64,000 nucleotides of DNA from Prolixibacteraceae bacterium (lineage in GTDB: Bacteria; Bacteroidota; Bacteroidia; Bacteroidales; Prolixibacteraceae): positions 62,001-126,000 of the forward strand of contig WTWZ01000001.1 in assembly GCA_009773765.1 (NCBI GenBank), in the 5' to 3' direction. Position 1 is the stretch's first letter. Every line of letters begins with the position of its first letter. Below the pieces are notes generated by a model. That model did not search any database. It was not told where the DNA came from and saw nothing but the letters and a program-made list of their open reading frames with translations. The translations under genes were made by a program, and so were the position numbers. Shown one piece after another: positions 1 to 64,000 of the stretch.

Positions 1-2068
<2,068 letters not shown>

Positions 2069-2072
2069 ATTT

Positions 2073-3305
2073 TTAATACAACATCCTCGCCCTGATGGTA
2101 TGCGGAACATCCTTCAGTTCCTGCAGGATTACTTCGCTTAAATGGCTTTCAGTGTCAATAATTACGTAACCAATTTCGGCATCGGTTTGCAGGAATTGTG
2201 AGGCAATGTTGATCCCTTTTTCAGTAAAAACGTAATTGATATCTTTCAGCAGTCCCGGCATATTTTTATGAATATGCAGAAAGCGTTGTTTGTCTTTGTT
2301 CTGTTGCAGCGAAATCTGCGGAAAGTTAACCGACCCGATTGTTGAACCGTTGTCGCTGTAACGAATCAGCTTTTCAGTTACTTCCACCCCGATGTTTTCC
2401 TGCGCTTCCGTGGTACTTCCACCAATGTGCGGCGTGAGTATCACGTTGTCAAACTCCTGGAGTATCGATACAAAAGGTTCATCATTCGAACCGGGTTCAT
2501 AAGGAAATACATCGGCAGCGGCACCCGCCAGATGGCCTGATTTCAAAGCTTCTGCAACAGCGACATAATCAACAACCGACCCTCGCGACGCATTTATCAG
2601 CAGTGCGCCTTTTTTCATTATCGCAAGTTGAGGCGCAGAGATCATATTCGCAGTAAGTTCTGTTTCAGGAACATGTAACGTAACTGCATAAGAAACGCGG
2701 AGGAGTTCTTCGAGAGAATGGCAGGTTACCGTTTTCCCAAGGTTGAGTTTCTTTTCGATATCATAATAAAACACATTCATTCCCAGCGACTCGGCAAGAA
2801 TTGAGACCTGAGTCCCAATATGTCCGTAGCCAACAATACCGAGGTTTTTGCCCCGAACTTCATAAGAGTTCCGGGCTGCTTTTAACCAGGTACCACGATG
2901 TGCAGCTGCATTTTTTGCCGGAACCTCGCGCATGAGCATAATTATTTCGGCAATTACAAGTTCGGCAACCGACCGCGTGTTTGAAAACGGGGCATTAAAA
3001 ACAGGAATACCCTGCAGTTTGGCCGCTTTTAAGTCCACCTGGTTGGTGCCAATACTGTAACATCCAACGGTAAACAGCTTTTTTGCCTTTTCCAGGGTTT
3101 CAGGGGTGAGATTTGTTCTCGACCTGATTCCCAAAATATGAACATCTTTAATTTTAAGTTCCAGTTCTGCTCCATCGAGTGCGGTTTTCAGGTATTCAAC
3201 ATTGGTGTAACCTGCTTCCTTAAAAGCATTTATTGCCGATTCGTGAATGCCTTCAAGCAACAAAACATTAATTTTATTCTTGTCGAGAGAGAACTTTTTT
3301 ACCAT
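2073..3305 (-). CDS. serA: D-3-phosphoglycerate dehydrogenase
   Basis: First step of serine synthesis: oxidises 3-phosphoglycerate to 3-phosphohydroxypyruvate with NAD+. 410 aa, the same length as the E. coli enzyme. The order is substrate-binding domain, Rossmann NAD domain with LGIVGYGHIGTQV at about residue 155, catalytic TPHIGGSTTEAQENIG near 295, and a C-terminal ACT domain (about 340-410) that in this family binds serine for feedback inhibition. It lies 10 bp downstream of gpsA on the same strand, so the two are probably co-transcribed. The pairing joins two reactions that draw on triose-phosphate intermediates. No terminator is visible in the 4 bp before the convergent pgi stop. Confidence 0.96.
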   Translation of the reverse strand: MVKKFSLDKNKINVLLLEGIHESAINAFKEAGYTNVEYLKTALDGAELELKIKDVHILGIRSRTNLTPETLEKAKKLFTVGCYSIGTNQVDLKAAKLQGIPVFNAPFSNTRSVAELVIAEIIMLMREVPAKNAAAHRGTWLKAARNSYEVRGKNLGIVGYGHIGTQVSILAESLGMNVFYYDIEKKLNLGKTVTCHSLEELLRVSYAVTLHVPETELTANMISAPQLAIMKKGALLINASRGSVVDYVAVAEALKSGHLAGAAADVFPYEPGSNDEPFVSILQEFDNVILTPHIGGSTTEAQENIGVEVTEKLIRYSDNGSTIGSVNFPQISLQQNKDKQRFLHIHKNMPGLLKDINYVFTEKGINIASQFLQTDAEIGYVIIDTESHLSEVILQELKDVPHTIRARMLY

Positions 3306-3315
3306 GGTATTAATA

Positions 3316-4314
3316 TTAACTCAGTTTCTCAGTTAAAAATGCAATCTCTGTTTTGGGCGAACTATTTTCGTAAAGAATTTTGTAAACCGCTTCAGAAATG
3401 GGCATGTCAACATGATAGTTTTCATTGATTTCATAAATCGAACGGGAGGAATAGTAACCTTCGGCTACCATGTTCAGTTCGAGTTTTGCGGCTTTTACCG
3501 GGTAACCTTTGCCAACCATCATACCAAACATGCGGTTACGGCTAAACTGTGAGTACGCGGTTACCAGTAAATCGCCCAAATAGGCCGAGCTTTTAATGTC
3601 GCGTGTAATCGGATGGACTGTATCCACAAAACGTTTGATTTCCTGAATGGCATTCGAAATCAGCACTGCCTGAAAATTATCGCCGTAGCGCAACCCGTGG
3701 CAAATGCCCGAAGCAATGGCCACGATATTTTTTAAAACCGATGAATACTCGGTTCCCCAGATATCGTCGGAAAGTGTGGTTTTGATGTATTCGCAGCGGA
3801 TGAGGCTGGCAAACTTTTCAGCTTTTACCGCGTCGGTACAGGCTATGGTAAGGTACGAAAGGCGTTCGAGCGCCACTTCCTCTGCGTGACAGGGCCCGGC
3901 AATTACGCCCATGTTTTCAAAGGGTACATTGAAATACTTGTTCAGGTATTGCACAACAAGCAGGTTTTCGTTGGTAACAATCCCTTTAATTCCTGATAAA
4001 ATGTGCTTTTTGCTGATGTCGGTTTTCAGGTTGCCAAAAATTACAGGCAGGTAGGCCGATGGAACAGCCAGAACAAGGATATCCGATTCGGAGGTAATTT
4101 CATTAATATCGTTGTAAAAGGTAATGCGGTTGGTGTCGAACTCCACATTTTGCAGGTAGCGCGGGTTGCGGCCATGTTTTTCAAAAAACTCAGTGGTTTC
4201 GGGTTTCCGTAAAAACCAGTTAATGTGTTTTACATTTTCCAGCATCATTTTCGAAACCGCGGTGGCCCAACTTCCGCTACCAATAATAGCAACCTTTTTC
4301 TTTTTAATATTCAT
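3316..4314 (-). CDS. gpsA: NAD(P)-dependent glycerol-3-phosphate dehydrogenase
   Basis: Reduces dihydroxyacetone phosphate to sn-glycerol-3-phosphate, the backbone for phospholipids. 332 aa from ATG 4314. It has the N-terminal nucleotide motif VAIIGSGSWATAVSKML, the LAVPSAYL and LSGIKGI segments, and IAGPCHAEEVA plus NIVAIASGI around the catalytic lysine. The open frame continues to a TTG at 4335, but that TTG is the last three bases of a TAAATTTG promoter box, so ATG 4314 is the real start. It is the first gene of a gpsA-serA operon. Confidence 0.95.
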   Translation of the reverse strand: MNIKKKKVAIIGSGSWATAVSKMMLENVKHINWFLRKPETTEFFEKHGRNPRYLQNVEFDTNRITFYNDINEITSESDILVLAVPSAYLPVIFGNLKTDISKKHILSGIKGIVTNENLLVVQYLNKYFNVPFENMGVIAGPCHAEEVALERLSYLTIACTDAVKAEKFASLIRCEYIKTTLSDDIWGTEYSSVLKNIVAIASGICHGLRYGDNFQAVLISNAIQEIKRFVDTVHPITRDIKSSAYLGDLLVTAYSQFSRNRMFGMMVGKGYPVKAAKLELNMVAEGYYSSRSIYEINENYHVDMPISEAVYKILYENSSPKTEIAFLTEKLS

Positions 4315-4332
4315 GTCTTTAATTTCGGAGAA

Positions 4333-4340
4333 CAAATTTA
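4333..4340 (-). promoter_or_regulatory. -7 box of the gpsA-serA operon
   Basis: TAAATTTG read on the minus strand (4340 down to 4333), an exact TAnnTTTG match, 18 bp before the gpsA ATG. No clear -33 box is seen. It shows that the upstream TTG start is not used. Confidence 0.55.
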
Positions 4341-4752
4341 AAAGAAAATTTTGGGATTGGTAACTTCATTACTTTTTAGGATGTACATCAAAATGTATTG
4401 TTACCTGTTGACAAATACATGGATATGGCCAAAAAAAAACCGCAGGTAAAAAAGAAGGAAGGGGAAAGAACTATGGACGCTTTTTGAAGATGATTGATGA
4501 TTTACAAACCCCTAAACACAAAACCAATCATAAATACAGAAGTTACTTTCCCCTTTTAAGTTTTACTATAGAAATAAAACCAACCATTAAATCGAAGCAA
4601 ATGTAAACAAAAAAGGTTTTTGGTAGTTTAACGCTTTACACCAAAGATTTCAAAAACAGGCAAAAAGGCGTTCGTTTTCTCAAAATGGGAAAATAGTTTT
4701 TATTATGGGAAAAACCGGCCATTTTTCACCTGCCTGGTTTTTGATTAACTGT
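4341..4752. other. intergenic region gpsA-rlmD, no recognisable gene
   Basis: Divergent intergenic region of about 410 bp, A+T-rich. The only notable content is a 20-codon lysine-rich frame (4425-4487) starting MAKKKPQVKKKEGER and ending at a TGA. After a T run the next frame stays open for about 40 codons, but it does not look protein-like. No RNA gene or repeat was recognised. Confidence 0.4.
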
Positions 4753-4760
4753 TATATTTG
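4753..4760 (+). promoter_or_regulatory. -7 box of rlmD
   Basis: TATATTTG at 4753-4760, a perfect TAnnTTTG box, 13 bp before the GTG at 4774. Its position downstream of the ATG at 4705 argues against that ATG as the start. Confidence 0.55.
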
Positions 4761-4773
4761 CCAAAAAAATACG

Positions 4774-6180
4774 GTGGGAAGGAAAAAAATTAAACCCCTT
4801 TACGAACGACTGGAAATTGTGGATATTGGCTCTGAAGGCAAGGCAATTGCAAAAACCGGGGATATGATTGTGTTTACTGCTTTGGCTGTGCCGGGAGATG
4901 TTGTTGATTTACAAGTTACTAAAAAACGAAAAAAATATGCTGAAGCAATTATAACACAGTTTCATAAATATTCCGTTGACAGGGTGCCGAATTTTTGCGG
5001 GCATTTCGGAGTTTGCGGAGGATGTAAATGGCAAATTTTACCTTATGAAAAACAACTTTTTTATAAACAAAAACAGGTCAGAGACCAGCTTCTGCGAATT
5101 GGAAAAATTGAATTGCCCAAATTGTTGCCAATATTGGGTTCAGAGAAAAACACATATTACCGGAACAAACTTGAATTTACTTTTTCGAATAAACGATGGC
5201 TTACTTACGAGGAGTTAAATACTGAAATTGAAAACAGAAATGCGCTGGGGTTTCACGTACCCGGCCTTTTCGATAAAATAATTAACATTAATAAATGTTG
5301 GTTGCAACCCAACCCTTCAAATAAAATCAGGAATTTTATTTATCACTACGCCATTGAAAATGGATTAAGTTTTTATGATATTAAAGATAAAAAAGGATTT
5401 CTTAGAACCCTGATTATCAGAACAAGTACCACCGGCGAGGTTATGGTGATCCTCTCATTTTTTTATGCGGATGCCGGATTAAGAAGAGGTTTGCTCAGTG
5501 CGGTACAGAAAGAATTTCCTGAAATTACTTCATTATTGTATGTAATAAATTCGAAGGGAAACGATACAATTACCGATCAGGATATCGAACTGTTTGCAGG
5601 ACGTGAATTTATCCACGAACAGATGGAGGATCTGAAATTTAAAATCGGGCCAAAGAGTTTCTATCAAACCAATTCGGAACAGGCATATAATTTATATAAA
5701 GTGGTCCGCGAATTTGCACAATTCAAGGGGAACGAAGTTGTTTACGATTTATATACCGGAACCGGGACTATTGCAAATTTTATTGCCAGGCAGGTAAAAA
5801 AAGTAGTTGGTATTGAATATGTGGTTGAAGCAATTGAAGACGCCAAGGAAAATTCAGCATTAAACAATATTTCAAACACAGTTTTTTATGCCGGAGATAT
5901 TAAATCGGTTTTAAGCAGCGGTTTCTATTTAAATAACGGGTATCCCGACATAATAATAACCGATCCTCCCAGGGCTGGAATGCACGGCGATGTTGTAGAA
6001 TCAATAATTAATTCGGGTGCGCAAAAGATTATTTATGTTAGTTGTAATCCTGCAACACAGGCGCGCGATTTGACACTGCTCGACTCTGAATACCGGGTTG
6101 TAAAAATTCAACCTGTCGATATGTTCCCTCACACGCACCACGTTGAAAATGTGGTGTTGCTTGAAAAGAGGTTTAACTAA
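4774..6180 (+). CDS. rlmD: 23S rRNA (uracil-C5)-methyltransferase, RlmD/RumA family
   Basis: SAM-dependent m5U methylation of 23S rRNA (U1939-type). From GTG 4774 the protein is 468 aa and begins MGRKKIKPLYERLEI. It has an N-terminal TRAM domain (residues about 1-60), then iron-sulfur cysteines FCGHFGVCGGC (Cys75, 81, 84) and a fourth Cys in KCWLQPN. The C-terminal methyltransferase shows YDLYTGTGTIANFIA, TDPPRAGMH and the catalytic SCNPATQARD. An ATG lies in frame at 4705 but precedes the TATATTTG promoter box, and the extra 23 residues are not typical of the family. A trmA-like 5-methyluridine enzyme is the alternative, but the Fe-S cysteines favour the RlmD/RlmCD group. Confidence 0.92.
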   Translation: MGRKKIKPLYERLEIVDIGSEGKAIAKTGDMIVFTALAVPGDVVDLQVTKKRKKYAEAIITQFHKYSVDRVPNFCGHFGVCGGCKWQILPYEKQLFYKQKQVRDQLLRIGKIELPKLLPILGSEKNTYYRNKLEFTFSNKRWLTYEELNTEIENRNALGFHVPGLFDKIININKCWLQPNPSNKIRNFIYHYAIENGLSFYDIKDKKGFLRTLIIRTSTTGEVMVILSFFYADAGLRRGLLSAVQKEFPEITSLLYVINSKGNDTITDQDIELFAGREFIHEQMEDLKFKIGPKSFYQTNSEQAYNLYKVVREFAQFKGNEVVYDLYTGTGTIANFIARQVKKVVGIEYVVEAIEDAKENSALNNISNTVFYAGDIKSVLSSGFYLNNGYPDIIITDPPRAGMHGDVVESIINSGAQKIIYVSCNPATQARDLTLLDSEYRVVKIQPVDMFPHTHHVENVVLLEKRFN

Positions 6181-6253
6181 TCAATAAAAGGCCATTTAAT
6201 CACTTTAAATTGTCAATTTGTTAAGTGTTAAACGCAACAATAGCAACCCTAAG

Positions 6254-6282
6254 TTTGTTTGGCATTTTTTTTGCTTATTTTG
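6254..6282 (+). promoter_or_regulatory. possible promoter of the PD40-OmpA pair
   Basis: TTTG at 6254-6257, a 17-bp spacer and TTATTTTG at 6275-6282, one base off the usual TAnnTTTG spacing. The same TTATTTTG arrangement with a 17-bp spacer occurs ahead of the YfcC-type gene, which supports it modestly. Confidence 0.35.
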
Positions 6283-6318
6283 TGTTCAGATTTACAAATA
6301 TCCTAATTTCAAGCAAAT

Positions 6319-7866
6319 ATGAAAAAAATAGTTTTAATAATGCTTATCGCATTTCCATTGTATCTTTTTGGTCAGAAAGGATGTAATTTTTTTGATTATC
6401 GAAAGATAGAAATTGAAAAAACAAATTTGAATACGCTTCAAAGCGATTTCGGCCCTGCATACGTTAACAATGAACTTTGGTTCTCAGCCTTTACTGATGA
6501 GGGAATAGCCAAATTATCGAAAGGTGCGAAAAAAGGTGTTTTTTACAATTTATTTAGTGCAAAAGTTGATGATGACGGGAATGTAACCGGTTCAAAAAAC
6601 AGTAAGTTGGAAAATATCAGCGCCGGATATCATGCTGGCCCGGTTTCCTGGTGTGAAAAAACCAACGAGCTATTTGTAACTATAAATAATTTTGATAATC
6701 CTGAAATCAGAAACAAAGTGTACAGAAAGGCAGATATCAGGTTGAGAATTGTTATTGCTGAAAAAAAGGATGGTGTTTGGACACTTAAAGAGGAATTACC
6801 TTTTAACGATTCAACGTATTCAGTAGGTCATCCGGCTGTTACTGTAACAGGAGACACTTTGTTTTTTGCATCCAATAAACCAAATACCGGCTTTGGTGGA
6901 AGCGACATTTATATGTCGGTTCGCAACGACGGAAAATGGGGAGACCCTGTAAACCTGGGAGGAAATGTAAATTCATCCAAAGATGAAATGTTTCCATTCT
7001 TTTTTGATGGTTCAGTTTTATTTTATTCAACCAACAACGGAGAAAACGAAAATAGTAATCTGGATATGAAATACGTCTGTAAAAAAGGAAACGGTTTTGG
7101 AGAATCCAAATCGCTGGAAAAATTCAATACAGAAGAGGATGATTTTGGGTTAATAATTCATCCGAAAGGTAAAGTTGGATATTTTGCATCGAGAAAACAG
7201 GGCGGATTGGGCGACGATGATATTTATAAAGTTAGTTTTAGAGGCGAGTACAATTTGGAATTGATGGTAATGGATAAAAAAACCTTGCAACCTGTTCCGA
7301 ATCCCACAGTTAAATTCAGTGATAACATAAATGGTATTTTTAGTGGGTTTATTTTAACAAGGGCATTAACTGAAAATACAAGTGTAACAGTTTCCACCGA
7401 AATTGATGGCTATCAGAATACTTCTAAAAGCATATCAACGGTTAACAAACCTTTTGGCATCATCAGAGATACTTTATGGGTTGAAAAAGTGGAAGTTCGG
7501 CAGATATTTGTACTTGAAAATATTTTCTATGATTTTGATAAGTGGAATATTTTGCCTGAATCGGAAATCGAGTTAAATAAATTAGTAAAAATACTGAATG
7601 ACAATCCTACCTGGAAAGTTGAACTGGGTTCGCATACCGATGCAAGGGGCAGCGATAAATATAATATCAGGTTAAGCCAGAGAAGATCCGATTCGGCAGT
7701 AGGGTATATTGTTATGAGCGGAATTGCAAAGGAAAGGATTATAGCAAAAGGATACGGTGAAACTAAATTGGTAAATCATTGCAAAAATGGTGTTCAATGT
7801 ACAGATGAAGTTCACAGGCAAAATCGTCGCACCGAATTTAAAATACTGGAAATGGAAAATAAATAG
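6319..7866 (+). CDS. OmpA-family envelope protein with PD40 repeats (copy 1)
   Basis: 515 aa. A signal peptide (MKKIVLIMLIAFPLYLFGQ) is followed by WD40-like PD40 beta-propeller repeats, recognisable by FGPAYVNNELWFSA, LFFASNKPNTGFGGSDIY and the VGYFASRKQGGLGDDDIY type strands (residues about 45-310). A small linker domain (310-390) leads to a C-terminal OmpA peptidoglycan-binding domain (about 395-510) with LENIFYDFDKWNI, SHTDARGSDKYN, LSQRRSD, KGYGE and NRRTEFK. The protein should be in the periplasm or anchored in the outer membrane and bound to peptidoglycan. It is followed 31 bp later by a full-length paralogue of identical length. Exact function unknown; PD40-OmpA proteins in Bacteroidota include gliding/T9SS accessory factors, but I see nothing that ties this one to that. 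Confidence 0.85.
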   Translation: MKKIVLIMLIAFPLYLFGQKGCNFFDYRKIEIEKTNLNTLQSDFGPAYVNNELWFSAFTDEGIAKLSKGAKKGVFYNLFSAKVDDDGNVTGSKNSKLENISAGYHAGPVSWCEKTNELFVTINNFDNPEIRNKVYRKADIRLRIVIAEKKDGVWTLKEELPFNDSTYSVGHPAVTVTGDTLFFASNKPNTGFGGSDIYMSVRNDGKWGDPVNLGGNVNSSKDEMFPFFFDGSVLFYSTNNGENENSNLDMKYVCKKGNGFGESKSLEKFNTEEDDFGLIIHPKGKVGYFASRKQGGLGDDDIYKVSFRGEYNLELMVMDKKTLQPVPNPTVKFSDNINGIFSGFILTRALTENTSVTVSTEIDGYQNTSKSISTVNKPFGIIRDTLWVEKVEVRQIFVLENIFYDFDKWNILPESEIELNKLVKILNDNPTWKVELGSHTDARGSDKYNIRLSQRRSDSAVGYIVMSGIAKERIIAKGYGETKLVNHCKNGVQCTDEVHRQNRRTEFKILEMENK

Positions 7867-7897
7867 TTAACTATTTTAAAACCAAAAATATAGAATC

Positions 7898-9445
7898 ATG
7901 AAAAAACTAACCCTATTACTGTATTTGGTGTTTCCATTACTGGTTTCTGCACAAAATGGCTGTAATTTTTTTGATTTCAGAAAACTTGAAATTCAAAAAA
8001 CTGCTTTGAATACAACTCAAAGTGATTTTGGGCCTGCATTTGTTGAAGATGAGTTGTGGTTTTCGGCCTTTACCGATGAAGAAATCCGAAGTATGGCGAA
8101 AAGTGACAAAAAAGATTTTTTTTATAATCTGTACAATGTAAAAACCGATGAAGACGGAAATGTAACAGGCGTTAAAAATGTTCAGTCCGAAGCAATCAGC
8201 GCAGGATATCATGCAGGGCCGGTTTCGTATTGTGCTGCAACCGGCGAACTTTTTGTAACGTTAAGCAATTTCGATAACCCTGAAATTAAAAACAACGTTT
8301 ACCAAAAAGCTGACATCCGTTTGAAGATTATTATCACAAAAAAAATTAACGGGGCCTGGACGTTAACCGAAGAATTCCCGCATAACAACCCGTTATATTC
8401 AGTGGGGCATCCTGCAATCTCGGTAACTGGTGATTCATTGTTTTACGCATCGAATAAACCTGATTCTGGTTTTGGGGAAAGTGATATTTATCTGTCGGTC
8501 AGGAAAAATGGAAAATGGGGAGAACCGGTTAATCTGGGTGAAAAAATAAATTCAGCTTTTGATGAAATGTTTCCCTTCTTTTTTGATGGTTCTGTTTTGT
8601 TTTATGCAACCAATAAAGCAAAAAATAAAAAGGACGATTTTAATTTAATGTACATCTGCAAATCAGGAGATTCTTTTGGCGATTCGAAAACGCTGGATGG
8701 TTTTAATACGAAAAAGGATGACTTTGGTTTAATTATTCACCCAAATGGAAAAGCAGGGTATTTTGTTTCAAGACGCAATGGTGGAATTGGCGATGACGAT
8801 ATTTACAAAGTTACTTTCAAAGGGGAACATCAATTGGAACTGGCTGTATTGGATAAAAAAACGTTGCAAAATATTCCGAATCCAAAAGTTAAATTCAGCG
8901 ATAATATACCAGGTATTTTATCGGGTACTGTTGTAACCAGGTTGTTGCCTGAAAATTCAACAATCCTAACTACTTCGGAAATTGAAGGCTATCAGAATTC
9001 ATCAAAAAATATTACAAGTGTTGGCAAAACCTTTGGAATAATTAAAGATACAATTTGGGTCGAAAAGGTTGAAGTAGGGCAGAAATTTGTGCTCGAAAAT
9101 ATTTTTTATGACTATGATAAATGGGATATTATTCCTGAATCGGAAGTTGAATTGAACAAATTAATTGCAGTAATGAAAAATAACCCAAGCTGGAAAGTGG
9201 AACTGGGTTCGCATACCGATGCGCGAGGCACCGATTCGTACAATGAGATTTTAAGCCAAAAAAGATCTGATTCGGCTGTTGAATATATTATAAAAAACGG
9301 CGTGGGCAATAATCGCATAATAGCAAAAGGCTACGGTGAGAGTCAGTTGATTAACCATTGTAAAAACGGTGTGGAATGCCCTGATGAAGTTCACCGGCAG
9401 AATAGGCGCACCGAATTTAAAATTCTGGAAATGGACGGTAAGTAA
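7898..9445 (+). CDS. OmpA-family envelope protein with PD40 repeats (copy 2)
   Basis: 515 aa, colinear with the preceding gene without obvious gaps and clearly its tandem duplicate. Signal peptide MKKLTLLLYLVFPLLVSAQ, the same NGCNFFDFRKLEIQKT start of the mature part, PD40 repeats such as LFYASNKPDSGFGESDIY, and a C-terminal OmpA domain with ENIFYDYDKWDI, SHTDARGTDSYN, KGYGESQ and NRRTEFKILEMDGK. The two most likely form one transcript ending at the hairpin at 9462. Two similar but not identical copies suggest either a hetero-complex or specialisation. Confidence 0.85.
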   Translation: MKKLTLLLYLVFPLLVSAQNGCNFFDFRKLEIQKTALNTTQSDFGPAFVEDELWFSAFTDEEIRSMAKSDKKDFFYNLYNVKTDEDGNVTGVKNVQSEAISAGYHAGPVSYCAATGELFVTLSNFDNPEIKNNVYQKADIRLKIIITKKINGAWTLTEEFPHNNPLYSVGHPAISVTGDSLFYASNKPDSGFGESDIYLSVRKNGKWGEPVNLGEKINSAFDEMFPFFFDGSVLFYATNKAKNKKDDFNLMYICKSGDSFGDSKTLDGFNTKKDDFGLIIHPNGKAGYFVSRRNGGIGDDDIYKVTFKGEHQLELAVLDKKTLQNIPNPKVKFSDNIPGILSGTVVTRLLPENSTILTTSEIEGYQNSSKNITSVGKTFGIIKDTIWVEKVEVGQKFVLENIFYDYDKWDIIPESEVELNKLIAVMKNNPSWKVELGSHTDARGTDSYNEILSQKRSDSAVEYIIKNGVGNNRIIAKGYGESQLINHCKNGVECPDEVHRQNRRTEFKILEMDGK

Positions 9446-9461
9446 GGGTTATAAAATCCCG

Positions 9462-9497
9462 AATAAAATGCTGCACCATCCGATGCAGCATTTTATT
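9462..9497. terminator. bidirectional terminator hairpin
   Basis: Perfect 14-bp stem (AATAAAATGCTGCA and its complement) around an 8-base loop. The A- and T-rich flanks of the stem serve as U-tracts in both directions. It sits between the convergent PD40-OmpA pair and the YfcC-type gene. Confidence 0.8.
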
Positions 9498-9513
9498 TAG
9501 TCTGAAACGTGAA

Positions 9514-11109
9514 TCAAAACCCGTTTAAATTTATTAACACCGTAGGTAGCAGTAACAGAAACCCCAACACAATTAAAATAAGTATAAAAGGCGCCACCCA
9601 TTTAAACCACTTTTCATAAGGTATTCTTGCAATTCCCAAAACACCAATCAACACCCCCGAAGTAGGTGTGATTAAATTGGTAAAACCGTCGCCAAGCTGA
9701 AATGCGATAACCGTTGCCTGTCTCGAAATCCCAATTAAATCTGAAAATTGAGACATCATCGGCATGGTAAGTGCTGCTTTGCCCGAGCCGCTTGGAATAA
9801 AAATATTCAGGAAAGTTTGAATAAGGTACATCATGCTAATCGAACCCACTTTACCCAAATCGGACATGGATTGGGATGCATAAAATAAAATTGTATCCAT
9901 AATTTTCCCGTCTTTCAGAATTACAATAATTCCACCGGCCAAACCAACAACCAGGGCTGCCGGTAAAATATCCTTAGCACCCTCAATAAACGATTTTGTT
10001 ATTTCGTTTGCAGTTTTTCCGATTGCAGACCCTGATAAAATTCCCAGAGCCAGGAACAGGGTTGCAATTTCCATCACATACCAGTTATAACCCATCACTC
10101 CAACAATCAGAAAAACAATGGTAAAAGTGAGCAGATTCAGGATATAGTAATGAACTGTTTTACGAAGCGACCGGATTCCCGCTAAAATAAAAATGGCTGT
10201 ACTGCCTGGCACAGCCGGAAATCTTAGTACACTGTTCCCAATTTTCAGGTCGGTAACAGGGTAAAAAACAGAAAAAAGTATCAGGGCCAATGAGAGCAAC
10301 CCAAACGAAATCCATGCAATTCGAGGAACAATAAAATTGAATTTCATGCTGGTTTCTGAATTGCGCGATCTCCAGTATTGATCTTCTTCATAAACCAGCG
10401 ATTTTTCAGGATGTTTGTGAATTTTTGAAGCATATCGTAAAATGAAAACAAAGCCCAATGCGCTGATAACTGACCACATAAATATCCGGTATTCAATTCC
10501 GGAAAATAAGGGTAAATTCGATAATCCTTGCGCAATTCCGACGGTGAACGGATTCAAAAAAGCGCCGGCAAAACCCAGAGCTGCCGCCACAAAACACAGC
10601 GAAACCCCAACTATTGAATCATAACCCATCGAAATGGCTAGCGGAACAAAAATGATGGTGAATGCAATGGTTTCCTCGCTCATTCCAAAAACAGCCCCAA
10701 ATAAACTGAATATTAACATTATACCCGTAAGGATAATATTATTTACCCCGATTTTTCGTAAAATTTTTGAATTTTCCCAATTTTTCGAAAATTGCAGAAA
10801 GGTGTAAATTCCGATGTCTATCGCTTTACTTTCATTTAAAACCCAGAATGCCCCGCCAATCATCAGAATAAATGCGATAATATTTGCCGTGTTTACAAAA
10901 CCATCAAAAAAGGCCGAAAAAATCTGCCATGTTTGTGCATTGCTTTCAATAAACTCAAACGACTGACTTATAATTACCTCGCGCGGTATGTCATTTACAA
11001 CAACTGTTTCTCTTTTAAATTCTCCTCCCGGAATAACCCAAGTTAAAACAGCACAAAAAACAATAAGCCCAAAAATTATAACGTAGGTATGAGGTACTTT
11101 CTTTAGCAT
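9514..11109 (-). CDS. YfcC-family (DcuC-like) inner-membrane carrier
   Basis: 531 aa from ATG 11109, rich in hydrophobic segments (about 12-13 TM helices). The start MLKKVPHTYVIIFGLIVF, the early 'WVIPGGEF' motif and the late FIPSGSGKAALTMPMM and LGDGFTNLITPTSG hairpins are typical of the YfcC / C4-dicarboxylate anaerobic carrier superfamily. These are probably ion-coupled uptake systems for carboxylates or amino acids. Divergent from hutI-ftcD, so a role in uptake linked to histidine or glutamate metabolism is possible; this is inference from position only. The frame continues to a TTG at 11139 that overlaps a TTATTTTG promoter-like box, so 11109 is preferred. Confidence 0.8.
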   Translation of the reverse strand: MLKKVPHTYVIIFGLIVFCAVLTWVIPGGEFKRETVVVNDIPREVIISQSFEFIESNAQTWQIFSAFFDGFVNTANIIAFILMIGGAFWVLNESKAIDIGIYTFLQFSKNWENSKILRKIGVNNIILTGIMLIFSLFGAVFGMSEETIAFTIIFVPLAISMGYDSIVGVSLCFVAAALGFAGAFLNPFTVGIAQGLSNLPLFSGIEYRIFMWSVISALGFVFILRYASKIHKHPEKSLVYEEDQYWRSRNSETSMKFNFIVPRIAWISFGLLSLALILFSVFYPVTDLKIGNSVLRFPAVPGSTAIFILAGIRSLRKTVHYYILNLLTFTIVFLIVGVMGYNWYVMEIATLFLALGILSGSAIGKTANEITKSFIEGAKDILPAALVVGLAGGIIVILKDGKIMDTILFYASQSMSDLGKVGSISMMYLIQTFLNIFIPSGSGKAALTMPMMSQFSDLIGISRQATVIAFQLGDGFTNLITPTSGVLIGVLGIARIPYEKWFKWVAPFILILIVLGFLLLLPTVLINLNGF

Positions 11110-11263
11110 AACATGGTATTTTGTTTGCCAAAATAACAATTATTGGTTTTGGGCAATGATTTTATTCAGGATTTTAAACATTAAAAATCACTTAATTGAA
11201 AACATTCTCGGATTTGTCAAATCAATTTCGTAACTTTTAAAATGCGAAAAAACACATTTTTTT

Positions 11264-12517
11264 ATGAAGATTTTATTAGAGAATATTAAAGAACTGGTGC
11301 AGGTTCTCGAAGAACCCCTGTTATTCAGGGCAGGCGTTGAAATGAGTACGGTTAAAACAATCCGGAACGCCTTTTTAATCATTCGCGATGAGCTGATTGA
11401 TGAATTTGGGAGGATGGATGAGTTAAAAGACAAGTACATGGACGATGACCTTTTAATTGAGATAGACTGTTCCAATCGGCTGGTTTACCCCAGTTATGCA
11501 GATTCGCACACGCACCTGGTTTATCCTGGACCGCGCGAAAACGAGTTTGTGGGCAGGATTAAAGGCCTGTCGTATGAAGAAATTGCCAGAAATGGCGGCG
11601 GAATTTTAAATTCGGCCAAACGGTTGCACGAAGCTTCGGAAGACGATTTATACAACTCGGCAATGGCCCGCATTTTTGAAGTAATAAAAACAGGAACCGG
11701 CGCTGTTGAGATTAAAAGCGGATATGGTTTAAATACTGAAGACGAATTGAAAATGTTGCGTGTAATTCGGAAAATTAAGGAAACATCGCCTATTTGCATA
11801 CGTTCCACTTTTTTAGGCGCACATGCTATTCCCGAAAAATACAGGGGCAATGCTTCAAAATATGTAGATGTGGTTATTAATGAAATGATTCCGCAGGTTG
11901 CCGCAGATGAACTCGCCGATTTTATTGACGTTTTTTGTGATAAGGGATTTTTTTCGCCCGAAGATACCGGCCGTATTTTAATGGCAGGAATGAAATACGG
12001 ATTGCGGCCTAAAATTCATGCCAACGAACTTGGATTTACTGGCGGTGTTCAGGTTGGGGTTAAATACAATGCTTTATCAGTCGATCATCTTGAATTTATG
12101 GGAGAAGAGGAAATTGAACTTTTAAAAAATACTGATACCATGCCAACTGTTTTGCCTGGCGCCGCTTTTTTTCTCAATTTACCTTTGTCGCCGGTACGCA
12201 AAATGATTGATTCGGGCTTGCCCATTGTATTGGCATCCGATTACAATCCAGGTTCGGCGCCAAGCGGAAACATGAATTTTATTTCATCACTGGGTTGTAT
12301 TAAATATAATATGCTGCCCGAGGAAGTGATAAACGCAACCACACTGAACGCCGCACATGCTATGGGGCTCAGCTATTGCCTCGGAAGTATTTCCAGAGGA
12401 AAAATTGCCAATTTGTTCATCACTTCCGACGTTGACGGAATCGCAAGCTTACCCTATCATTTTGGTTCAAACCTGATTGAAACAGTAATCATCAGCGGGG
12501 AAATTCAAAGTTTTTAG
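11264..12517 (+). CDS. hutI: imidazolonepropionase
   Basis: Third step of histidine degradation: hydrolyses 4-imidazolone-5-propionate to N-formimino-L-glutamate. 417 aa amidohydrolase. Metal and substrate motifs are visible in order: YADSHTHLVYPGPRENEF (HxH), ARNGGGILNSAKR, GAVEIKSGYGL, IHANELGFTGG, SVDHLEF and LASDYNPGSAPSGN. Start ATG 11264 gives MKILLENIKEL. ftcD follows 77 bp downstream and uses the product of this enzyme. The first two enzymes (hutH, hutU) are not in the window. Cytosolic, probably Zn- or Fe-dependent as in the family. Confidence 0.95.
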   Translation: MKILLENIKELVQVLEEPLLFRAGVEMSTVKTIRNAFLIIRDELIDEFGRMDELKDKYMDDDLLIEIDCSNRLVYPSYADSHTHLVYPGPRENEFVGRIKGLSYEEIARNGGGILNSAKRLHEASEDDLYNSAMARIFEVIKTGTGAVEIKSGYGLNTEDELKMLRVIRKIKETSPICIRSTFLGAHAIPEKYRGNASKYVDVVINEMIPQVAADELADFIDVFCDKGFFSPEDTGRILMAGMKYGLRPKIHANELGFTGGVQVGVKYNALSVDHLEFMGEEEIELLKNTDTMPTVLPGAAFFLNLPLSPVRKMIDSGLPIVLASDYNPGSAPSGNMNFISSLGCIKYNMLPEEVINATTLNAAHAMGLSYCLGSISRGKIANLFITSDVDGIASLPYHFGSNLIETVIISGEIQSF

Positions 12518-12556
12518 TTGCTGCAATAAATCATATCTGATAAAAAATCAGCTCGC

Positions 12557-12564
12557 TATTTTTG
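12557..12564 (+). promoter_or_regulatory. possible -7 box ahead of ftcD
   Basis: TATTTTTG, a TAnnTTTG match 30 bp before the ftcD ATG at 12595. It overlaps the TTG at 12562 that would otherwise extend the ftcD frame. It may provide a second promoter inside the hutI-ftcD pair; no -33 box is evident. Confidence 0.4.
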
Positions 12565-12594
12565 GTTGTTATTTTAAAGAGAAAATCGTTTCAA

Positions 12595-14292
12595 ATGAAA
12601 AAAATCATCGAATGTGTTCCCAATTTCTCAGAAGGAAGAAATATGGCTGTAATTAAGGAAATAACAAATGCCATTGAAAGTGTTGAAGGAATAAAATTGC
12701 TTGATGTTGACCCCGGAAAAGCTACCAATCGCACGGTTGTAACATTTGTTGGTTCGCCGGAAGATGTGGTTGAAGCGGCCTTCCGGGGCATAAAAAAAGC
12801 CGCGGAAGTAATTGATATGAGTCTTCATTTCGGCGAGCACCCGCGTTTTGGCGCCACCGATGTTTGTCCGCTGGTTCCGGTTTCCAATGTTACCATGGAA
12901 GAAACTGTTCATTATGCCCGCATTCTGGCCGAAAGGGTTGGGAACGAGCTGGGAATCCCTGTTTTTTGTTACGAATTTGCAGCTTTTCATAACGAGCGGA
13001 AAAGTTTGGCCAATTGCCGGGCAGGAGAATACGAAGGTTTGAAAGAACGGATTTCAACTGAGCGATGGAAACCAGATTTTGGCCCTTCATATTGGTCTGA
13101 AAGTGTTGCAAAAACAGGAGCTTCAGCAATTGGCGCACGAAATTTTCTGGTAGCGTACAATATAAATCTGAACACAACTTCAACCCGTAGGGCAAATTCA
13201 ATTGCTTTCGATATCCGGGAAGCCGGCCGTGTTAAACGCGAAGGTGACCCGGTTACCGGAAAAATTGTGGCCGATGAAAACGGAGAACCGGAAAGAATTC
13301 CGGGAACATTGAAAAAAACACGCGCAATAGGCTGGTATTTGGAAGAATATGGGATTGCACAGATATCAATTAATCTTACTGATATATCCGTAACGTCCGT
13401 TCATATTGCTTTCGATGAGGTTTGCGAAAAAGCCCGGTTGCGCGGAATCCGTGTTACCGGTTCTGAATTGATTGGTTTGATACCTTTGCAGGCTATGCTC
13501 GATGCGGGAAAATATTATCTTGAAAAACAGCAGCGGTCAACCGGAATTTCTGACGATGAAATCATAAAAATTGCTATCAAATCCCTTGGTTTAAACGAAC
13601 TTGCCCCTTTCGACCCAAAAAAGAAAATTATTGAATATGTAATTGACGAGAAATCAGGTAAATACCTGGTTGATTTTTCGCTAAAACAGTTTGCCGGTGA
13701 AACTGCTTCTGAATCTCCTGCACCCGGCGGTGGCTCAATTTCGGCTTATGTTGGCGCTTTGGGAGCTGCCCTCGGAACTATGGTGGCAAATCTTTCGGCC
13801 CATAAACGCGGCTGGGAAAACCGCTGGAAGGAATTTTCTGACTGGGCTGAAAAAGGTAAATATTTCCATACAGAATTATTAAAATGTGTTGACGAAGATA
13901 CAAAGGCATTTAACCAGATTATGAAAGCCTTAGAAATGCCAAAAACCACAATGCAGGAGAGTTCAGTGCGTAAAAATGCCATTCAGGAAGCCACTAAAAA
14001 TGCAATTGACGTTCCGCTAAAAGTGATGCAGCTTGCACACGGTTCAATGGAAATATTAAAAGCAATGTCCGAAACAGGCAATCCTAATTCGGTTTCCGAT
14101 GCCGGAGTTGGGGCACTTTGTGCCCGAACTGCTGTAGAAGGCGCATTTTTAAATGTGAAAATAAATGCTGCCGGGTTAGATGATAAGTTATATGTAGGAA
14201 AAATTTTGAAAGAAGCTGAAAACATGCTCTATTCTGCAAAAGAATCAGAGGTTGCAATTTTAAAAATTGTGCATCAAAAAATAAGTGGTTAG
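12595..14292 (+). CDS. ftcD: bifunctional glutamate formimidoyltransferase / formimidoyl-tetrahydrofolate cyclodeaminase
   Basis: 565 aa from ATG 12595. The N-terminal transferase domain starts KKIIECVPNFSEGRN and includes GEHPRFGATDVCPLVP and the conserved GARNFLVAYNINLNT. It passes the formimino group of formiminoglutamate to tetrahydrofolate. The C-terminal FTCD_C domain (about 355-560) with ESPAPGGGSISAYVGALGAALGTMV and the late NPNSVSDAGVGALCA releases ammonia to give methenyl-THF. This is the fused arrangement known from vertebrates and many Bacteroidota. Directly follows hutI; together they convert imidazolonepropionate to glutamate and one-carbon folate, and folD at 29.7 kb can take that folate onward. 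Confidence 0.95.
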   Translation: MKKIIECVPNFSEGRNMAVIKEITNAIESVEGIKLLDVDPGKATNRTVVTFVGSPEDVVEAAFRGIKKAAEVIDMSLHFGEHPRFGATDVCPLVPVSNVTMEETVHYARILAERVGNELGIPVFCYEFAAFHNERKSLANCRAGEYEGLKERISTERWKPDFGPSYWSESVAKTGASAIGARNFLVAYNINLNTTSTRRANSIAFDIREAGRVKREGDPVTGKIVADENGEPERIPGTLKKTRAIGWYLEEYGIAQISINLTDISVTSVHIAFDEVCEKARLRGIRVTGSELIGLIPLQAMLDAGKYYLEKQQRSTGISDDEIIKIAIKSLGLNELAPFDPKKKIIEYVIDEKSGKYLVDFSLKQFAGETASESPAPGGGSISAYVGALGAALGTMVANLSAHKRGWENRWKEFSDWAEKGKYFHTELLKCVDEDTKAFNQIMKALEMPKTTMQESSVRKNAIQEATKNAIDVPLKVMQLAHGSMEILKAMSETGNPNSVSDAGVGALCARTAVEGAFLNVKINAAGLDDKLYVGKILKEAENMLYSAKESEVAILKIVHQKISG

Positions 14293-14421
14293 TTATATTT
14301 GTTATGCATCAAACATTAATTCTTTGTTAAAAAACAGCCTGTCTTAATAAAGAATAAAATCTTTATATAATATTTGTCTATTTTTGAACCGAAATCAAAA
14401 GTAGAATTTCAACAAAAAAAG

Positions 14422-15072
14422 ATGGGCAATTCTGAAGTAGATAAGAAAAACAACCAGGTACCGGAACCAACATTGCGAAGGCTGCCCGGTTATTTGTTTT
14501 TTCTTCAAAAAATAAAGGAAGAAGGAATGCTCAATATATCAGCGCCTGTTATAGGGAAGAGTTTGAATTGCGACCCTACGCAGGTTGTAAAGGATTTGTC
14601 TTTTACAGGAATAAAGGGGAAACCAAAAGTTGGTTACAATACTTACGAACTGATTCATGCACTTGAGGAGTTTTTGGGGTTCAACCGAACTAATGAGGCT
14701 TTTTTGGTGGGCGCCGGAAATCTCGGAAGTGCACTAATGGCCTACCAGAAGCATCAATCGCTGGGTTTGAAAATTATTGCGGCATTCGATGTCGATAACA
14801 ATAAAGTAGGACAACTTATTGGTGGAATTTACGTGCTTGATTACAATAAACTGTTTCATTTGGCCGACCGGCTGAATGTAAAAATTGGAATTCTTACCAC
14901 ACCAAACCATGCGGCACAGGATGTTGCCGAAGATTTGGTCAACTGCGGGATTAAAGCCATTTGGAATTTCACTTCGGCCAACCTGGTTTTGCCCGCCAAA
15001 ATTATTGTTCAAAATACCTCAATGAGTTCATACGCAGCTGTATTGCTGCGACGTTTAACCGATTCAGAATAA
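14422..15072 (+). CDS. rex: redox-sensing transcriptional repressor Rex
   Basis: NADH/NAD+-responsive repressor of fermentative and redox genes. 216 aa from ATG 14422, starting MGNSEVDKKN. The N-terminal winged helix (residues about 15-75: EPTLRRLPGYLFFLQ, then NCDPTQVVKDLSF) is followed by a Rossmann domain with FLVGAGNLGSALMAY and AAFDVDNNKVG, and a C-terminal domain-swapped helix. The frame is open upstream to a TTG at 14374, but that region looks like promoter (TATTTTTG at 14379-14386). It sits directly ahead of the biotin-dependent carboxylase genes, which would be plausible Rex targets; only a half-site (TTGTTAA near 14325) is seen, so this is unproved. Confidence 0.93.
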   Translation: MGNSEVDKKNNQVPEPTLRRLPGYLFFLQKIKEEGMLNISAPVIGKSLNCDPTQVVKDLSFTGIKGKPKVGYNTYELIHALEEFLGFNRTNEAFLVGAGNLGSALMAYQKHQSLGLKIIAAFDVDNNKVGQLIGGIYVLDYNKLFHLADRLNVKIGILTTPNHAAQDVAEDLVNCGIKAIWNFTSANLVLPAKIIVQNTSMSSYAAVLLRRLTDSE

Positions 15073-15091
15073 TAACGCAATTACAATAACC

Positions 15092-15292
15092 ATGAAAAAA
15101 TCAGAATCAATTTTAGCTTGTTTGAAAAAAATAATAAAGAAATTATTCTTTATTAAATCGGGTGATGCCATAAATCATGAGTGTGAAAAACTGCACAATA
15201 TGGGCGAAAATATAAATTCGCAGGATCAGGTAAAGTTGACAGAAGAATATGTTGAAAACTACAAGGTCACTACACGTTGGCAAACACTTTGA
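15092..15292 (+). CDS. small hypothetical protein (66 aa)
   Basis: Starts 19 bp after rex in the same direction. The N-terminal half is basic and amphipathic (KKSESILACLKKIIKKLFF); the rest is polar and acidic, ending in TTRWQTL. No signal peptide, Cys pair or known domain is recognised. Spacing suggests co-transcription with rex. The roughly 190 bp after it, before the biotin carrier gene, hold no clear gene. It could also be non-coding. Confidence 0.45.
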   Translation: MKKSESILACLKKIIKKLFFIKSGDAINHECEKLHNMGENINSQDQVKLTEEYVENYKVTTRWQTL

Positions 15293-15486
15293 GTTTGTTG
15301 TTAGTTGCTGAATTTAAGCGGCCCGGTGGTAACTTCGGCTCAAGGTGTGGATTATTAACAATAATTTAACGAGGATGGTTAAGGCTAATTAGTTACCCTA
15401 AAGGTGTATTGCCCGACCGACAGTTTATAATAATAGGATACAGTTGCTAATTATTTGTTTAATTTATTAAGTTTATAAAAAAAAAC

Positions 15487-15858
15487 ATGAGAAAATTTAT
15501 TATTTCTATTGCAGAAGAGAAGTTTGAGGTTGAAGTTGAAGAGGTATACCCTGACAGGGCGTACACTTCTTCAAAAGTAAATGGTGCAAAAAACGGAGAG
15601 AGCAAGCTAAATGTAAAAGAGCCGTTAACCCGGCACAAAACAGGTTCAATAACTATTGATTCCCCTATGCCTGGAAATATTGTACGGATTTTGGTAAACC
15701 CGGGCGATGAAGTTTCAAAAGGACAAAAATTGTTTGTTTTGGAATCAATGAAAATGGAAAACGAGATAGGGGCGCCATCTGCGGGATGCGTGGCCGAAGT
15801 TAAAGTAAATGTTGGAGATGCTGTTGCCGCTGGGCAAAATATTATGGTTTTGGAATAA
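15487..15858 (+). CDS. biotin carboxyl carrier protein (biotinyl domain subunit)
   Basis: 123 aa. A lysine/alanine-poor N-terminal region (about 1-50) leads to a biotinyl domain: SPMPGNIVRILVNPGDEVSKG, then the biotin site ESMKMEN with the modified lysine, and a closing GDAVAAGQNIMVLE. It shuttles carboxyl groups on biotin between active sites. It lies 12 bp before the carboxyltransferase gene and clearly forms one enzyme with it. In the sodium-pump decarboxylases and two-subunit pyruvate carboxylases this domain is often the tail of the alpha subunit; here it is a separate polypeptide. Confidence 0.92.
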   Translation: MRKFIISIAEEKFEVEVEEVYPDRAYTSSKVNGAKNGESKLNVKEPLTRHKTGSITIDSPMPGNIVRILVNPGDEVSKGQKLFVLESMKMENEIGAPSAGCVAEVKVNVGDAVAAGQNIMVLE

Positions 15859-15870
15859 AGCTGGTAAACT

Positions 15871-17406
15871 ATGACAAAAATTAAAATTACAGAAACTGTT
15901 CTTAGGGATGCCCATCAGTCGCTAATTGCTACACGGATGACGTTAGACGAGATGTTGCCTATTGTTGAAAAGCTCGATGATATTGGTTATCATTCATTGG
16001 AAGCATGGGGCGGCGCTACTTTTGACAGTTGCCTGCGTTTTTTAAATGAAGACCCATGGCACCGTCTAAGAGAAATTAAAAAACTGGCGAAAAAAACGCC
16101 GCTTCAAATGTTGCTCCGTGGACAAAACTTGTTGGGCTACAAACACTATTCTGATGATATTGTTGAATATTTTATTCAAAAGTCGATTGCCAACGGAATG
16201 AATATCATCCGTATTTTTGATGCGCTGAATGACCCGCGAAACGTTGAAACATCAATAAATGCGTGTAAAAAAGAAGGAGGCCATGCTCAGGCTACGGTGT
16301 GTTATACAACGAGCCCTGTACATACCCTCGAATTGTTTGTTGAAGATGCCAAACGACTTGAAGCAATGGGAGCTGATTCTCTTTGCATTAAAGACATGGC
16401 AGGTTTGTTGCTGCCCTATTCAGCCTTTGATTTAATAAGCTCATTAAAAAAGAACATAAATATCCCGATAGCCCTGCATTCTCACTATACCAGCGGGGTC
16501 GCTTCAATGGCTTATATGAAAGCTGTTGAGGCCGGAGTGGACATTATTGACTGTGCAATTTCGCCCCTGGCCATGGGCACATCCCAGCCTCCTACGGAAG
16601 CGTTGGTTGCTTCATTGCAGGGAACAGAACGCGATCCCGGACTTGATTTAGCCAGGTTAAGTGAGATTGCTGATTATTTTCGTCCAATCAGGGAAAATTA
16701 TATTGCCACAGGATTACTTGATACCAAATTGTTGGGGGTTGATGTGAATGCTATGATTTACCAGGTCCCCGGAGGAATGTTGTCGAATTTGATATCACAA
16801 CTCAAACAGTCGAATGCCGAAAGTAAATACGAAGAAGTATTGCGCGAAGTGCCCCGTGTTCGTGAAGATTTTGGTTATCCTCCGCTGGTTACCCCATCAA
16901 GTCAGATTGTTGGAACGCAGGCAGTATTGAACGTTCTGATGGGAGAAAGGTACAAAATGGTACCAAAAGAATCGAAAGCGCTGGTAAAGGGTGAATACGG
17001 AAAAACGCCCGGGATTATACCGGATGAAATTATTAACAAGATTCTGGGTGATGAAAAGCGTATTACATGTCGTCCGGCCGATTTATTGCCACCAGAACTA
17101 GAATCAGCAATTGAAGCGGTTAAAAATTATACTGAACAGGAAGAGGATGCCCTTTCGTATGCAATGCTCCCTCAGGTTGCCGAGAAATTCTTTAAAGCCA
17201 GAAAACTGGGATTTCCTTCTAATGAAAAAGAAGCCCCCATGCCCGTTAAACCTGCTACAATCGAAAAAAATGGAATTGATAAAAAAGTGGTAGCAGCCAT
17301 TGCAACAACAGTTGCAATCATGGCCAGCGAGGAGGATAAAACATTGAGAATTAAAAATATCCAAAAATACAACCCCTGGTCAATGTCAGCAAGATACAAC
17401 TATTAA
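15871..17406 (+). CDS. pyruvate/oxaloacetate carboxyltransferase (OadA/PycB-type alpha subunit)
   Basis: 511 aa. A HMGL-like TIM barrel carries the carboxyltransferase active site: TVLRDAHQSLIATRMT near the start, LRGQNLLGYKHY, CIKDMAGLL with the catalytic lysine, and metal ligands HSHYTSGVASM. The PYC/OADA association domain follows (about 300-440). It would move CO2 between biotin and oxaloacetate/pyruvate, either in a Na+-pumping decarboxylase or a split pyruvate carboxylase. No beta membrane subunit or biotin carboxylase is nearby. The biotin domain is the separate upstream gene. The C-terminal 40 residues (about 472-511), with a hydrophobic AAIATTVAIMASEED segment and a YNPWSMSARYNY end, resemble the tail of OadG gamma subunits. 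Confidence 0.9.
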   Translation: MTKIKITETVLRDAHQSLIATRMTLDEMLPIVEKLDDIGYHSLEAWGGATFDSCLRFLNEDPWHRLREIKKLAKKTPLQMLLRGQNLLGYKHYSDDIVEYFIQKSIANGMNIIRIFDALNDPRNVETSINACKKEGGHAQATVCYTTSPVHTLELFVEDAKRLEAMGADSLCIKDMAGLLLPYSAFDLISSLKKNINIPIALHSHYTSGVASMAYMKAVEAGVDIIDCAISPLAMGTSQPPTEALVASLQGTERDPGLDLARLSEIADYFRPIRENYIATGLLDTKLLGVDVNAMIYQVPGGMLSNLISQLKQSNAESKYEEVLREVPRVREDFGYPPLVTPSSQIVGTQAVLNVLMGERYKMVPKESKALVKGEYGKTPGIIPDEIINKILGDEKRITCRPADLLPPELESAIEAVKNYTEQEEDALSYAMLPQVAEKFFKARKLGFPSNEKEAPMPVKPATIEKNGIDKKVVAAIATTVAIMASEEDKTLRIKNIQKYNPWSMSARYNY

Positions 17407-17414
17407 AATATTAA

Positions 17415-17458
17415 GGGCAGCTTTGGCCAACTTTTAAATTAGTTGGCCAAAGTTGCCC
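17415..17458 (+). terminator. transcription terminator after the carboxyltransferase
   Basis: 18-bp stem with a single G-T pair (GGGCAGCTTTGGCCAACT and its partner) around an 8-base A/T loop, between convergent genes. No long U-tract follows, so it may act mainly as an end-protecting or bidirectional structure. Confidence 0.65.
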
Positions 17459-17481
17459 ATTTACCTAAAAAAGATTAACGT

Positions 17482-19974
17482 TTACAGCGCCAGATTAATC
17501 ACAGTAATCCCAGCCCCGCCAAAATCAACATGTTCATCTTTAAAGGAGCGTACCATGGGTTCGGTGCTTAAGTAACTGCGGATGATCTCCTTTAAAATGC
17601 CATTTCCTTTTCCGTGCAAAACACGAAGTTGATTAACATCAAACATAATTGCATTGTCAATAAATTCCTGGATAATTTGGATAGATTCCTCTGCCCGTTT
17701 TCCGCGGATATCGATTTCCGATTTAAAAGTGAGCCGTTTTTCCGATAAATTTGATGAAAGCCGGGATCTTCCGGCACTTCGGTTTTTTTCTATTTTCTGA
17801 GCTTCGTTGTTGCTCAATCTTTCAATCTGGTCGATGGGAAGCGAGGTAATTAACTGGCCAAAAACAATTACCGCATTTTTTTTATTGATTTCGATGAGGT
17901 CGCCAACCGTATTTTGACCAACAATTCTCACTTTATTGCCGGGTTTCATTTCTTCATTCTCCACCGGAATTTCAGGGGGAATCACCGAAACCGGTTTTTT
18001 GGGTCGCCGCTCATTTCGTTCTTTTTCCCTCTCCTGAAGTTTTCTTATTTTTTGTTCGATGGATTTATCCTCAGCCGAAGTTTTCTCAACAATCTCATTT
18101 TTCAAATTAACCAGATTCTCACGGGCCAGCCTTGTTTTTTCTTTTTCGGCCTGCTCTTTTTTGATTTCGTGTATGGTGTTTTCAATTCGTTTGTTTACCC
18201 CTAAAAGTAATTGTTCGGCCTCTTCTTTGGCCTTTTTCATTATCTCTTTTCGTTGCTTTTGGGTTTCCTTCAGTTCGGTTTCATAACTGGCAGCCATTTC
18301 ATCCAGTATTTTTTCAACCTTTCTTATTTTTTCGCGTTTGCTTTCCCAATACCGTTTATCGCGGTTTATCTGGCGCAGGTTCCTGTCGAAATCGATGTGG
18401 CCTTTCCCAATTTTCCCGGTAGCTTTTTCCAGAATATCTTCGGGCAATCCAATTTTTCGGGCAATTTCGAAGGCAAACGAGCTTCCCGGTTTACCGATTT
18501 CAAGCTGAAACAGCGGGTTCATATTTTGCGAATCGTACAACATCGCACCGTTTTCAATCCCTTCAGCCGATGAAGCAAAATGTTTCAGGTTGGTGTAATG
18601 CGTGGTAATTACGCCAAAAGTGCGCATCTGGTTCAGTTTGTCCAGAATCGATTCGGCAATGGCGCCACCCAGCATCGGTTCGGTCCCGGAGCCAAATTCG
18701 TCGATTAAAATGAGTGTGGTTTCGTCGCTGTTTTTTACGAAATGCTTCATGTTCAGCAAGTGCGAACTGTAAGTGCTCAGGTCGTTTTCGAGCGACTGCT
18801 CATCTCCGATATCGATAAAAATCCGGCTGAAAATTCCGGTGCGGCTGCCCTCGCTGATTGGTATCAGAAGTCCGCATTGAAGCATGTACTGCAGCAAACC
18901 CACCGTTTTCAGGCAAACCGATTTTCCACCTGCATTTGGGCCCGAAATCAGTAATATGTGTTTTTCTGCTGTCAGCCTTATATTTAGCGGTACAATTTTT
19001 CGCTTTTCACGTTTCAGCGTTTTCATTAAAAGCGGGTGAATTGCCTGCAGCCAGTCGATTATAGGATTTGCAGAAAAATCAGGTTTAATGGCCGAGAATT
19101 CAACCGCAAGCAGCGCTTTTGCACGGATAAAATCTATTTCACCCAGAAAATCATAGGAATAAAACAAATCGTCGAGATAGGGGCGTATATCGTTTGAAAA
19201 ATCAGTCAGGATCTTAACAATTTCGCGCCTTTCGGCATATTCCAGCTCGCGGATTTCGTTGTTCATCTCCACAATTTCGTTTGGCTCGACGTACGATGTT
19301 TTTCCGGTTGACGATTCGTCGTAAATTATCCCCTTCAGTTTTCGTTTGTTGCCTGCCGAAATTGGTATCACTGCCCGCCCGTCGCGGATTGAAACCGTTG
19401 CATCTTCTTCAACAAGCCCGTCTTTTTGCGCCTGTTTCAAAATAGCATGGAGGCGTTTCGACATGTTTGCGTGCCGGGTGAGAATTTCTTTCCTGATTTT
19501 AGCCAGTTCGGGGGTTGCATTGTCGCGGATTTGCCCGAATTTGTTCAGAATGTTTTCGATTCGGTTGTAAATGTATGGATAGACCTGAACATTGGCAGTT
19601 TTCTTTTTCAGCAGTGGAAAGACAGCAACCTCCTGTTTGTTGAAAAAAAAAACTATTGCCCGGATCGATTCGAGCGAGCGTTTTAAATCGAACAGTTCCG
19701 AAGTTTCAAGGAAGCGCCCTTCAATCCTGATTTTTTGGAGCGCTTCACGTAAATCGTAAAAATGGCTCGACGGAAAACTGTCGAATTCGCGGACAATCCG
19801 GCAAAATTCATCAATCTCGCCCAACTGGGTTGCAATATTTTCGAAATCGCTGGTAAACTGCATTTCATCCACCCATTCAATTCCCATGTTGCTGAGGCAT
19901 TTCTCGTGCAGCATTTCGCGAATACGGTCGAAACCTATTTTCAGTTCAAAATTATCAGGATAGAATTTTTGCAT
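17482..19974 (-). CDS. mutS2: MutS2 ATPase/endonuclease
   Basis: 830 aa. A core/lever region at the N-terminus is followed by the MutS-type ATPase with Walker A ISGPNAGGKSVCLKT (about residue 340), the LSTYSSHL ABC-like segment and Walker B TLILIDEFGSGTEP. A long charged coiled coil (about 500-640) leads to a KOW-like patch and a C-terminal Smr nuclease domain starting EIDIRGKRAEESIQ and containing LHGKGNGIL. The protein lacks the mismatch-recognition domain of MutS1. Known roles in the family are suppression of recombination and splitting of collided ribosomes; which applies here is unknown. Convergent with the carboxyltransferase. Confidence 0.95.
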   Translation of the reverse strand: MQKFYPDNFELKIGFDRIREMLHEKCLSNMGIEWVDEMQFTSDFENIATQLGEIDEFCRIVREFDSFPSSHFYDLREALQKIRIEGRFLETSELFDLKRSLESIRAIVFFFNKQEVAVFPLLKKKTANVQVYPYIYNRIENILNKFGQIRDNATPELAKIRKEILTRHANMSKRLHAILKQAQKDGLVEEDATVSIRDGRAVIPISAGNKRKLKGIIYDESSTGKTSYVEPNEIVEMNNEIRELEYAERREIVKILTDFSNDIRPYLDDLFYSYDFLGEIDFIRAKALLAVEFSAIKPDFSANPIIDWLQAIHPLLMKTLKREKRKIVPLNIRLTAEKHILLISGPNAGGKSVCLKTVGLLQYMLQCGLLIPISEGSRTGIFSRIFIDIGDEQSLENDLSTYSSHLLNMKHFVKNSDETTLILIDEFGSGTEPMLGGAIAESILDKLNQMRTFGVITTHYTNLKHFASSAEGIENGAMLYDSQNMNPLFQLEIGKPGSSFAFEIARKIGLPEDILEKATGKIGKGHIDFDRNLRQINRDKRYWESKREKIRKVEKILDEMAASYETELKETQKQRKEIMKKAKEEAEQLLLGVNKRIENTIHEIKKEQAEKEKTRLARENLVNLKNEIVEKTSAEDKSIEQKIRKLQEREKERNERRPKKPVSVIPPEIPVENEEMKPGNKVRIVGQNTVGDLIEINKKNAVIVFGQLITSLPIDQIERLSNNEAQKIEKNRSAGRSRLSSNLSEKRLTFKSEIDIRGKRAEESIQIIQEFIDNAIMFDVNQLRVLHGKGNGILKEIIRSYLSTEPMVRSFKDEHVDFGGAGITVINLAL

Positions 19975-20412
19975 TGGTTTGTTTCAATTTCTGCGCAAAA
20001 ATAACTAAAGGAGTTTAAAGTTTAGAGTTTAGAGTTAGAGATTAAGGTCAAATGTTGAAAGTTTCGGGCTTTGTGTTCAGAATTTAAAATGTGTCTAATT
20101 TTCAGGCTGTTTGAATTTTACCAGTAAATTATATTTTCATAAACACAGTAAAACGCTTGATGAATGAAATAATTAAATATGGGAAACATGTTAATTAACA
20201 GCAAATACAAAAAAAGAAAAGGATACATTCGGAAGCATTAAAACCATTAATGTACTGACCATCAAAAACCATTTAAAAATGAAATCCATATTCACAAAAA
20301 AACTTACCCGGTTAATTTAAAAGCCTCCCCTGTAACCCCCAACCGGGGAGGCAAAAAGTGTTTTACGGGGAATCTTGCATATTACTAAATTGTATTAATA
20401 AATACTCATATT
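19975..20412. other. intergenic region mutS2 to outer-membrane protein
   Basis: 438 bp, A+T-rich. It contains a degenerate short tandem run (AGTTTAGAG-type units, about 20010-20040), two abortive mini-frames that stop after 13-20 codons, and one copy of the dispersed G/C-rich palindromic repeat at 20319-20356. No RNA gene recognised. Confidence 0.5.
20319..20356 (+). repeat. dispersed G/C-rich palindromic repeat, copy G
   Basis: Hairpin with stem GCCTCCCC / GGGGAGGC (20323-20330 and 20345-20352) and a C-rich 14-base loop, flanked by short A runs. It belongs to the same family as the copies at 29.66, 47.2, 47.3, 51.1, 60.1 and 63.0 kb. Confidence 0.6.
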
Positions 20413-21066
20413 ATGAAAAGAATAAAATTCAGCTTTTTTACATTGCTTGCTATAATTCTATTTGCTACTGCACTTTGTGGTCAGGAAAAGAAAAACAGTT
20501 TTAGAATTTCCGGAATTGCAGCACATTATATTGGTATTGAAGATGATGAATTAATAGGATCATACTGGGGATATTATAGTTTTCCGGTTGATAGGGGTTT
20601 TGAGTTCTCATATTTCAGACATTTATCGAAAAGTATAGAAATCGGCACAGGATTTAATTACCAATCCGGAAGAGTGGCTTCATATAGAAGTAGTCTCAAA
20701 AGGTTTCATTTTTATGAGATAAATATTCCGTTTGTCCTTAAAAAGGATTTTATTTTTAATGAAAAAAGCAGTTGCTTTTTAACAAGCGGGATATACCTTG
20801 GAAAAACATATTTGCAAAAGGCAGAAAACCCGGATAGTGCAGGAAACTGGCATGAATTTCCCAGTTTAGATTATCTAGTAAACTATTCCGATGATATCAG
20901 TTTTTTGGATATTTATCTTGATGCCGGTTATTCTTTTTCATTATCAAAACTGGGTGAAATATCATTAGCGCCATTCGCTAAATACCGGGCAAATACTACC
21001 TGGTTAAATTACCATCAAAATAAATATCATTTTGGAATTAAATTAAATTACTCACTTAAATTTTAA
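20413..21066 (+). CDS. outer-membrane beta-barrel protein, unknown function
   Basis: 217 aa with a signal peptide (MKRIKFSFFTLLAIILFATALCGQ). The mature part has alternating amphipathic strands, many aromatic residues and a final strand KYHFGIKLNYSLKF ending in phenylalanine, as expected for a small outer-membrane barrel assembled by BamA. It is followed only 4 bp later by a secreted GH16-like enzyme, so the two are surely one transcript. It might help dock or export that enzyme or be an unrelated PorT-like barrel; sequence alone does not tell. Confidence 0.7.
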   Translation: MKRIKFSFFTLLAIILFATALCGQEKKNSFRISGIAAHYIGIEDDELIGSYWGYYSFPVDRGFEFSYFRHLSKSIEIGTGFNYQSGRVASYRSSLKRFHFYEINIPFVLKKDFIFNEKSSCFLTSGIYLGKTYLQKAENPDSAGNWHEFPSLDYLVNYSDDISFLDIYLDAGYSFSLSKLGEISLAPFAKYRANTTWLNYHQNKYHFGIKLNYSLKF

Positions 21067-21070
21067 CCAA

Positions 21071-22747
21071 ATGAAAAATATCTTCTCTACTGTTTTATTA
21101 TTAACAGGAATACTTATAAATCAATTATCTTTTTCGCAATCGAACCCCAGGATGCAAAATCCAATTTATGCGCAGACAAAATTTTTTGATGATTTCAAAT
21201 CCTCTCAATTAAATAGAAGTGTATGGAATGTGGCATCTCACAGCATAGTAAAAGATAAGTATCAAACAAATCTGTTTATTTGGGTTGATAGTGTTGCCAC
21301 AGTTAATCAATCAAATGACAGTTTAAATCTTTCTATGTTATTTTATCAAAATTACAGAACTACAGATTGGAATAATAATCCAATTACCGCAAATTTTATT
21401 GCAGGTTCGCTCGAAACTTTTCAAACCTATAGTTATGGAGTTTATGAGTGTAAAGCCAACTTTGCCAATCAAAAAGGCTCATTCCCTGCATTCTGGCTGA
21501 TGAGTAAAATGCCGTGTAGTACTTCATACAATAATGAAATTGACATTGTTGAATTAAAATATGAAGACGATACCCCAACTCTCGATAATAATATATTTTA
21601 CTGGCCAACGAACTGCAATCCTAACAGTGTTGGACACGGTTTTAAAGCAAATACATTTACCTGGGGACAACCACATACATTTAAATGTATATGGTCACCA
21701 AGTAAAATTGAATATTGGGTTGACAATACACCTCTTCATACAGTTCAAAATACTGGACAAACTGAGTATCCACAATTACCTCAACGCATTATTCTAAGTC
21801 AACAAATTACAATGTTTAACACCACTCAGCCAATTTATGGAATCGTTACACCTCAAACATCAAATTTTCACTGGGTTAGATATCGCGAATTCTTTCTCGC
21901 CCCTGAAATCACAGTACCAAGCTTAATTTGTTCATCCGGTACAGCAGTATTAGATGTTGATCCATCTGCATCAAATTTCACGTGGAGTTTAACACCCACC
22001 AGCTTATTTTCAGGCAATAAAACTGGAACAGGTAAAACTGCAACAATAACAGCAGCTTCGGGTGCAAGCGGGCAGGGTAAAATAACCTACACTTTCAAAA
22101 TGCCAAGTGGTGAGCAATTTGAAGCAGAGAAAACCTTTTGGGTAGGCAAACCCAATAACGCCCAAATTGATATGATGGTAATGTTCGGCCAGTCTCCCTA
22201 CAATATTTTGTGTACAAACACGGAACAAATTATCGCGGCCAGCCATCCTAACGTTCAGCAACAGGGTATCGATTACTTTTACTGGGATTTTGGCTCGTGG
22301 GCGTCGTACCATACGGGGTACGATATGGGAGGGCCTGCACCAAACAGCCGTCCCACTTTTTATCTCAGCGGGTATCCGTCATCGTCGCAGGTAATTAAAG
22401 CTGCGGCACATAACCAGTGTGGTCACGATGTTTCAATGATAAACGCCAAATCAAAAACTTTTTATGCCCAGAACTGCTTTGGGTACTTCCTCGCGTTCTC
22501 TCCCAATCCAGCCGGAGATGAAACCACTTTAACCATAGAGTCCGATTCAAAAGAAGTTATTTTTGATGAAACAACTGAATGGGAACTGGAGGTATTCGAC
22601 CAGGTTCAAACTTTAAAAGAGAAAAAGACAAAACTCAAAGGCAAAGAACATAAAATTCAAACCGCAGGATGGAAGGAAGGAGTATATTTTGTTAGGGTAA
22701 AATACAAGGATGAGATTTTAACAAGCCAATTGGTTGTGAAACAATAA
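21071..22747 (+). CDS. secreted GH16-family glycoside hydrolase with T9SS-type C-terminal domain
   Basis: 558 aa. Signal peptide to about residue 22 (LSFSQS). The catalytic GH16 concanavalin-like domain (about 35-280) contains NNEIDIVE, in which Glu156, Asp158 and Glu161 fit the family E-x-D-x(1-2)-E nucleophile/acid-base motif, plus FPAFWLM and the strand IEYWVDNTPLH. A PKD-like region follows (about 280-450), then a C-terminal FSPNPAGDETTLTIES ... GVYFVRVKY ... QLVVKQ module, the Por/T9SS type A sorting signal. Substrate could be laminarin, agar, carrageenan or a related beta-glucan/galactan. Secreted to the surface or medium. Confidence 0.85.
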   Translation: MKNIFSTVLLLTGILINQLSFSQSNPRMQNPIYAQTKFFDDFKSSQLNRSVWNVASHSIVKDKYQTNLFIWVDSVATVNQSNDSLNLSMLFYQNYRTTDWNNNPITANFIAGSLETFQTYSYGVYECKANFANQKGSFPAFWLMSKMPCSTSYNNEIDIVELKYEDDTPTLDNNIFYWPTNCNPNSVGHGFKANTFTWGQPHTFKCIWSPSKIEYWVDNTPLHTVQNTGQTEYPQLPQRIILSQQITMFNTTQPIYGIVTPQTSNFHWVRYREFFLAPEITVPSLICSSGTAVLDVDPSASNFTWSLTPTSLFSGNKTGTGKTATITAASGASGQGKITYTFKMPSGEQFEAEKTFWVGKPNNAQIDMMVMFGQSPYNILCTNTEQIIAASHPNVQQQGIDYFYWDFGSWASYHTGYDMGGPAPNSRPTFYLSGYPSSSQVIKAAAHNQCGHDVSMINAKSKTFYAQNCFGYFLAFSPNPAGDETTLTIESDSKEVIFDETTEWELEVFDQVQTLKEKKTKLKGKEHKIQTAGWKEGVYFVRVKYKDEILTSQLVVKQ

Positions 22748-22758
22748 AACAAAGGGAC

Positions 22759-22797
22759 CCGTTCCCTCTGTATTCAACTCAGAAGGAACGGTTTTTT
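22759..22797 (+). terminator. rho-independent terminator
   Basis: Stem of 12 bp with one mismatch (CCGTTCCCTCTG with CAGAAGGAACGG), 9-base loop, immediately followed by TTTTTT. Ends the barrel-GH16 operon. Confidence 0.85.
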
Positions 22798-22852
22798 CAC
22801 ACACTTTGATAACCGAAAACACTAAACTCTGAACCCGAAACCCGGAACTGAT

Positions 22853-24532
22853 TTAACTATTCGGCAACTTTTCCCCCGGATATCTGATTGCCCATTCTTT
22901 CCAGAACAGTTTTACTTCGTTTTTCATCTCTTTTGAAAGTGACAGAATTCCGAAAAGGTTGGGAATGGTCATCAGTGCAATGGTAATTCCTGAAAGAGTC
23001 CAGATAATGGTTGTATCAGTAAACGATGCCAGAAAAAAACCAATTACATAAACAATATGGTAATAAATTACTTTGCTCGATCCAAACAAATAGGTAATTG
23101 CCCTGTCGCCGTAATACGACCAACTGATGGCAGTTGAAAACGCAAACAAAAGCAACCCAAAAGCAACCACATATTTCCCATAATCGCCAAACCAGCTTTT
23201 TGAGAATGCCACAGTAGTTAATGGCGCACTGTGCAGGAGCGATTTTCCAGAAAGTGTTAATCCGGGTTTGCTTACAAGTCGGCCATTTTTCACTTCTATT
23301 TGCCCTGAATAAGGTTGATTGTTCAGCCACACTTTTACTTCTTCGGCTACCGAACGCGAGTGTATAACAGTACGTTGATTTTGAACAACTCCATGGGCCA
23401 CATTGTAACTGCCTGTGTAAAAATCAATATTTGTTTTGCCAATCAGGAACAAGTGCAGTTTTTCAACATCTTCAGCATTGTTTTCGGAATAGGTTGTATT
23501 TAAAAATAACAGGTCAGCTTCCTGGAATTTATTGTCGTATTTTTCAGTCCAAACTCCCGATGAAAGCAAAACCATACCTGTCAAAAAGCAGATAATAATT
23601 GTATCAATGAAAGGTTCGAGCAACGCAACCAAACCTTCCGAAACCGGTTCGTGGGCGCGGGCTGCAGCATGTGCAATCGGTGCCGATCCCTGGCCGGCCT
23701 CGTTTGAAAACAAGCCCCTGTTTACCCCGCGGTTAAAGGCAAAAGCGATGCTTCCCCCCAAAAAACCGCCAATTGCAGCAGTCCCGGTAAATACATCGCC
23801 AAAAATGGCAACAAGCGAAGGGATAATATTTTGATAATTGTAAAAAATAACAGCGGATGAACCGATAAAATAGAATAATGCCATAATTGGAACAAGCCGT
23901 GAAGTTACCTGTGCAATACGTTTAATTCCGCCAATAATCACGAATCCCAGCAAAACCGCTAAAATTCCACCTGTCAGCATGTGGTTGATTCCAAATGTTT
24001 CGAACATGGAATTTGAAATGCTGTTGATTTGCGGCAGACTACCAGTACCGAAAGATGACAAAACCGTGGCCACTGCAAAAATCACGGCCAACCATCGAAG
24101 TTTCAGCCGGTTTTTCATGTAATACATCGGTCCCCCTGAAATTGAACCGTCAGCAGCAATCTCCCGATATTTGTGCGAAAGTGTAACTTCCACAAATTTG
24201 GTGGTCATTCCAACAGCGGCAGTTACCAGCATCCAGAACAATGCCGCCGGACCGCCCAAATGGATGGCCAATGCAACACCGGCAATATTACCAGTACCAA
24301 CTGTGCCAGATAAGGCAGTTGCCAACGCCTGAAAATGGGACATGTCACCAACATCGCCAGCCTTATCGAACTTACCGCGCACAATACGCAATGAATATTT
24401 CATGTACCTGAACTGCGGAAATTTCAGGTAAATGGTAAAAAAAAGCCCGGTTCCCAATAACAAAAAAACGAACCATTGCGATCCGCCCACATAACTGTCG
24501 ATAAATAAAAGTATTTCGTTTATTTTGTTCAT
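22853..24532 (-). CDS. sodium:alanine/glycine symporter family (AGCS) protein
   Basis: 559 aa, multi-pass inner-membrane Na+-coupled amino-acid carrier. Family features: [65 protein letters not shown] (a segment of that kind, first half shown), [11 protein letters not shown] and [19 protein letters not shown]. Usual length is about 450-490 aa. The excess comes from a soluble insertion of roughly 110 residues (about 328-440) between two late TM helices, starting after [12 protein letters not shown] and ending before [13 protein letters not shown]. Its role is unknown. Neighbours give no operon context. Confidence 0.88.
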
Positions 24533-24658
24533 TTAAGGCCGTTTTTTAAATTTCTGCTAAAAATAGTAATCTCTTTCAATTTCAACTTACTGATGAATTG
24601 TTAAATTGAAAAATTGGAAAATTAAAATTCAGATAAAGTGATTTAAACAGAAATAGTT

Positions 24659-24666
24659 TAATTTTG
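24659..24666 (+). promoter_or_regulatory. -7 box ahead of the small acidic protein
   Basis: TAATTTTG, an exact TAnnTTTG match, 24 bp before the ATG at 24691. No convincing -33 box. Confidence 0.45.
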
Positions 24667-24690
24667 AATTGAACTTTAAAAATCATAGCC

Positions 24691-24942
24691 ATGTTACCAA
24701 AATTTTTACTCGCCGACAACTCGCTTGAAACACCCGACACCATTTTTGTTGTACACACCGAAACGCCACGGTTTATAATTGAATCGGATATCGATGATTT
24801 CTGGAGCAACCAGGCCATTCACTGGATTGACGGCGAACCTGGCGATGAGGAATTAATTTCTGATTTAGTTGAAGCCGCCGAGGAATTTCTCGAAAAAGAA
24901 TTCGAAAACGAGGATTTGCTGGATGAGGATGAAGAGAAATAA
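24691..24942 (+). CDS. small conserved acidic protein (83 aa), unknown function
   Basis: Starts MLPKFLLADNSLETPDTIFVVHTETPRFIIE, continues with the QAIHWIDGEP segment and ends in a very acidic helix (EEFLEKEFENEDLLDEDEEK). I recall similar short proteins in other Bacteroidota, but no domain name is certain. Cytosolic, no signal peptide. It stands alone between the AGCS symporter and tex, with its own -7 box. Confidence 0.7.
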   Translation: MLPKFLLADNSLETPDTIFVVHTETPRFIIESDIDDFWSNQAIHWIDGEPGDEELISDLVEAAEEFLEKEFENEDLLDEDEEK

Positions 24943-25042
24943 TTAATCTGATTAATATTGATTTGGGTCTGGAAACCCAATAGCTATTTGTTCAAAATCT
25001 CTGATCCGGGCTTTCTTAATTTGTAATAGTTGCTTTTCAAAA

Positions 25043-27178
25043 TTAAATTTGTTCTACCCCTTTTAAAGTGAGCTGAATCCGTTTTCGTGCCACATCTATT
25101 TCCTTAATCCTGACTTTTATATGTTGCTGAAGTTTTACAATTTCGTTGGGATCGGAGATAAACCGGTCGGCCAGTTCCGAAACATGAATCAATCCCGATT
25201 CCTTGATACCCAAATCTACAAAAGCGCCGAAATTGGTAATGTTGTTTACAATTCCGGGCAGTTCCATTCCTTCGCGCAGGTCGCTTATCGAACGAATTCC
25301 CTCGGCAAATTCAAATATTTTAATTGGTTTTCGCGGGTCTCTTCCCGGTTTTAAGAGTTCGTTTTTAATATCGGTCAGTGTTGGTAATCCAACTTCTGCA
25401 GTAACATATTTCTGAAAATCAATTTTAGAAACCAGTTCCTCATTTCGAACCAAATCATTGATTTCGCATTTTAAATCCTTGGCAATTTGTTTTACAATTT
25501 TGTAGGATTCAGGATGTACGGCAGAATTATCCAACGGATTTTTTGCATCCGGAATTCGGAGAAATCCGGCCGACTGTTCAAAAGCTGCCGGACCCATTCT
25601 TGCTACTTTTTTCAGTTCATCGCGCGAAGTAAACAGACCATTTTCTTTTCTGTAATTGGTTATATTTTCAGCCAAAGTTGGCCCCAATCCTGAAATGTAT
25701 GTTAGCAAGTGTTTGCTGGCAGTATTCAGGTTCACACCCACCGAATTCACACTCAGTTCAACCACTGAATCGAGACTGTTTTTTAGTTTTTTCTGATCGA
25801 TATCGTGCTGGTATTGCCCAACGCCAATGCTTTTTGCATCAATTTTTACCAATTCTGCCAGAGGGTCCATTAAACGCCGCCCAATTGAAACTGCCCCGCG
25901 AACTGTAACATCGTACTGCGGGAATTCCTGACGGGCAACCGATGATGCTGAATAGACCGAAGCGCCGTCTTCGTTAACTACGTAAACCCGCAACTCGCGG
26001 TCGAAATGCAGTCTTTTGATAAAAGCTTCGGTTTCGCGGCTGGCTGTTCCATTTCCGATAGCCACTGCTTCTATTTTGTACATTTCAACCATCGAGCTTA
26101 GTTTTTTGGCAGCCATTTTAAAATCTTCCTGCGGTTTGTGCGGGTAAATGGTTTCGTTGTGGAGCAAGTTTCCCTGTTCATCCAAACATACAACCTTGCA
26201 GCCGGTGCGATACCCCGGGTCGATGGCCAGAATCCGTTTCTGTCCCAAAGGCGGGGCAAGCAAAAGCTGGCGCAGGTTTTCGGCAAAAACGCGGATTGCT
26301 TCTTCATCGGCTTTTTCTTTCGAGAGATTGGCAAACTCGGTTTCAATCGAGGGTTGGATTAAACGTTTCAAGCTGTCTTTTACCGCCATTTCAACATGAT
26401 CGGCACAGGTATTTAAGCCGGTTACAAAAAAGCGGTTCAGGTGTTCAAGAATTTTGTCGGCATCGGGAGTGATTGCAACGCGCAAAAATCCTTCGTTTTC
26501 ACCACGGCGCATAGCGAGTAAACGGTGTGACGGGCATTTTTTCAGTGGCTCTTTCCAGTCGAAATAATCGCGGTATTTGGCGGCCTCTTCTTCTTTTCCT
26601 TTAATGATTTTTGAAGTTATCACCGCATCGAGTTCAAAACCGCGGCGTACAATATTTCTGGCTTTTTCGTTTTCGCTTATCCATTCGGCAATAATAACGC
26701 GGGCACCTTCCAAAGCATCTTCAACGGTTTTAACATTTTCGTTTAGAAATGAAACTGCCCTTGTTTCGATGCTTCGTTCCAATTGCTTCATGATGATTTT
26801 TGCAAGTGGTTCAAGCCCTTTTTCTTTGGCAATGGTTGCTTTTGTGCGGCGTTTGGGTTTGTACGGAAGGTAAATATCTTCGAGTTCAACGGCATCGAAA
26901 CAGTTAACAATCCGGTTTTTGAGTTCGGGCGTTAAAAGTTTCTGTTCTTCAATTGTTTTTAAAACTGTTTCCTTGCGTTTTTCGAGTTCGGTGTATTTCT
27001 CGTTCAGTTCTTTAATATTTAAAACCTGCACTTCATCGAGTCTTCCGGTGCGTTCTTTCCGGTAGCGTGAGATAAAAGGAACGGTGGCGCCCTCAGTTAA
27101 AAGGGTGATGGTATTTGAAACCTGGTTTTCCCTGATTCCAAGGTTTTGAGAGATTAAATCGATTATTTTCGGATTCAT
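25043..27178 (-). CDS. tex: Tex family RNA-binding protein
   Basis: 711 aa from ATG 27178 (MNPKIIDLISQNLG). Order: N-terminal helical domain with TVPFISRYRKERTGRLDE, a YqgF/RNase H-like fold (LAIDPGYRTGCKVVCLDE, about 325-450), helix-hairpin-helix repeats (LGPTLAENITNYRKENG) and a C-terminal S1 RNA-binding domain (GIVNNITNFGAFVDLGIKE). Nucleic-acid binding, implicated in transcription and RNA turnover in other bacteria. The frame is open to 27370, but those codons run through a promoter box (TACCTTTG) and through repeats, so 27178 is the start. Confidence 0.95.
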   Translation of the reverse strand: MNPKIIDLISQNLGIRENQVSNTITLLTEGATVPFISRYRKERTGRLDEVQVLNIKELNEKYTELEKRKETVLKTIEEQKLLTPELKNRIVNCFDAVELEDIYLPYKPKRRTKATIAKEKGLEPLAKIIMKQLERSIETRAVSFLNENVKTVEDALEGARVIIAEWISENEKARNIVRRGFELDAVITSKIIKGKEEEAAKYRDYFDWKEPLKKCPSHRLLAMRRGENEGFLRVAITPDADKILEHLNRFFVTGLNTCADHVEMAVKDSLKRLIQPSIETEFANLSKEKADEEAIRVFAENLRQLLLAPPLGQKRILAIDPGYRTGCKVVCLDEQGNLLHNETIYPHKPQEDFKMAAKKLSSMVEMYKIEAVAIGNGTASRETEAFIKRLHFDRELRVYVVNEDGASVYSASSVARQEFPQYDVTVRGAVSIGRRLMDPLAELVKIDAKSIGVGQYQHDIDQKKLKNSLDSVVELSVNSVGVNLNTASKHLLTYISGLGPTLAENITNYRKENGLFTSRDELKKVARMGPAAFEQSAGFLRIPDAKNPLDNSAVHPESYKIVKQIAKDLKCEINDLVRNEELVSKIDFQKYVTAEVGLPTLTDIKNELLKPGRDPRKPIKIFEFAEGIRSISDLREGMELPGIVNNITNFGAFVDLGIKESGLIHVSELADRFISDPNEIVKLQQHIKVRIKEIDVARKRIQLTLKGVEQI

Positions 27179-27200
27179 TTCAATGGATTTTTTCAGGTTG

Positions 27201-27208
27201 CAAAGGTA
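27201..27208 (-). promoter_or_regulatory. -7 box of tex
   Basis: TACCTTTG on the minus strand, an exact TAnnTTTG match 22 bp before the tex ATG. It excludes the 64-codon upstream extension of the frame. Confidence 0.55.
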
Positions 27209-27233
27209 GAAAAGAAACGGAATTTTGGCTTCT

Positions 27234-27295
27234 CCGGGACTTTGACTTTCCCAAGTCAAAGAGTTCTGTCGGACTTTGGAAAGTCCGACTCCCGG
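27234..27295. repeat. branched palindrome (three-way-junction fold)
   Basis: Outer stem CCGGGA (27234-27239) with TCCCGG (27290-27295) encloses two perfect hairpins. Hairpin 1 is CTTTGACTT-TCCC-AAGTCAAAG (27240-27261). Hairpin 2 is GTCGGACTTT-GG-AAAGTCCGAC (27268-27289). Only six bases lie between the two hairpins, and none lies between either hairpin and the outer stem. It lies just upstream of the tex promoter and beside the repeat flanking the toxin-antitoxin module. Confidence 0.75.
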
Positions 27296-27312
27296 ATACA
27301 GCGAAGTCCCGG

Positions 27313-27415
27313 CCCGATTGTCAGGCAGGCGATTCGTCAATTTAAAAGCGCGGATCGGAATCCGGGGCACCCAATGCTCAAACTTTTTCCATTAACCCTA
27401 AAATTTAACGACAGC
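27313..27415 (+). repeat. direct repeat flanking the toxin-antitoxin module, left copy
   Basis: The first 51 bases align with 28148-28199 with about nine mismatches and one gap; both contain GGCGATTC and CAATTTAAAAG. Weaker similarity continues through GGGCAC, CCAAT, ATCAAAC-like and the T-run to about 27415, after a short insertion in the right copy. It ends just before the antitoxin promoter. Confidence 0.7.
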
Positions 27416-27434
27416 AATTCGAATACATACAACT

Positions 27435-27456
27435 ATTTTTAAAAATCGTATATTTG
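27435..27456 (+). promoter_or_regulatory. antitoxin promoter with palindromic operator candidate
   Basis: TATATTTG at 27449-27456 is an exact -7 box, 15 bp before the antitoxin ATG. Just upstream is the 12-bp palindrome ATTTTTAAAAAT (27435-27446), in the place expected for autoregulation by an antitoxin-toxin complex. The regulatory role is inference. Confidence 0.45.
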
Positions 27457-27467
27457 AAATAAAAAAG

Positions 27468-27710
27468 ATGAATACAATTGAACTCAAAAATAATCTACAT
27501 CATTTAATCGATTCAACAAATAACGACCATTTGCTTTCGAAGTTTTATTCATTAATGGTTACTATTAAAAATCAGCCCGAGGGAAAACTTTGGAGCAGAC
27601 TTTCTCAGGAAGAGGAGGATGAATTACTTCTATCAGATGTAGAATCAAATGACCCGGAAAATCTGATTCCACATGCGGAGGTCGAAAAGAAACACAGTAA
27701 ATGGCTTTGA
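27468..27710 (+). CDS. antitoxin of a type II toxin-antitoxin pair
   Basis: 80 aa, small and charged: MNTIELKNNLHHLIDSTNND, a central WSRLSQEEEDELLLSDVESND stretch typical of 'addiction module' antitoxins paired with ParE/RelE toxins, and a C-terminal VEKKHSKWL. Its last 10 bp overlap the toxin gene, the usual coupling in such operons. It should neutralise the toxin by binding it. No obvious DNA-binding fold is seen. Flanked on both sides by imperfect direct repeats. Confidence 0.8.
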   Translation: MNTIELKNNLHHLIDSTNNDHLLSKFYSLMVTIKNQPEGKLWSRLSQEEEDELLLSDVESNDPENLIPHAEVEKKHSKWL

Positions 27711-27997
27711 CAATCTTCTGGTCGAAAAAAGCTGATAAGAATTTCGACAAAATAATCAGATTTATAGATGAAGAGTGGGGAGAATCTGCAACAAGGGTAT
27801 TTGTTCGAAAAGTTTATGATTTTCTTGAGTTACTCCAGGAATTTCCTGAAATTGGAACTATTGAAAACAGAGAAAGTAATATTCGTGGTTTTGTAATTGT
27901 CAAACAACTCACACTTTTTTACAAGATTTATCAAAATAAAATCATCCTTTTAAATTTCTTTGATAACAGGATGAGTCCCAAGAGAAAAAAATACTAA
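27701..27997 (+). CDS. ParE/RelE-family toxin
   Basis: 98 aa. Starts MALTIFWSKKADKNFDKIIRFIDEEWG and contains FVRKVYDFLELLQEFPEIGT, the conserved 'F P ..G' turn, and a late LFYKIYQNKIILLNFFDNRM strand pair, as in ParE-like gyrase poisons and RelE-like ribonucleases. Translation is coupled to the antitoxin by a 10-bp overlap. ParE is slightly favoured over RelE because the protein ends in a short strand plus basic tail with no obvious RelE catalytic set, but the target is not determinable here. Confidence 0.82.
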   Translation: MALTIFWSKKADKNFDKIIRFIDEEWGESATRVFVRKVYDFLELLQEFPEIGTIENRESNIRGFVIVKQLTLFYKIYQNKIILLNFFDNRMSPKRKKY

Positions 27998-28314
27998 TTC
28001 AGCTAAAAAGTCTCTTAACGGACTTGAAATTGTATGTTTCAGTTAGCTTTTACCCGAAAGTAGCCGCATTTACTCATTTATATGTAACCCTGACATCTAT
28101 TGAGTCTAACTCTTTTGGTCACCTTTCCAGGTGCGGCGAATTCTATACCCGATAGTCTGGCGGGCGATTCACCAATTTAAAAGTGCAGTTCGAAAATCCT
28201 GCCCGTCCACCTGGCGGGCACGCCAATCTGCAATCAAACTTTTTTCCTTTAAACATTAAACATTAAACATTAAACTCCTATTTTTGCACCTCAATTTGAA
28301 AAGATTAAGATACG
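27998..28314. other. intergenic region toxin-ffh
   Basis: 317 bp. The first 150 bp show nothing recognisable. Then come the right copy of the direct repeat (28148-28275), which ends in three tandem AAACATT units (28251-28275), and the ffh -7 box TATTTTTG (28279-28286). Confidence 0.55.
28148..28275 (+). repeat. direct repeat flanking the toxin-antitoxin module, right copy
   Basis: Counterpart of 27313-27415 in the same orientation. It carries an extra small palindrome (TGCCCG at 28200-28205 with CGGGCA at 28215-28220) that the left copy lacks, and ends in the AAACATT tandem. It abuts the ffh promoter as the left copy abuts the antitoxin promoter. Confidence 0.65.
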
Positions 28315-29655
28315 ATGTTTGAGAATTTAAGCGACAGGCTCGAAAGGTCATTCAAGCTGTTAAAAGGCGAAGGAAAAATAACAGAAATCAACGTAGCTGA
28401 AACGTTAAAAGACATTCGTCGTGCATTGCTCGATGCTGACGTTAACTTTAAAATTGCCAAACAATTTACCGACGATGTAAAGGAGAAAGCACTTGGACTG
28501 CAGGTTTTAACGGCGGTGAAACCGGGACAGTTAATGGTTAAAATTGTTAAGGACGAACTGACTGCCCTGATGGGCGGCAAGTTTACAGATATAAACCTGA
28601 AAGGAAAACCATCTGTAATTCTGATGGCGGGTTTGCAAGGTTCGGGTAAAACCACTTTTTCGGGGAAACTGGCGCTGATGTTGAAAAGCAAAAAAGGCCG
28701 CCATCCGCTGCTTGTTGCCTGCGACGTTTATCGTCCTGCCGCTATCGAACAGTTAAAAGTGTTAGGCGGACAAATCAATGTTCCGGTTTATACCGAAGAT
28801 GGAAACCTCGATCCGGTAAAAATTGCAAAAAATGCCATTGCCGAAGCAAAAAAGCAGGGCAACGATATTGTAATCATCGACACCGCCGGTCGTTTGGCTA
28901 TCGATGCGCAAATGATGAATGAAATTGCGGCAGTTAAAGCTGCTGTAAATCCCGACGAAATATTGTTTGTTGTCGATTCGATGACCGGCCAGGATGCGGT
29001 GAATACAGCTAAAGAGTTTAATGATCGTTTGGATTTCGACGGAGTTATTTTAACCAAATTGGATGGTGATACCCGTGGTGGAGCGGCTCTTTCTATCCGT
29101 GCAGTAGTTGAAAAGCCAATTAAATTTGTTGGTACAGGCGAAAAACTTGATGCTCTGGATGTTTTTCATCCCGATCGTATGGCCGACCGGATTCTGGGGA
29201 TGGGCGATATTGTTTCGCTGGTTGAAAAAGCACAGGAACAGTTTGATTCGGAAGAAGCCCGGAAACTACAGAAAAAGCTGGCTCAGAATACTTTCAACTT
29301 TAACGATTTTCTAAAACAGATTAGCCAGATTAAGAAAATGGGAAACCTGAAAGATGTTGTCGGGATGATTCCCGGAATGGGCAAGGCAATGAAAAATCTG
29401 GATATTGACGATGATGCATTTAAACACATTGAGGCTATTATTTATTCGATGACGACGAAGGAACGTGAGGAGCCGGCCATATTAAACGGTAGCCGGCGCA
29501 AAAGGATTGCTGAAGGCTCTGGAACTAACATTCAGGAAGTGAACCGGTTACTGAAACAGTTTGATGAAACCCGCAAAATGATGAAAATGGTTTCGCAAGG
29601 CAAAAATATGCAGCGGATGATGAGCGGGATGCAGCAGCCCGGGAGGAAGTTTTAA
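28315..29655 (+). CDS. ffh: signal recognition particle protein Ffh (SRP54)
   Basis: 446 aa GTPase that targets nascent membrane proteins to the translocon with the SRP RNA and FtsY. N domain (1-85), then the G domain with [30 protein letters not shown], and [14 protein letters not shown] (about 100-295). The methionine-rich M domain follows (about 300-446), ending [17 protein letters not shown]. The preceding -7 box TATTTTTG (28279-28286) gives it its own promoter. The SRP RNA gene itself was not seen in this window. Confidence 0.97.
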
Positions 29656-29659
29656 AGAA

Positions 29660-29692
29660 TGCCCCCTCCAGCTCCCCCTAAGGGGAGAGTTT
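29660..29692 (+). repeat. dispersed G/C-rich palindromic repeat, copy A
   Basis: Directly after the ffh stop: a C-rich arm leads into the hairpin CTCCCC-CTAA-GGGGAG (29672-29687). Same family and same orientation relative to the upstream gene as the copies at the ends of sufB, the 50.3-kb gene and cutC. It is followed by a short run of GGACTT/CCGAC-type units (29705-29740). Confidence 0.65.
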
Positions 29693-29752
29693 GAAAAAAG
29701 GAATAAAAATTTCGGACTTACGGCTTCGGACTTCCGACAAATTTTTCAAATT

Positions 29753-30628
29753 ATGATATTGATTGACGGGAAAAAGGTAGCTGCTGAAATGAAGCAGGAG
29801 ATTGCTGAAGAAGTTATCAAACTTAAAGCCAGTGGTGGCAGGACACCGCATCTGGCGGCGGTATTGGTGGGACACGATGGTGGCAGTGAAACTTATGTTG
29901 CCTATAAAATTAAAGATTGCGGTGCGGTTGGTTTTAAATCGTCGCTCATCAGGTTTGAGGATAATGTTGCCGAAGTGGAATTGCTGGCAAAAATAGAGGA
30001 ACTGAATGAGGATGAAACCCTCGACGGATTTATTGTTCAACTGCCCCTGCCAAAACATATTTCGGAACAAAAGGTTATCGAGGCTATTAACCCGCGAAAA
30101 GATGTGGACGGATTTCACCCGGTAAATGTAGGCCGGATGGTAATTGGGCTCCCGGCGTATGTTTCGGCAACTCCGTTTGGCATTGTAGAGTTACTGAAAA
30201 GATATAAAATTGAGACCAACGGCAAGAATTGTGTAATTGTTGGGCGGAGCAATATTGTTGGCCGCCCGTTAAGCATTCTGATGTCGCAAAAAGCAGTAAA
30301 TACAACAGTTACAGTGGCCCACAGCCGAACCGAAAACCTAGGGCAGGTTTGCAGGAATGCCGATATTTTAATTGCGGCAATTGGCGTTCCGGGATATATT
30401 AATGGAAACATGGTGAAGGAAGGTGCGGTTGTAATTGATGTTGGCACCACCCGTGTAAAATCTGACCAAACCAAATCGGGGTTCAAACTAATAGGCGACG
30501 TACTTTTTGACGAAGTGGCCGAAAAGTGTTCGCACATCACTCCGGTTCCCGGTGGTGTAGGGCCAATGACCCGCGTTTCTTTATTACTAAATACATTATT
30601 ATCAGCAAAAGGGGAGATTTATAAATAA
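29753..30628 (+). CDS. folD: methylene-THF dehydrogenase / methenyl-THF cyclohydrolase
   Basis: 291 aa bifunctional one-carbon enzyme: oxidises 5,10-methylene-THF and hydrolyses 5,10-methenyl-THF to 10-formyl-THF. It starts [17 protein letters not shown]. Motifs include [17 protein letters not shown] with the catalytic lysine, [12 protein letters not shown], the domain linker [14 protein letters not shown], the nucleotide site [14 protein letters not shown] and a late [11 protein letters not shown]. Supplies purL-dependent purine synthesis and can receive folate units from ftcD. Confidence 0.96.
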
Positions 30629-30634
30629 AAAAAT

Positions 30635-30642
30635 TATTTTTG
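30635..30642 (+). promoter_or_regulatory. -7 box of the DUF3276 gene
   Basis: TATTTTTG, a TAnnTTTG match located 6 bp after the folD stop and 37 bp before the next ATG, so that gene can be transcribed on its own. Confidence 0.45.
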
Positions 30643-30679
30643 AACCTGTAACTTAATTGAAAAACCAAAATAAATCAGG

Positions 30680-31054
30680 ATGAAGAGTGTTGATAGTAAG
30701 GAGGAAATTAGAAATTCTGACAGTAAATTCAATCAGGAGATTCATTCGAAAGTAGTGAGGGCCGGGAAAAGAACTTATTTTTTTGATGTTAAAAGTACCC
30801 GAAATGAAGAGTTTTACTTAACCATTACAGAAAGCAAAAAGAAATTCGAAGACAACGGTAACTTTCACTACGAGAAACACAAAATCTTTTTATACAATGA
30901 AGACTTTCAAAAATTCACTGAATGTTTGCAGGAAGTAATTGATTTCATCAATAACAATAATGCAGATTATTTGGAGGGAGAAAAACAAAGTAAACCTGTT
31001 GCAGAGGGCGAACCAGTTGCCAATTACTCCCACGTGGATTTTGAAGACATTTAA
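30680..31054 (+). CDS. DUF3276 / PUR-alpha-like nucleic-acid-binding protein
   Basis: 124 aa. A charged N-terminus is followed by a PUR repeat: EIHSKVVRAGKRTYFFDVKS, EEFYLTITESKKKF and a helix FQKFTECLQEVIDFINNN. This is the fold of the Bacteroidota/spirochaete single-repeat PUR-alpha proteins, which bind single-stranded DNA or RNA as dimers. C-terminal tail is acidic and ends SHVDFEDI. Stop codon is 3 bp from the convergent argS stop. Confidence 0.88.
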   Translation: MKSVDSKEEIRNSDSKFNQEIHSKVVRAGKRTYFFDVKSTRNEEFYLTITESKKKFEDNGNFHYEKHKIFLYNEDFQKFTECLQEVIDFINNNNADYLEGEKQSKPVAEGEPVANYSHVDFEDI

Positions 31055-31057
31055 GGT

Positions 31058-32848
31058 TTACATTCTTTCGGGCATTTCAATTCCCAATAAATTCATTCCC
31101 TTCTTCACAATTCCGGCAACAGTTTCCGAAAGAGCCATACGGAAATTTCGTTGATTTTCATCAGGTTCTGAAAGAATTGAATGTTCATGATAAAACTGAT
31201 TGTATTCTTTAACCAAATCGTAACAGTAATTTGCGATAATTGCGGGACTGTAATTATCTCCGGCTTCCTCAACTATTCCCGGGAACAGCGTAATCCGCAC
31301 CAACAAATCCTTTTCTTTTGGTGATATGGAAATCGAATCTGCCGTTTTGTTTACCGAAATGTTGTTTTCCCCCGCTTTTCTTAAAACCGACTTAATCCTG
31401 GCATATGTATATTGAATGAAAGTCCCGGTGTGGCCATTAAAGTCAATTGATTCTTCAGGATTAAACATCATATTTTTACGCGGATCAACTTTTAAGATAT
31501 AATATTTTAAAGCTCCTAAAGCAATCATCCTGAAAGTATCTGCCGCTTCTTCCTTCGACAAGGATTCCAATTTACCTAATTCAGTTGACATATCACGGGC
31601 AACCTGCACCATCCCCTCAATTAAATCATCCGCATCAACCACGGTCCCTTCTCTTGATTTCATTTTACCCGAAGGAAGCTCAACCATTCCGTATGAAAAA
31701 TGAAATAAATCTTTACCCCAGGCAAAACCAAGTTTATCAAGTAAAACAGCTAAAATCTGGAAATGGTATATTTGTTCGTTTCCAACTACATAAACCATTT
31801 TGTCTATTCTGTAGTCGTTATAGCGCACTTTGGCAGTTCCAATATCCTGGGTAATATAAACCGACGTTCCGTCGCTTCGGAGCAAAATCTTTTGGTCAAG
31901 TCCTTCTTCAGTTAAATCTGCCCAAACTGAATTATCCTCCTTCTGGTGAAATATTCCTTCTTTAACTCCCCGCAATACTTCTTCCTTTCCAACCAGATAG
32001 GTTTCCGATTCATAATAAATTTTATCAAAGTCAACCCCAAGTTTTTTGTATGTTATGTCGAAACCTTTGTAAACCCATTTATTCATTGTATTCCAAAGAT
32101 TCAATGTTTCCGCATCATTTGCTTCCCATTTAACCAGCAGTTCACGTGCGGCCAATATTGAAGGTGCTTTACTTTCTGCTTCTTCTTTCGAAAACCCCTT
32201 TTCAATCAATTCTGTTATTTCTGCCTTATAATGCTTATCAAACTCAACATAAAATCTGCCAACCAAATGATCGCCTTTCAAGCCTGAGTTTTCCGGCGTT
32301 TTGCCATTTCCCCATTTCAGCCATGCATACATTGATTTACATATATGAATTCCCCGGTCGTTAACAATATTTGTTTTAATAACCCTTTTACCATTGGCTT
32401 TTAATATTTCAGAAATTGAAAATCCCAGGAAATTATTTCTGATATGCCCCAAATGAAGCGGTTTATTGGTGTTGGGCGAAGAATATTCAATCATTACTGT
32501 TTCAGCTTTTTCATCCGGAGCAGTAATCCCGTAATTTTCATCACTACAGGCCCGAGCCAAACAGTCAATCCAGTAATTTTGCCCAATTTCTAAATTCAAA
32601 AATCCTTTTATAACATTAAACGACTTGACAACATTAACTTTTTGCATTAAAAAATGACCTATTTCACCGGCAGTCTTTTCGGGAGATTTTTTTGAAACCT
32701 TTATAAAAGGGAAGACCACAACCGTAATGTCTCCCTGCTGATCTTTTCTTGTATATTGAATTTGTATTTCGCTTACTTCAGCAGTAAAATTATAAAGTTC
32801 GCGCAGGGCAGATTTAGTTGTTTGTTGTATTAAAGTTTCAATTTTCAT
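31058..32848 (-). CDS. argS: arginyl-tRNA synthetase
   Basis: 596 aa class I aminoacyl-tRNA synthetase from ATG 32848 (MKIETLIQQTTK). The N-terminal Add1 tRNA-binding domain (1-110) is followed by SSPNTNKPLHLGHIRNNFLG, which holds the HIGH-type motif as HLGH. The GKMKSREGT segment takes the place of KMSKS, and a C-terminal DALR anticodon-binding domain follows (about 475-596). The frame is open to 32941 but crosses the promoter box TAACTTTG (32877-32870), so 32848 is the start. Downstream of the ompA-like gene but separated by a strong terminator. Confidence 0.96.
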   Translation of the reverse strand: MKIETLIQQTTKSALRELYNFTAEVSEIQIQYTRKDQQGDITVVVFPFIKVSKKSPEKTAGEIGHFLMQKVNVVKSFNVIKGFLNLEIGQNYWIDCLARACSDENYGITAPDEKAETVMIEYSSPNTNKPLHLGHIRNNFLGFSISEILKANGKRVIKTNIVNDRGIHICKSMYAWLKWGNGKTPENSGLKGDHLVGRFYVEFDKHYKAEITELIEKGFSKEEAESKAPSILAARELLVKWEANDAETLNLWNTMNKWVYKGFDITYKKLGVDFDKIYYESETYLVGKEEVLRGVKEGIFHQKEDNSVWADLTEEGLDQKILLRSDGTSVYITQDIGTAKVRYNDYRIDKMVYVVGNEQIYHFQILAVLLDKLGFAWGKDLFHFSYGMVELPSGKMKSREGTVVDADDLIEGMVQVARDMSTELGKLESLSKEEAADTFRMIALGALKYYILKVDPRKNMMFNPEESIDFNGHTGTFIQYTYARIKSVLRKAGENNISVNKTADSISISPKEKDLLVRITLFPGIVEEAGDNYSPAIIANYCYDLVKEYNQFYHEHSILSEPDENQRNFRMALSETVAGIVKKGMNLLGIEMPERM

Positions 32849-32869
32849 TTTTGAATTTTTTAGGAGCGA

Positions 32870-32877
32870 CAAAGTTA
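32870..32877 (-). promoter_or_regulatory. -7 box of argS
   Basis: TAACTTTG on the minus strand, exact TAnnTTTG match, 21 bp before the argS ATG and immediately downstream of the ompA terminator. Confidence 0.55.
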
Positions 32878-32903
32878 ATATTTTAAGCCGACTGAAACAG
32901 GGT

Positions 32904-32936
32904 AAAAAAAAAGCCCTGCCACTGGCAGAGCTTTTT
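32904..32936 (-). terminator. rho-independent terminator of the OmpA/TSP3 gene
   Basis: On the minus strand: 8-bp stem GCTCTGCC / GGCAGGGC (one G-T pair), 3-base loop, then a run of nine T. It separates the porin transcript from argS. Confidence 0.9.
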
Positions 32937-32959
32937 AACATTATATTTTAAAACTACGC

Positions 32960-34270
32960 TTAGTTTTTCTTGACTTTTGCCACTTCCCATTCTACCCTGC
33001 GGTTCTTTTTCCTGTTGTCTTCATTAGTATTCGGAACAGCAGGTTTTCTTTCGCCATAATTATTTGAACCAATATATGCATTGTTTACACCTTTTGAGAG
33101 CAAATATTTAACAACTTCCTGTGCACGCCTTTCTGACAGTTTCATGTTGTAAGTATCTGTTCCAAGGTCACATGCATGACCACCAATTACAATATTGAAT
33201 TCTTTGCTTGCAATTAAGGTCTGGACCATTTTATCCAGATCTGCTTTACCTTCAGGTTTCAAAATTGATTTATCAAGGTCAAAATAAATAACCGGAACCA
33301 CTAATTCTGTCCACTCAGGACAACCGTTGTTACTTGCAGGACCAGGTTCTTTCGGACATTTATCTTCACAGTCAATAACACCATCGCCATCGGAGTCTAA
33401 CGGACAACCATCGGCATCAACAGGGCAACCTTTTGGTGTATTCGGACATTTGTCTTTATTGTCCGGAACTCCGTCTTCATCGGTATCAGGACAACCTTTG
33501 AATTTAGCTAAACCAGGAACAGTCGGGCAATCATCGTCCTTGTCAGGAATTCCGTCACCATCTGTATCAGGGCATCCATTAAATTTTGGATCTCCAGGCT
33601 GATCAGGACAATCATCTTTGTAATCCGGAACTCCGTCACCATCGCGGTCAAGCGGACAACCATTTTCGTCAACTGCCACTCCGGGAGGTGTATTTGGACA
33701 TTTGTCCCTTTTGTCTGGCACACCATCACCATCTGAATCTTTAGCTTTACCAAAGGCGAATTCTACAATACCTGTTAGTTTTAACATGTCGTCACTAACC
33801 GTAACCGGATAATTTGGGTTACCATTTGCACCCCTTGTACCTTCTACACCATTGGTAAATCCACCTTCCAGAAATAAAGAAGTATTAGTACTTACAGGCA
33901 ATTTAATACCTGCGCCCAAATTATATGAGAAACCTTCAGCCTGGTTATCCCACATATATCCTCCACCACCATAAAGATAAGGAAGAACAGCAGACGTTTC
34001 TTTCAGCAGCTTCCATCTTAGATTAAGATAAACATCCTGAAAATCAATACCACTGCTTTGGTAACCACCGTTTGAATTTAATCTTAAATCAATTGCGGGG
34101 CTTAAATAACGACTGACATAAAACTCATGTGCAAAACCTATCTTTCCCTTTTCATTATTATGGTAAATCCCGGGGCCCAATCCAATAGCCCATTTGCTAT
34201 CGGCGTTTTGGGCGATTGCGGTTCCCAAAACCATTAAAAATGATAAAAATAAAAGCGTAATCTTTTTCAT
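32960..34270 (-). CDS. OmpA-family outer-membrane porin with thrombospondin type 3 repeats
   Basis: 436 aa. Signal peptide to about 20 (AIAQN). N-terminal beta barrel (about 22-175) with YVSRYLSPAIDLRLNSNGG. Then four to five calcium-binding TSP3 repeats (about 180-315), each of DxDGDGxPDxxDxCP form. A C-terminal OmpA domain (about 320-436) contains VIYFDLDKSILKPEG, GGHACDLGTDTYN, LSERRAQEVV and NRRVEWE. It links outer membrane to peptidoglycan; abundant OmpA-like proteins of this layout are common in Bacteroidia. Well-formed promoter upstream and strong terminator downstream fit a highly expressed single gene. Confidence 0.93.
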   Translation of the reverse strand: MKKITLLFLSFLMVLGTAIAQNADSKWAIGLGPGIYHNNEKGKIGFAHEFYVSRYLSPAIDLRLNSNGGYQSSGIDFQDVYLNLRWKLLKETSAVLPYLYGGGGYMWDNQAEGFSYNLGAGIKLPVSTNTSLFLEGGFTNGVEGTRGANGNPNYPVTVSDDMLKLTGIVEFAFGKAKDSDGDGVPDKRDKCPNTPPGVAVDENGCPLDRDGDGVPDYKDDCPDQPGDPKFNGCPDTDGDGIPDKDDDCPTVPGLAKFKGCPDTDEDGVPDNKDKCPNTPKGCPVDADGCPLDSDGDGVIDCEDKCPKEPGPASNNGCPEWTELVVPVIYFDLDKSILKPEGKADLDKMVQTLIASKEFNIVIGGHACDLGTDTYNMKLSERRAQEVVKYLLSKGVNNAYIGSNNYGERKPAVPNTNEDNRKKNRRVEWEVAKVKKN

Positions 34271-34306
34271 AATTTAAAGTTTTATTTTTGTTTTTATTTT
34301 AAGTGG

Positions 34307-34336
34307 CAATATATTAATTAAATACATTTTGACAAA
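34307..34336 (-). promoter_or_regulatory. promoter of the OmpA/TSP3 gene
   Basis: On the minus strand TTTG (34336-34333), a 19-bp spacer, then TATATTG (34313-34307), one base short of the consensus. The leader to the ATG is about 36 bp. Confidence 0.5.
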
Positions 34337-34424
34337 ACCAATTACTTCAAAAAGCTAATTTTGATGGTTTATTTTTTAACAAATTTATATATTTATATTT
34401 ATTAAGAAACTTTTAACTGAAAAA

Positions 34425-34736
34425 TTGTTCGTAATTATTGATATAGAAACAACCGGAAACAACAGCAAGTACAGTAAAATTACTGAATTGGCTGTTTGTC
34501 AGCATAACGGTCAAAATATTACACACATTTACTCAACGTTAATTAATCCGGGAATTGATATTCCTTATTACATTACAAGTCCAACCGGAATTGATAACAA
34601 CGAAGAACAAAATTACCGGGAACTCAAAAAACAACAGTCTCAAACTTTTTTAAACCTGTATTTATTGTTCTTCCGTGCCAGGTCCTTCAATGCCAGTTTC
34701 CTTGTTTGTGTCATCTTCTTCAGCGAAGTTCAGTAA
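34425..34736 (+). pseudogene. remnant of a DnaQ-like 3'-5' exonuclease
   Basis: The first 60 codons are unmistakably the start of a DEDDh exonuclease: FVIIDIETTG with the catalytic Asp and Glu, KITELAVCQHNGQ, TLINPGIDIPYYITSPTGID. After about 34605 similarity stops, and the frame runs on as unrelated sequence antisense to the DUF5606 gene. There is no ATG; the frame opens with TTG at 34425. The remaining exonuclease motifs (second and third acidic residues, His) are missing, so it cannot be functional as read. It looks like a gene cut off by a deletion that brought the DUF5606 gene up against it. Confidence 0.75.
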
Positions 34737-35102
34737 CTCTTGTTGCTGAAGTGCATTATACCAGGATAAAACCTTTTTTATGTCCGAAATGTAAACACGA
34801 TTTTTGTCATACTCCGGAACAACTTTTTCGAAATACGCTTTAAGTTCATTATCAGATGCTTTTGGAGATATTGCAGTACCGCCATTTTCCATCTGCGAAA
34901 TTACCTTAAAAACATCCTTTAATGGCATATCGCCATTCTCTGTATAAATTGCAATGTCTTCCAGGGCCGACACTTTTGCCGTGGAATGTACCGGCATTCT
35001 TTTAAGTGTTTCCAGCGACTCGACTATAATATTATTCTTTGATTCTGCTACAAGCTTAAAAAGCCCAGACTGGCCTGAAACTGACAATATCCCTTTTAAC
35101 AT
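34662..35102 (-). CDS. DUF5606 family protein
   Basis: 146 aa. Starts MLKGILSVSGQSGLFKLVAES, then IIVESLETLKRMPVHSTAKVS, ALEDIAIYTENG and KVLSWYNALQ; acidic C-terminal tail. This is a conserved Bacteroidota protein of unknown function. No signal peptide; cytosolic. Its 3' end overlaps the exonuclease remnant on the other strand. Lies 51 bp downstream of the TonB receptor gene on the same strand. Confidence 0.85.
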   Translation of the reverse strand: MLKGILSVSGQSGLFKLVAESKNNIIVESLETLKRMPVHSTAKVSALEDIAIYTENGDMPLKDVFKVISQMENGGTAISPKASDNELKAYFEKVVPEYDKNRVYISDIKKVLSWYNALQQQELLNFAEEDDTNKETGIEGPGTEEQ

Positions 35103-35153
35103 GTTTTAAAAATTTTTGACGAATATACAATTTTTGTGTTTTCCCTGAAAAAT

Positions 35154-37132
35154 TCAATCAAAATCAAGTTGGTATTTAATTCCAATTTTTGTCCATCTCC
35201 CCGGTTGTTGCACATTTCCGATATCATAATATGATGTGTTTAAAATATTATTTACCGAAACAAAAATATTCAGATTCTTCCAATCATAATTCGCTTTCAT
35301 ACCAAAAACCCAGAATGGATCGTAGTCGGTTTCGTTACCCCAGTTCCCATTTTCAAACTTTGTGTAGGTACCTTCCCTGTCCTGAAACAAAATTTTGAAA
35401 CATAATTGGATATAAAACCGGCTTCTTCTTTTTCAATATTGTTATACAAATAGTTCAAAGAAATATGATTGGGAAGTTGGTGCCCAAAATGCTCATTTAA
35501 ATTGAGCTGTATTTGAACTTCACTGCCAAAACTGTTTAACTCGGTAAGGTTTTGTGGCTGCCATTTTTCGGTTTCATTTATCTTAACCCAATCAATAATA
35601 TCTTTACCTTTTCGGTAAAATCCAACCCAATATCCCTGAATAAATTGTTTGTTCAATTTAAATCCTCCCTCCAGACTGGCTGATTTTTCTGGATTTAAAT
35701 CTGGATTTCCAATATTGGTTGGGCCCTGGTAATATAAATCTGTAAATGTTGGCATTCGAAGTGAGGTGTTAAATGAAGAATAAAATTTAAACGTTGAAGT
35801 AATTTCATAACCAATGTCAATTCCCGGAAAAAAATTAATACCCAGATTGCTCTCTGTAAAATAATTACCTAACAATCCGGCGCTTAAAGTCAATCTGTCA
35901 GAATAATACACATGTTCGAGAAATCCTGAAATGATATTACGTGTTTTCGATTTGGTAAATTCCGCATTCTCACCGGGCACTTTTGAAGGGGAATTCATGG
36001 GTTCGCCCAGAACGTTGCTTTGAATGTTTTCTGAACGGAATTCGATGCCAAAAGCTGTTTTTCCTGATTTCGACTGAACCCACGAATTTAAATTACCACC
36101 GAAAGTATTGGTTAAATGATAATTGTGGGTAGTGTACCATGTTGGGGGATTATCGCGAAAGAGTTCAAATTTGTCCTGATGCCGACGCCAATAAATTGCG
36201 GGGGTGAAATGAAACTTTGAATTAGACTCCCATTTCACAGAAGTAATCAGCGATTTTGTTTCTTCGAATTGATTTGGATATTTTGGGGTATAAAAGCTGT
36301 TGGCCCCAAAAGATTTTTCTTCAATGCCAACCTGAAAACTCATTTTCCCTTTTTCGATATTCAGCCGGTTTGAATAGAAAATATTGTAAATATCAAAATC
36401 GGTGTTATCGATATAACCATCAGAAAGTTTTTTATTGATGGAGAACGAGTTTTGTAATTTTCCGGTATTAAAAGTGGCCGATAAATCAGCATTAAAATAT
36501 TCAAAAGTCCCGGCGCTCAATTCTAACTGAATGGCATTTGAATTATTTTGACGGGTAACAATATTTATTGCCCCCGCAAAAGCATTTGGCCCGTAAACCC
36601 GGGCGGCGGGACCCTGAAGAATTTCGATCCGCTCTATTTGATTTAAACTTACCGGAATATTTAAGTTGTGGTGGCCGGTTTGAGGGTCGGTGATATTGAT
36701 ACCGTTTAAAAGGATTAAAATTTGGTCGAAAGTGCCGCCCCGAACATTAACATCGGCCTGAACTCCTTCTGCTCCCCGCTGCCTGATGTCAACCCCGGCA
36801 ACATACTCGAGCAAATCCTGAACACTATGGGCCGGCGAAGACTCAATTTCCTTTCTCTCAATCACGGAAACAATCCGTGCCACCTGCGAATATAATGCAG
36901 GCGATCGTTGTGCGCTTACCTCAATCTCATCAAGGTTGTATTCAACCTTAACTTCAGTAGTATCCTGTTTGGTTGCTTTCGAACCCATAGGTACCGACAA
37001 CAGATATGTGGTTGTTAAAACTGAAATAACAACCACCTTATTCATTGACTGGAAAACAGAATATCCTTTCCTCCCCCATTTACTGAAAACTGAAATTTGT
37101 TGAGCGCTTTTTTGAATATCTCTACTTTTCAT
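35154..37132 (-). CDS. TonB-dependent outer-membrane receptor, interrupted by a frameshift
   Basis: About 660 residues over two frames. It starts at ATG 37132 with a long leader (WGRKGYSVFQSMNKVVVIS) and signal sequence typical of Bacteroidota receptors. A plug domain follows with SVQDLLEYVAGVDIRQRG, VNVRGGTFDQILILLNG, GPNAFAGAINIVTRQ, then beta-barrel strands. In the frame starting at 37132 the sequence degenerates after ISNYVSK (about 35393) and stops at 35297. The correct last 75 residues (LFQDREGTYTKFENGNW to WTKIGIKYQLDFD) continue in the next frame to 35154. One extra A in the short A/T run at 35389-35400 would restore the gene. The ligand is unknown; it resembles BtuB-like siderophore/cobalamin receptors. 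No riboswitch was seen upstream. Confidence 0.85.
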
Positions 37133-37148
37133 TTTATAAATTTGTCGG

Positions 37149-37180
37149 CAAAGATATAATTTGAATTGAAACGTACGCAA
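37149..37180 (-). promoter_or_regulatory. promoter of the TonB receptor gene
   Basis: On the minus strand TTG (37180-37178), a 21-bp spacer and TATCTTTG (37156-37149), a perfect -7 box 17 bp before the ATG at 37132. It excludes the TTG at 37180 as start. Confidence 0.6.
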
Positions 37181-37350
37181 TTCTTAATTTGTTTATGTTT
37201 TTTACAAAAGATTATAACAGAATTAGTTAGATTTATGGCAAACAACTTAAAACTAAAAATGTTCACTATGATATAAAGATTTTTTATGCGATATAGAAAA
37301 AATCAACAAAAATAAACCTTAAAAGTATTTTATTCGGGCTGTTTACACCT

Positions 37351-37358
37351 TATATTTG
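37351..37358 (+). promoter_or_regulatory. -7 box of the sigma factor gene
   Basis: TATATTTG, exact match, 26 bp before ATG 37384. A T-rich -33 region at 37326-37331 is compatible. Confidence 0.5.
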
Positions 37359-37383
37359 TTTAGACAAATTAAAAATAAACACC

Positions 37384-37893
37384 ATGACTCAAGTTCAATT
37401 CAACAACGCCTTACTCGGATTAAGCAGCAAATTACATTATTATGCCCTTAGTTTAACTTCCGATTCAGAAAAGGCCGATGATTTACTGCAGGAAACTTTT
37501 CTGAAAGCATTAATCTACCGTGACAAGTTTGCTCAAAACACAAACTTTAAAGCTTGGATTTACACAATCATGAAAAATACGTTCATCAATGATTACCGTC
37601 GAAATGTGAAAACGAAAAATACTTTTGATGGTTCAAATAACGATTTTCATTTGTTATTTTCATCTGATAAAGTAGATCCGGGGCCTGACTCTGCGTACAG
37701 TTCAAAAGAGATTAACAAAACTATTGACGCCCTTGAAGACGAATACAAAGTACCGTTTACTATGTTTTTAGATGGGTACAAATACAAAGAAATTGCTGAA
37801 GAATTAGAATTACCGCTGGGAACAGTTAAGAGCCGTATTTTCTTTACACGGAAAAAACTTGAAAAATCATTAAAAGATTATGCAAATAATTAA
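37384..37893 (+). CDS. ECF-type RNA polymerase sigma factor
   Basis: 169 aa. Region 2 (about 15-80) with YALSLTSDSEKADDLLQETF and YRDKFAQNTNFKAWIYTIMKN, and region 4 (about 110-165) with LEDEYKVPFTMFLDGYKYKEIAEEL and the recognition helix LPLGTVKSRIFFTRKKL. No anti-sigma factor gene adjoins it, so it may be controlled at expression level or be one of the stand-alone ECF factors common in Bacteroidota. Ends in two tandem hairpins. Confidence 0.92.
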   Translation: MTQVQFNNALLGLSSKLHYYALSLTSDSEKADDLLQETFLKALIYRDKFAQNTNFKAWIYTIMKNTFINDYRRNVKTKNTFDGSNNDFHLLFSSDKVDPGPDSAYSSKEINKTIDALEDEYKVPFTMFLDGYKYKEIAEELELPLGTVKSRIFFTRKKLEKSLKDYANN

Positions 37894-37944
37894 TAATTTC
37901 GAAATGAAATTATTAAAGGTTCTCAATTGAGAATCTTTTTTTTT
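37891..37944 (+). terminator. tandem hairpins and terminator after the sigma gene
   Basis: First hairpin: TAATAATTTC / GAAATTATTA (37891-37915, 10 bp), which includes the stop codon. Second: AGGTTCTC / GAGAATCT (37917-37936) followed by nine T (37936-37944), a standard rho-independent terminator. Confidence 0.85.
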
Positions 37945-37970
37945 GCAAAATTCTTCACATTGGAAAAAGC

Positions 37971-38522
37971 ATGAAAAAAATTGCAGTTCATTTAGCCGAA
38001 GGTTTTGAAGAAATAGAAGCAGTAAGTATTATTGATGTTTTGCGCAGGGCAGAAATAAATGTAACAGTTGTATCGATGACTGAAAACCTGCATGTTACTG
38101 GTTCGCATGGGATAAGAGTAGTTGCCGACCAACTTTTCAACGATATTAATTATGATTTTATTGACATGATTTTATTGCCGGGTGGAATGCCGGGATCAAC
38201 CAATTTAAACAACCATCCCGGACTCCGGAAACAGATTTTAAATTTTTATGAAAACAAAAAACAGCTTGGAGCAATTTGTGCTGCCCCCTTGGTATTTGGC
38301 AACCTTGGAATTCTAAAAAATATAAATGCCACTTGTTACCCGGGATTCGAAAATCAACTTCATGGCGCAATTGTAACCGGCGGGAATATTGAAGTTGCAG
38401 ATAATATTATAACTGCAAAAGGAGCAGGTGTTGCCATACATTTTGCCTTAAAAATAGTTGAACTATTAAAAGGGAAGGATTTGGCAAACAAACTGGCTGA
38501 TAAAATGATTGTTGCACGCTGA
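37971..38522 (+). CDS. DJ-1/PfpI-family protein (YajL-like)
   Basis: 183 aa. Starts KKIAVHLAEGFEEIEAV, which holds the conserved Glu, then MILLPGGMPGSTNL and the nucleophile elbow GAICAAPLVFG with Cys103. Ends in a helix LKGKDLANKLADKM. Members of the YajL/DJ-1 branch act in oxidative or glyoxal stress (deglycase or chaperone activity is debated). Cytosolic. Its stop lies 2 bp from the convergent purL stop, with no terminator between. Confidence 0.92.
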   Translation: MKKIAVHLAEGFEEIEAVSIIDVLRRAEINVTVVSMTENLHVTGSHGIRVVADQLFNDINYDFIDMILLPGGMPGSTNLNNHPGLRKQILNFYENKKQLGAICAAPLVFGNLGILKNINATCYPGFENQLHGAIVTGGNIEVADNIITAKGAGVAIHFALKIVELLKGKDLANKLADKMIVAR

Positions 38523-38524
38523 AT

Positions 38525-41500
38525 TTATTTTTTCTTTTCAGAAATCCAGTTTCTTGCGTTTACAAAGGCCTGAATCCACGGCGCCACCTCATCCATTTTC
38601 CGTTCCTCAGGGTAATATGCCCACTGCCAGGGTTTAAAAGCCCTTTCCAAATGAGGCATCATTACCAAATGCCGTCCATCCCCAGAACAAAGCGAAGCAG
38701 CAGAATAATGCGAACCATTTGGGTTTACAGGATATTCATCGTGGCTGTATTTCATCGGGATAATGTATTGCTGCTCATTAAACGGCAGGTAGAATTTACC
38801 TTCGCCGTGTGCAACCCAGATTCCCAGTTTCATGCCAGCCATATTCCCAAGCATCACCGAATTATTTTCAAGAATATCGACATTGATAAAAGCTGATTCA
38901 AACTTACCCGATTCGTTGTGCAGCATTTTAGGCTGAATACTGTGTTCAGGATAAACCAGGCCGAGTTCGACCATTACCTGGCATCCATTGCATACACCTA
39001 AACTTAGGGTATCGGTTCTACTGTAAAATTTTTCCAGTGCAATTCTTGCCTTTTCGTTGTATTTAAAAGCGCCGGCCCAACCTTTCGCCGAACCCAGAAC
39101 ATCGGAATTGGAAAACCCTCCCACAAAAACTATCATGTTTAAATCTTCCAATGTTTCGCGGCCAGCGATTAAATCGGTCATGTGGACGTCTTTTACATCC
39201 AATCCTGACAGATACATGGCGTACGCCATTTCACGGTCGCCGTTAACACCCTTCTCCCGTATAATTGCGGCTTTTATTCCGGCAGGTTCCCGGCGGTTCA
39301 GGCCTATTCCCAAATCAGCCGCTTTCCCGGTAAAACCTTTGAAATCGTATTGAAGTTCAAACCGTTTGAAATTTTTAAAACGTTTAAGCGCGAGTTCAGG
39401 TTTTGTTTGTTTCCGTTCGAGCAAATAAGAAGTTTTAAACCATAAATCACGCAATGAATCGATATCAAAATCCGTTTCTGTCCCGAAGTTAATAACCCTG
39501 GCTTTCCGGTATGGAACGGGAAATCCTATAGAAACAAAATCAACGCCTGCATTTACCAGTTGCACCTTAACCTCATCGTTATCAGCACATTGAATAACTA
39601 TTCCCGGATTCTCGCTGAAAAGGGCCTTTACCAAATCCTGTTCGCCAATCCCTGTCAAATCAACTTTCATCCCTCCCTTGTTATTGCTGAAACACATTTC
39701 GAGCAAAGTGGTGATTAAACCTCCGGAAGAAATATCATGTCCCGCCAAAATCAAACCCTGTTCAATCAGTTTTTGAACTGTATTAAAAGCAATTATAAAT
39801 TTTTCAGGACTCGATACCCCGGGGGCGGTTTTGCCAATTTTATTGATTGACTGTGCAAAGGCGCTTCCGCCCAAATCACATTCAGTAAAAGAAAAATCGA
39901 TATATATAATTTCTTTGCTTTCGTCGTTTACCAAAACGGGTTCAACCACTTTCCGGCAATCCGAAACTTCCCCCGATGCCGAAATAATCAAAGTGCCCGG
40001 CGCGTAAACCACGTCATCTTTGTATTTCTGTGTCATCGACATGGAATCTTTACCAGTTGGAATATTTATTCCCAAGGCACATGCAAAATCGCTGGCTGCT
40101 TTCACTGCTTTGTAAATCCGGGCATTTTCGCCTGGGTTTTTTGCAGGCCACATCCAGTTGGCGCTGAGCGAAACACTTTTCAAATGGTCAGTAAGCGGAG
40201 CCCAGATAATATTGGTCAGCGATTCCGCAATCGATAATTCTGAACCTTTTGCAGCATCAGCCAAACCTGCCACGGGTGCGTGCCCAATTGATGTTGCCAA
40301 TCCGGCTTTACCCTGATAATCAAGAGTGATAACGCCAACATTATTCAATGGGAGATGCAGTTTGCCTGCACCCTGTTGTTTTGCAATGCGACCTGTTACC
40401 GAACGGTCAACTTTGTTGGTGAGCCAGTCTTTGCATGCCACCGATTCAAGTTGAAGTACGTTTTCAAGCAAAGCCTGAATATTTTCAATTTTGTATTCCG
40501 GTTCTTCGAAATCGGGAATAACGGTTGTATCTTCCAAAACTGTTTTTGGCGGATTTCCAAACATGTAGCCCAACTGCCAGTCGATTGACTTTTCGCCGGT
40601 TTTCGAGTTTTCGAAAGTAAACTGCATATCGCCGGTTGCCTCGCCAATGTTGTAAATGGGCGCACGTTCGCGTTCGGCAATTTTTGTCAGCAACTCAACA
40701 TGTTCCTGTTTCATAACAAGCCCCATTCGCTCCTGCGACTCATTCCCGATAATTTCTTTCTGCGAAAGCGTAGGGTCGCCAACCGGAAGTTTTGCCGTGT
40801 CAATTTTCCCACCGGTCGATTCGATCAGTTCCGAAAGACAATTCAAATGTCCCCCGGCGCCATGGTCGTGAATGGAAATGATTGGATTGTTATCGGCTTC
40901 GCTTAAAGCGCGGATGGCGTTGTAAACCCTCTTTTGCATCTCGGGATTGGCTCTTTGAACCGCATTCAGTTCAATGTGATTTTCAAACTCCCCGGTTGCT
41001 ACCGACGAAACCGCGCCACCGCCCATCCCGATACGGTAATTATCGCCGCCAAGCAGAATTACCCCGTCACCCTTTTCAGGAGTACCTTTCAGGCTGTCTT
41101 TTTTATTTCCAAAACCAATTCCGCCAGCGAGCATGATTACCTTATCGTAACCATATTTCTTAAAATTTTCGAAATGTTCAAAAGTTAAAACCGACCCCGT
41201 TATTAAAGGTTGCCCAAATTTATTTCCAAAATCGCTGGCCCCGTTTGACGCTTTAATTAAAATCTCTTCCGGGGTTTGATACAGCCAGTCGCGTTCTTCG
41301 GTTGCCTGCTCCCAGCTTCTTTCGGCTTCCGTGCGGGGATAAGAAGTCATGTAAACAGCAGTTCCGGCAATAGGCAAACTTCCTTTTCCCCCGGCAATCC
41401 TGTCGCGGATTTCACCTCCGGTACCGGTTGCGGCACCATTGAATGGTTCAACGGTGGTGGGGAAATTATGCGTTTCAGCCTTTAACGAAAGTACCGTTTC

Positions 41501-42214
41501 AATGTCCTTTATTTCGAAAAAATCGGGTTTATCATGGGTTTTCGGGGCAAACTGCTCAACCACCGGCCCCTGAACAAACGAACAGTTATCACGGTAAGCC
41601 GAAATTATTTTATTCGGATTGGTTTCCGATGTTTTTTTAATCATCTGGAAAAGTGATAATCCCATTTCCTTTCCGTCTATAATAAATTTACCGTTAAAAA
41701 TTTTATGCCGGCAATGTTCAGAATTTACCTGTGCAAAACCATAAACTTCGCCATCAGTCAGCGGCCTGCCCATTTCACTTGAAACCCGGTTCAGGTACTG
41801 AATTTCATCATCGCTAAGCGCCAGTCCCTCCTGTGTGTTGTACGCAGCAATATCTTCAATATTTAAAATTGGGCTGGGTTGTTTGTTGATGGTAAATATA
41901 TTTTGTGCCAGATTTTGGTATAACCGCTGTAACATGTGGTCGTAATGCGCATTTTCGTTTTCCACCTGAAAAAACTCTTCCATCCGCAATATGCCTTCAA
42001 TTCCCATGTTTTGGGTAATTTCAACCGCATTTGTACTCCACGGTGTAATCATTTCTTTGCGGGGACCTACAAACCACCCTTCCAGCGTACTTTCAGAAAT
42101 ATATACCGAATTGGAAAATAACCAGTTTAACTTGTCGATATTTACCTGATTCAATAAATTTGTTACCTGTACGGCGATGATACTTTTGTTTTGAATTCTG
42201 AAAAACTGAATCAT
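38525..42214 (-). CDS. purL: phosphoribosylformylglycinamidine synthase (large single-chain form)
   Basis: Fourth step of purine synthesis: converts FGAR to FGAM with glutamine and ATP. 1229 aa from ATG 42214, close to the gammaproteobacterial/eukaryotic type with synthetase and glutaminase fused. Motifs: NSEHCRHKIFNG, HNFPTTVEPFNGAATGTGGE, the GMGGGAVSS and IHDHGAGGH segments. The C-terminal class I amidotransferase has GVCNGCQ (nucleophile Cys), VAHGEGKFY and MMPHLERAF (His, Glu). The frame is open to 42289 but the TATCTTTG promoter box at 42262-42255 lies within that extension. Confidence 0.97.
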   Translation of the reverse strand: MIQFFRIQNKSIIAVQVTNLLNQVNIDKLNWLFSNSVYISESTLEGWFVGPRKEMITPWSTNAVEITQNMGIEGILRMEEFFQVENENAHYDHMLQRLYQNLAQNIFTINKQPSPILNIEDIAAYNTQEGLALSDDEIQYLNRVSSEMGRPLTDGEVYGFAQVNSEHCRHKIFNGKFIIDGKEMGLSLFQMIKKTSETNPNKIISAYRDNCSFVQGPVVEQFAPKTHDKPDFFEIKDIETVLSLKAETHNFPTTVEPFNGAATGTGGEIRDRIAGGKGSLPIAGTAVYMTSYPRTEAERSWEQATEERDWLYQTPEEILIKASNGASDFGNKFGQPLITGSVLTFEHFENFKKYGYDKVIMLAGGIGFGNKKDSLKGTPEKGDGVILLGGDNYRIGMGGGAVSSVATGEFENHIELNAVQRANPEMQKRVYNAIRALSEADNNPIISIHDHGAGGHLNCLSELIESTGGKIDTAKLPVGDPTLSQKEIIGNESQERMGLVMKQEHVELLTKIAERERAPIYNIGEATGDMQFTFENSKTGEKSIDWQLGYMFGNPPKTVLEDTTVIPDFEEPEYKIENIQALLENVLQLESVACKDWLTNKVDRSVTGRIAKQQGAGKLHLPLNNVGVITLDYQGKAGLATSIGHAPVAGLADAAKGSELSIAESLTNIIWAPLTDHLKSVSLSANWMWPAKNPGENARIYKAVKAASDFACALGINIPTGKDSMSMTQKYKDDVVYAPGTLIISASGEVSDCRKVVEPVLVNDESKEIIYIDFSFTECDLGGSAFAQSINKIGKTAPGVSSPEKFIIAFNTVQKLIEQGLILAGHDISSGGLITTLLEMCFSNNKGGMKVDLTGIGEQDLVKALFSENPGIVIQCADNDEVKVQLVNAGVDFVSIGFPVPYRKARVINFGTETDFDIDSLRDLWFKTSYLLERKQTKPELALKRFKNFKRFELQYDFKGFTGKAADLGIGLNRREPAGIKAAIIREKGVNGDREMAYAMYLSGLDVKDVHMTDLIAGRETLEDLNMIVFVGGFSNSDVLGSAKGWAGAFKYNEKARIALEKFYSRTDTLSLGVCNGCQVMVELGLVYPEHSIQPKMLHNESGKFESAFINVDILENNSVMLGNMAGMKLGIWVAHGEGKFYLPFNEQQYIIPMKYSHDEYPVNPNGSHYSAASLCSGDGRHLVMMPHLERAFKPWQWAYYPEERKMDEVAPWIQAFVNARNWISEKKK

Positions 42215-42254
42215 TTTGCAGTGATTTTGAGTGTAATATGTTTTAAAACACGGG

Positions 42255-42262
42255 CAAAGATA
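42255..42262 (-). promoter_or_regulatory. -7 box of purL
   Basis: TATCTTTG on the minus strand, exact match, 40 bp before the purL ATG. No purine riboswitch is recognisable in the leader. Confidence 0.5.
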
Positions 42263-42395
42263 AAAAATAATCAGCGGCGAAAATTTCAAGTTTTCAGTAG
42301 CAGCGTTTTAGTTTTCAACATTGAAAAGTTAAATTGCTTTAATTTTAATTTTGGGGTGTAATTTTATTATTTCTTTGAACAAATCAAAAAATTAA

Positions 42396-42719
42396 ATGTA
42401 CCGCATTTTTGTACTTATTCTTCTTGTAACTCTTATTTCGTGCAGTGTTCATCGCTCGCTGCAAAAAACATATCTCGGAAAATCACCATCGGTTTTGATA
42501 GAAAAATTTGGAAAGCCTAAAACTATTTTAGATTGGGGAGCCGAAAAAGTTTATGTTTATGAAATTGTTACCGAATTAAAAAGTACCGAAATTAGCCAGG
42601 CAAAACTTACGCTCGATCCAATGATTTCGCCTATGGTAGAAAAGACTGAACGTTACTATTTTACGGTGAAGCATGAAAAAATTGTGAATGTAAGGCTGGA
42701 AGAAGAATACAAGCGGTAA
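42396..42719 (+). CDS. small lipoprotein, unknown function
   Basis: 107 aa. N-terminal MYRIFVLILLVTLISCS ends in a lipobox-like LISC, so the mature protein would be lipidated at Cys16. The body has YLGKSPSVLIEKFGKPKTI, reminiscent of the SmpA/BamE 'G.s..dvl..lG.P' turn, but it is too divergent for a firm assignment. It precedes tRNA-Leu in the same direction. Confidence 0.7.
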   Translation: MYRIFVLILLVTLISCSVHRSLQKTYLGKSPSVLIEKFGKPKTILDWGAEKVYVYEIVTELKSTEISQAKLTLDPMISPMVEKTERYYFTVKHEKIVNVRLEEEYKR

Positions 42720-42800
42720 AAAGAATTTTTACATCCAAAACAAACTTGCGGTTCAATAAATTTTATAGTTTTGCACACACGTTTTTTGAAATAAAACATT

Positions 42801-42884
42801 GCCCAGATGGTGAAATTGGTAGACACGCCAGCTTGAGGGGCTGGTGCTCGCAAGGGTGTGCAAGTTCGAGTCTTGTTCTGGGCA
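42801..42884 (+). tRNA. tRNA-Leu (GAG)
   Basis: 84 bases. Acceptor arms GCCCAGA / TCTGGGC, D-arm with AATTGGTAGAC, anticodon stem CCAGC-TTGAGGG-GCTGG giving anticodon GAG, a long variable arm (TGCTCGCAAGGGTG region), and T-arm GTTCGAGTC. CCA is not encoded after the discriminator A. Class II variable arm confirms leucine. Confidence 0.96.
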
Positions 42885-42975
42885 CAAAAGGTTAGTTCAA
42901 ACTACATAAAAAGCGCTTAAATCCAACAGGGAAATTCCTTTGGGGTACATAACATCAGATAGTAAAGGGGTAAAC

Positions 42976-43009
42976 AAAAAAACCGTTCTCTTATTTTGAA
43001 AGCACGGTT
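42976..43009 (-). terminator. terminator of the suf operon
   Basis: On the minus strand a 6-bp stem AACCGT / ACGGTT, a 17-base loop and a run of seven T, 27 bp after the DUF59 stop. Modest stem but good U-tract. Confidence 0.6.
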
Positions 43010-43035
43010 CTTTTCCAAATAGGAAAAGTATAGTA

Positions 43036-43341
43036 CTAAAAGAACCCCAGTTCCAGACGGGCTTCCTCGCTCATCATCGATTTGTCCCAGGGCGGCTCGA
43101 AAGTAAGATCAATATTTACATTTTCAATGCCTTCCACAGCCCGTGCAGCCTGTGTTACGTCATCCATCAGTATATCCACTACCGGGCAACCGGGAGCTGT
43201 GAGGGTCATAACAATGTTTGCATTATTGTTTTCATCAACGTCAACATTGTAAATCAATCCCAAATCGTAAATATTTACCGGGATTTCAGGGTCGTAAACC
43301 TCTTTCAGGTTATTTATAATTAAGTCGATTCTTTTATCCAT
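43036..43341 (-). CDS. DUF59/MIP18-family Fe-S assembly protein (SufT-like)
   Basis: 101 aa from ATG 43341. Conserved KEVYDPEIPVNIYDLGLIY, VMTLTAPGCPV with the invariant Cys, and the end VDLTFEPPWD-type motif (here NIDLTFEPPWDKSMM). These proteins help mature Fe-S proteins; located as the last gene of the suf operon. The open frame extends to 43404 by a non-ATG start overlapping sufE, and the family starts at the MDKRIDLI methionine, so 43341 is used. Confidence 0.9.
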   Translation of the reverse strand: MDKRIDLIINNLKEVYDPEIPVNIYDLGLIYNVDVDENNNANIVMTLTAPGCPVVDILMDDVTQAARAVEGIENVNIDLTFEPPWDKSMMSEEARLELGFF

Positions 43342-43372
43342 CTCGTTATCTCCTTGTTGATTTGAATCGGTG

Positions 43373-43795
43373 CTATCCTGCAATTTTGTTATAAGCAACA
43401 GCATACAACCGAATTTGTTTTACCATAGCCAAAAGGCCATTTGAGCGGGTTGGCGACAAGTGTTGTTTTAATCCCAAATCATCGATAAAATGAAGATCGT
43501 TTTCAATTAACTCCTTTGGCGTGCGGCCCGTAACAACCCTTAACAGCAGGGCAACCAATCCTTTAACGATTACGGCATCGCTTTCGCCCCGAAAATTGAT
43601 TATGCCGTCATTCATTTCTGCAACCAGCCAAACCCTCGACTGGCAGCCCTTTATTAAGTTTTGGCCGGTTTTTTCTTTGGGATCCAATTCTTTCAGTTCG
43701 TTTCCCAGCTCAATCAAATAGCCGTATTTGTCCATCCAGTCGGTGTAAACCGAGAACTCTGCTATAATTTCCTGCTGTACTTCTTCTATGGTCAT
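43373..43795 (-). CDS. sufE: cysteine desulfurase activator SufE
   Basis: 140 aa. EIIAEFSVYTDWMDKYGYLIELG, then NLIKGCQSRVWLVAE, in which the Cys accepts sulfur from SufS, and VVTGRTPKELIENDLHFIDDLGL. It raises SufS activity and passes persulfide to SufB-C-D. 80 bp after sufS, same strand. Confidence 0.95.
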   Translation of the reverse strand: MTIEEVQQEIIAEFSVYTDWMDKYGYLIELGNELKELDPKEKTGQNLIKGCQSRVWLVAEMNDGIINFRGESDAVIVKGLVALLLRVVTGRTPKELIENDLHFIDDLGLKQHLSPTRSNGLLAMVKQIRLYAVAYNKIAG

Positions 43796-43874
43796 GGTTT
43801 TTAATTTTCAGCCTGCAAAGTTCGAAAAATTTTATTTTCTGCCAATCAAATCAAGAACTCTTATTAAATAGGAC

Positions 43875-45092
43875 TCAAAACATCAGTCTCACTTTATTCA
43901 AAGCAGCTATAAAAATATCGATTTCAGCTTTGGTATTGTACAATCCAAACGAAATACGGACACACCCGTTAATTCCGAAATGCTGCATAACAGTATCGGC
44001 ACACAAGTGGCCTGTGCGAACGGCAATTCCCATTTTATCGAGCAGCACCCCTAAATCGTAGAAATGAATTCCTTCGATATTAAACGAAATAACGCTCGAT
44101 TTTTCGGGAGCTTCGCCATAAATTCTGATTCCCTGTACCTCTTTTAGTTTAGAGGTTGCATATTCGAGTAAACTGAGTTCCCATTCCTCAATATTTTGAA
44201 GGCCAATTTCAATTATCAAACCTATGGCCGCACCAAATGCGATTACACTGGTAATGTTTGGTGTGCCTGCTTCAAATTTCAAGGGGAGTTGATTAAAGGT
44301 AGTGCCTTCAAAAGAAACTTCGGCAATCATTTCACCGCCGCCCTGGTAAGGAGGTATTTGTTCGAGCCATTTCTTTTTGCCGTACAATACACCCACACCG
44401 TTTGGGCCGTATAATTTATGGGCTGAAAAGGCATAAAAATCGGCATCCAGCTTTTGAACATCAATTTGTAAATGTTGCACAGCCTGAGCCCCATCAACAA
44501 AAACTGCAACATTATTTTCGTGGGCAAGTTCTATAATTTCTGAAACAGGATTAACCGTTCCCAAAACATTTGAAACGTGCGCAACAGCAATCAGTTTCGT
44601 TTTTTGATTAATCAGGGATGGGAGTTTTTCAATCTCCAATACACCCAAATCGTTAAATGGAAGTTTAACAATTTTTGCTTTTTTACGTTCAGCAGCCAAC
44701 TGCCAGGGAACTATATTGGCATGGTGTTCCATTTCGGAAACGATGATTTCGTCGCCCTCTTTAACAAACTTTTCACAAAACGAATAAGCAACCAGATTCA
44801 CACTTTCGGTGGTACCTTTGGTAAAAATGATTTCTTCCCTGGATTCAGCATTGATAAAGTTCCTGATTTTGTCCCTCACTTCCTCAAACTGAACCGTGGT
44901 TTTGTCGGCCATAAAATGAGCTCCCCGGTGAATGTTTCCATAATAGTCGTTATGAAGTTTTTCTTTGGCCATCAACACCTGAATTGGTTTTTGTGCCGAA
45001 GCTGCACTGTCGAAATATACCAAGGGTTTATCATATACTTTTTGATGCAATACAGGGAAATAACTTCGTATTTTTTGAATATCGTAATTCAT
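43875..45092 (-). CDS. sufS: cysteine desulfurase SufS
   Basis: 405 aa PLP enzyme that frees sulfur from cysteine. It has FDSAASAQKPIQVL at the N-terminus, TKGTTESVNLVAYSF, EHHANIVPWQ, the PLP lysine in AFSAHKLYGPNGVGVLYGKK and the active-site Cys in AVRTGHLCADTVMQHFG near the C-terminus (group II position). It is 8 bp after sufD, so clearly one operon. Confidence 0.96.
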   Translation of the reverse strand: MNYDIQKIRSYFPVLHQKVYDKPLVYFDSAASAQKPIQVLMAKEKLHNDYYGNIHRGAHFMADKTTVQFEEVRDKIRNFINAESREEIIFTKGTTESVNLVAYSFCEKFVKEGDEIIVSEMEHHANIVPWQLAAERKKAKIVKLPFNDLGVLEIEKLPSLINQKTKLIAVAHVSNVLGTVNPVSEIIELAHENNVAVFVDGAQAVQHLQIDVQKLDADFYAFSAHKLYGPNGVGVLYGKKKWLEQIPPYQGGGEMIAEVSFEGTTFNQLPLKFEAGTPNITSVIAFGAAIGLIIEIGLQNIEEWELSLLEYATSKLKEVQGIRIYGEAPEKSSVISFNIEGIHFYDLGVLLDKMGIAVRTGHLCADTVMQHFGINGCVRISFGLYNTKAEIDIFIAALNKVRLMF

Positions 45093-45100
45093 TTAGTTTA

Positions 45101-46471
45101 TTAACAATCACAATTATAGGAACAATCGTGGCAGCGCGCAACTTCTCCCCTTAACCTTTTCTCAATCAGTTCGTCGATTCTTTCCCTCAGGGTTTCCACT
45201 TTTATTTGCTGGACAACTTCATGAGCAAAGGCATTCATCATTATCATCCTGGCTTTTTCTTCATCAACTCCGCGGGTACGCAAATAAAACATGGCCTGTT
45301 CGTCCATTTGACCGACAGTGGCGCCATGGCTGCATTTAACATCATCAGCATCAATAACAAGCTGAGGTTTGGTTTGCATGGTAGCCGTATCGGTTAAAAG
45401 CAAATTGTTGTTTCGCTGAAATGCGTTCGTTTTTTGTGCATCGCGCACAACGTGTATTTTGCCCGAGAAAGCCCCGGTCGATTTGTCGTCAAGAACATAT
45501 TTGTAAATCTGGTTGCTCCGGCAATGCGGTTTGGCATGAATTACCTGCGTGAAATTATCGATGTGCTGGTTTTTATCCAGAAATGCCATTCCATACATAT
45601 TGGCTTCGGCATTCCCGCCGTTGATTAAAATTTTTAAATTATTGCGAATCAGTCCGCCGTGTAGCGAAACGGTGTGCGTAGTTATGTTTGAATTTTTTTC
45701 CTGCTGAACAAAAACTGAATTAATACTTGTAGTGCTGTTGTGCTGATTTTGAACTGTATAATAGTCGAAATTGGCGTTTTCAGCAATAAAGATTTCTGTA
45801 ACCGAATTATTTACATACTGGTTTAAGTCGAGTGTGTGGTCGCAAATAATCAGTTTTGCACTTGCACCCTGTTCAATAATAACCAGGTTTCTCTGTGTTG
45901 AAAAAGTATCTTTGTCCGATTTCAGCATGTTGATAATCTGGATGGGGTCCTCAACAATTACATTCTTCGGGATGTAAAGGAAATAACCGTCTTTTGCCAT
46001 CGCGGTGTTAAACGCAACCAGCGGATCGGCACCTGTTTCCGCTATTTTTGCATAATATTTCTGAAGAATTCCAGGATTATTTTTTGCAACCTTTTCCAAA
46101 CTTTCCAGAATCGCGCCTTCAGGCAGTTTTCCCGATTTTGTATTTTTTTGGTAAAACCAGCCGTTAAAAAGAAGCGTAAGGTGGGTGTTTAACTGAGGGA
46201 CATTGCAACTGAAAATCTCTGCCAGACTGGCATCGGTTTCTTCATTTTTATGCAGGAATTTGAAATCGGGCAGAAATTTGGGCTGAAGGTTTGTGTATTT
46301 GTAATTTTCGTTTTTACGGGTAGGGATACCCTGCATCACAAAATCCTGAAAAGCCATTTTCCTGTGTTGGTTCAAAACATCCGGCGAATCGGCAAACAGT
46401 AGCTCTTTCGCTTCATTGAAGTGGGAAATATATTTAAGCGATAAATCCGTTTTTTCAGTAATAACACTCAT
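45101..46471 (-). CDS. sufD: Fe-S cluster assembly scaffold subunit SufD
   Basis: 456 aa from ATG 46471 (MSVITEKTDLSL), 1 bp after the sufC stop. Right-handed beta-helix core with KNENYKYTNL, ANFDYYTVQNQHN, HVVRDAQKTNAFQRNNNLLL and CSHGATVGQMDEQAMFYLRTRG. Partner of SufB and SufC in the scaffold complex. The end is notable: after the usual ERIDELIEKRLRGEV helix the protein finishes with CHDCSYNCDC, four cysteines in ten residues, absent from the E. coli protein as I know it. Confidence 0.95.
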   Translation of the reverse strand: MSVITEKTDLSLKYISHFNEAKELLFADSPDVLNQHRKMAFQDFVMQGIPTRKNENYKYTNLQPKFLPDFKFLHKNEETDASLAEIFSCNVPQLNTHLTLLFNGWFYQKNTKSGKLPEGAILESLEKVAKNNPGILQKYYAKIAETGADPLVAFNTAMAKDGYFLYIPKNVIVEDPIQIINMLKSDKDTFSTQRNLVIIEQGASAKLIICDHTLDLNQYVNNSVTEIFIAENANFDYYTVQNQHNSTTSINSVFVQQEKNSNITTHTVSLHGGLIRNNLKILINGGNAEANMYGMAFLDKNQHIDNFTQVIHAKPHCRSNQIYKYVLDDKSTGAFSGKIHVVRDAQKTNAFQRNNNLLLTDTATMQTKPQLVIDADDVKCSHGATVGQMDEQAMFYLRTRGVDEEKARMIMMNAFAHEVVQQIKVETLRERIDELIEKRLRGEVARCHDCSYNCDC

Positions 46472-46472
46472 T

Positions 46473-47219
46473 TTAGTTTTCTTTTTTAATCCAGTCGTAC
46501 CCTTTTTCTTCCAACTCGAAGGCAAGTTCTTTGCCGGCCGATTTAACTATTCTTCCGTCATAAAGCACATGGACAAAATCGGGAACGATGTATTCGAGCA
46601 ACCTCTGGTAATGGGTAACCACAATTGTGGCATTATCTTTTGTTTTCAGTGCATTAACTCCGTGGGCAACTGTTTTTAGCGCGTCGATGTCGAGCCCGGA
46701 ATCAGTTTCATCGAGTACGGCAAGTTTGGGTTCCAAAAGCGCCATCTGAAAAATTTCGTTTTTCTTTTTCTCCCCACCCGAAAAACCTTCGTTTACCGAA
46801 CGGTTGGCAAGGGTTGGGTGCATGTCAACCAAATCCATTTTCTCCCGCATCAGTTTCAGGAACTCGCCGGCATTCAGCTCTTTTTCGCCCCTGTGTTTAC
46901 GGTGTTCGTTTACCGCTGTTTTCAGAAAGTTAACCATGGGCACCCCCGGAATTTCAACCGGATACTGGAAACTCAGGAATATTCCTTCCTTTGCGCGGTC
47001 TTCCGGCGACTTTTCCAGCAAATCTTCACCCATGTAGGTAATTTCGCCTTCAGTTACTTCGTACTCTTCTTTCCCCACGAGCACATTGGCAAGTGTACTT
47101 TTTCCTGAACCGTTAGGCCCCATTATGGCATGAACCTCACCAGGTTTTACTTCAAGATTGATACCTTTCAGAATTTCCTGTCCATCGACAGAAACGTATA
47201 AGTTTTTAATTGTAAGCAT
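46473..47219 (-). CDS. sufC: Fe-S cluster assembly ATPase SufC
   Basis: 248 aa ABC-type ATPase. Walker A MGPNGSGKSTLANVLVG, the SufC-typical FLSFQYPVEIPGV, signature NEGFSGGEKKKNEIFQ and Walker B KLAVLDETDSGLD, then the H-loop VTHYQRLLEYI. Powers the SufBCD scaffold. It is separated from sufB by 158 bp that hold two inverted copies of a dispersed repeat, unusual for this otherwise tight operon. Confidence 0.97.
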   Translation of the reverse strand: MLTIKNLYVSVDGQEILKGINLEVKPGEVHAIMGPNGSGKSTLANVLVGKEEYEVTEGEITYMGEDLLEKSPEDRAKEGIFLSFQYPVEIPGVPMVNFLKTAVNEHRKHRGEKELNAGEFLKLMREKMDLVDMHPTLANRSVNEGFSGGEKKKNEIFQMALLEPKLAVLDETDSGLDIDALKTVAHGVNALKTKDNATIVVTHYQRLLEYIVPDFVHVLYDGRIVKSAGKELAFELEEKGYDWIKKEN

Positions 47220-47220
47220 A

Positions 47221-47379
47221 ATCCCCCCTCTTCAGCCCCCTCTAACTCCCCCAGGGGGGAGAACAGGAGCGAATATATTAGATATTTTTTATTTATATAT
47301 TTTTTCATTTTTTTGTTCTCTTGTTTCTTGTTTTCCCCCTTCGGGGGAACTAAAGGGGGCTTTGGCAGGGAGGGGCTTT
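47221..47379. repeat. inverted pair of dispersed G/C-rich repeats (copies B and F) between sufB and sufC
   Basis: Copy B (47221-47263, plus orientation) contains AGCCCCCTCTAACTCCCCC then GGGGGGAG. Copy F (47330-47379) is the same element inverted: read on the minus strand it contains AGCCCCCTTTAGTTCCCCC, GAA, GGGGGA. The roughly 66 bp between them are almost pure A/T. The two copies can pair along most of their length into one long hairpin, and each can also form its own small hairpin. Copy F begins right at the sufB stop codon. Confidence 0.75.
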
Positions 47380-48823
47380 ATCCCACGCTTCCCTCCAGAC
47401 TGATCTGTAAAAGTTTCTGCGCTTCTACCGCAAATTCCATCGGAAGTTTATTCAGCACTTCCTTTACGTAACCGTTTACAATCATCCCGATTGCTTTTTC
47501 GGTGTCAATTCCGCGCTGGTTGCAATAAAAAATCTGGTCTTCCCCGATTTTTGAAGTGGTTGCCTCGTGTTCAACTTTCGACGATTTGTTTCCTACTTCA
47601 ATATATGGAAAAGTATGCGCCCCGCAGGTATCGTTCAGCAAAAGCGAATCGCACTGCGAAAAGTTACGGGAGTTTGTTGCTCCCGGCATAATTTTTACAA
47701 GTCCGCGGTACGAATTATCACTTTTCCCTGCTGAAATTCCTTTCGAAATAATTGTGCTTTTGGTGTTTTTCCCAATGTGAATCATTTTCGAACCGGTGTC
47801 GGCCTGTTGATGGTTGTTGGTAACTGCCACTGAGTTAAATTCACCCACCGAATTATTGCCAATCAGCACACAACTTGGGTATTTCCAGGTTATTGCCGAA
47901 CCTGTTTCAACCTGTGTCCAGCTAATTTTTGACGAAACGCCACGACAAATTCCACGTTTGGTAACAAAGTTATAAATTCCGCCTTTGCCGTTTTTATCAC
48001 CCGGATACCAGTTTTGAACAGTTGAATATTTAACTTCTGCACGGTCGAGTGCAATAATTTCGACCACTGCGGCGTGCAACTGGTTTTCGTCGCGCATGGG
48101 CGCTGTGCAACCTTCGAGGTAACTAACGTAACTGTCGTCGTCGGCAATAATCAGGGTTCTTTCGAACTGACCTGTATTTGCAGCATTTATTCTGAAGTAG
48201 GTCGATAATTCCATCGGGCAACGCACTCCTTTCGGAATGTAGCAAAACGAACCATCGCTGAAAACTGCCGAATTTAAAGCCGCAAAATAATTGTCGGCAA
48301 CCGGAACGGACTGTCCGATATATTTTCTAACCAAATCAGGGTGCTCCTGTAAAGCGTCGCTGATTGAACAAAAAATAATTCCCTGCTCAGCGAGTGTTTC
48401 CTTAAAAGTTGTTTTTACCGAAACACTGTCCATAACAACGTCAACTGCAACACCGGCAAGCAGTTTTTGTTCTTCCAGCGGAATACCAAGTTTATTGAAT
48501 GTGTCGATCAATTCCGGGTCAACTTCATCCAAATTGGTATATTTTGCTTTTTGAACAGGTGCTGCATAATAACTTATCGATTGATAATCGATGGGAGGAA
48601 TTTTAAGATAAGCCCATTCGGGCATCTTCATTTTCTGCCATTTCCGAAATGCATCCAGCCTGAATTCGAGCATAAAGGCAGGCTCATTTTTCTTTTCCCA
48701 TATCGTGCGGACAACATCTTCGTTCAGCCCTCTGTCAATGATATCGGTTTCAATGTCGGTTACAAAACCGTATTTATATTCGCTTTGTGTAACATCGCTT
48801 AATATTTTATCCTGATCTGTCAT
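47378..48823 (-). CDS. sufB: Fe-S cluster assembly scaffold subunit SufB
   Basis: 481 aa, first gene of the suf operon. Contains [79 protein letters not shown] and the cluster-related NCQSLLL-like [20 protein letters not shown]. Forms the nascent cluster with SufC and SufD. Upstream is a TATCTTTG box (48889-48882). The operon order B-C-D-S-E-DUF59 is complete and lacks an adjacent SufR/IscR regulator. Confidence 0.97.
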
Positions 48824-48881
48824 CTGTCCTTGTTTTCTACCTAATAAAACAACAGTAAAGTATAACTGTTTAAATTTTTTG

Positions 48882-48889
48882 CAAAGATA
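48882..48889 (-). promoter_or_regulatory. -7 box of the suf operon
   Basis: TATCTTTG on the minus strand, exact TAnnTTTG match, about 58 bp before the sufB ATG. No clear operator palindrome is seen. Confidence 0.5.
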
Positions 48890-48953
48890 TAAAACAATGG
48901 GTAATTTTATCCCGTGAAAAAACTAAAACATACTATTTTGTCTGAAATTAACA

Positions 48954-50002
48954 ATGAGTAAAGAAAAGCAACAAACAAGCATTTCGGAGTTGGGCGAATT
49001 TGGCCTGATTGACCGGTTGACTAAAGATATTCAACTTAAAAATAAAAGTACAATCAAAGGGGTTGGCGATGATGCTGCGATTCTGGAATATGGAGAAAAG
49101 CAAATTGTCGTTTCATCCGATTTACTGACCGAAGGAATTCATTTTAACCTGATGTATGTACCGCTGAAACATTTGGGGTACAAGGCTGTAATTGTCAATC
49201 TTTCTGATGTTTGCGCCATGAATGCAATTCCGAAACAGATTGTGGTGAACATTGCGGTTTCGGGTAAATATTCGGTTGAAGCGATTGAGGAGCTGTACTC
49301 AGGAATTCACATGGCCTGCGAAAAGTACGGCGTCGATTTGGTGGGCGGCGACACTACAAGTTCGTTAACAGGATTGACGATTAGCATAACCGTATTGGGC
49401 GAAATTGAAAAGGGAAATGCAGTTTTCAGAAGCGGCGCTAAACGAAACGATTTGCTTTGTATTACCGGCGATTTGGGTGGCGCTTACATGGGCTTGCAAC
49501 TGCTCGAACGCGAAAACGAGGTTTATAAGGTGGATCCAAATATGCAACCACAACTGGCAGGTTATGATTATATCCTTCAGCGCCAGTTAAGGCCTGAAGC
49601 ACGCGTTGACATTGTTTCGGCATTTCAAAAAATGGGAATCAAATCAAACCCACTTCGATGATTGATATTTCCGACGGGCTTTCATCCGAAATTCATCACC
49701 TGTGCAAAAAGTCCGGACTTGGCTGCAGTTTGTACGAAGAGAAAATCCCCTTTGATTTTCAAACTAAAAAAATGGCCGAGGAAATGAACATAAATCCGCT
49801 GGTTGCCGCTCTGAACGGCGGAGAGGATTACGAACTGCTTTTTACAGTTTCACTGGCTGATTACGACAAAATTAAAAACGACCCCGATTTCACCATCATC
49901 GGGCACATGACCGAAGCTGCTGAAGGAGTGAATCTGATAACCACTGGCGGTTCGGCTATTCCGCTGGAAGCGCAGGGGTGGGTGCATGGAAAGGGCGAAT
50001 GA
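48954..50002 (+). CDS. thiL: thiamine-monophosphate kinase, interrupted by a frameshift
   Basis: Phosphorylates thiamine monophosphate to the active diphosphate. The first frame (48954-49661) has the AIRS-like N-terminal domain: SELGEFGLIDRLT, KGVGDDAAIL, VVSSDLLTEGIHF, NLSDVCAMNA and VGGDTTSS. It stops with KSNPLR. The second frame (from 49658) carries on at MIDISDGLSSEIHHLC, ALNGGEDYELLFTV and the C-terminus. In the family these are continuous (a PTSMIDISDG-type junction). Adding one A to the run at 49646-49648 gives KSKPTSMIDISDG. Total would be about 348 residues, the usual length. Either a true inactivating deletion or a sequence error. Confidence 0.9.
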
Positions 50003-50348
50003 CAGGCTGGTTTTTACTTTATGGATATTCCTTACAGAATCTCATTAAACTAATAGTTTCGGCCCGAAGTTTTATTTTAGCAAAGGGTTTCATTTCATAA
50101 TCCAGAAGTTCATCTATCTGTTGGATTTTACAACTGAACGCAAATTAAGTATGGCTTGTCAGCCTGAGATTGGCCACCGTTTGCCACACCGGCAAATACG
50201 TTGTTTTACTGCCGATTAATCAAAAACGTGAATGAAAGCCGCACGGTGAAAGGCCTTCCTTACGGATTGTTTACCAGCAATTCAGTTAAATTTTGTTATT
50301 CGAAATACTGACAAAAACATTTTCCTTATTTTTGGAGCATTGCAACCA
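50003..50348. other. intergenic region after thiL
   Basis: 346 bp with no recognisable gene or RNA. A small hairpin (TTTGCC / GGCAAA near 50189-50205) and a -7 box TATTTTTG at 50327-50334, 15 bp before the next ATG, are the only features seen. Confidence 0.4.
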
Positions 50349-51140
50349 ATGAAAATGAAGATAATTACCTTGTTTTCCCTGTTTTTTTTGGTGTTGGCCG
50401 TTTCGAATGGCAAAGCTCAGGATGATGACATTGACCCGATGCTAATAAAACTGCAGGCAAGGCTTTTTAGTGTCGGCGACAGCCAGCCGGTTCCTTATGC
50501 AAACATCATTAACCCGCGTACCCACAGCGGCACAATCACCGGGAACGACGGCTATTTCACCCTCGAAATGCTTAATATAGATACGCTTGTGGCAACCTCG
50601 ATTGGTTACCAGCGGGGAATTATTAAGGTGCCCCGAAACTACACCGGTTACGGCACACTCAGTTTTTATATTGAACCTGTACATTATGCCTTGCGCGAGG
50701 TAATCGTGGAAGGCGAAAAGCCTAAAGTTGACCTGGGATTTGAGACCGGAACTGCCAGTAATGTCCCCGTTGAATTGCGCGGCGATGCTTTTAACGAAGC
50801 GCCCCCTGTTCTTGCCGCATTTTTTAACCCGATTTCGTACTGGCAATATTATTTAAGCAAAAAGGAAAAACGCAAACGAGAAGTGCGCAGGGAAATGATT
50901 ATTCAGAAAAACTGGGAAATGCACTCGCAAAACTACAATAAGGATAAGGTGATGATGCTGACCGGAATGAATGAAATGGAAGCCGACTCTTTTATGGTTT
51001 GGTTCAACAGTCAGGATATTTTGCCCTATTTGTCGTCAGAATATCAGGTACGTGCTTCAATAAACGAGTTTTTTCATTATTACAAGATTGAAAAAATGCA
51101 AAGTGGTTTTCCCCAGCCCTCTCCGAGGGAGAGAGAGTAA
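50349..51140 (+). CDS. carboxypeptidase-like regulatory domain protein, exported
   Basis: 263 aa from ATG 50349 (MKMKIITLFSLFF). Signal peptide to about 24 (NGKAQD). A carboxypeptidase D-like beta-sandwich follows (about 35-125): ARLFSVGDSQPVPYANIIN, GTITGNDGYFTLEML, LVATSIGYQRG, as in SusC/TonB accessory domains. A charged helical C-terminal half (LSKKEKRKREVRREMI) follows. Likely periplasmic or outer-membrane associated; function unknown. The last 12 residues (SGFPQPSPRERE) are encoded by a copy of the dispersed G/C-rich repeat, so the native end of the protein was probably a few codons earlier. Frame is open to TTG 50340 but the promoter box precedes 50349 closely. Confidence 0.75.
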   Translation: MKMKIITLFSLFFLVLAVSNGKAQDDDIDPMLIKLQARLFSVGDSQPVPYANIINPRTHSGTITGNDGYFTLEMLNIDTLVATSIGYQRGIIKVPRNYTGYGTLSFYIEPVHYALREVIVEGEKPKVDLGFETGTASNVPVELRGDAFNEAPPVLAAFFNPISYWQYYLSKKEKRKREVRREMIIQKNWEMHSQNYNKDKVMMLTGMNEMEADSFMVWFNSQDILPYLSSEYQVRASINEFFHYYKIEKMQSGFPQPSPRERE

Positions 51141-51189
51141 GAAAAGGCCTCCCTTAATCTCCTCTCCTTCCAAGGGATCGGGGGAAGCA
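51109..51189 (+). repeat. dispersed G/C-rich palindromic repeats, copies C and C2
   Basis: Copy C (51109-51139) has CTCTCC / GGAGAG arms and overlaps the last codons and stop of the upstream gene. Copy C2 (51145-51189) follows with GGCCTCCCTTAATCTCC and a trailing GGGGGAAGC. Both lie between convergent genes. Confidence 0.6.
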
Positions 51190-51792
51190 TTAAAGTTCTT
51201 TCACTTTCAAATTCCGCCACTTTACTTTTATGCCGCCGCCATCGTGAATCTGCAGTGCAATTGCGCCTTTTCCGCCAGCAATTTTTTCATCGGTGATGTC
51301 AACCATTTGCTGACCGTTAAGCCAGGTGGTAACATGACCGCCAACAACGCGGATTTTCATGTGGTTCCACTCCCCCATTTTCAGGATATTTTCCTTTTCA
51401 TCTGGAATCTGAACCAGCCATCCGCGCCCATACGATTCATAAATACCGCCGGTGTCGTGGTTTGGCGGGGCAACTTCCACCTGCCAGCCACTTACTTTTG
51501 TTCCATCGAAAGTAGAACGAAAAAACACACCGCTGTTACCGTTTGCTTCCTGCTGAAATTCGACATCAAGTTCAAAATCGTTGTAAATTTTTTCGGTCGA
51601 AAGGTAGCCGTATCCTTTGTCGGGGCCGCTTTCGCATACCAGTAACCCATCTTCCACATGCCATTTTTCAGTGCCGTGGATTTTCCAGCCTTTCAGGTTT
51701 TTACCATTGAAAATTGATTTTCCTTCTTTTCCTGAAGCAAAGCCAGAAACAGAAATAATTACGGAAAGAATAACTACAAAAATGCTTTTCAT
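51190..51792 (-). CDS. secreted DUF1080 (3-keto-disaccharide hydrolase-like) protein
   Basis: 200 aa from ATG 51792 (MKSIFVVILSVIISVSGFAS, signal peptide). The single concanavalin-like DUF1080 domain shows SIFNGKNLKGWKIHG, WHVEDGLLVCES, FELDVEFQQEANGNSGVFFR, GWQVEV and a final IALQIHDGGGIKVKWRNLKV. Related proteins hydrolyse 3-keto-glycosides or bind sugars. Periplasmic or surface exposed. Fits the glycan-degrading outlook suggested by the GH16 and GH29 genes, though it is not in an operon with them. Confidence 0.88.
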   Translation of the reverse strand: MKSIFVVILSVIISVSGFASGKEGKSIFNGKNLKGWKIHGTEKWHVEDGLLVCESGPDKGYGYLSTEKIYNDFELDVEFQQEANGNSGVFFRSTFDGTKVSGWQVEVAPPNHDTGGIYESYGRGWLVQIPDEKENILKMGEWNHMKIRVVGGHVTTWLNGQQMVDITDEKIAGGKGAIALQIHDGGGIKVKWRNLKVKEL

Positions 51793-51862
51793 AATTGACA
51801 AAATTTTAGATTTCTATTTTTTTTTGAAAAGTACTAAACTGAACAGAATGGTGCAAGCATAT

Positions 51863-52531
51863 TTAAAAATATACTTCCACTGTAACACTTTCTCTGTCGA
51901 ACCCTTTGGATTTCAGGATTTCCATGGCGTCGAAAATCATATCGCTGTTTCCGCAAAGGTAAAAGCAGGTGTTTTTGGCAAATTCCACTTTTTCAAGATA
52001 TTCGGTTAAGCGGCCATTGAAATCGCCTTTTTCATCGCGCGATGCACAAACTGTAAACCTTTCTCTGTCGTAATCATCAATTTCGTAAGCTTCGCCGGCG
52101 TAGCGTACACCGAGAATGATTCTGTAATTCAGGTCAGGATAACTTTTAACAATACTGTGAAAAGGGGCAATTCCGGTTCCGCTGGCGACAAAAACGTGCT
52201 GGTGGGTGTGGCGTTTCTTTTCGTCGAGGCCAAACTTCCCAAATGGCCCGTGAACTTCAACCATGTCGCCAGCTTTCAGGTGTTTCAGTTTTGGCGAAAA
52301 GTAACCGCCTTCAACTTCCTTTACCAGAATCTCCAGATTATCGGCTTCCTCCGGACTGTAAATGGAGTATTCGCGGCTCTGATAATCGCCCATAATTGAT
52401 AGGGAAATATGTTGGCCGGCCACAAATTTAAAGCGGCTTTTGGGCATTGAAAGGATAAATGTATTTTCGGTGAGTTGCCGTAAATCCAAAACTTTGTAAT
52501 AACTCGTATCTATTTGCAAATCTGTCTTCAT
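51863..52531 (-). CDS. ferredoxin-NADP reductase-like flavoprotein
   Basis: 222 aa. FAD domain (about 1-105) with FVAGQHISLSI, the flavin motif SREYSIYSPEE and GGYFSPKLKHLKAGDMVEV, then the NAD(P) domain with VASGTGIAPFHSIV and a C-terminal YLCGNSDMIFDAMEIL and VEVYF. No iron-sulfur domain, so it needs a separate electron partner (ferredoxin, flavodoxin) or acts as a flavin reductase. Promoter box TATTTTTG (52574-52567) precedes it. Partner unknown. Confidence 0.85.
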   Translation of the reverse strand: MKTDLQIDTSYYKVLDLRQLTENTFILSMPKSRFKFVAGQHISLSIMGDYQSREYSIYSPEEADNLEILVKEVEGGYFSPKLKHLKAGDMVEVHGPFGKFGLDEKKRHTHQHVFVASGTGIAPFHSIVKSYPDLNYRIILGVRYAGEAYEIDDYDRERFTVCASRDEKGDFNGRLTEYLEKVEFAKNTCFYLCGNSDMIFDAMEILKSKGFDRESVTVEVYF

Positions 52532-52691
52532 ATCAGTTTCCCTGCTGTATTTTTCAAATTTTTGTGCAAAAATAACAGATTAAACAATACCGGACTTTTA
52601 AGTATGTTTTTTTATTTGCTATTACCCGGCATTTAACCCGTTTTTAATACAATTTCTCAATACTGGAGCGTATTTTACTAAACATGTAGTT

Positions 52692-53408
52692 TTACAGTTT
52701 CAGATAAAAATCGCGGACCATCAAATTAAACTCTTCGGAATAATTCTTTCCTGATTCATTAAAAACCGACATTTGCGTTTTTTGCAAATCCTTTTTTTGT
52801 TTACTAAATTCCATTAAACTGCGGTTTGGTTTTTTATCGGGGAAAGGTTTTACTTCAGTTAAACGGTTTAAATACAGGTTTACCATTCGTGCTTTTTCAA
52901 TGAATTCAGATGTTGAACCCCAGGATAAAATCAGCGACAGTTTTCCGCTTTCGCTGAGTAATTGTATTGCCCCATCAATAATCTCCCCAAATGGAAGCAG
53001 GTGATTGTGCCGGGCCATCGACAAATGTGGATTGGAGTTTTTAATACTGTTTGAAAAGAACGGCGGATTAGTTACAATAACATCGAATTTGGTTTGTGCA
53101 TTTTCTGCAAAATCCTGAAAGGAGATGTGTTGAATTGAAATCCGGTTTTTCCAGGGTGAATTTTGTACATTTTGAATAGCTTCTTCAGTTGCATTTTTTT
53201 CAATTTCAACGCCCGTGATAATTGCATTGGAACGTTGCGCAACCATTAACGAAATTAAACCGGTGCCGGCACCAATATCCAATACATTTCTTGCGCCGTT
53301 AATTTCGGTCCAGGCCCCTATCAAAACCCCGTCGGTATTCACTTTCATCGCGGTTCTCTCCTGGTGAATTCTGAATTGTTTAAACTGAAAATAGTTGTTT
53401 CTGCCCAT
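52692..53408 (-). CDS. trmN6: tRNA1(Val) (adenine-N6)-methyltransferase, YfiC/TrmN6 family
   Basis: 238 aa from ATG 53408 (MGRNNYFQFKQFRIHQ). Class I SAM fold with QERTAMKVNTDGVLIGAW, NVLDIGAGTGLISLMVAQ and the adenine-N6 motif TNPPFF, then SMARHNHLLPF. Modifies A37 of tRNA1-Val in E. coli. The frame is open to 53477 but overlaps the upstream gene; starting at 53408 puts it 1 bp after that gene's stop, a translationally coupled layout. Confidence 0.9.
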   Translation of the reverse strand: MGRNNYFQFKQFRIHQERTAMKVNTDGVLIGAWTEINGARNVLDIGAGTGLISLMVAQRSNAIITGVEIEKNATEEAIQNVQNSPWKNRISIQHISFQDFAENAQTKFDVIVTNPPFFSNSIKNSNPHLSMARHNHLLPFGEIIDGAIQLLSESGKLSLILSWGSTSEFIEKARMVNLYLNRLTEVKPFPDKKPNRSLMEFSKQKKDLQKTQMSVFNESGKNYSEEFNLMVRDFYLKL

Positions 53409-53409
53409 A

Positions 53410-54237
53410 TTAAAATTTTTCAAAAGCACCAAGTCCGAATAGCGCAAAATCGTATTTAACGGGGTCTTCCGCATCAAAGTTGCGAAGTGACAGGGTTACC
53501 TCCTCCACTGCCTGCCAGTCGTTTGATTTACGGTGCAACAATCCCAGCTTTCGGGCCACATTTCCCGTATGTACATCGAGCGGAAGCATAAGCGCCGATT
53601 GCGGAATTCCATTCCACAAACCAAAATCCACTTTGTTCTTATCATCGCGCACCATCCACCGCAAAAACATATTCAACCGTTTTGCCGAAGCTCCTTTTTC
53701 AACATTCGAAACGTGCTTACGGCTTCGTTCCCCGCCAATTTCAAAGAATATCCGATAAAAATAGTGCAGTGCCGATTTTACTGAAATTTCTTTTTGAAAT
53801 CCTACTTCAAAAACCGTTTGCAAACCTCCCTGGTTTTGATAAATATTTTTTAATGAGCGGATGAAATACACACAGTCGTTTCCATTAAAAGTGCGATGAA
53901 CAAAGCGCTCCAGGTTTTTTAATTCAGAATTTGATGAGCGGATTACAAAATCATAGGGTTGACTGTCCATTAAAGCCATCAGTTTTGTTGCATTTTTAAT
54001 TATGGAAAGTCGGTTTCCCCAGGCAATGGTTGAGGTTAAAAACGCTGCTATTTCAATATTCTTTTTATCCGAAAAGTTTTTGGGAACTTGAATTGGATCG
54101 GTTTCAATAAAAAAAGGCTGGTTATATTTGAGTACTTTCTCGTCGAGAAAAGATTTTAAATCAGGGAAAGAGTCGTTGGTTGCTGGTTGCCGGATACTGT
54201 TCACTGGATGATGGATACTGGATGATGGATCAATCAT
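53410..54237 (-). CDS. DUF2400 / TIGR02757 family protein
   Basis: 275 aa. LKSFLDEKVLKYNQPFFIETDPIQVP, FLTSTIAWGNRLSIIKN, HRTFNGNDCVYFIRSL, then KRLNMFLRWMVRDDKN and DVHTGNVARKLGLL. The 'W.VR.D..D.G.W' and 'LD.H.g...LGL' features recall a helix-hairpin-helix DNA-glycosylase-like fold, but the function is unknown. The N-terminal 22 residues from ATG 54237 are encoded by a short tandem repeat (see findings); a GTG at codon 12 is another possible start. Overlaps operonically with trmN6 (1-bp gap). Confidence 0.85.
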   Translation of the reverse strand: MIDPSSSIHHPVNSIRQPATNDSFPDLKSFLDEKVLKYNQPFFIETDPIQVPKNFSDKKNIEIAAFLTSTIAWGNRLSIIKNATKLMALMDSQPYDFVIRSSNSELKNLERFVHRTFNGNDCVYFIRSLKNIYQNQGGLQTVFEVGFQKEISVKSALHYFYRIFFEIGGERSRKHVSNVEKGASAKRLNMFLRWMVRDDKNKVDFGLWNGIPQSALMLPLDVHTGNVARKLGLLHRKSNDWQAVEEVTLSLRNFDAEDPVKYDFALFGLGAFEKF

Positions 54238-54295
54238 TACCTAATTTTTTATTTATGAATTTTCTTCATCATTCATTAATTATAGCATTCCCGCA

Positions 54296-54952
54296 TTAAT
54301 TCTCCGCAATTACCCCGTCTTTAATGTGAATAATCTTATCCGAGCGGTCGGCAAAATTATCGTCGTGTGTAACAATAATAAAAGTTTGCCCGAAATCGTC
54401 GCGAAGTTTAAAAAGCAGTTCATGCAATTCATGGCGGTTTGCCGAATCGAGGTTCCCCGAAGGCTCGTCGGCCAGAACAACTGTGGGATTATTGATTAGC
54501 GCCCGGGCAACTGCAACACGCTGCTTTTCACCCCCGGAAAGTTCTGAAGGTTTGTGTTCCATTCGGTCATGCAAACCTAAATATTTCAATAGTCCTATCG
54601 CTTTTTTTTCAGCTTCTGATTTTGATTTTTTGCCGATGAATGCAGGAATACAAACATTTTCGAGCGCTGTAAATTCGGGCAACAGGTGATGAAACTGAAA
54701 AACAAACCCAATCTCCTTATTGCGGAATGCCGAAATTTCTTTTTCAGAAAAGGAAGATACATTCCGGTTATTGTAATAAATGCTGCCGCTGTCGGGGTTG
54801 CTTAACGTTCCTAAAATTTGAAGCAATGTTGTTTTTCCGGCGCCGCTTGCGCCAACAATCGAGTATATTTTGCCCATTGGAATTTCAAGGTTAATCCCTT
54901 TCAAAACATGCAGGGCCCCAAAAGATTTTTTTATGTTTTCAGCTTTTATCAA
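54296..54952 (-). CDS. ABC transporter ATP-binding protein, LolD-like
   Basis: 218 aa. Walker [19 protein letters not shown]-loop [11 protein letters not shown], signature [15 protein letters not shown], Walker [13 protein letters not shown] and H-loop [12 protein letters not shown]. The '[16 protein letters not shown]' segment is characteristic of LolD, the ATPase that powers lipoprotein release from the inner membrane. LolC/E permease genes are not adjacent. MacB or FtsE type cannot be wholly excluded. Confidence 0.88.
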
Positions 54953-54972
54953 ATGATTAAATGACTAAGGAT

Positions 54973-55296
54973 TTAATCCTGGTATTTTTCGGTTATCCCG
55001 TTTGTAATATCCTGTGTGTCCTTGCTTACCGATGTGGTTACTTCTTCCATCCCTTTTTTAATTTCACTGGTTTCCTTGTTAACCACCGAAGTAACTTCGT
55101 TTAAATCTTTTTTGATATCTGAAGTATGTTCGTTGATTTCGCGTTGTATTTCGTTGGTCGCCTTTTTAAATTCTCGCAATCCCTTTCCCATGGTTTTGGC
55201 AATATCCGGAATAGCTTTCGACCCAAAAAAAAGCAGGGCAAGCAACATTACCAATACAAGTTCCCCTCCGCTTATAAATAAAATATAGTTTATCAT
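54973..55296 (-). CDS. tatA: TatA/TatE-family twin-arginine translocase subunit with coiled-coil tail
   Basis: 107 aa from ATG 55296 (MINYILFISGGELVL). The single N-terminal TM helix, the FFGSKAIPDIAKTMGKGLREFKKA hinge and amphipathic helix are standard TatA. The tail (about 45-107) is unusual: consecutive 11-residue units such as IQREINEHTSD and IKKDLNEVTSV suggest a hendecad coiled coil. tatC is not nearby. -7 box TATATTTG at 55325-55318. lolD-like gene follows after 20 bp. Confidence 0.88.
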   Translation of the reverse strand: MINYILFISGGELVLVMLLALLFFGSKAIPDIAKTMGKGLREFKKATNEIQREINEHTSDIKKDLNEVTSVVNKETSEIKKGMEEVTTSVSKDTQDITNGITEKYQD

Positions 55297-55317
55297 TGTT
55301 GTTTTTTTAAAACCTGA

Positions 55318-55325
55318 CAAATATA
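55318..55325 (-). promoter_or_regulatory. -7 box of tatA
   Basis: TATATTTG on the minus strand, exact match, 21 bp before the ATG at 55296. Confidence 0.5.
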
Positions 55326-55412
55326 CAAATTGAGATGCTGATTAAAACAAAATAAAATTAAAAAACCTTATTCAACCAGCCGTATTATAGTGGTTTAAAC
55401 TTTTTGCGCAAC

Positions 55413-56327
55413 TTACTTTCTTAAAACGATATTGTCCTTGTATTTTTCATTATAAATTTTCATAATCAAAAATCCAAATAATATGGCAGTCCAGAATGAA
55501 AATAAAGAATAAATCAAGGCTGGTTTTGCCATTTCTTCATTATTAAGAAGTGTTCCTGCAATTAAAAGGGCCAATGTAGTATTCTGTAAAGCCACCTCAA
55601 TGGCAATGGTTAAAGTATCACGGATTTTAAGTTTTCCAACTTTGCCCATGAATATACTTAAAGCGAAACTAACAATATTAAAAATTATTGCATACGGGAA
55701 AATTTCAACTATATCATTCAAATTGATCCCCGAGCCACCATATTCATGGCCTGCAAAAAATTTTATCAGGTAAATAAGCGCCAGCAAAATAATCATTATA
55801 TACTTCAGCGGTTTTTGTAAAAAATCTGCTATAAGCGGTTTCATGGTGCGGACTAATATACCTAATAGAACTGGCAAAAGTGCGATTAAAAATATTTGAG
55901 TTATCGATCGTAATATCGGGAGGTGCAATTCCGCTTCCTTTTCCATAAAATACCACAATGCAAAGTTTACAATAATTGGTATTGTGATTAAGGTAAGAAT
56001 ACTATTGATTACAGTTAACGATATTGATAGTGCAACATTTCCCTTAAACAAATAAGTTACAAATCCGGAGGTTGTGCCACCGGGACAGACTGCAAGTATC
56101 ATAATTCCTACTTTGAATGTTGCAGACATATTAGAAAAAAGAAGAATAATAAAAGCAATTAATGGTAATGAAATCATTTGTAACCCTAACCCTATAAAAA
56201 AGGCTTTTGGATATAGAAAAGTATTTTTAAAATTTGAAAGCGTTAATGTCAATCCCAGCCCAAACATGATGATAGCCAAGACAATACCAATGAGAATATC
56301 CATATAGGAATTTGAAAGTGTTTCCAT
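55413..56327 (-). CDS. bile acid:sodium symporter (BASS) family transporter
   Basis: 304 aa from ATG 56327 (METLSNSYMDILIGIVL), about nine to ten TM helices. Family marks: MFGLGLTLTLSNFKN, AVCPGGTTSGFVTYLFKGNVALS and the later VALQNTTLALLIAGTLL. Bacterial BASS proteins carry organic anions with Na+; substrate not determinable. Stand-alone gene; frame open to 56351 but that extension is short and lacks support. Confidence 0.9.
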   Translation of the reverse strand: METLSNSYMDILIGIVLAIIMFGLGLTLTLSNFKNTFLYPKAFFIGLGLQMISLPLIAFIILLFSNMSATFKVGIMILAVCPGGTTSGFVTYLFKGNVALSISLTVINSILTLITIPIIVNFALWYFMEKEAELHLPILRSITQIFLIALLPVLLGILVRTMKPLIADFLQKPLKYIMIILLALIYLIKFFAGHEYGGSGINLNDIVEIFPYAIIFNIVSFALSIFMGKVGKLKIRDTLTIAIEVALQNTTLALLIAGTLLNNEEMAKPALIYSLFSFWTAILFGFLIMKIYNEKYKDNIVLRK

Positions 56328-56503
56328 TTTTAATTTACTTTTCCCGAACAACTATCATAAAAAATGAACCTACCCCGAGAATTCTTTGTTTCTCTTCTCA
56401 AAATAGTCCAATTCATTTTTGTTTATTAAAAAATCCTCATCCCCTTAATACGGTTTCCCATTGAATTCTAATTATAGTAACAGTATCTTAAAAAAATAAA
56501 ATT

Positions 56504-56531
56504 GGGCTGTCCATTTTGACTGAAACAGCCC
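56504..56531 (-). terminator. terminator of secDF
   Basis: On the minus strand GGGCTGT / ACAGCCC (7 bp) with a 14-base loop, preceded by AAAA and followed by an A/T-rich run with T7, 29 bp after the secDF stop. Confidence 0.75.
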
Positions 56532-56559
56532 TTTTAAATTATTATTAAAAACTGATTGA

Positions 56560-59559
56560 TTAACCGGCTTTGGCAACCAGCTTTTTAACGCGGGTTGAAA
56601 GTTCGTAAACAATCGGTGATGCAACAAAAACTGAAGAATATGTTCCTACTCCAATTCCCACGAGCAACGCAAATACAAAACCACGAATATTTGCCCCACC
56701 AAAAATGAATATAATTAGCAATACCAATAATGTTGTAAGCGAGGTGTTCAACGTTCTGCGAAGCGTACTGTTCATGGCATGATCCATATTGTCGTGCAAC
56801 GTGCGTTTTGGGTGGATATGCAGAAATTCGCGGATACGGTCGTAAACAATCACAGTGTCGTTTATTGAATACCCGATAACCGTTAGAATAGCCGCGATAA
56901 ATGCCTGGTCGATTTCGAGTGAAAATGGAAAGACCCCATGAAACAAAGAGAACATTCCAAGCGTGATTATGGTATCATGTGCCAGCGATAAAACACCGCC
57001 CATACCATATTTCCAGTTGTTGAACCGAACCATAATGTACAGGAAAATGGCGAGGAGAGAGATTACAATTGCAATTATCGCATCCTTTTTAATATCATCA
57101 GAAATGGTTGGCCCTACTTTTTGCGAGCTTGTACGGTATTCGGTAACAAATTCGTCATAATCAACATTTGCAAGAAAACCGCCGCTAACCAATCCCCTGT
57201 AAAGGGTTTCTTCCACTTCGTTGTCCACATTTTCCGACAAGTCATCTATTTTATACTTCGTGGTAATGCGGACCTGGTTGTTAGATCCAAAGGTTTTTAC
57301 TTCGGGCGAAACGCCAAATTCAGCAGCCAGCGCTTTTTGAACATCGGCAACTTTAACATCCTGATCAAATTTTACCGTGTATGTGCGCCCTCCCTGAAAA
57401 TCAACGCCCAGTTCAAAACCGCGAACTACAAAAGAAAGAATGGATAATGTCAACAGTGTTCCTGAAATGATATAGGCAATTTTCCGTTTATCGAGAAACT
57501 TGATTTTTGGATTGACCAGCCAGTTGGAAGTGATTTTTGCTGTGAAAGTTATCTTCTTGCTTTTTTTCAATTGCCATTCGAAAATTAAACGGGTGAGGAA
57601 AATAGCTGTAAAAAGCGAAGTTACAATACCTACCATCAAAGTTGTTGCAAAACCCTTAATCGGGCCCGAACCAAATACATAAAGTACAATACCGGTAATA
57701 AGCGTGGTAACCTGTCCGTCGATTATGGCAGAATAGGCATTTTTATAACCATCGGAAATTGCAAGGCTGATTCCTTTCCCCGCCCGTATTTCCTCCTGTA
57801 TCCGCTCGTAAATAATAACGTTGGCGTCAACGGCCATACCCATGGTAAGAACGATACCGGCAATACCGGGCAGTGTGAGGACAGCGCCCAGTGAAGCCAA
57901 AACCCCGATTAGGAAAAACAAGTTCGCCAGTAGTGCAATGTTTGCCGAAAGGCCTGCTTTTTTACTGTAAAAGAACAACATGTAAGCCAGTACCATTACA
58001 AAAGCCACAACAAACGAGAACATCCCGGAACGAATGGATTCCTTTCCCAGTGAAGGACCAACAATCTGTTCCTCAACAATACGGGCCGGCGCAGGCATTT
58101 TGCCCGATTTTAAAACGTTGGCAAGGTCTTTCGCCTCTTCAATGCTTTCCAAACCGGTGATACTTGAGCGACCACCCGAAATTTCATTCTGAACGGTGGG
58201 GAAAGAACGAACATAGTCGTCGAGAACAATGGCAATCGATTTTCCTATATTTTCCTTGGTCATGCGCTGCCATGTTTTGGCGCCTTCGCTGTTCATGCTC
58301 ATTGCCACTTCAGGGTTCGAACCCAACTGGTCGAAATCCTGACGGGCGTCGGTAATAACATCACCATCGAGCGGCGCCCGGCCATCGCGCGATGTTACTT
58401 TTAATGCCACCAGGCGATAATAATTTTCAGCTTCATCGGCGGGTTTGGCTGTCCATCTGAAAATCATGTTCTGCGGGAATAAATTTTTTACCTGCGGGTG
58501 GTGCATATATTTATTAACCTGTGCAGTATCTTTAAAATGGGCCATGCCTACAATTGGCCCGGGATATAATTGGCCTGTCTGGTCGGTGCTGGGATTTAGC
58601 AGTGCAAAAAGAGGGTATTCCTTTTTGAAATCGGCAAGATTATCAACCGATGAAGAATCAGGATTTGTAGCGCCTGCCATTTCATCAAGCAGTGAACTTT
58701 CTGTTGTTGTGGTGTCGGAAGCAGCAGTTTCAGCCGCTACAGCGCTGGTTGAATCAGTTGCAACCGGTTCAGTGCCTGTGCCCTCCATTTCCCTAATTTT
58801 TTGGTTTGCGGCAAGCATATACTGGTACACTTCCTGGTTTTCGAAGGTTTCCCAAAATTCGAGAGTGGCAGTTCCCTGCAAAAGGTTACGAACCCTGGCC
58901 TGATCTTTTACACCAGGCAATTCAATCAAAATACGCCCTTTGGTCTGTAATTGCTGAATGTTTGGCTGGGCAACGCCAAACCTGTCGATACGGGTGCGCA
59001 GGATATTGAAAGAGTTGTCGATAGCTGCATCGGTTTCTTCCCTGATTACATCAAGGACCTCAGAGTTTGTTGAATTAAAGTTGATCCGGTCGCGCAGTTC
59101 CATAGTATTGAAAACTGAAGCCATTTTGGCATTCGGATCAATTTGGCCGTAAGCTTCGCCAAACAATGTAACAAAGTCTTTCTGACTGTTTTTCTGAAGT
59201 TCGGTTGCCCGGGCAAGTGCAGCATTAAATGTCGAATCGTTGTTGTAATCTGCCATCGCTTTAACAAGATCGACTACCGAAATCTCCAATGTAACGTTCA
59301 TGCCGCCTTTAAGGTCGAGGCCGAGGTTCATTTCCAATTCTTTAACCTCTTTGAATGTAAATTTTTTCAGGCCAAAGAAGTTATAAACCACTTCGCCCGA
59401 AATTGAATCAAGGTATTGAAATTCTTTTTCAGGATTACCTTGTGCATATTCTATGGCGCGTTTTTCAATTTGTTTCGCTTTCCAGGTAAAAGCTAACTGG
59501 TAAATACAAACTGCGGCCAAAAGAACAGCAAATGTTAAAATTGCACCTTTGTTTTGCAT
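56560..59559 (-). CDS. secDF: SecDF fusion, protein translocase accessory subunit
   Basis: 999 aa. SecD half: TM1, then DLGLDLKGGMNVTLEISV, a P1 periplasmic domain enlarged by a low-complexity Thr/Ser/Ala stretch (about 250-300), and five TM helices with VLTMGMAVDANVIIYERIQEE. SecF half: RGFELGVDFQGGRTYTVKF, then IVISLLAIFLYIMVRF and SINDTVIVYDRIRE. Uses proton motive force to pull secreted proteins through SecYEG. The fused form is usual in Bacteroidota. Strong terminator follows. Confidence 0.97.
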   Translation of the reverse strand: MQNKGAILTFAVLLAAVCIYQLAFTWKAKQIEKRAIEYAQGNPEKEFQYLDSISGEVVYNFFGLKKFTFKEVKELEMNLGLDLKGGMNVTLEISVVDLVKAMADYNNDSTFNAALARATELQKNSQKDFVTLFGEAYGQIDPNAKMASVFNTMELRDRINFNSTNSEVLDVIREETDAAIDNSFNILRTRIDRFGVAQPNIQQLQTKGRILIELPGVKDQARVRNLLQGTATLEFWETFENQEVYQYMLAANQKIREMEGTGTEPVATDSTSAVAAETAASDTTTTESSLLDEMAGATNPDSSSVDNLADFKKEYPLFALLNPSTDQTGQLYPGPIVGMAHFKDTAQVNKYMHHPQVKNLFPQNMIFRWTAKPADEAENYYRLVALKVTSRDGRAPLDGDVITDARQDFDQLGSNPEVAMSMNSEGAKTWQRMTKENIGKSIAIVLDDYVRSFPTVQNEISGGRSSITGLESIEEAKDLANVLKSGKMPAPARIVEEQIVGPSLGKESIRSGMFSFVVAFVMVLAYMLFFYSKKAGLSANIALLANLFFLIGVLASLGAVLTLPGIAGIVLTMGMAVDANVIIYERIQEEIRAGKGISLAISDGYKNAYSAIIDGQVTTLITGIVLYVFGSGPIKGFATTLMVGIVTSLFTAIFLTRLIFEWQLKKSKKITFTAKITSNWLVNPKIKFLDKRKIAYIISGTLLTLSILSFVVRGFELGVDFQGGRTYTVKFDQDVKVADVQKALAAEFGVSPEVKTFGSNNQVRITTKYKIDDLSENVDNEVEETLYRGLVSGGFLANVDYDEFVTEYRTSSQKVGPTISDDIKKDAIIAIVISLLAIFLYIMVRFNNWKYGMGGVLSLAHDTIITLGMFSLFHGVFPFSLEIDQAFIAAILTVIGYSINDTVIVYDRIREFLHIHPKRTLHDNMDHAMNSTLRRTLNTSLTTLLVLLIIFIFGGANIRGFVFALLVGIGVGTYSSVFVASPIVYELSTRVKKLVAKAG

Positions 59560-59687
59560 TTTAATAGATTTTTAAATGATTATAAATTGATTATTTATTT
59601 TTTGATTTTCTTCCAAATTGCATTTCAAATTGTGAAGATTACGGATTTTGAAAATCAGTTTCCCAATACACGAACGTACCGGAATAT

Positions 59688-60092
59688 TTATGAATTCAAA
59701 GGATCGTCGGGGATTGAATAAAAATAATTCTTAAATGCCAGGTAATGATAGGTATTAATAAGCGGTGTTGTTTGCGTTTGTACTTCGTCTTTTAAAACCA
59801 GGAAATTGCGTAACTGATAATACTTTTGAACGTATTTATCGTGTGATTTCAACTGGGGTTTTCTCACCACTGTTTTACTGGCAGAATCTTTTACACCCGT
59901 ATTTATGGTTTGGTTAATCAGCAAAATTGAACCCTGCTCTTTATCATCCTCAGGCAAACCGGTTTCAATTTCCTTAACATCAACCCGGTTATTATCAAAA
60001 TAAAAATCGAATACCGCAGCAATGCCAACCACAGCCGCAAAAAGCGCCAGTTTCAGTATTACTTTTTTCGATATTTTCATTCTGATATTCAT
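59688..60092 (-). CDS. membrane-anchored hypothetical protein
   Basis: 134 aa. Basic N-terminus then one TM helix (ILKLALFAAVVGIAAVFDFYF, about 13-33). The extracytoplasmic remainder has KSHDKYVQKYYQLRNFLVLKDE and a YHYLAFKNYFYSIP end. No known domain. Possibly co-transcribed with secDF (129 bp downstream, same strand), so it could be an envelope factor; inference only. ATG 60080 is an alternative start. Confidence 0.65.
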   Translation of the reverse strand: MNIRMKISKKVILKLALFAAVVGIAAVFDFYFDNNRVDVKEIETGLPEDDKEQGSILLINQTINTGVKDSASKTVVRKPQLKSHDKYVQKYYQLRNFLVLKDEVQTQTTPLINTYHYLAFKNYFYSIPDDPLNS

Positions 60093-60480
60093 TTTACATT
60101 TTCCTTTTTTTCTCCTCTCCTTTGGAGAGGCGGGAGAGGCTTCTTTTTCTTAAGCGGGGCAAATATACCGAAACATTTCAGGTTTGCAAAAATGAAGTTT
60201 GTTAATTTGAAGCCGGAAACATATTTAAAAATTTAGAAGTAGTTTTATGCTGATAGATACGATAATGTGGAAAAAAGGAAGATAAAGTACATGAACGTAT
60301 TGGCCTGGCAAAACAAAAATACCCCTCTATTGGGTTGGCATACTGGCTGGTAAACACAATAAGGCATTAAGGACAAATTTACCTGATCCATGTTTAATGC
60401 CTTTTCCATTTTTACTTCCCTCTTTTTCTTTTCACCTTCATTCATGCATTATTGCATTATTACATTATCGCATTCCCGTA
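60093..60480. other. intergenic region with repeats and a hairpin
   Basis: 388 bp. Contains dispersed repeat copy D (60111-60150, hairpin CCTCTCC-TTT-GGAGAGG). It also holds a 10-bp stem AAGGCATTAA / TTAATGCCTT (60361-60370 with 60394-60403) and an 8-bp tandem run (ATGCGATA/ATGTAATA/ATGCAATA on the minus strand, about 60440-60480). A 66-codon minus-strand frame at 60245-60445 has no protein-like features and crosses the hairpin. Confidence 0.5.
60111..60150 (-). repeat. dispersed G/C-rich palindromic repeat, copy D
   Basis: Perfect 7-bp hairpin CCTCTCC-TTT-GGAGAGG (60114-60130) with the CGGGAGAGGCTTC arm after it; on the minus strand it reads GCCTCTCCCGCCTCTCC, like the other family members. 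Confidence 0.6.
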
Positions 60481-61236
60481 TTATTTTACCGTAATGTGAA
60501 AACACCTTTCCCTTCTTTCGGTTACTACAAGGCAGCGGCCTTCCTTACGCAGTTCGCCTATTACTTCAGATAATAATTTAATGGCCGGGCCATCGGCAAT
60601 TTCAAAGTCTTTGTCTAATTTCGGTTTGCTGAAAACCCTGGCATACGTAATGTCGAAAGTGGTTCCATATAAATGTGAGGTATTCGACGATGCGTTGACA
60701 TTCGACCGGCTTAGCCGGCGCTGGCTTTCGCCAGTTCGAAGCAGTGAAGTAATTTGATAGTAGCGGTTTTTCAAATTTTGTTCAGCCAGTTTTTGCTGAA
60801 AACGCTTGCCAATATCATCCAGTAATTTTGCGGCTTTAGGAGTAAGGTACGGATGCGAATGTGTCAGCTTATCAACCACATAGTAGTTATTGTTTTCAAT
60901 TTCTACCAATTCTCCCCTGGACAAATGTTTCCCAACATTTTCCTTGAATTCCTTGTCTGATTTAAATCCCTTTATTCCGTTCGCTTTTGCAAGTTTTAAA
61001 TGTAATTCGTTTAGGTCAGAATACTTATCCACGCGAACCATCCCAATCATTTTGGGTTCCGGAAGTTCATCAGTCCCGTCATTTGGTTTTCGGTTTGGGA
61101 TTACAATTATGGCAGCTACAATTATAACTATCGCTACCGAAAAAATCAGGAGCTTCTTTTTAACCCCCTTTTTTAGCCTGTACTTTTTTTTCCGCCTTGC
61201 CGCAGGTTTTATTTGATTCCCTTTTGTTTCCATCAT
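60481..61236 (-). CDS. membrane-anchored LAS-type (M15-like, DUF5715) peptidase
   Basis: 251 aa. A highly basic N-terminus (ARRKKKYRLKKGVKKK) and one TM helix (about 29-47) place the rest in the periplasm. The C-terminal domain has QITSLLRTGESQRRLSRSN, SNTSHLYGTTFDITY (HxxxxxxD zinc ligands) and the closing CFHITVK histidine, the ligand set of LAS peptidoglycan peptidases. Likely trims peptidoglycan peptides; substrate is inferred from the family. Downstream sequence is repeat-rich. Confidence 0.82.
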   Translation of the reverse strand: MMETKGNQIKPAARRKKKYRLKKGVKKKLLIFSVAIVIIVAAIIVIPNRKPNDGTDELPEPKMIGMVRVDKYSDLNELHLKLAKANGIKGFKSDKEFKENVGKHLSRGELVEIENNNYYVVDKLTHSHPYLTPKAAKLLDDIGKRFQQKLAEQNLKNRYYQITSLLRTGESQRRLSRSNVNASSNTSHLYGTTFDITYARVFSKPKLDKDFEIADGPAIKLLSEVIGELRKEGRCLVVTERRERCFHITVK

Positions 61237-61404
61237 TTTACATACAATTCAGGAGAATTTGTTTTGGCAAAATAAGGCGAAAAAAAACCGCTTGCCTATA
61301 CTGGATACAAAAGTTATAAACACACTTTTGTTAGCCGGCAATTCAAATGGAACCGCTGGTTAAATAAAGTCTTGATTTTAAACTAAGTTCTGATTACAAT
61401 AAAC

Positions 61405-62883
61405 CTATTTTATTTCTGAAATTTTTACTGCCCATGCCAAATCACATGGCGGGTTTTTACGAACCGGTTCAGGAATAAATATTTTTACGCCCTTTTCAGT
61501 GTTTGTCCATTTTAAACTTGTTTTTGACCCCAGTAAATTTAGTTTTGCATTTGTGGCCGCAAAAATACCCTCAACCACAAAAGATTCTGGAAGGCCGGCG
61601 TTATTTTGTTGTTCAAGATAAATGGCATAAACTGCCTTAGTTTCTTTTTGTTGTGACAGACAAATATTTCCCGTTTTATAAGGTGCAATTGCCCGCGTTG
61701 AATAAATTGCCTCCCCGTTCACGTTAATCCATTTTCCCATTTCCTCAAGTAGTTTGTATGCATCTTCAGGCCAGGTTCCATCGGGTGCGGGGCCAATATT
61801 ATAAAGCAAATTTCCTCCTTTTGCCACAATGTCAACCAACATGTGGATGGCCTGTTTTGGGGTCATAAATTGTGGGTTTGGAACCCATGCCCAACCGCCG
61901 CCGGCAATAATACATGATTCCCACGGATATGGCAGTTGTTTATCCGGAACACGGTTTTCGGGAGTCAGGTAATTCTGGTTTGCCCCTTGCACAGCGCGGT
62001 CAACCACAATTAGCCCGGGTTGCTTTTCACGGGCTTTTGCTGCAAGTTCATCCATTCGAATGTCCTGATCAACAATCCGGTTTTTGATAAAGCCGGTATT
62101 TGTTTCTCCAAGTTTTGATGCATAAGCGCTTTCATAAATACCTGCCGGCTTTTTCGAAACCCAGCCGCCATCGAGCCACAGAATGTCCACCTTTCCGTAA
62201 TCGGTCATCAATTCCATAATCTGATTGTGGGTAAATTCAACAAATTTCTCCCATTTTTCAGGATACAAGCCGGGATCGTAATTTACATTCCGGTCAAGCG
62301 GCGGAAATTTCGGATCCCAGTAATATTTGCTGTTCCAGTCGGGTTTCGAGAAATAGGCGCCTGCCCACAAACCTTCGGCGCGGAAAGTATTGAAAATTTC
62401 TTTGGTTACGTTGGCCCGGGGGTTTATGCTAAACGGTGTTTCCTTCGATGTAATTTTATAATCGGTGTATTTCGAGTCGAACATACAAAATCCATCGTGA
62501 TGTTTAGTGGTGAAAACTACGTATTTCATGCCCGCATTTTTAGCGGCAGCCGCCCATTTTTCGGGTTCAAAATTTATCGGGTTAAAACTCAGCTTCAGGT
62601 TTTCGTACTCTTTTTTATACGTGAAATAATCGTCGGGATTGGAACCTTTCCGGCGTTCGCACCAGCCGTAATCCTCGGGACAAATCGACCACGATTCAAC
62701 AATTCCCCACTGGCTGTAGGAACCCCAATGCATTAAAAGGCCAAATTTCAAATCCTGCCATTCTTCGAGTTTTTGTAACACTTTTTCATCGGTTGGCCAA
62801 ACGTAGCCAGTAACTTCGTGTTCGTATTGTGCATTGGATATCAATGCAAATAAGATGGGGATTATAAGAATTAGTTTTTTCAT
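61405..62883 (-). CDS. alpha-L-fucosidase, GH29 family
   Basis: 492 aa with a signal peptide (MKKLILIIPILFALISNAQ). TIM-barrel motifs: LKFGLLMHWGSYSQWG, MKYVVFTTKHHDGFCMFDS, and the nucleophile in VDILWLDGGWV (Asp238). The C-terminal beta-sandwich runs from about 380. Removes terminal alpha-L-fucose from glycans. Periplasmic or surface-attached. Together with the GH16 and DUF1080 proteins it points to use of algal or mucin-type polysaccharides. The neighbour cutC is 51 bp upstream on the same strand. Confidence 0.93.
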   Translation of the reverse strand: MKKLILIIPILFALISNAQYEHEVTGYVWPTDEKVLQKLEEWQDLKFGLLMHWGSYSQWGIVESWSICPEDYGWCERRKGSNPDDYFTYKKEYENLKLSFNPINFEPEKWAAAAKNAGMKYVVFTTKHHDGFCMFDSKYTDYKITSKETPFSINPRANVTKEIFNTFRAEGLWAGAYFSKPDWNSKYYWDPKFPPLDRNVNYDPGLYPEKWEKFVEFTHNQIMELMTDYGKVDILWLDGGWVSKKPAGIYESAYASKLGETNTGFIKNRIVDQDIRMDELAAKAREKQPGLIVVDRAVQGANQNYLTPENRVPDKQLPYPWESCIIAGGGWAWVPNPQFMTPKQAIHMLVDIVAKGGNLLYNIGPAPDGTWPEDAYKLLEEMGKWINVNGEAIYSTRAIAPYKTGNICLSQQKETKAVYAIYLEQQNNAGLPESFVVEGIFAATNAKLNLLGSKTSLKWTNTEKGVKIFIPEPVRKNPPCDLAWAVKISEIK

Positions 62884-62934
62884 TGTATTAATTTTTTAGC
62901 TTTTAACTTTGATTATTGAGATGAATGATTATCA

Positions 62935-63627
62935 CTATTTGGTTTTTTCCTTTTTCTTAAAGTCTCGCCCTCGGGGAGATTTAGAGGGGCTTACGGGGGA
63001 GGCCGGGAGGAGGCTTCCTACAATATTTCTTCCATGAAATTCTCCTGCTCCGGTCAGTTTCTGAATTTGTTCAACATTTGTATCCAGAACTTTCCCTGCC
63101 ACCAGAATTACTATTTTATCCCCGGCTTCTTTAATCATTTCACAGATTTTTTCCTTGCCTTCCAATGCAGTTGGCATTCCTCCGGATGTCAGTATCCGTT
63201 TGATTCCGCTGATTTCCTTTAAAACTGAAACACCTTCAACCGGATTATGCATTTCATCGATGGCTTTGTGAAAGGTAACCGGGAGTGGCCGGGCGTATTC
63301 CGTCAGAATTTTTGTATTTTCTTCATCAATTTTACTTGCCGATGTCAGCAAACCAAAAACCACACCGGCAGCTCCTGCCATTTTTGCCATATCAATTTCA
63401 GATTTCATGCGGCTGATTTCTTCGCCGGAATAAACAAAGTTTCCTGCCCGTGGCCGAATCATCACCATCACCGGAACCTTCAAAGTTGAACAGGCTTGTT
63501 CCATCAGTTCAAATGAAGGGGTTAATCCGTCATTTGCCAAATCGGAACAAAGTTCAATCCGTGTTGCACCTCTTTTTTCTGCCAGAACTGCTTCCTCAAA
63601 TGTTTCAACACAAGCTTCCTTAATCAT
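62935..63627 (-). CDS. cutC: CutC family protein
   Basis: 230 aa TIM barrel. IKEACVETFEEAVLAEKRGATRIELCSDL, KVPVMVMIRPRAGNFVYS, GVVFGLLT, VTFHKAIDEMHNP and RILTSGGMPTALEG are all characteristic. First described as copper homeostasis factor; function in bacteria is disputed. The last 30 or so residues (ASPVSPSKSPRGRDFKKKEKTK) are encoded by a dispersed G/C-rich repeat (62961-63017) and the A-rich stretch after it, replacing the family's normal end. Upstream -7 box TAAATTTG (63656-63649). Confidence 0.92.
   Translation of the reverse strand: MIKEACVETFEEAVLAEKRGATRIELCSDLANDGLTPSFELMEQACSTLKVPVMVMIRPRAGNFVYSGEEISRMKSEIDMAKMAGAAGVVFGLLTSASKIDEENTKILTEYARPLPVTFHKAIDEMHNPVEGVSVLKEISGIKRILTSGGMPTALEGKEKICEMIKEAGDKIVILVAGKVLDTNVEQIQKLTGAGEFHGRNIVGSLLPASPVSPSKSPRGRDFKKKEKTK
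62961..63017 (-). repeat. dispersed G/C-rich palindromic repeat, copy E, inside the cutC 3' end
   Basis: On the minus strand it reads GGCCTCCCCCGTAAGCCCC, TCTAAATCTCCCC, GAGGGCGAGA, aligning with copy B (AGCCCCCTCTAACTCCCCC). It lies wholly within the cutC reading frame. Confidence 0.65.
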
Positions 63628-63764
63628 GCTGGTTTTTTATGCTTTGCCCAAATTTAAAACGATTGACGCAAATTTGGATGATGAATTTACGTTAAACGCA
63701 TTTTTTTAAAAAGTTTTCAGGCTTTTTTAAATGCGTTTCTTAAATTCTGAAGTATGAATTGTGT

Positions 63765-63772
63765 TAGTTTTG
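63765..63772 (+). promoter_or_regulatory. -7 box of miaA
   Basis: TAGTTTTG, a TAnnTTTG match, 13 bp before the ATG at 63786. Confidence 0.45.
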
Positions 63773-63785
63773 TGGCTCGAAAGAA

Positions 63786-64000
63786 ATGAACAAAAACAAC
63801 AAAACATATAACCTCATTACAATTCTCGGGCCGACAGCAACCGGAAAGACCGGATTGGCTGCCCATTTGGCTTCAAAAACAAACGGTGAAATCATTTCTG
63901 CCGATTCGCGCCAGGTGTACCGTGGAATGGATTTGGGGACCGGAAAAGATTATTCCGATTATATTGTTGACGGTGTTGAAATTCCATCGCATTTGGTTGA
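63786..64000 (+). CDS. miaA: tRNA dimethylallyltransferase, N-terminal part
   Basis: 71 codons before the window ends. Starts [25 protein letters not shown], the P-loop of MiaA, followed by [20 protein letters not shown], the [13 protein letters not shown] hallmark. It adds a dimethylallyl group to A37 of tRNAs reading UNN codons. The 3' part lies outside the window. Confidence 0.93.

Follow-up and report, generated by a model that had tools for sequence, protein, structure and literature searches.

We suggest, at a probability of about 60%, that a doublet of hairpin repeats has come to occupy the gap between sufB and sufC, that these repeats belong to a dispersed, REP-like family of this Bacteroidota genus, referred to here as the C-run family, and that the placement, spread and RNA effect of this doublet are those proposed below. 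The window, i.e. the whole stretch of 64 kb that was analysed, belongs to a 4.27-Mb draft genome of 118 contigs (G000); its coordinates are those of contig C15 minus 62000, and the suf genes lie in it in the order sufB, sufC, sufD, sufS and sufE, all on the minus strand. In the collection searched, the closest named record to its SufC, at 82% identity, is a Draconibacterium sp. MAG (L294), and the genome is therefore probably from Draconibacterium or a neighbouring genus of Prolixibacteraceae. The features are, in window coordinates:

29658..29692, plus strand: third C-run unit in the window (C15:91658-91692), 2 nt after a stop codon
43373..43795, minus strand: sufE (open reading frame and profile matches)
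43875..45092, minus strand: sufS (open reading frame and profile matches)
45101..46525, minus strand: sufD (mechanical open reading frame; start unrefined, overlaps sufC)
46473..47219, minus strand: sufC (TIGR01978, 363.9 bits), start codon 12 nt from copy B
47232..47266, plus strand: copy B, repeat unit (covariance model, 28.5 bits; C15:109232-109266)
47267..47328, no strand: spacer of the sufB-sufC doublet, AT-rich and locus-specific
47329..47363, minus strand: copy F, inverted repeat unit (covariance model, 42.4 bits; C15:109329-109363)
47364..47377, minus strand: half-unit AGCCCCTCCCTGCC, joining copy F to the sufB stop codon
47378..48823, minus strand: sufB (TIGR01980, 640.9 bits), stop codon touching the half-unit

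The earlier note had described two copies of a repeat that face each other between sufB and sufC, and both are present as covariance-model matches on opposite strands. The 5' (GCCCCCT) end of copy B lies 12 nt upstream of the sufC ATG, and the hairpin ends of both copies point toward the spacer. The exact cores occupy 47235-47264 and 47330-47360; the stretch between them, which had been given as about 66 bp of nearly pure A/T, measures 65 bp and is, at 82% A+T (counted by hand), AT-rich rather than nearly pure. At the other edge of the gap, the sufB stop codon TAA (47380-47378) directly abuts the half-unit (47377-47364), and the NCBIfam model NF008773, whose match extends to its last profile position (484 of 484), agrees with this end of SufB. 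That copy F begins at the sufB stop is borne out in that the half-unit runs to the stop codon, and a 5' end at the edge of a coding sequence is the trend of the family. In the relative G022, the position of the half-unit is taken by a full additional unit (L052:1288-1325 and 1327-1361). Elsewhere in the window, two consecutive open reading frames (235 and 114 aa) in different frames at 48954-50002, which we take to be of the thiamine-monophosphate-kinase type, look like one gene with a frameshift, either real or a sequencing error, and a direct duplication at 6319-9277 (1,579 bp spacing, 69-76% identity over three blocks) probably represents two tandem paralogous genes.

C-run units have a consensus of about GCCCCCT-N4-9-YCCCCC-nnn-GGGGGR. 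The core pattern TCCCCCNNNGGGGGA matches the genome 21 times, compared with 0 matches for the backward control, and a longer pattern, with at most 3 mismatches allowed, is found 20 times in the forward and 20 times in the reverse direction, compared with 1 and 1 for the chance control. With a covariance model built from 27 units of G000, at least 82 units were identified in this genome at E <= 0.05 (150 of 723 first-look candidates were scored). Three of these lie inside the window (29658, 47232 and 47329), and look-alike stretches near 20327 and 62989 fall short of the threshold. In a screen of 61 genomes at E <= 0.01, with at most 114 candidates scored per genome, matches were found in 35 genomes: 64 in G000, 60 in G022, 21 each in G026 and G027, 20 in G029 and 0-17 in the others, all counts outside G000 being lower bounds because the model derives from G000. 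Outside the genus, this screen gave matches only in G038 (15), G055 (9) and G054 (2). The C-run family is, accordingly, dispersed, and the number of units differs between related species.

The units also occur as doublets of a single polarity. G000 contains 11 inverted doublets with 32-93 bp between the units, all in the order '+ then -', i.e. with the 5' AAGCCCC ends outward, and no pair in the order '- then +' within 300 bp. For 82 random positions, 0.15 close pairs would be expected over the whole genome; if the random positions are confined to 12% of the genome, the expectation is 1.23 and the largest number in 2000 draws is 6. In the stretches fetched from seven relatives (G022, G027, G026, G029, G038, G055 and G011), where the units were among the best-scoring and not a random sample, all 23 of the 23 inverted neighbours are '+ then -', and three further neighbours have the same direction. 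These observations bear on the possibility that the pair at sufB-sufC arose by chance or by misassembly. The genome is a draft in 118 contigs, as such an origin would allow; it is, however, contradicted by the pattern controls and by fold shuffles, by the recurrence of the pair in G022 and G027, and by the same polarity in other genomes, among them G029, which is a single contig. We regard this explanation as extremely improbable.

The two arms of a doublet tend to be unlike. Among 29 doublets (the 11 of G000 and 18 of the 23 from relatives, five overlapping ones being left out and some being orthologues), arm likeness is 11.8, compared with 13.7 +/- 0.8 for arms re-dealt within each genome, and only 0.7% of the re-deals are lower. 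Because true partners are less alike than re-dealt ones, a long hairpin is not supported as the rule of the family; with an arm score of 18, the sufB-sufC doublet is among the more self-complementary pairs. The spacers of the 29 doublets share only matches of at most 21 nt, with the exception of an orthologous pair at uxaC, and this locus-specificity makes it less likely that a doublet moves together with its spacer. A dispersed cassette of doublet plus spacer was rejected, there being no copy of any of the 29 spacers at another locus; a partial match of 76% between the uxaC doublet and contig C190 of G022 lies mostly within the arms. Compact doublets of 64-70 bp that have no spacer are found at nine loci in seven relatives. 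Judged from their sequence, they could form two hairpins closed by an outer stem; no target-site duplications were seen by eye around them. When sites shared by G000 and G022 were aligned, two (L141/L191, cysS-ribE) differed in arms or spacer. The gap before uxaC, which comprises a C-run doublet and its spacer (L163:4103-4245 and L178:1498-1645), is identical between G000 and G022 in 134 of 148 columns, with up to 97% identity per 100-column window and 64-88% in windows of the flanking DNA. This identity would be accounted for by constraint, by gene conversion or by a lateral exchange restricted to the gap.

In addition to their polarity relative to each other, C-run units have a preferred orientation relative to genes. 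In G000, the 5' end lies at most 5 nt from or overlaps the edge of a coding sequence in 46 of 81 units, whereas only 2 of the 81 have their 3' end so placed (both ends may overlap by up to 31 nt; unit C116:10391 was left out of the 82). These numbers become 41 and 0 if the overlap is limited to 10 nt, and 31 and 0 if overlap with the stop codon is disallowed. Under the same rule, seven relatives, two of which (G038 and G055) belong to other families of the order, have the 5' end at an edge in 42 of 75 units and the 3' end in 2 of 75 (39 and 1 with an overlap of at most 10 nt). The end nearer to a coding sequence in G000 is the 5' end in 62 of 81 units and the 3' end in 19, and the preference is seen in single units as well as in doublets. 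Stop codons (24 TAA, 9 TAG and 4 TGA) are found -14 to +14 nt from 37 of the 81 units, and 19 of the 81, that at sufC included, lie within 16 nt of an ATG; the other genes on the ATG side are, as we take it from their N-termini, pyrF, leuD, leuA, metA, der, uxaC and ribE. Open reading frames were defined mechanically (at least 100 codons) with the outermost ATG past the unit as the start, for which reason distances on the start side are less certain than those on the stop side. Taken together, C-run units tend to have their 5' end at a stop codon or, when they are inverted, at the start of a gene. Three further genomes of Bacteroidota (L304:2233, L305:2246 and L347:2258) have a C-run unit that starts close to the sufC stop, -2 to +17 nt from where the sufC match ends.

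The sufB-sufC spacing was compared in related genomes, as the earlier note had proposed. A sufC match was found in 36 congeneric genomes, and 30 of these were used as loci. The gap was obtained for 29 genomes of the genus (28 parsed and G029 by hand, G000 included); G023, which has no sufB beside sufC, was left out. It measures 55-212 bp with a median of 64 bp, and C-run arms are present in three of the 29 gaps, i.e. those of G000 (158 bp), G022 (212 bp) and G027 (133 bp), and absent from 26. In a tree of sufB and sufC pieces, in which the G029 row is misframed and its long branch without meaning, G000 stands beside (G016, (G022, G035)) and G027 beside G001, and the near relatives G016, G035 and G001 have no C-run arms at this gap. 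The sequences suggest that the arms need at least two origins unless losses are frequent, and that G000 and G022 may share one. The idea of three independent gains, which we had considered, is weakened because G000 and G022 have the same tandem layout of arms beside the sufB stop; these two may go back to a single event, followed by loss in G016 and in G035, while G027 is separate on the tree. Among 80 named loci, 77 had an upstream open reading frame and 62 passed a filter for the SufB C-terminus, three of them not being SufB ends by eye; these 62 gaps have a median of 47 bp, and one, L295, carries a unit at the sufB stop.

The doublet could fold in the suf mRNA. The RNA of the sufB-sufC gap has a predicted energy of -67 kcal/mol (z = -4.99, with no shuffle among 200 folding as well; z -5.5 in a repeat run), and the outer stem begins 4-5 nt past the sufB stop and ends 3 nt before the sufC start codon. 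If pairing is limited to 40 nt, two separate hairpins result at -38.9, and the difference from -67 favors one long hairpin; the claim that the arms can pair into such a structure is thus supported at this locus by RNA folding. Between 47100 and 47500, no intrinsic terminator (a GC stem and then a run of U, read on the suf strand) and no match to a sigma-70-type promoter were found. For the Bacteroidota-type promoter consensus, there are four matches in the window, none in the sufB-sufC spacer and without excess over shuffles. Rfam gave 15 matches at E <= 10 between 46900 and 47700, none at its gathering score. The folding model suggests that the pair can form a REP-like, stable, GC-rich intercistronic hairpin with its base beside the sufB stop and the sufC start. 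As an alternative structure, a DNA or RNA G-quadruplex or a protein-binding site near the sufC start could be envisaged, given that runs of at least five G are present on both strands of the gap. The predicted stable hairpin, however, takes up the same G runs, and we consider this alternative highly unlikely.

The question is then what such a hairpin would do in the suf operon. It might have been selected as an attenuator or a processing element, with the effect that sufB is expressed above sufCDSE. In favor of this are its predicted stability, the C-run arms that G000, G022 and G027 all have in this gap (the stop-side arm of the latter has diverged and was recognised by eye, without a model match), the unit at the sufB stop in L295, another Prolixibacteraceae genome, and a small unrelated hairpin in the sufB-sufC gap of a second clade. 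Against this stand the 26 of 29 examined gaps without the pair and the folds of the near relatives G016, G019 and G035, which are no better than shuffles (z 0.1 to 0.5), as well as the lack of a terminator match. Moreover, the leuC-leuD, leuD-leuA and metY-metA gaps of G000 and some relatives also carry C-run arms and, therefore, suf is not singled out. We consider such an element unlikely. Similarly, a hairpin conserved at sufB-sufC across the genus was rejected on the folds of the 29 gaps, the three near relatives having none, and a dedicated, conserved suf switch is unlikely because most of the gaps examined in the genus lack the pair. Without a terminator match, with most relatives examined lacking it and with the same family in unrelated operon gaps, the doublet probably did not evolve for suf stoichiometry. 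Instead, we suggest that a dispersed hairpin repeat that settled in the gap would have a mild, post-transcriptional consequence as the likeliest one: the modelled hairpin would protect the upstream sufB segment from 3' exonucleases and, being located at the sufC start, might somewhat hinder ribosomes entering sufC. By analogy with the REPs of Escherichia coli, protection of the upstream message and slower translation around the stop would be expected.

The leu and met gaps (30 loci each) were chosen because G000 carries units there. C-run arms were found in G000 and a few relatives, i.e. G012 at leuC-leuD, G032 at leuD-leuA, and G019, G031, G011 and G028 at metY-metA; this list of occupied gaps is a lower bound, the arm pattern overlooking diverged arms such as that on the stop side of the G027 sufB-sufC gap. 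The shortest gaps measure 22 bp at leuC-leuD and 12 bp at leuD-leuA, and the minimum is 55 bp at sufB-sufC and 87 bp at metY-metA. Insertion into tight gaps only fits the former two of the four gaps and not the latter two; given these two minima, selection in short gaps explains the placement at gene edges in part, not clearly all of it. In other species, the same leu and met gaps (L234-L293) contain, by eye, the inverted-repeat families ACCACCTCC..GGGGTGGT, AAGCGCAAAGAGC..GCTCTTGGCACTCTGC, GTAGTGAGTAATGAG..CTCACTACT and TGTCATTTCGA..TCGAAATGACA, and many of the inverted-repeat families in these gaps span nearly from stop to start. The palindrome TCCGYCARYTGRCGGA is present in 32 of 37 congeneric genomes with up to 51 copies per genome (backward control 0 in each) and was seen by eye at the hairpin tips of several unrelated intergenic repeat families, e.g. 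at G010:C20:144208, in L295 and in the G027 sufB-sufC gap (L077); it may be a nested micro-element.

How the family spreads is a separate matter. The RAYT model NF047646 has four matches in G000, and matches at E <= 1e-6 are found in 48 of the 61 genomes, 26 of them over the curated cut-off. The G000 RAYT genes stand among hairpins of other types: CCCCTCGTTTGCAACGAGGGG hairpins on both sides at C11 (by eye), a GCGATTGCATCG-type hairpin beside the gene at C56 (by eye), GCGGATCGGAATCCGC-type hairpins that flank the gene at C107, and at C33 a TTTGACTTGGGAAAGTCAAAG-type hairpin 3' of the gene. No C-run pair brackets a RAYT in the 30 best loci of the RAYT search (the transposase frame was parsed in 25 of these for flank comparison) or in the four G000 regions, where there are 6 model matches at E <= 0.5, although the 5' region of the RAYT at C11 contains a single weak unit. 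The other Y1 genes of G000 (C2, C18, C50 and C30) have no C-run unit of the E <= 0.05 set within 1 kb. With RAYTs that stand beside other hairpins and Y1 genes without nearby units, no mover was found for the family. The RAYT at L019, suggested by an open frame that reads through a C-run unit, was dropped as a candidate because its flanks bear a different hairpin. In several species, RAYTs with a YTHENP, YIHENP or YTHDNP motif are accompanied by CCCCTCGTTTGCAACGAGGGG-type hairpins, either on one side or on both (L099, which is G000:C11, L090, L091, L095, L097, L098, L100 and L105); this hairpin is a likely cognate REP of that class of RAYT in Bacteroidota. At L020:421-2244 (G000:C30), a Y1-transposase-like stretch and a part resembling a DNA methylase share one open frame that holds masked bases, possibly as a result of an insertion or a contig join.

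The earlier note had called the doublet REPIN-like. The tetranucleotide before the first C run was AAAG in 24, GAAG in 13, GTAG in 3 and GTGG in 1 of 81 units, the usual foot being NAAG, and no CGTC was found at the unit end within the stretch checked in these 81 units. Dispersed inverted doublets of one polarity are in line with the comparison; other hallmarks of REPINs are lacking, in that none of the four RAYT-type genes of G000 is bracketed by C-run units, a GTAG foot is seen in 3 of 81 units and the spacers differ from locus to locus. 'REPIN-like' is a fair description, and 'a REPIN' goes beyond the evidence. A true REPIN would be an inverted REP doublet that replicates as a unit and is moved in trans by a resident RAYT. 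The fixed polarity and above-chance number of inverted doublets, the compact spacer-free doublets at nine loci of seven relatives, the wide occurrence of RAYT matches, four of them in G000, and the weak unit at C11 are consistent with this possibility; it is at odds with the other hairpins around the four G000 genes, with the 6 matches at RAYT loci, none of which forms a bracketing pair, with RAYT matches in G013 and G034, where the G000-derived model finds no unit, and with spacers that are not common to the doublets. We see it as possible and rather doubtful, and favor the less specific designation of a REP-like family.

REP-like doublets as a class are already known; for the C-run family itself, no description was found among open-licence papers. 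Its variant features are unlike arms with locus-specific spacers, the lack of a RAYT partner in the loci examined, and a polarity against stops and starts. According to PMC3116915, the REPINs of Pseudomonas fluorescens likewise consist of short GC-rich units with an excess of inverted doublets, lie mostly between genes and have spacers less conserved than the units. Mixed pairs are described there as rare, whereas C-run doublets mostly have unlike arms and locus-specific spacers of 32-187 bp (29 compared); C-run units also differ in that no RAYT is bracketed by them in the loci examined and in that their 5' ends favor the edges of coding sequences. Mixed dimers or unlike arms are known in several REP families, and REPs lie near or overlap open reading frames, with GTAG REPs often supplying a TAG stop (PMC3733652). 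C-run units resemble these BIMEs and GTAG and CGTC REPs as dispersed palindromes with mixed dimers and proximity to open reading frames, and differ from the GTAG and CGTC REPs in the NAAG foot and in abutting start codons besides stops.

Two further systems offer points of comparison. For TnpA_REP of subclass 2.6 (Bertels group 5), PMC6006769 mentions 'atypical secondary structures' in Bacteroidetes. This is the same phylum, and the G000 RAYT L019/L099 has close motifs (NHIH / WQ / YTHENP) and hairpins around the gene; these hairpins are, however, of the CCCCTCGTTTGCAACGAGGGG type and not C-run units. In E. coli, REPs that lie no more than 15 nt from a stop codon are reported to lower translation (Liang 2015, as cited in PMC12306157). 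By the account of PMC12306157, the earlier study found 260 of 496 REPs close enough to a stop to regulate translation, and the wider, later count given there places 446 of 4,072 putative REPs in the stop-proximal group. Proximity on the stop side, with a hairpin directly after the stop, is thus well precedented; C-run units, in contrast, are also found at starts (19 of 81), with fixed polarity.

We propose that C-run units would have spread in the form of hairpins of single-stranded DNA, helped by an enzyme that is either a Y1/HUH nuclease acting in trans or one that has since been lost, and that selection would keep mainly those insertions that spare the flanking coding sequence, which in a short operon gap would place them right at a stop or start codon. 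No empty site that can be aligned to an occupied one was found, and the insertion itself is on that account a step that we infer. Alternatively, and with rather low confidence, we raise the possibility of an 'edge-docking' repeat, in which a process places units at the boundaries of coding sequences with the 5' end to the coding sequence and the hairpin outward into the spacer. Units would be placed at stops and, in inverted orientation, also at starts, each arm arriving singly, while the old spacer survives between them; several unrelated inverted-repeat families of this genus would fill operon gaps likewise, and intergenic DNA would be renewed by a common mechanism that is new to description.

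Should a mechanism, and not selection alone, lie behind the edge placement and the polarity, operon spacers would be renewed precisely at gene boundaries. Even if selection alone is responsible, the Bacteroidota gain a countable hairpin repeat with variable occupancy in core operons (suf, leu and met), and this variable occupancy would make an effect on mRNA or translation measurable against relatives without C-run units.
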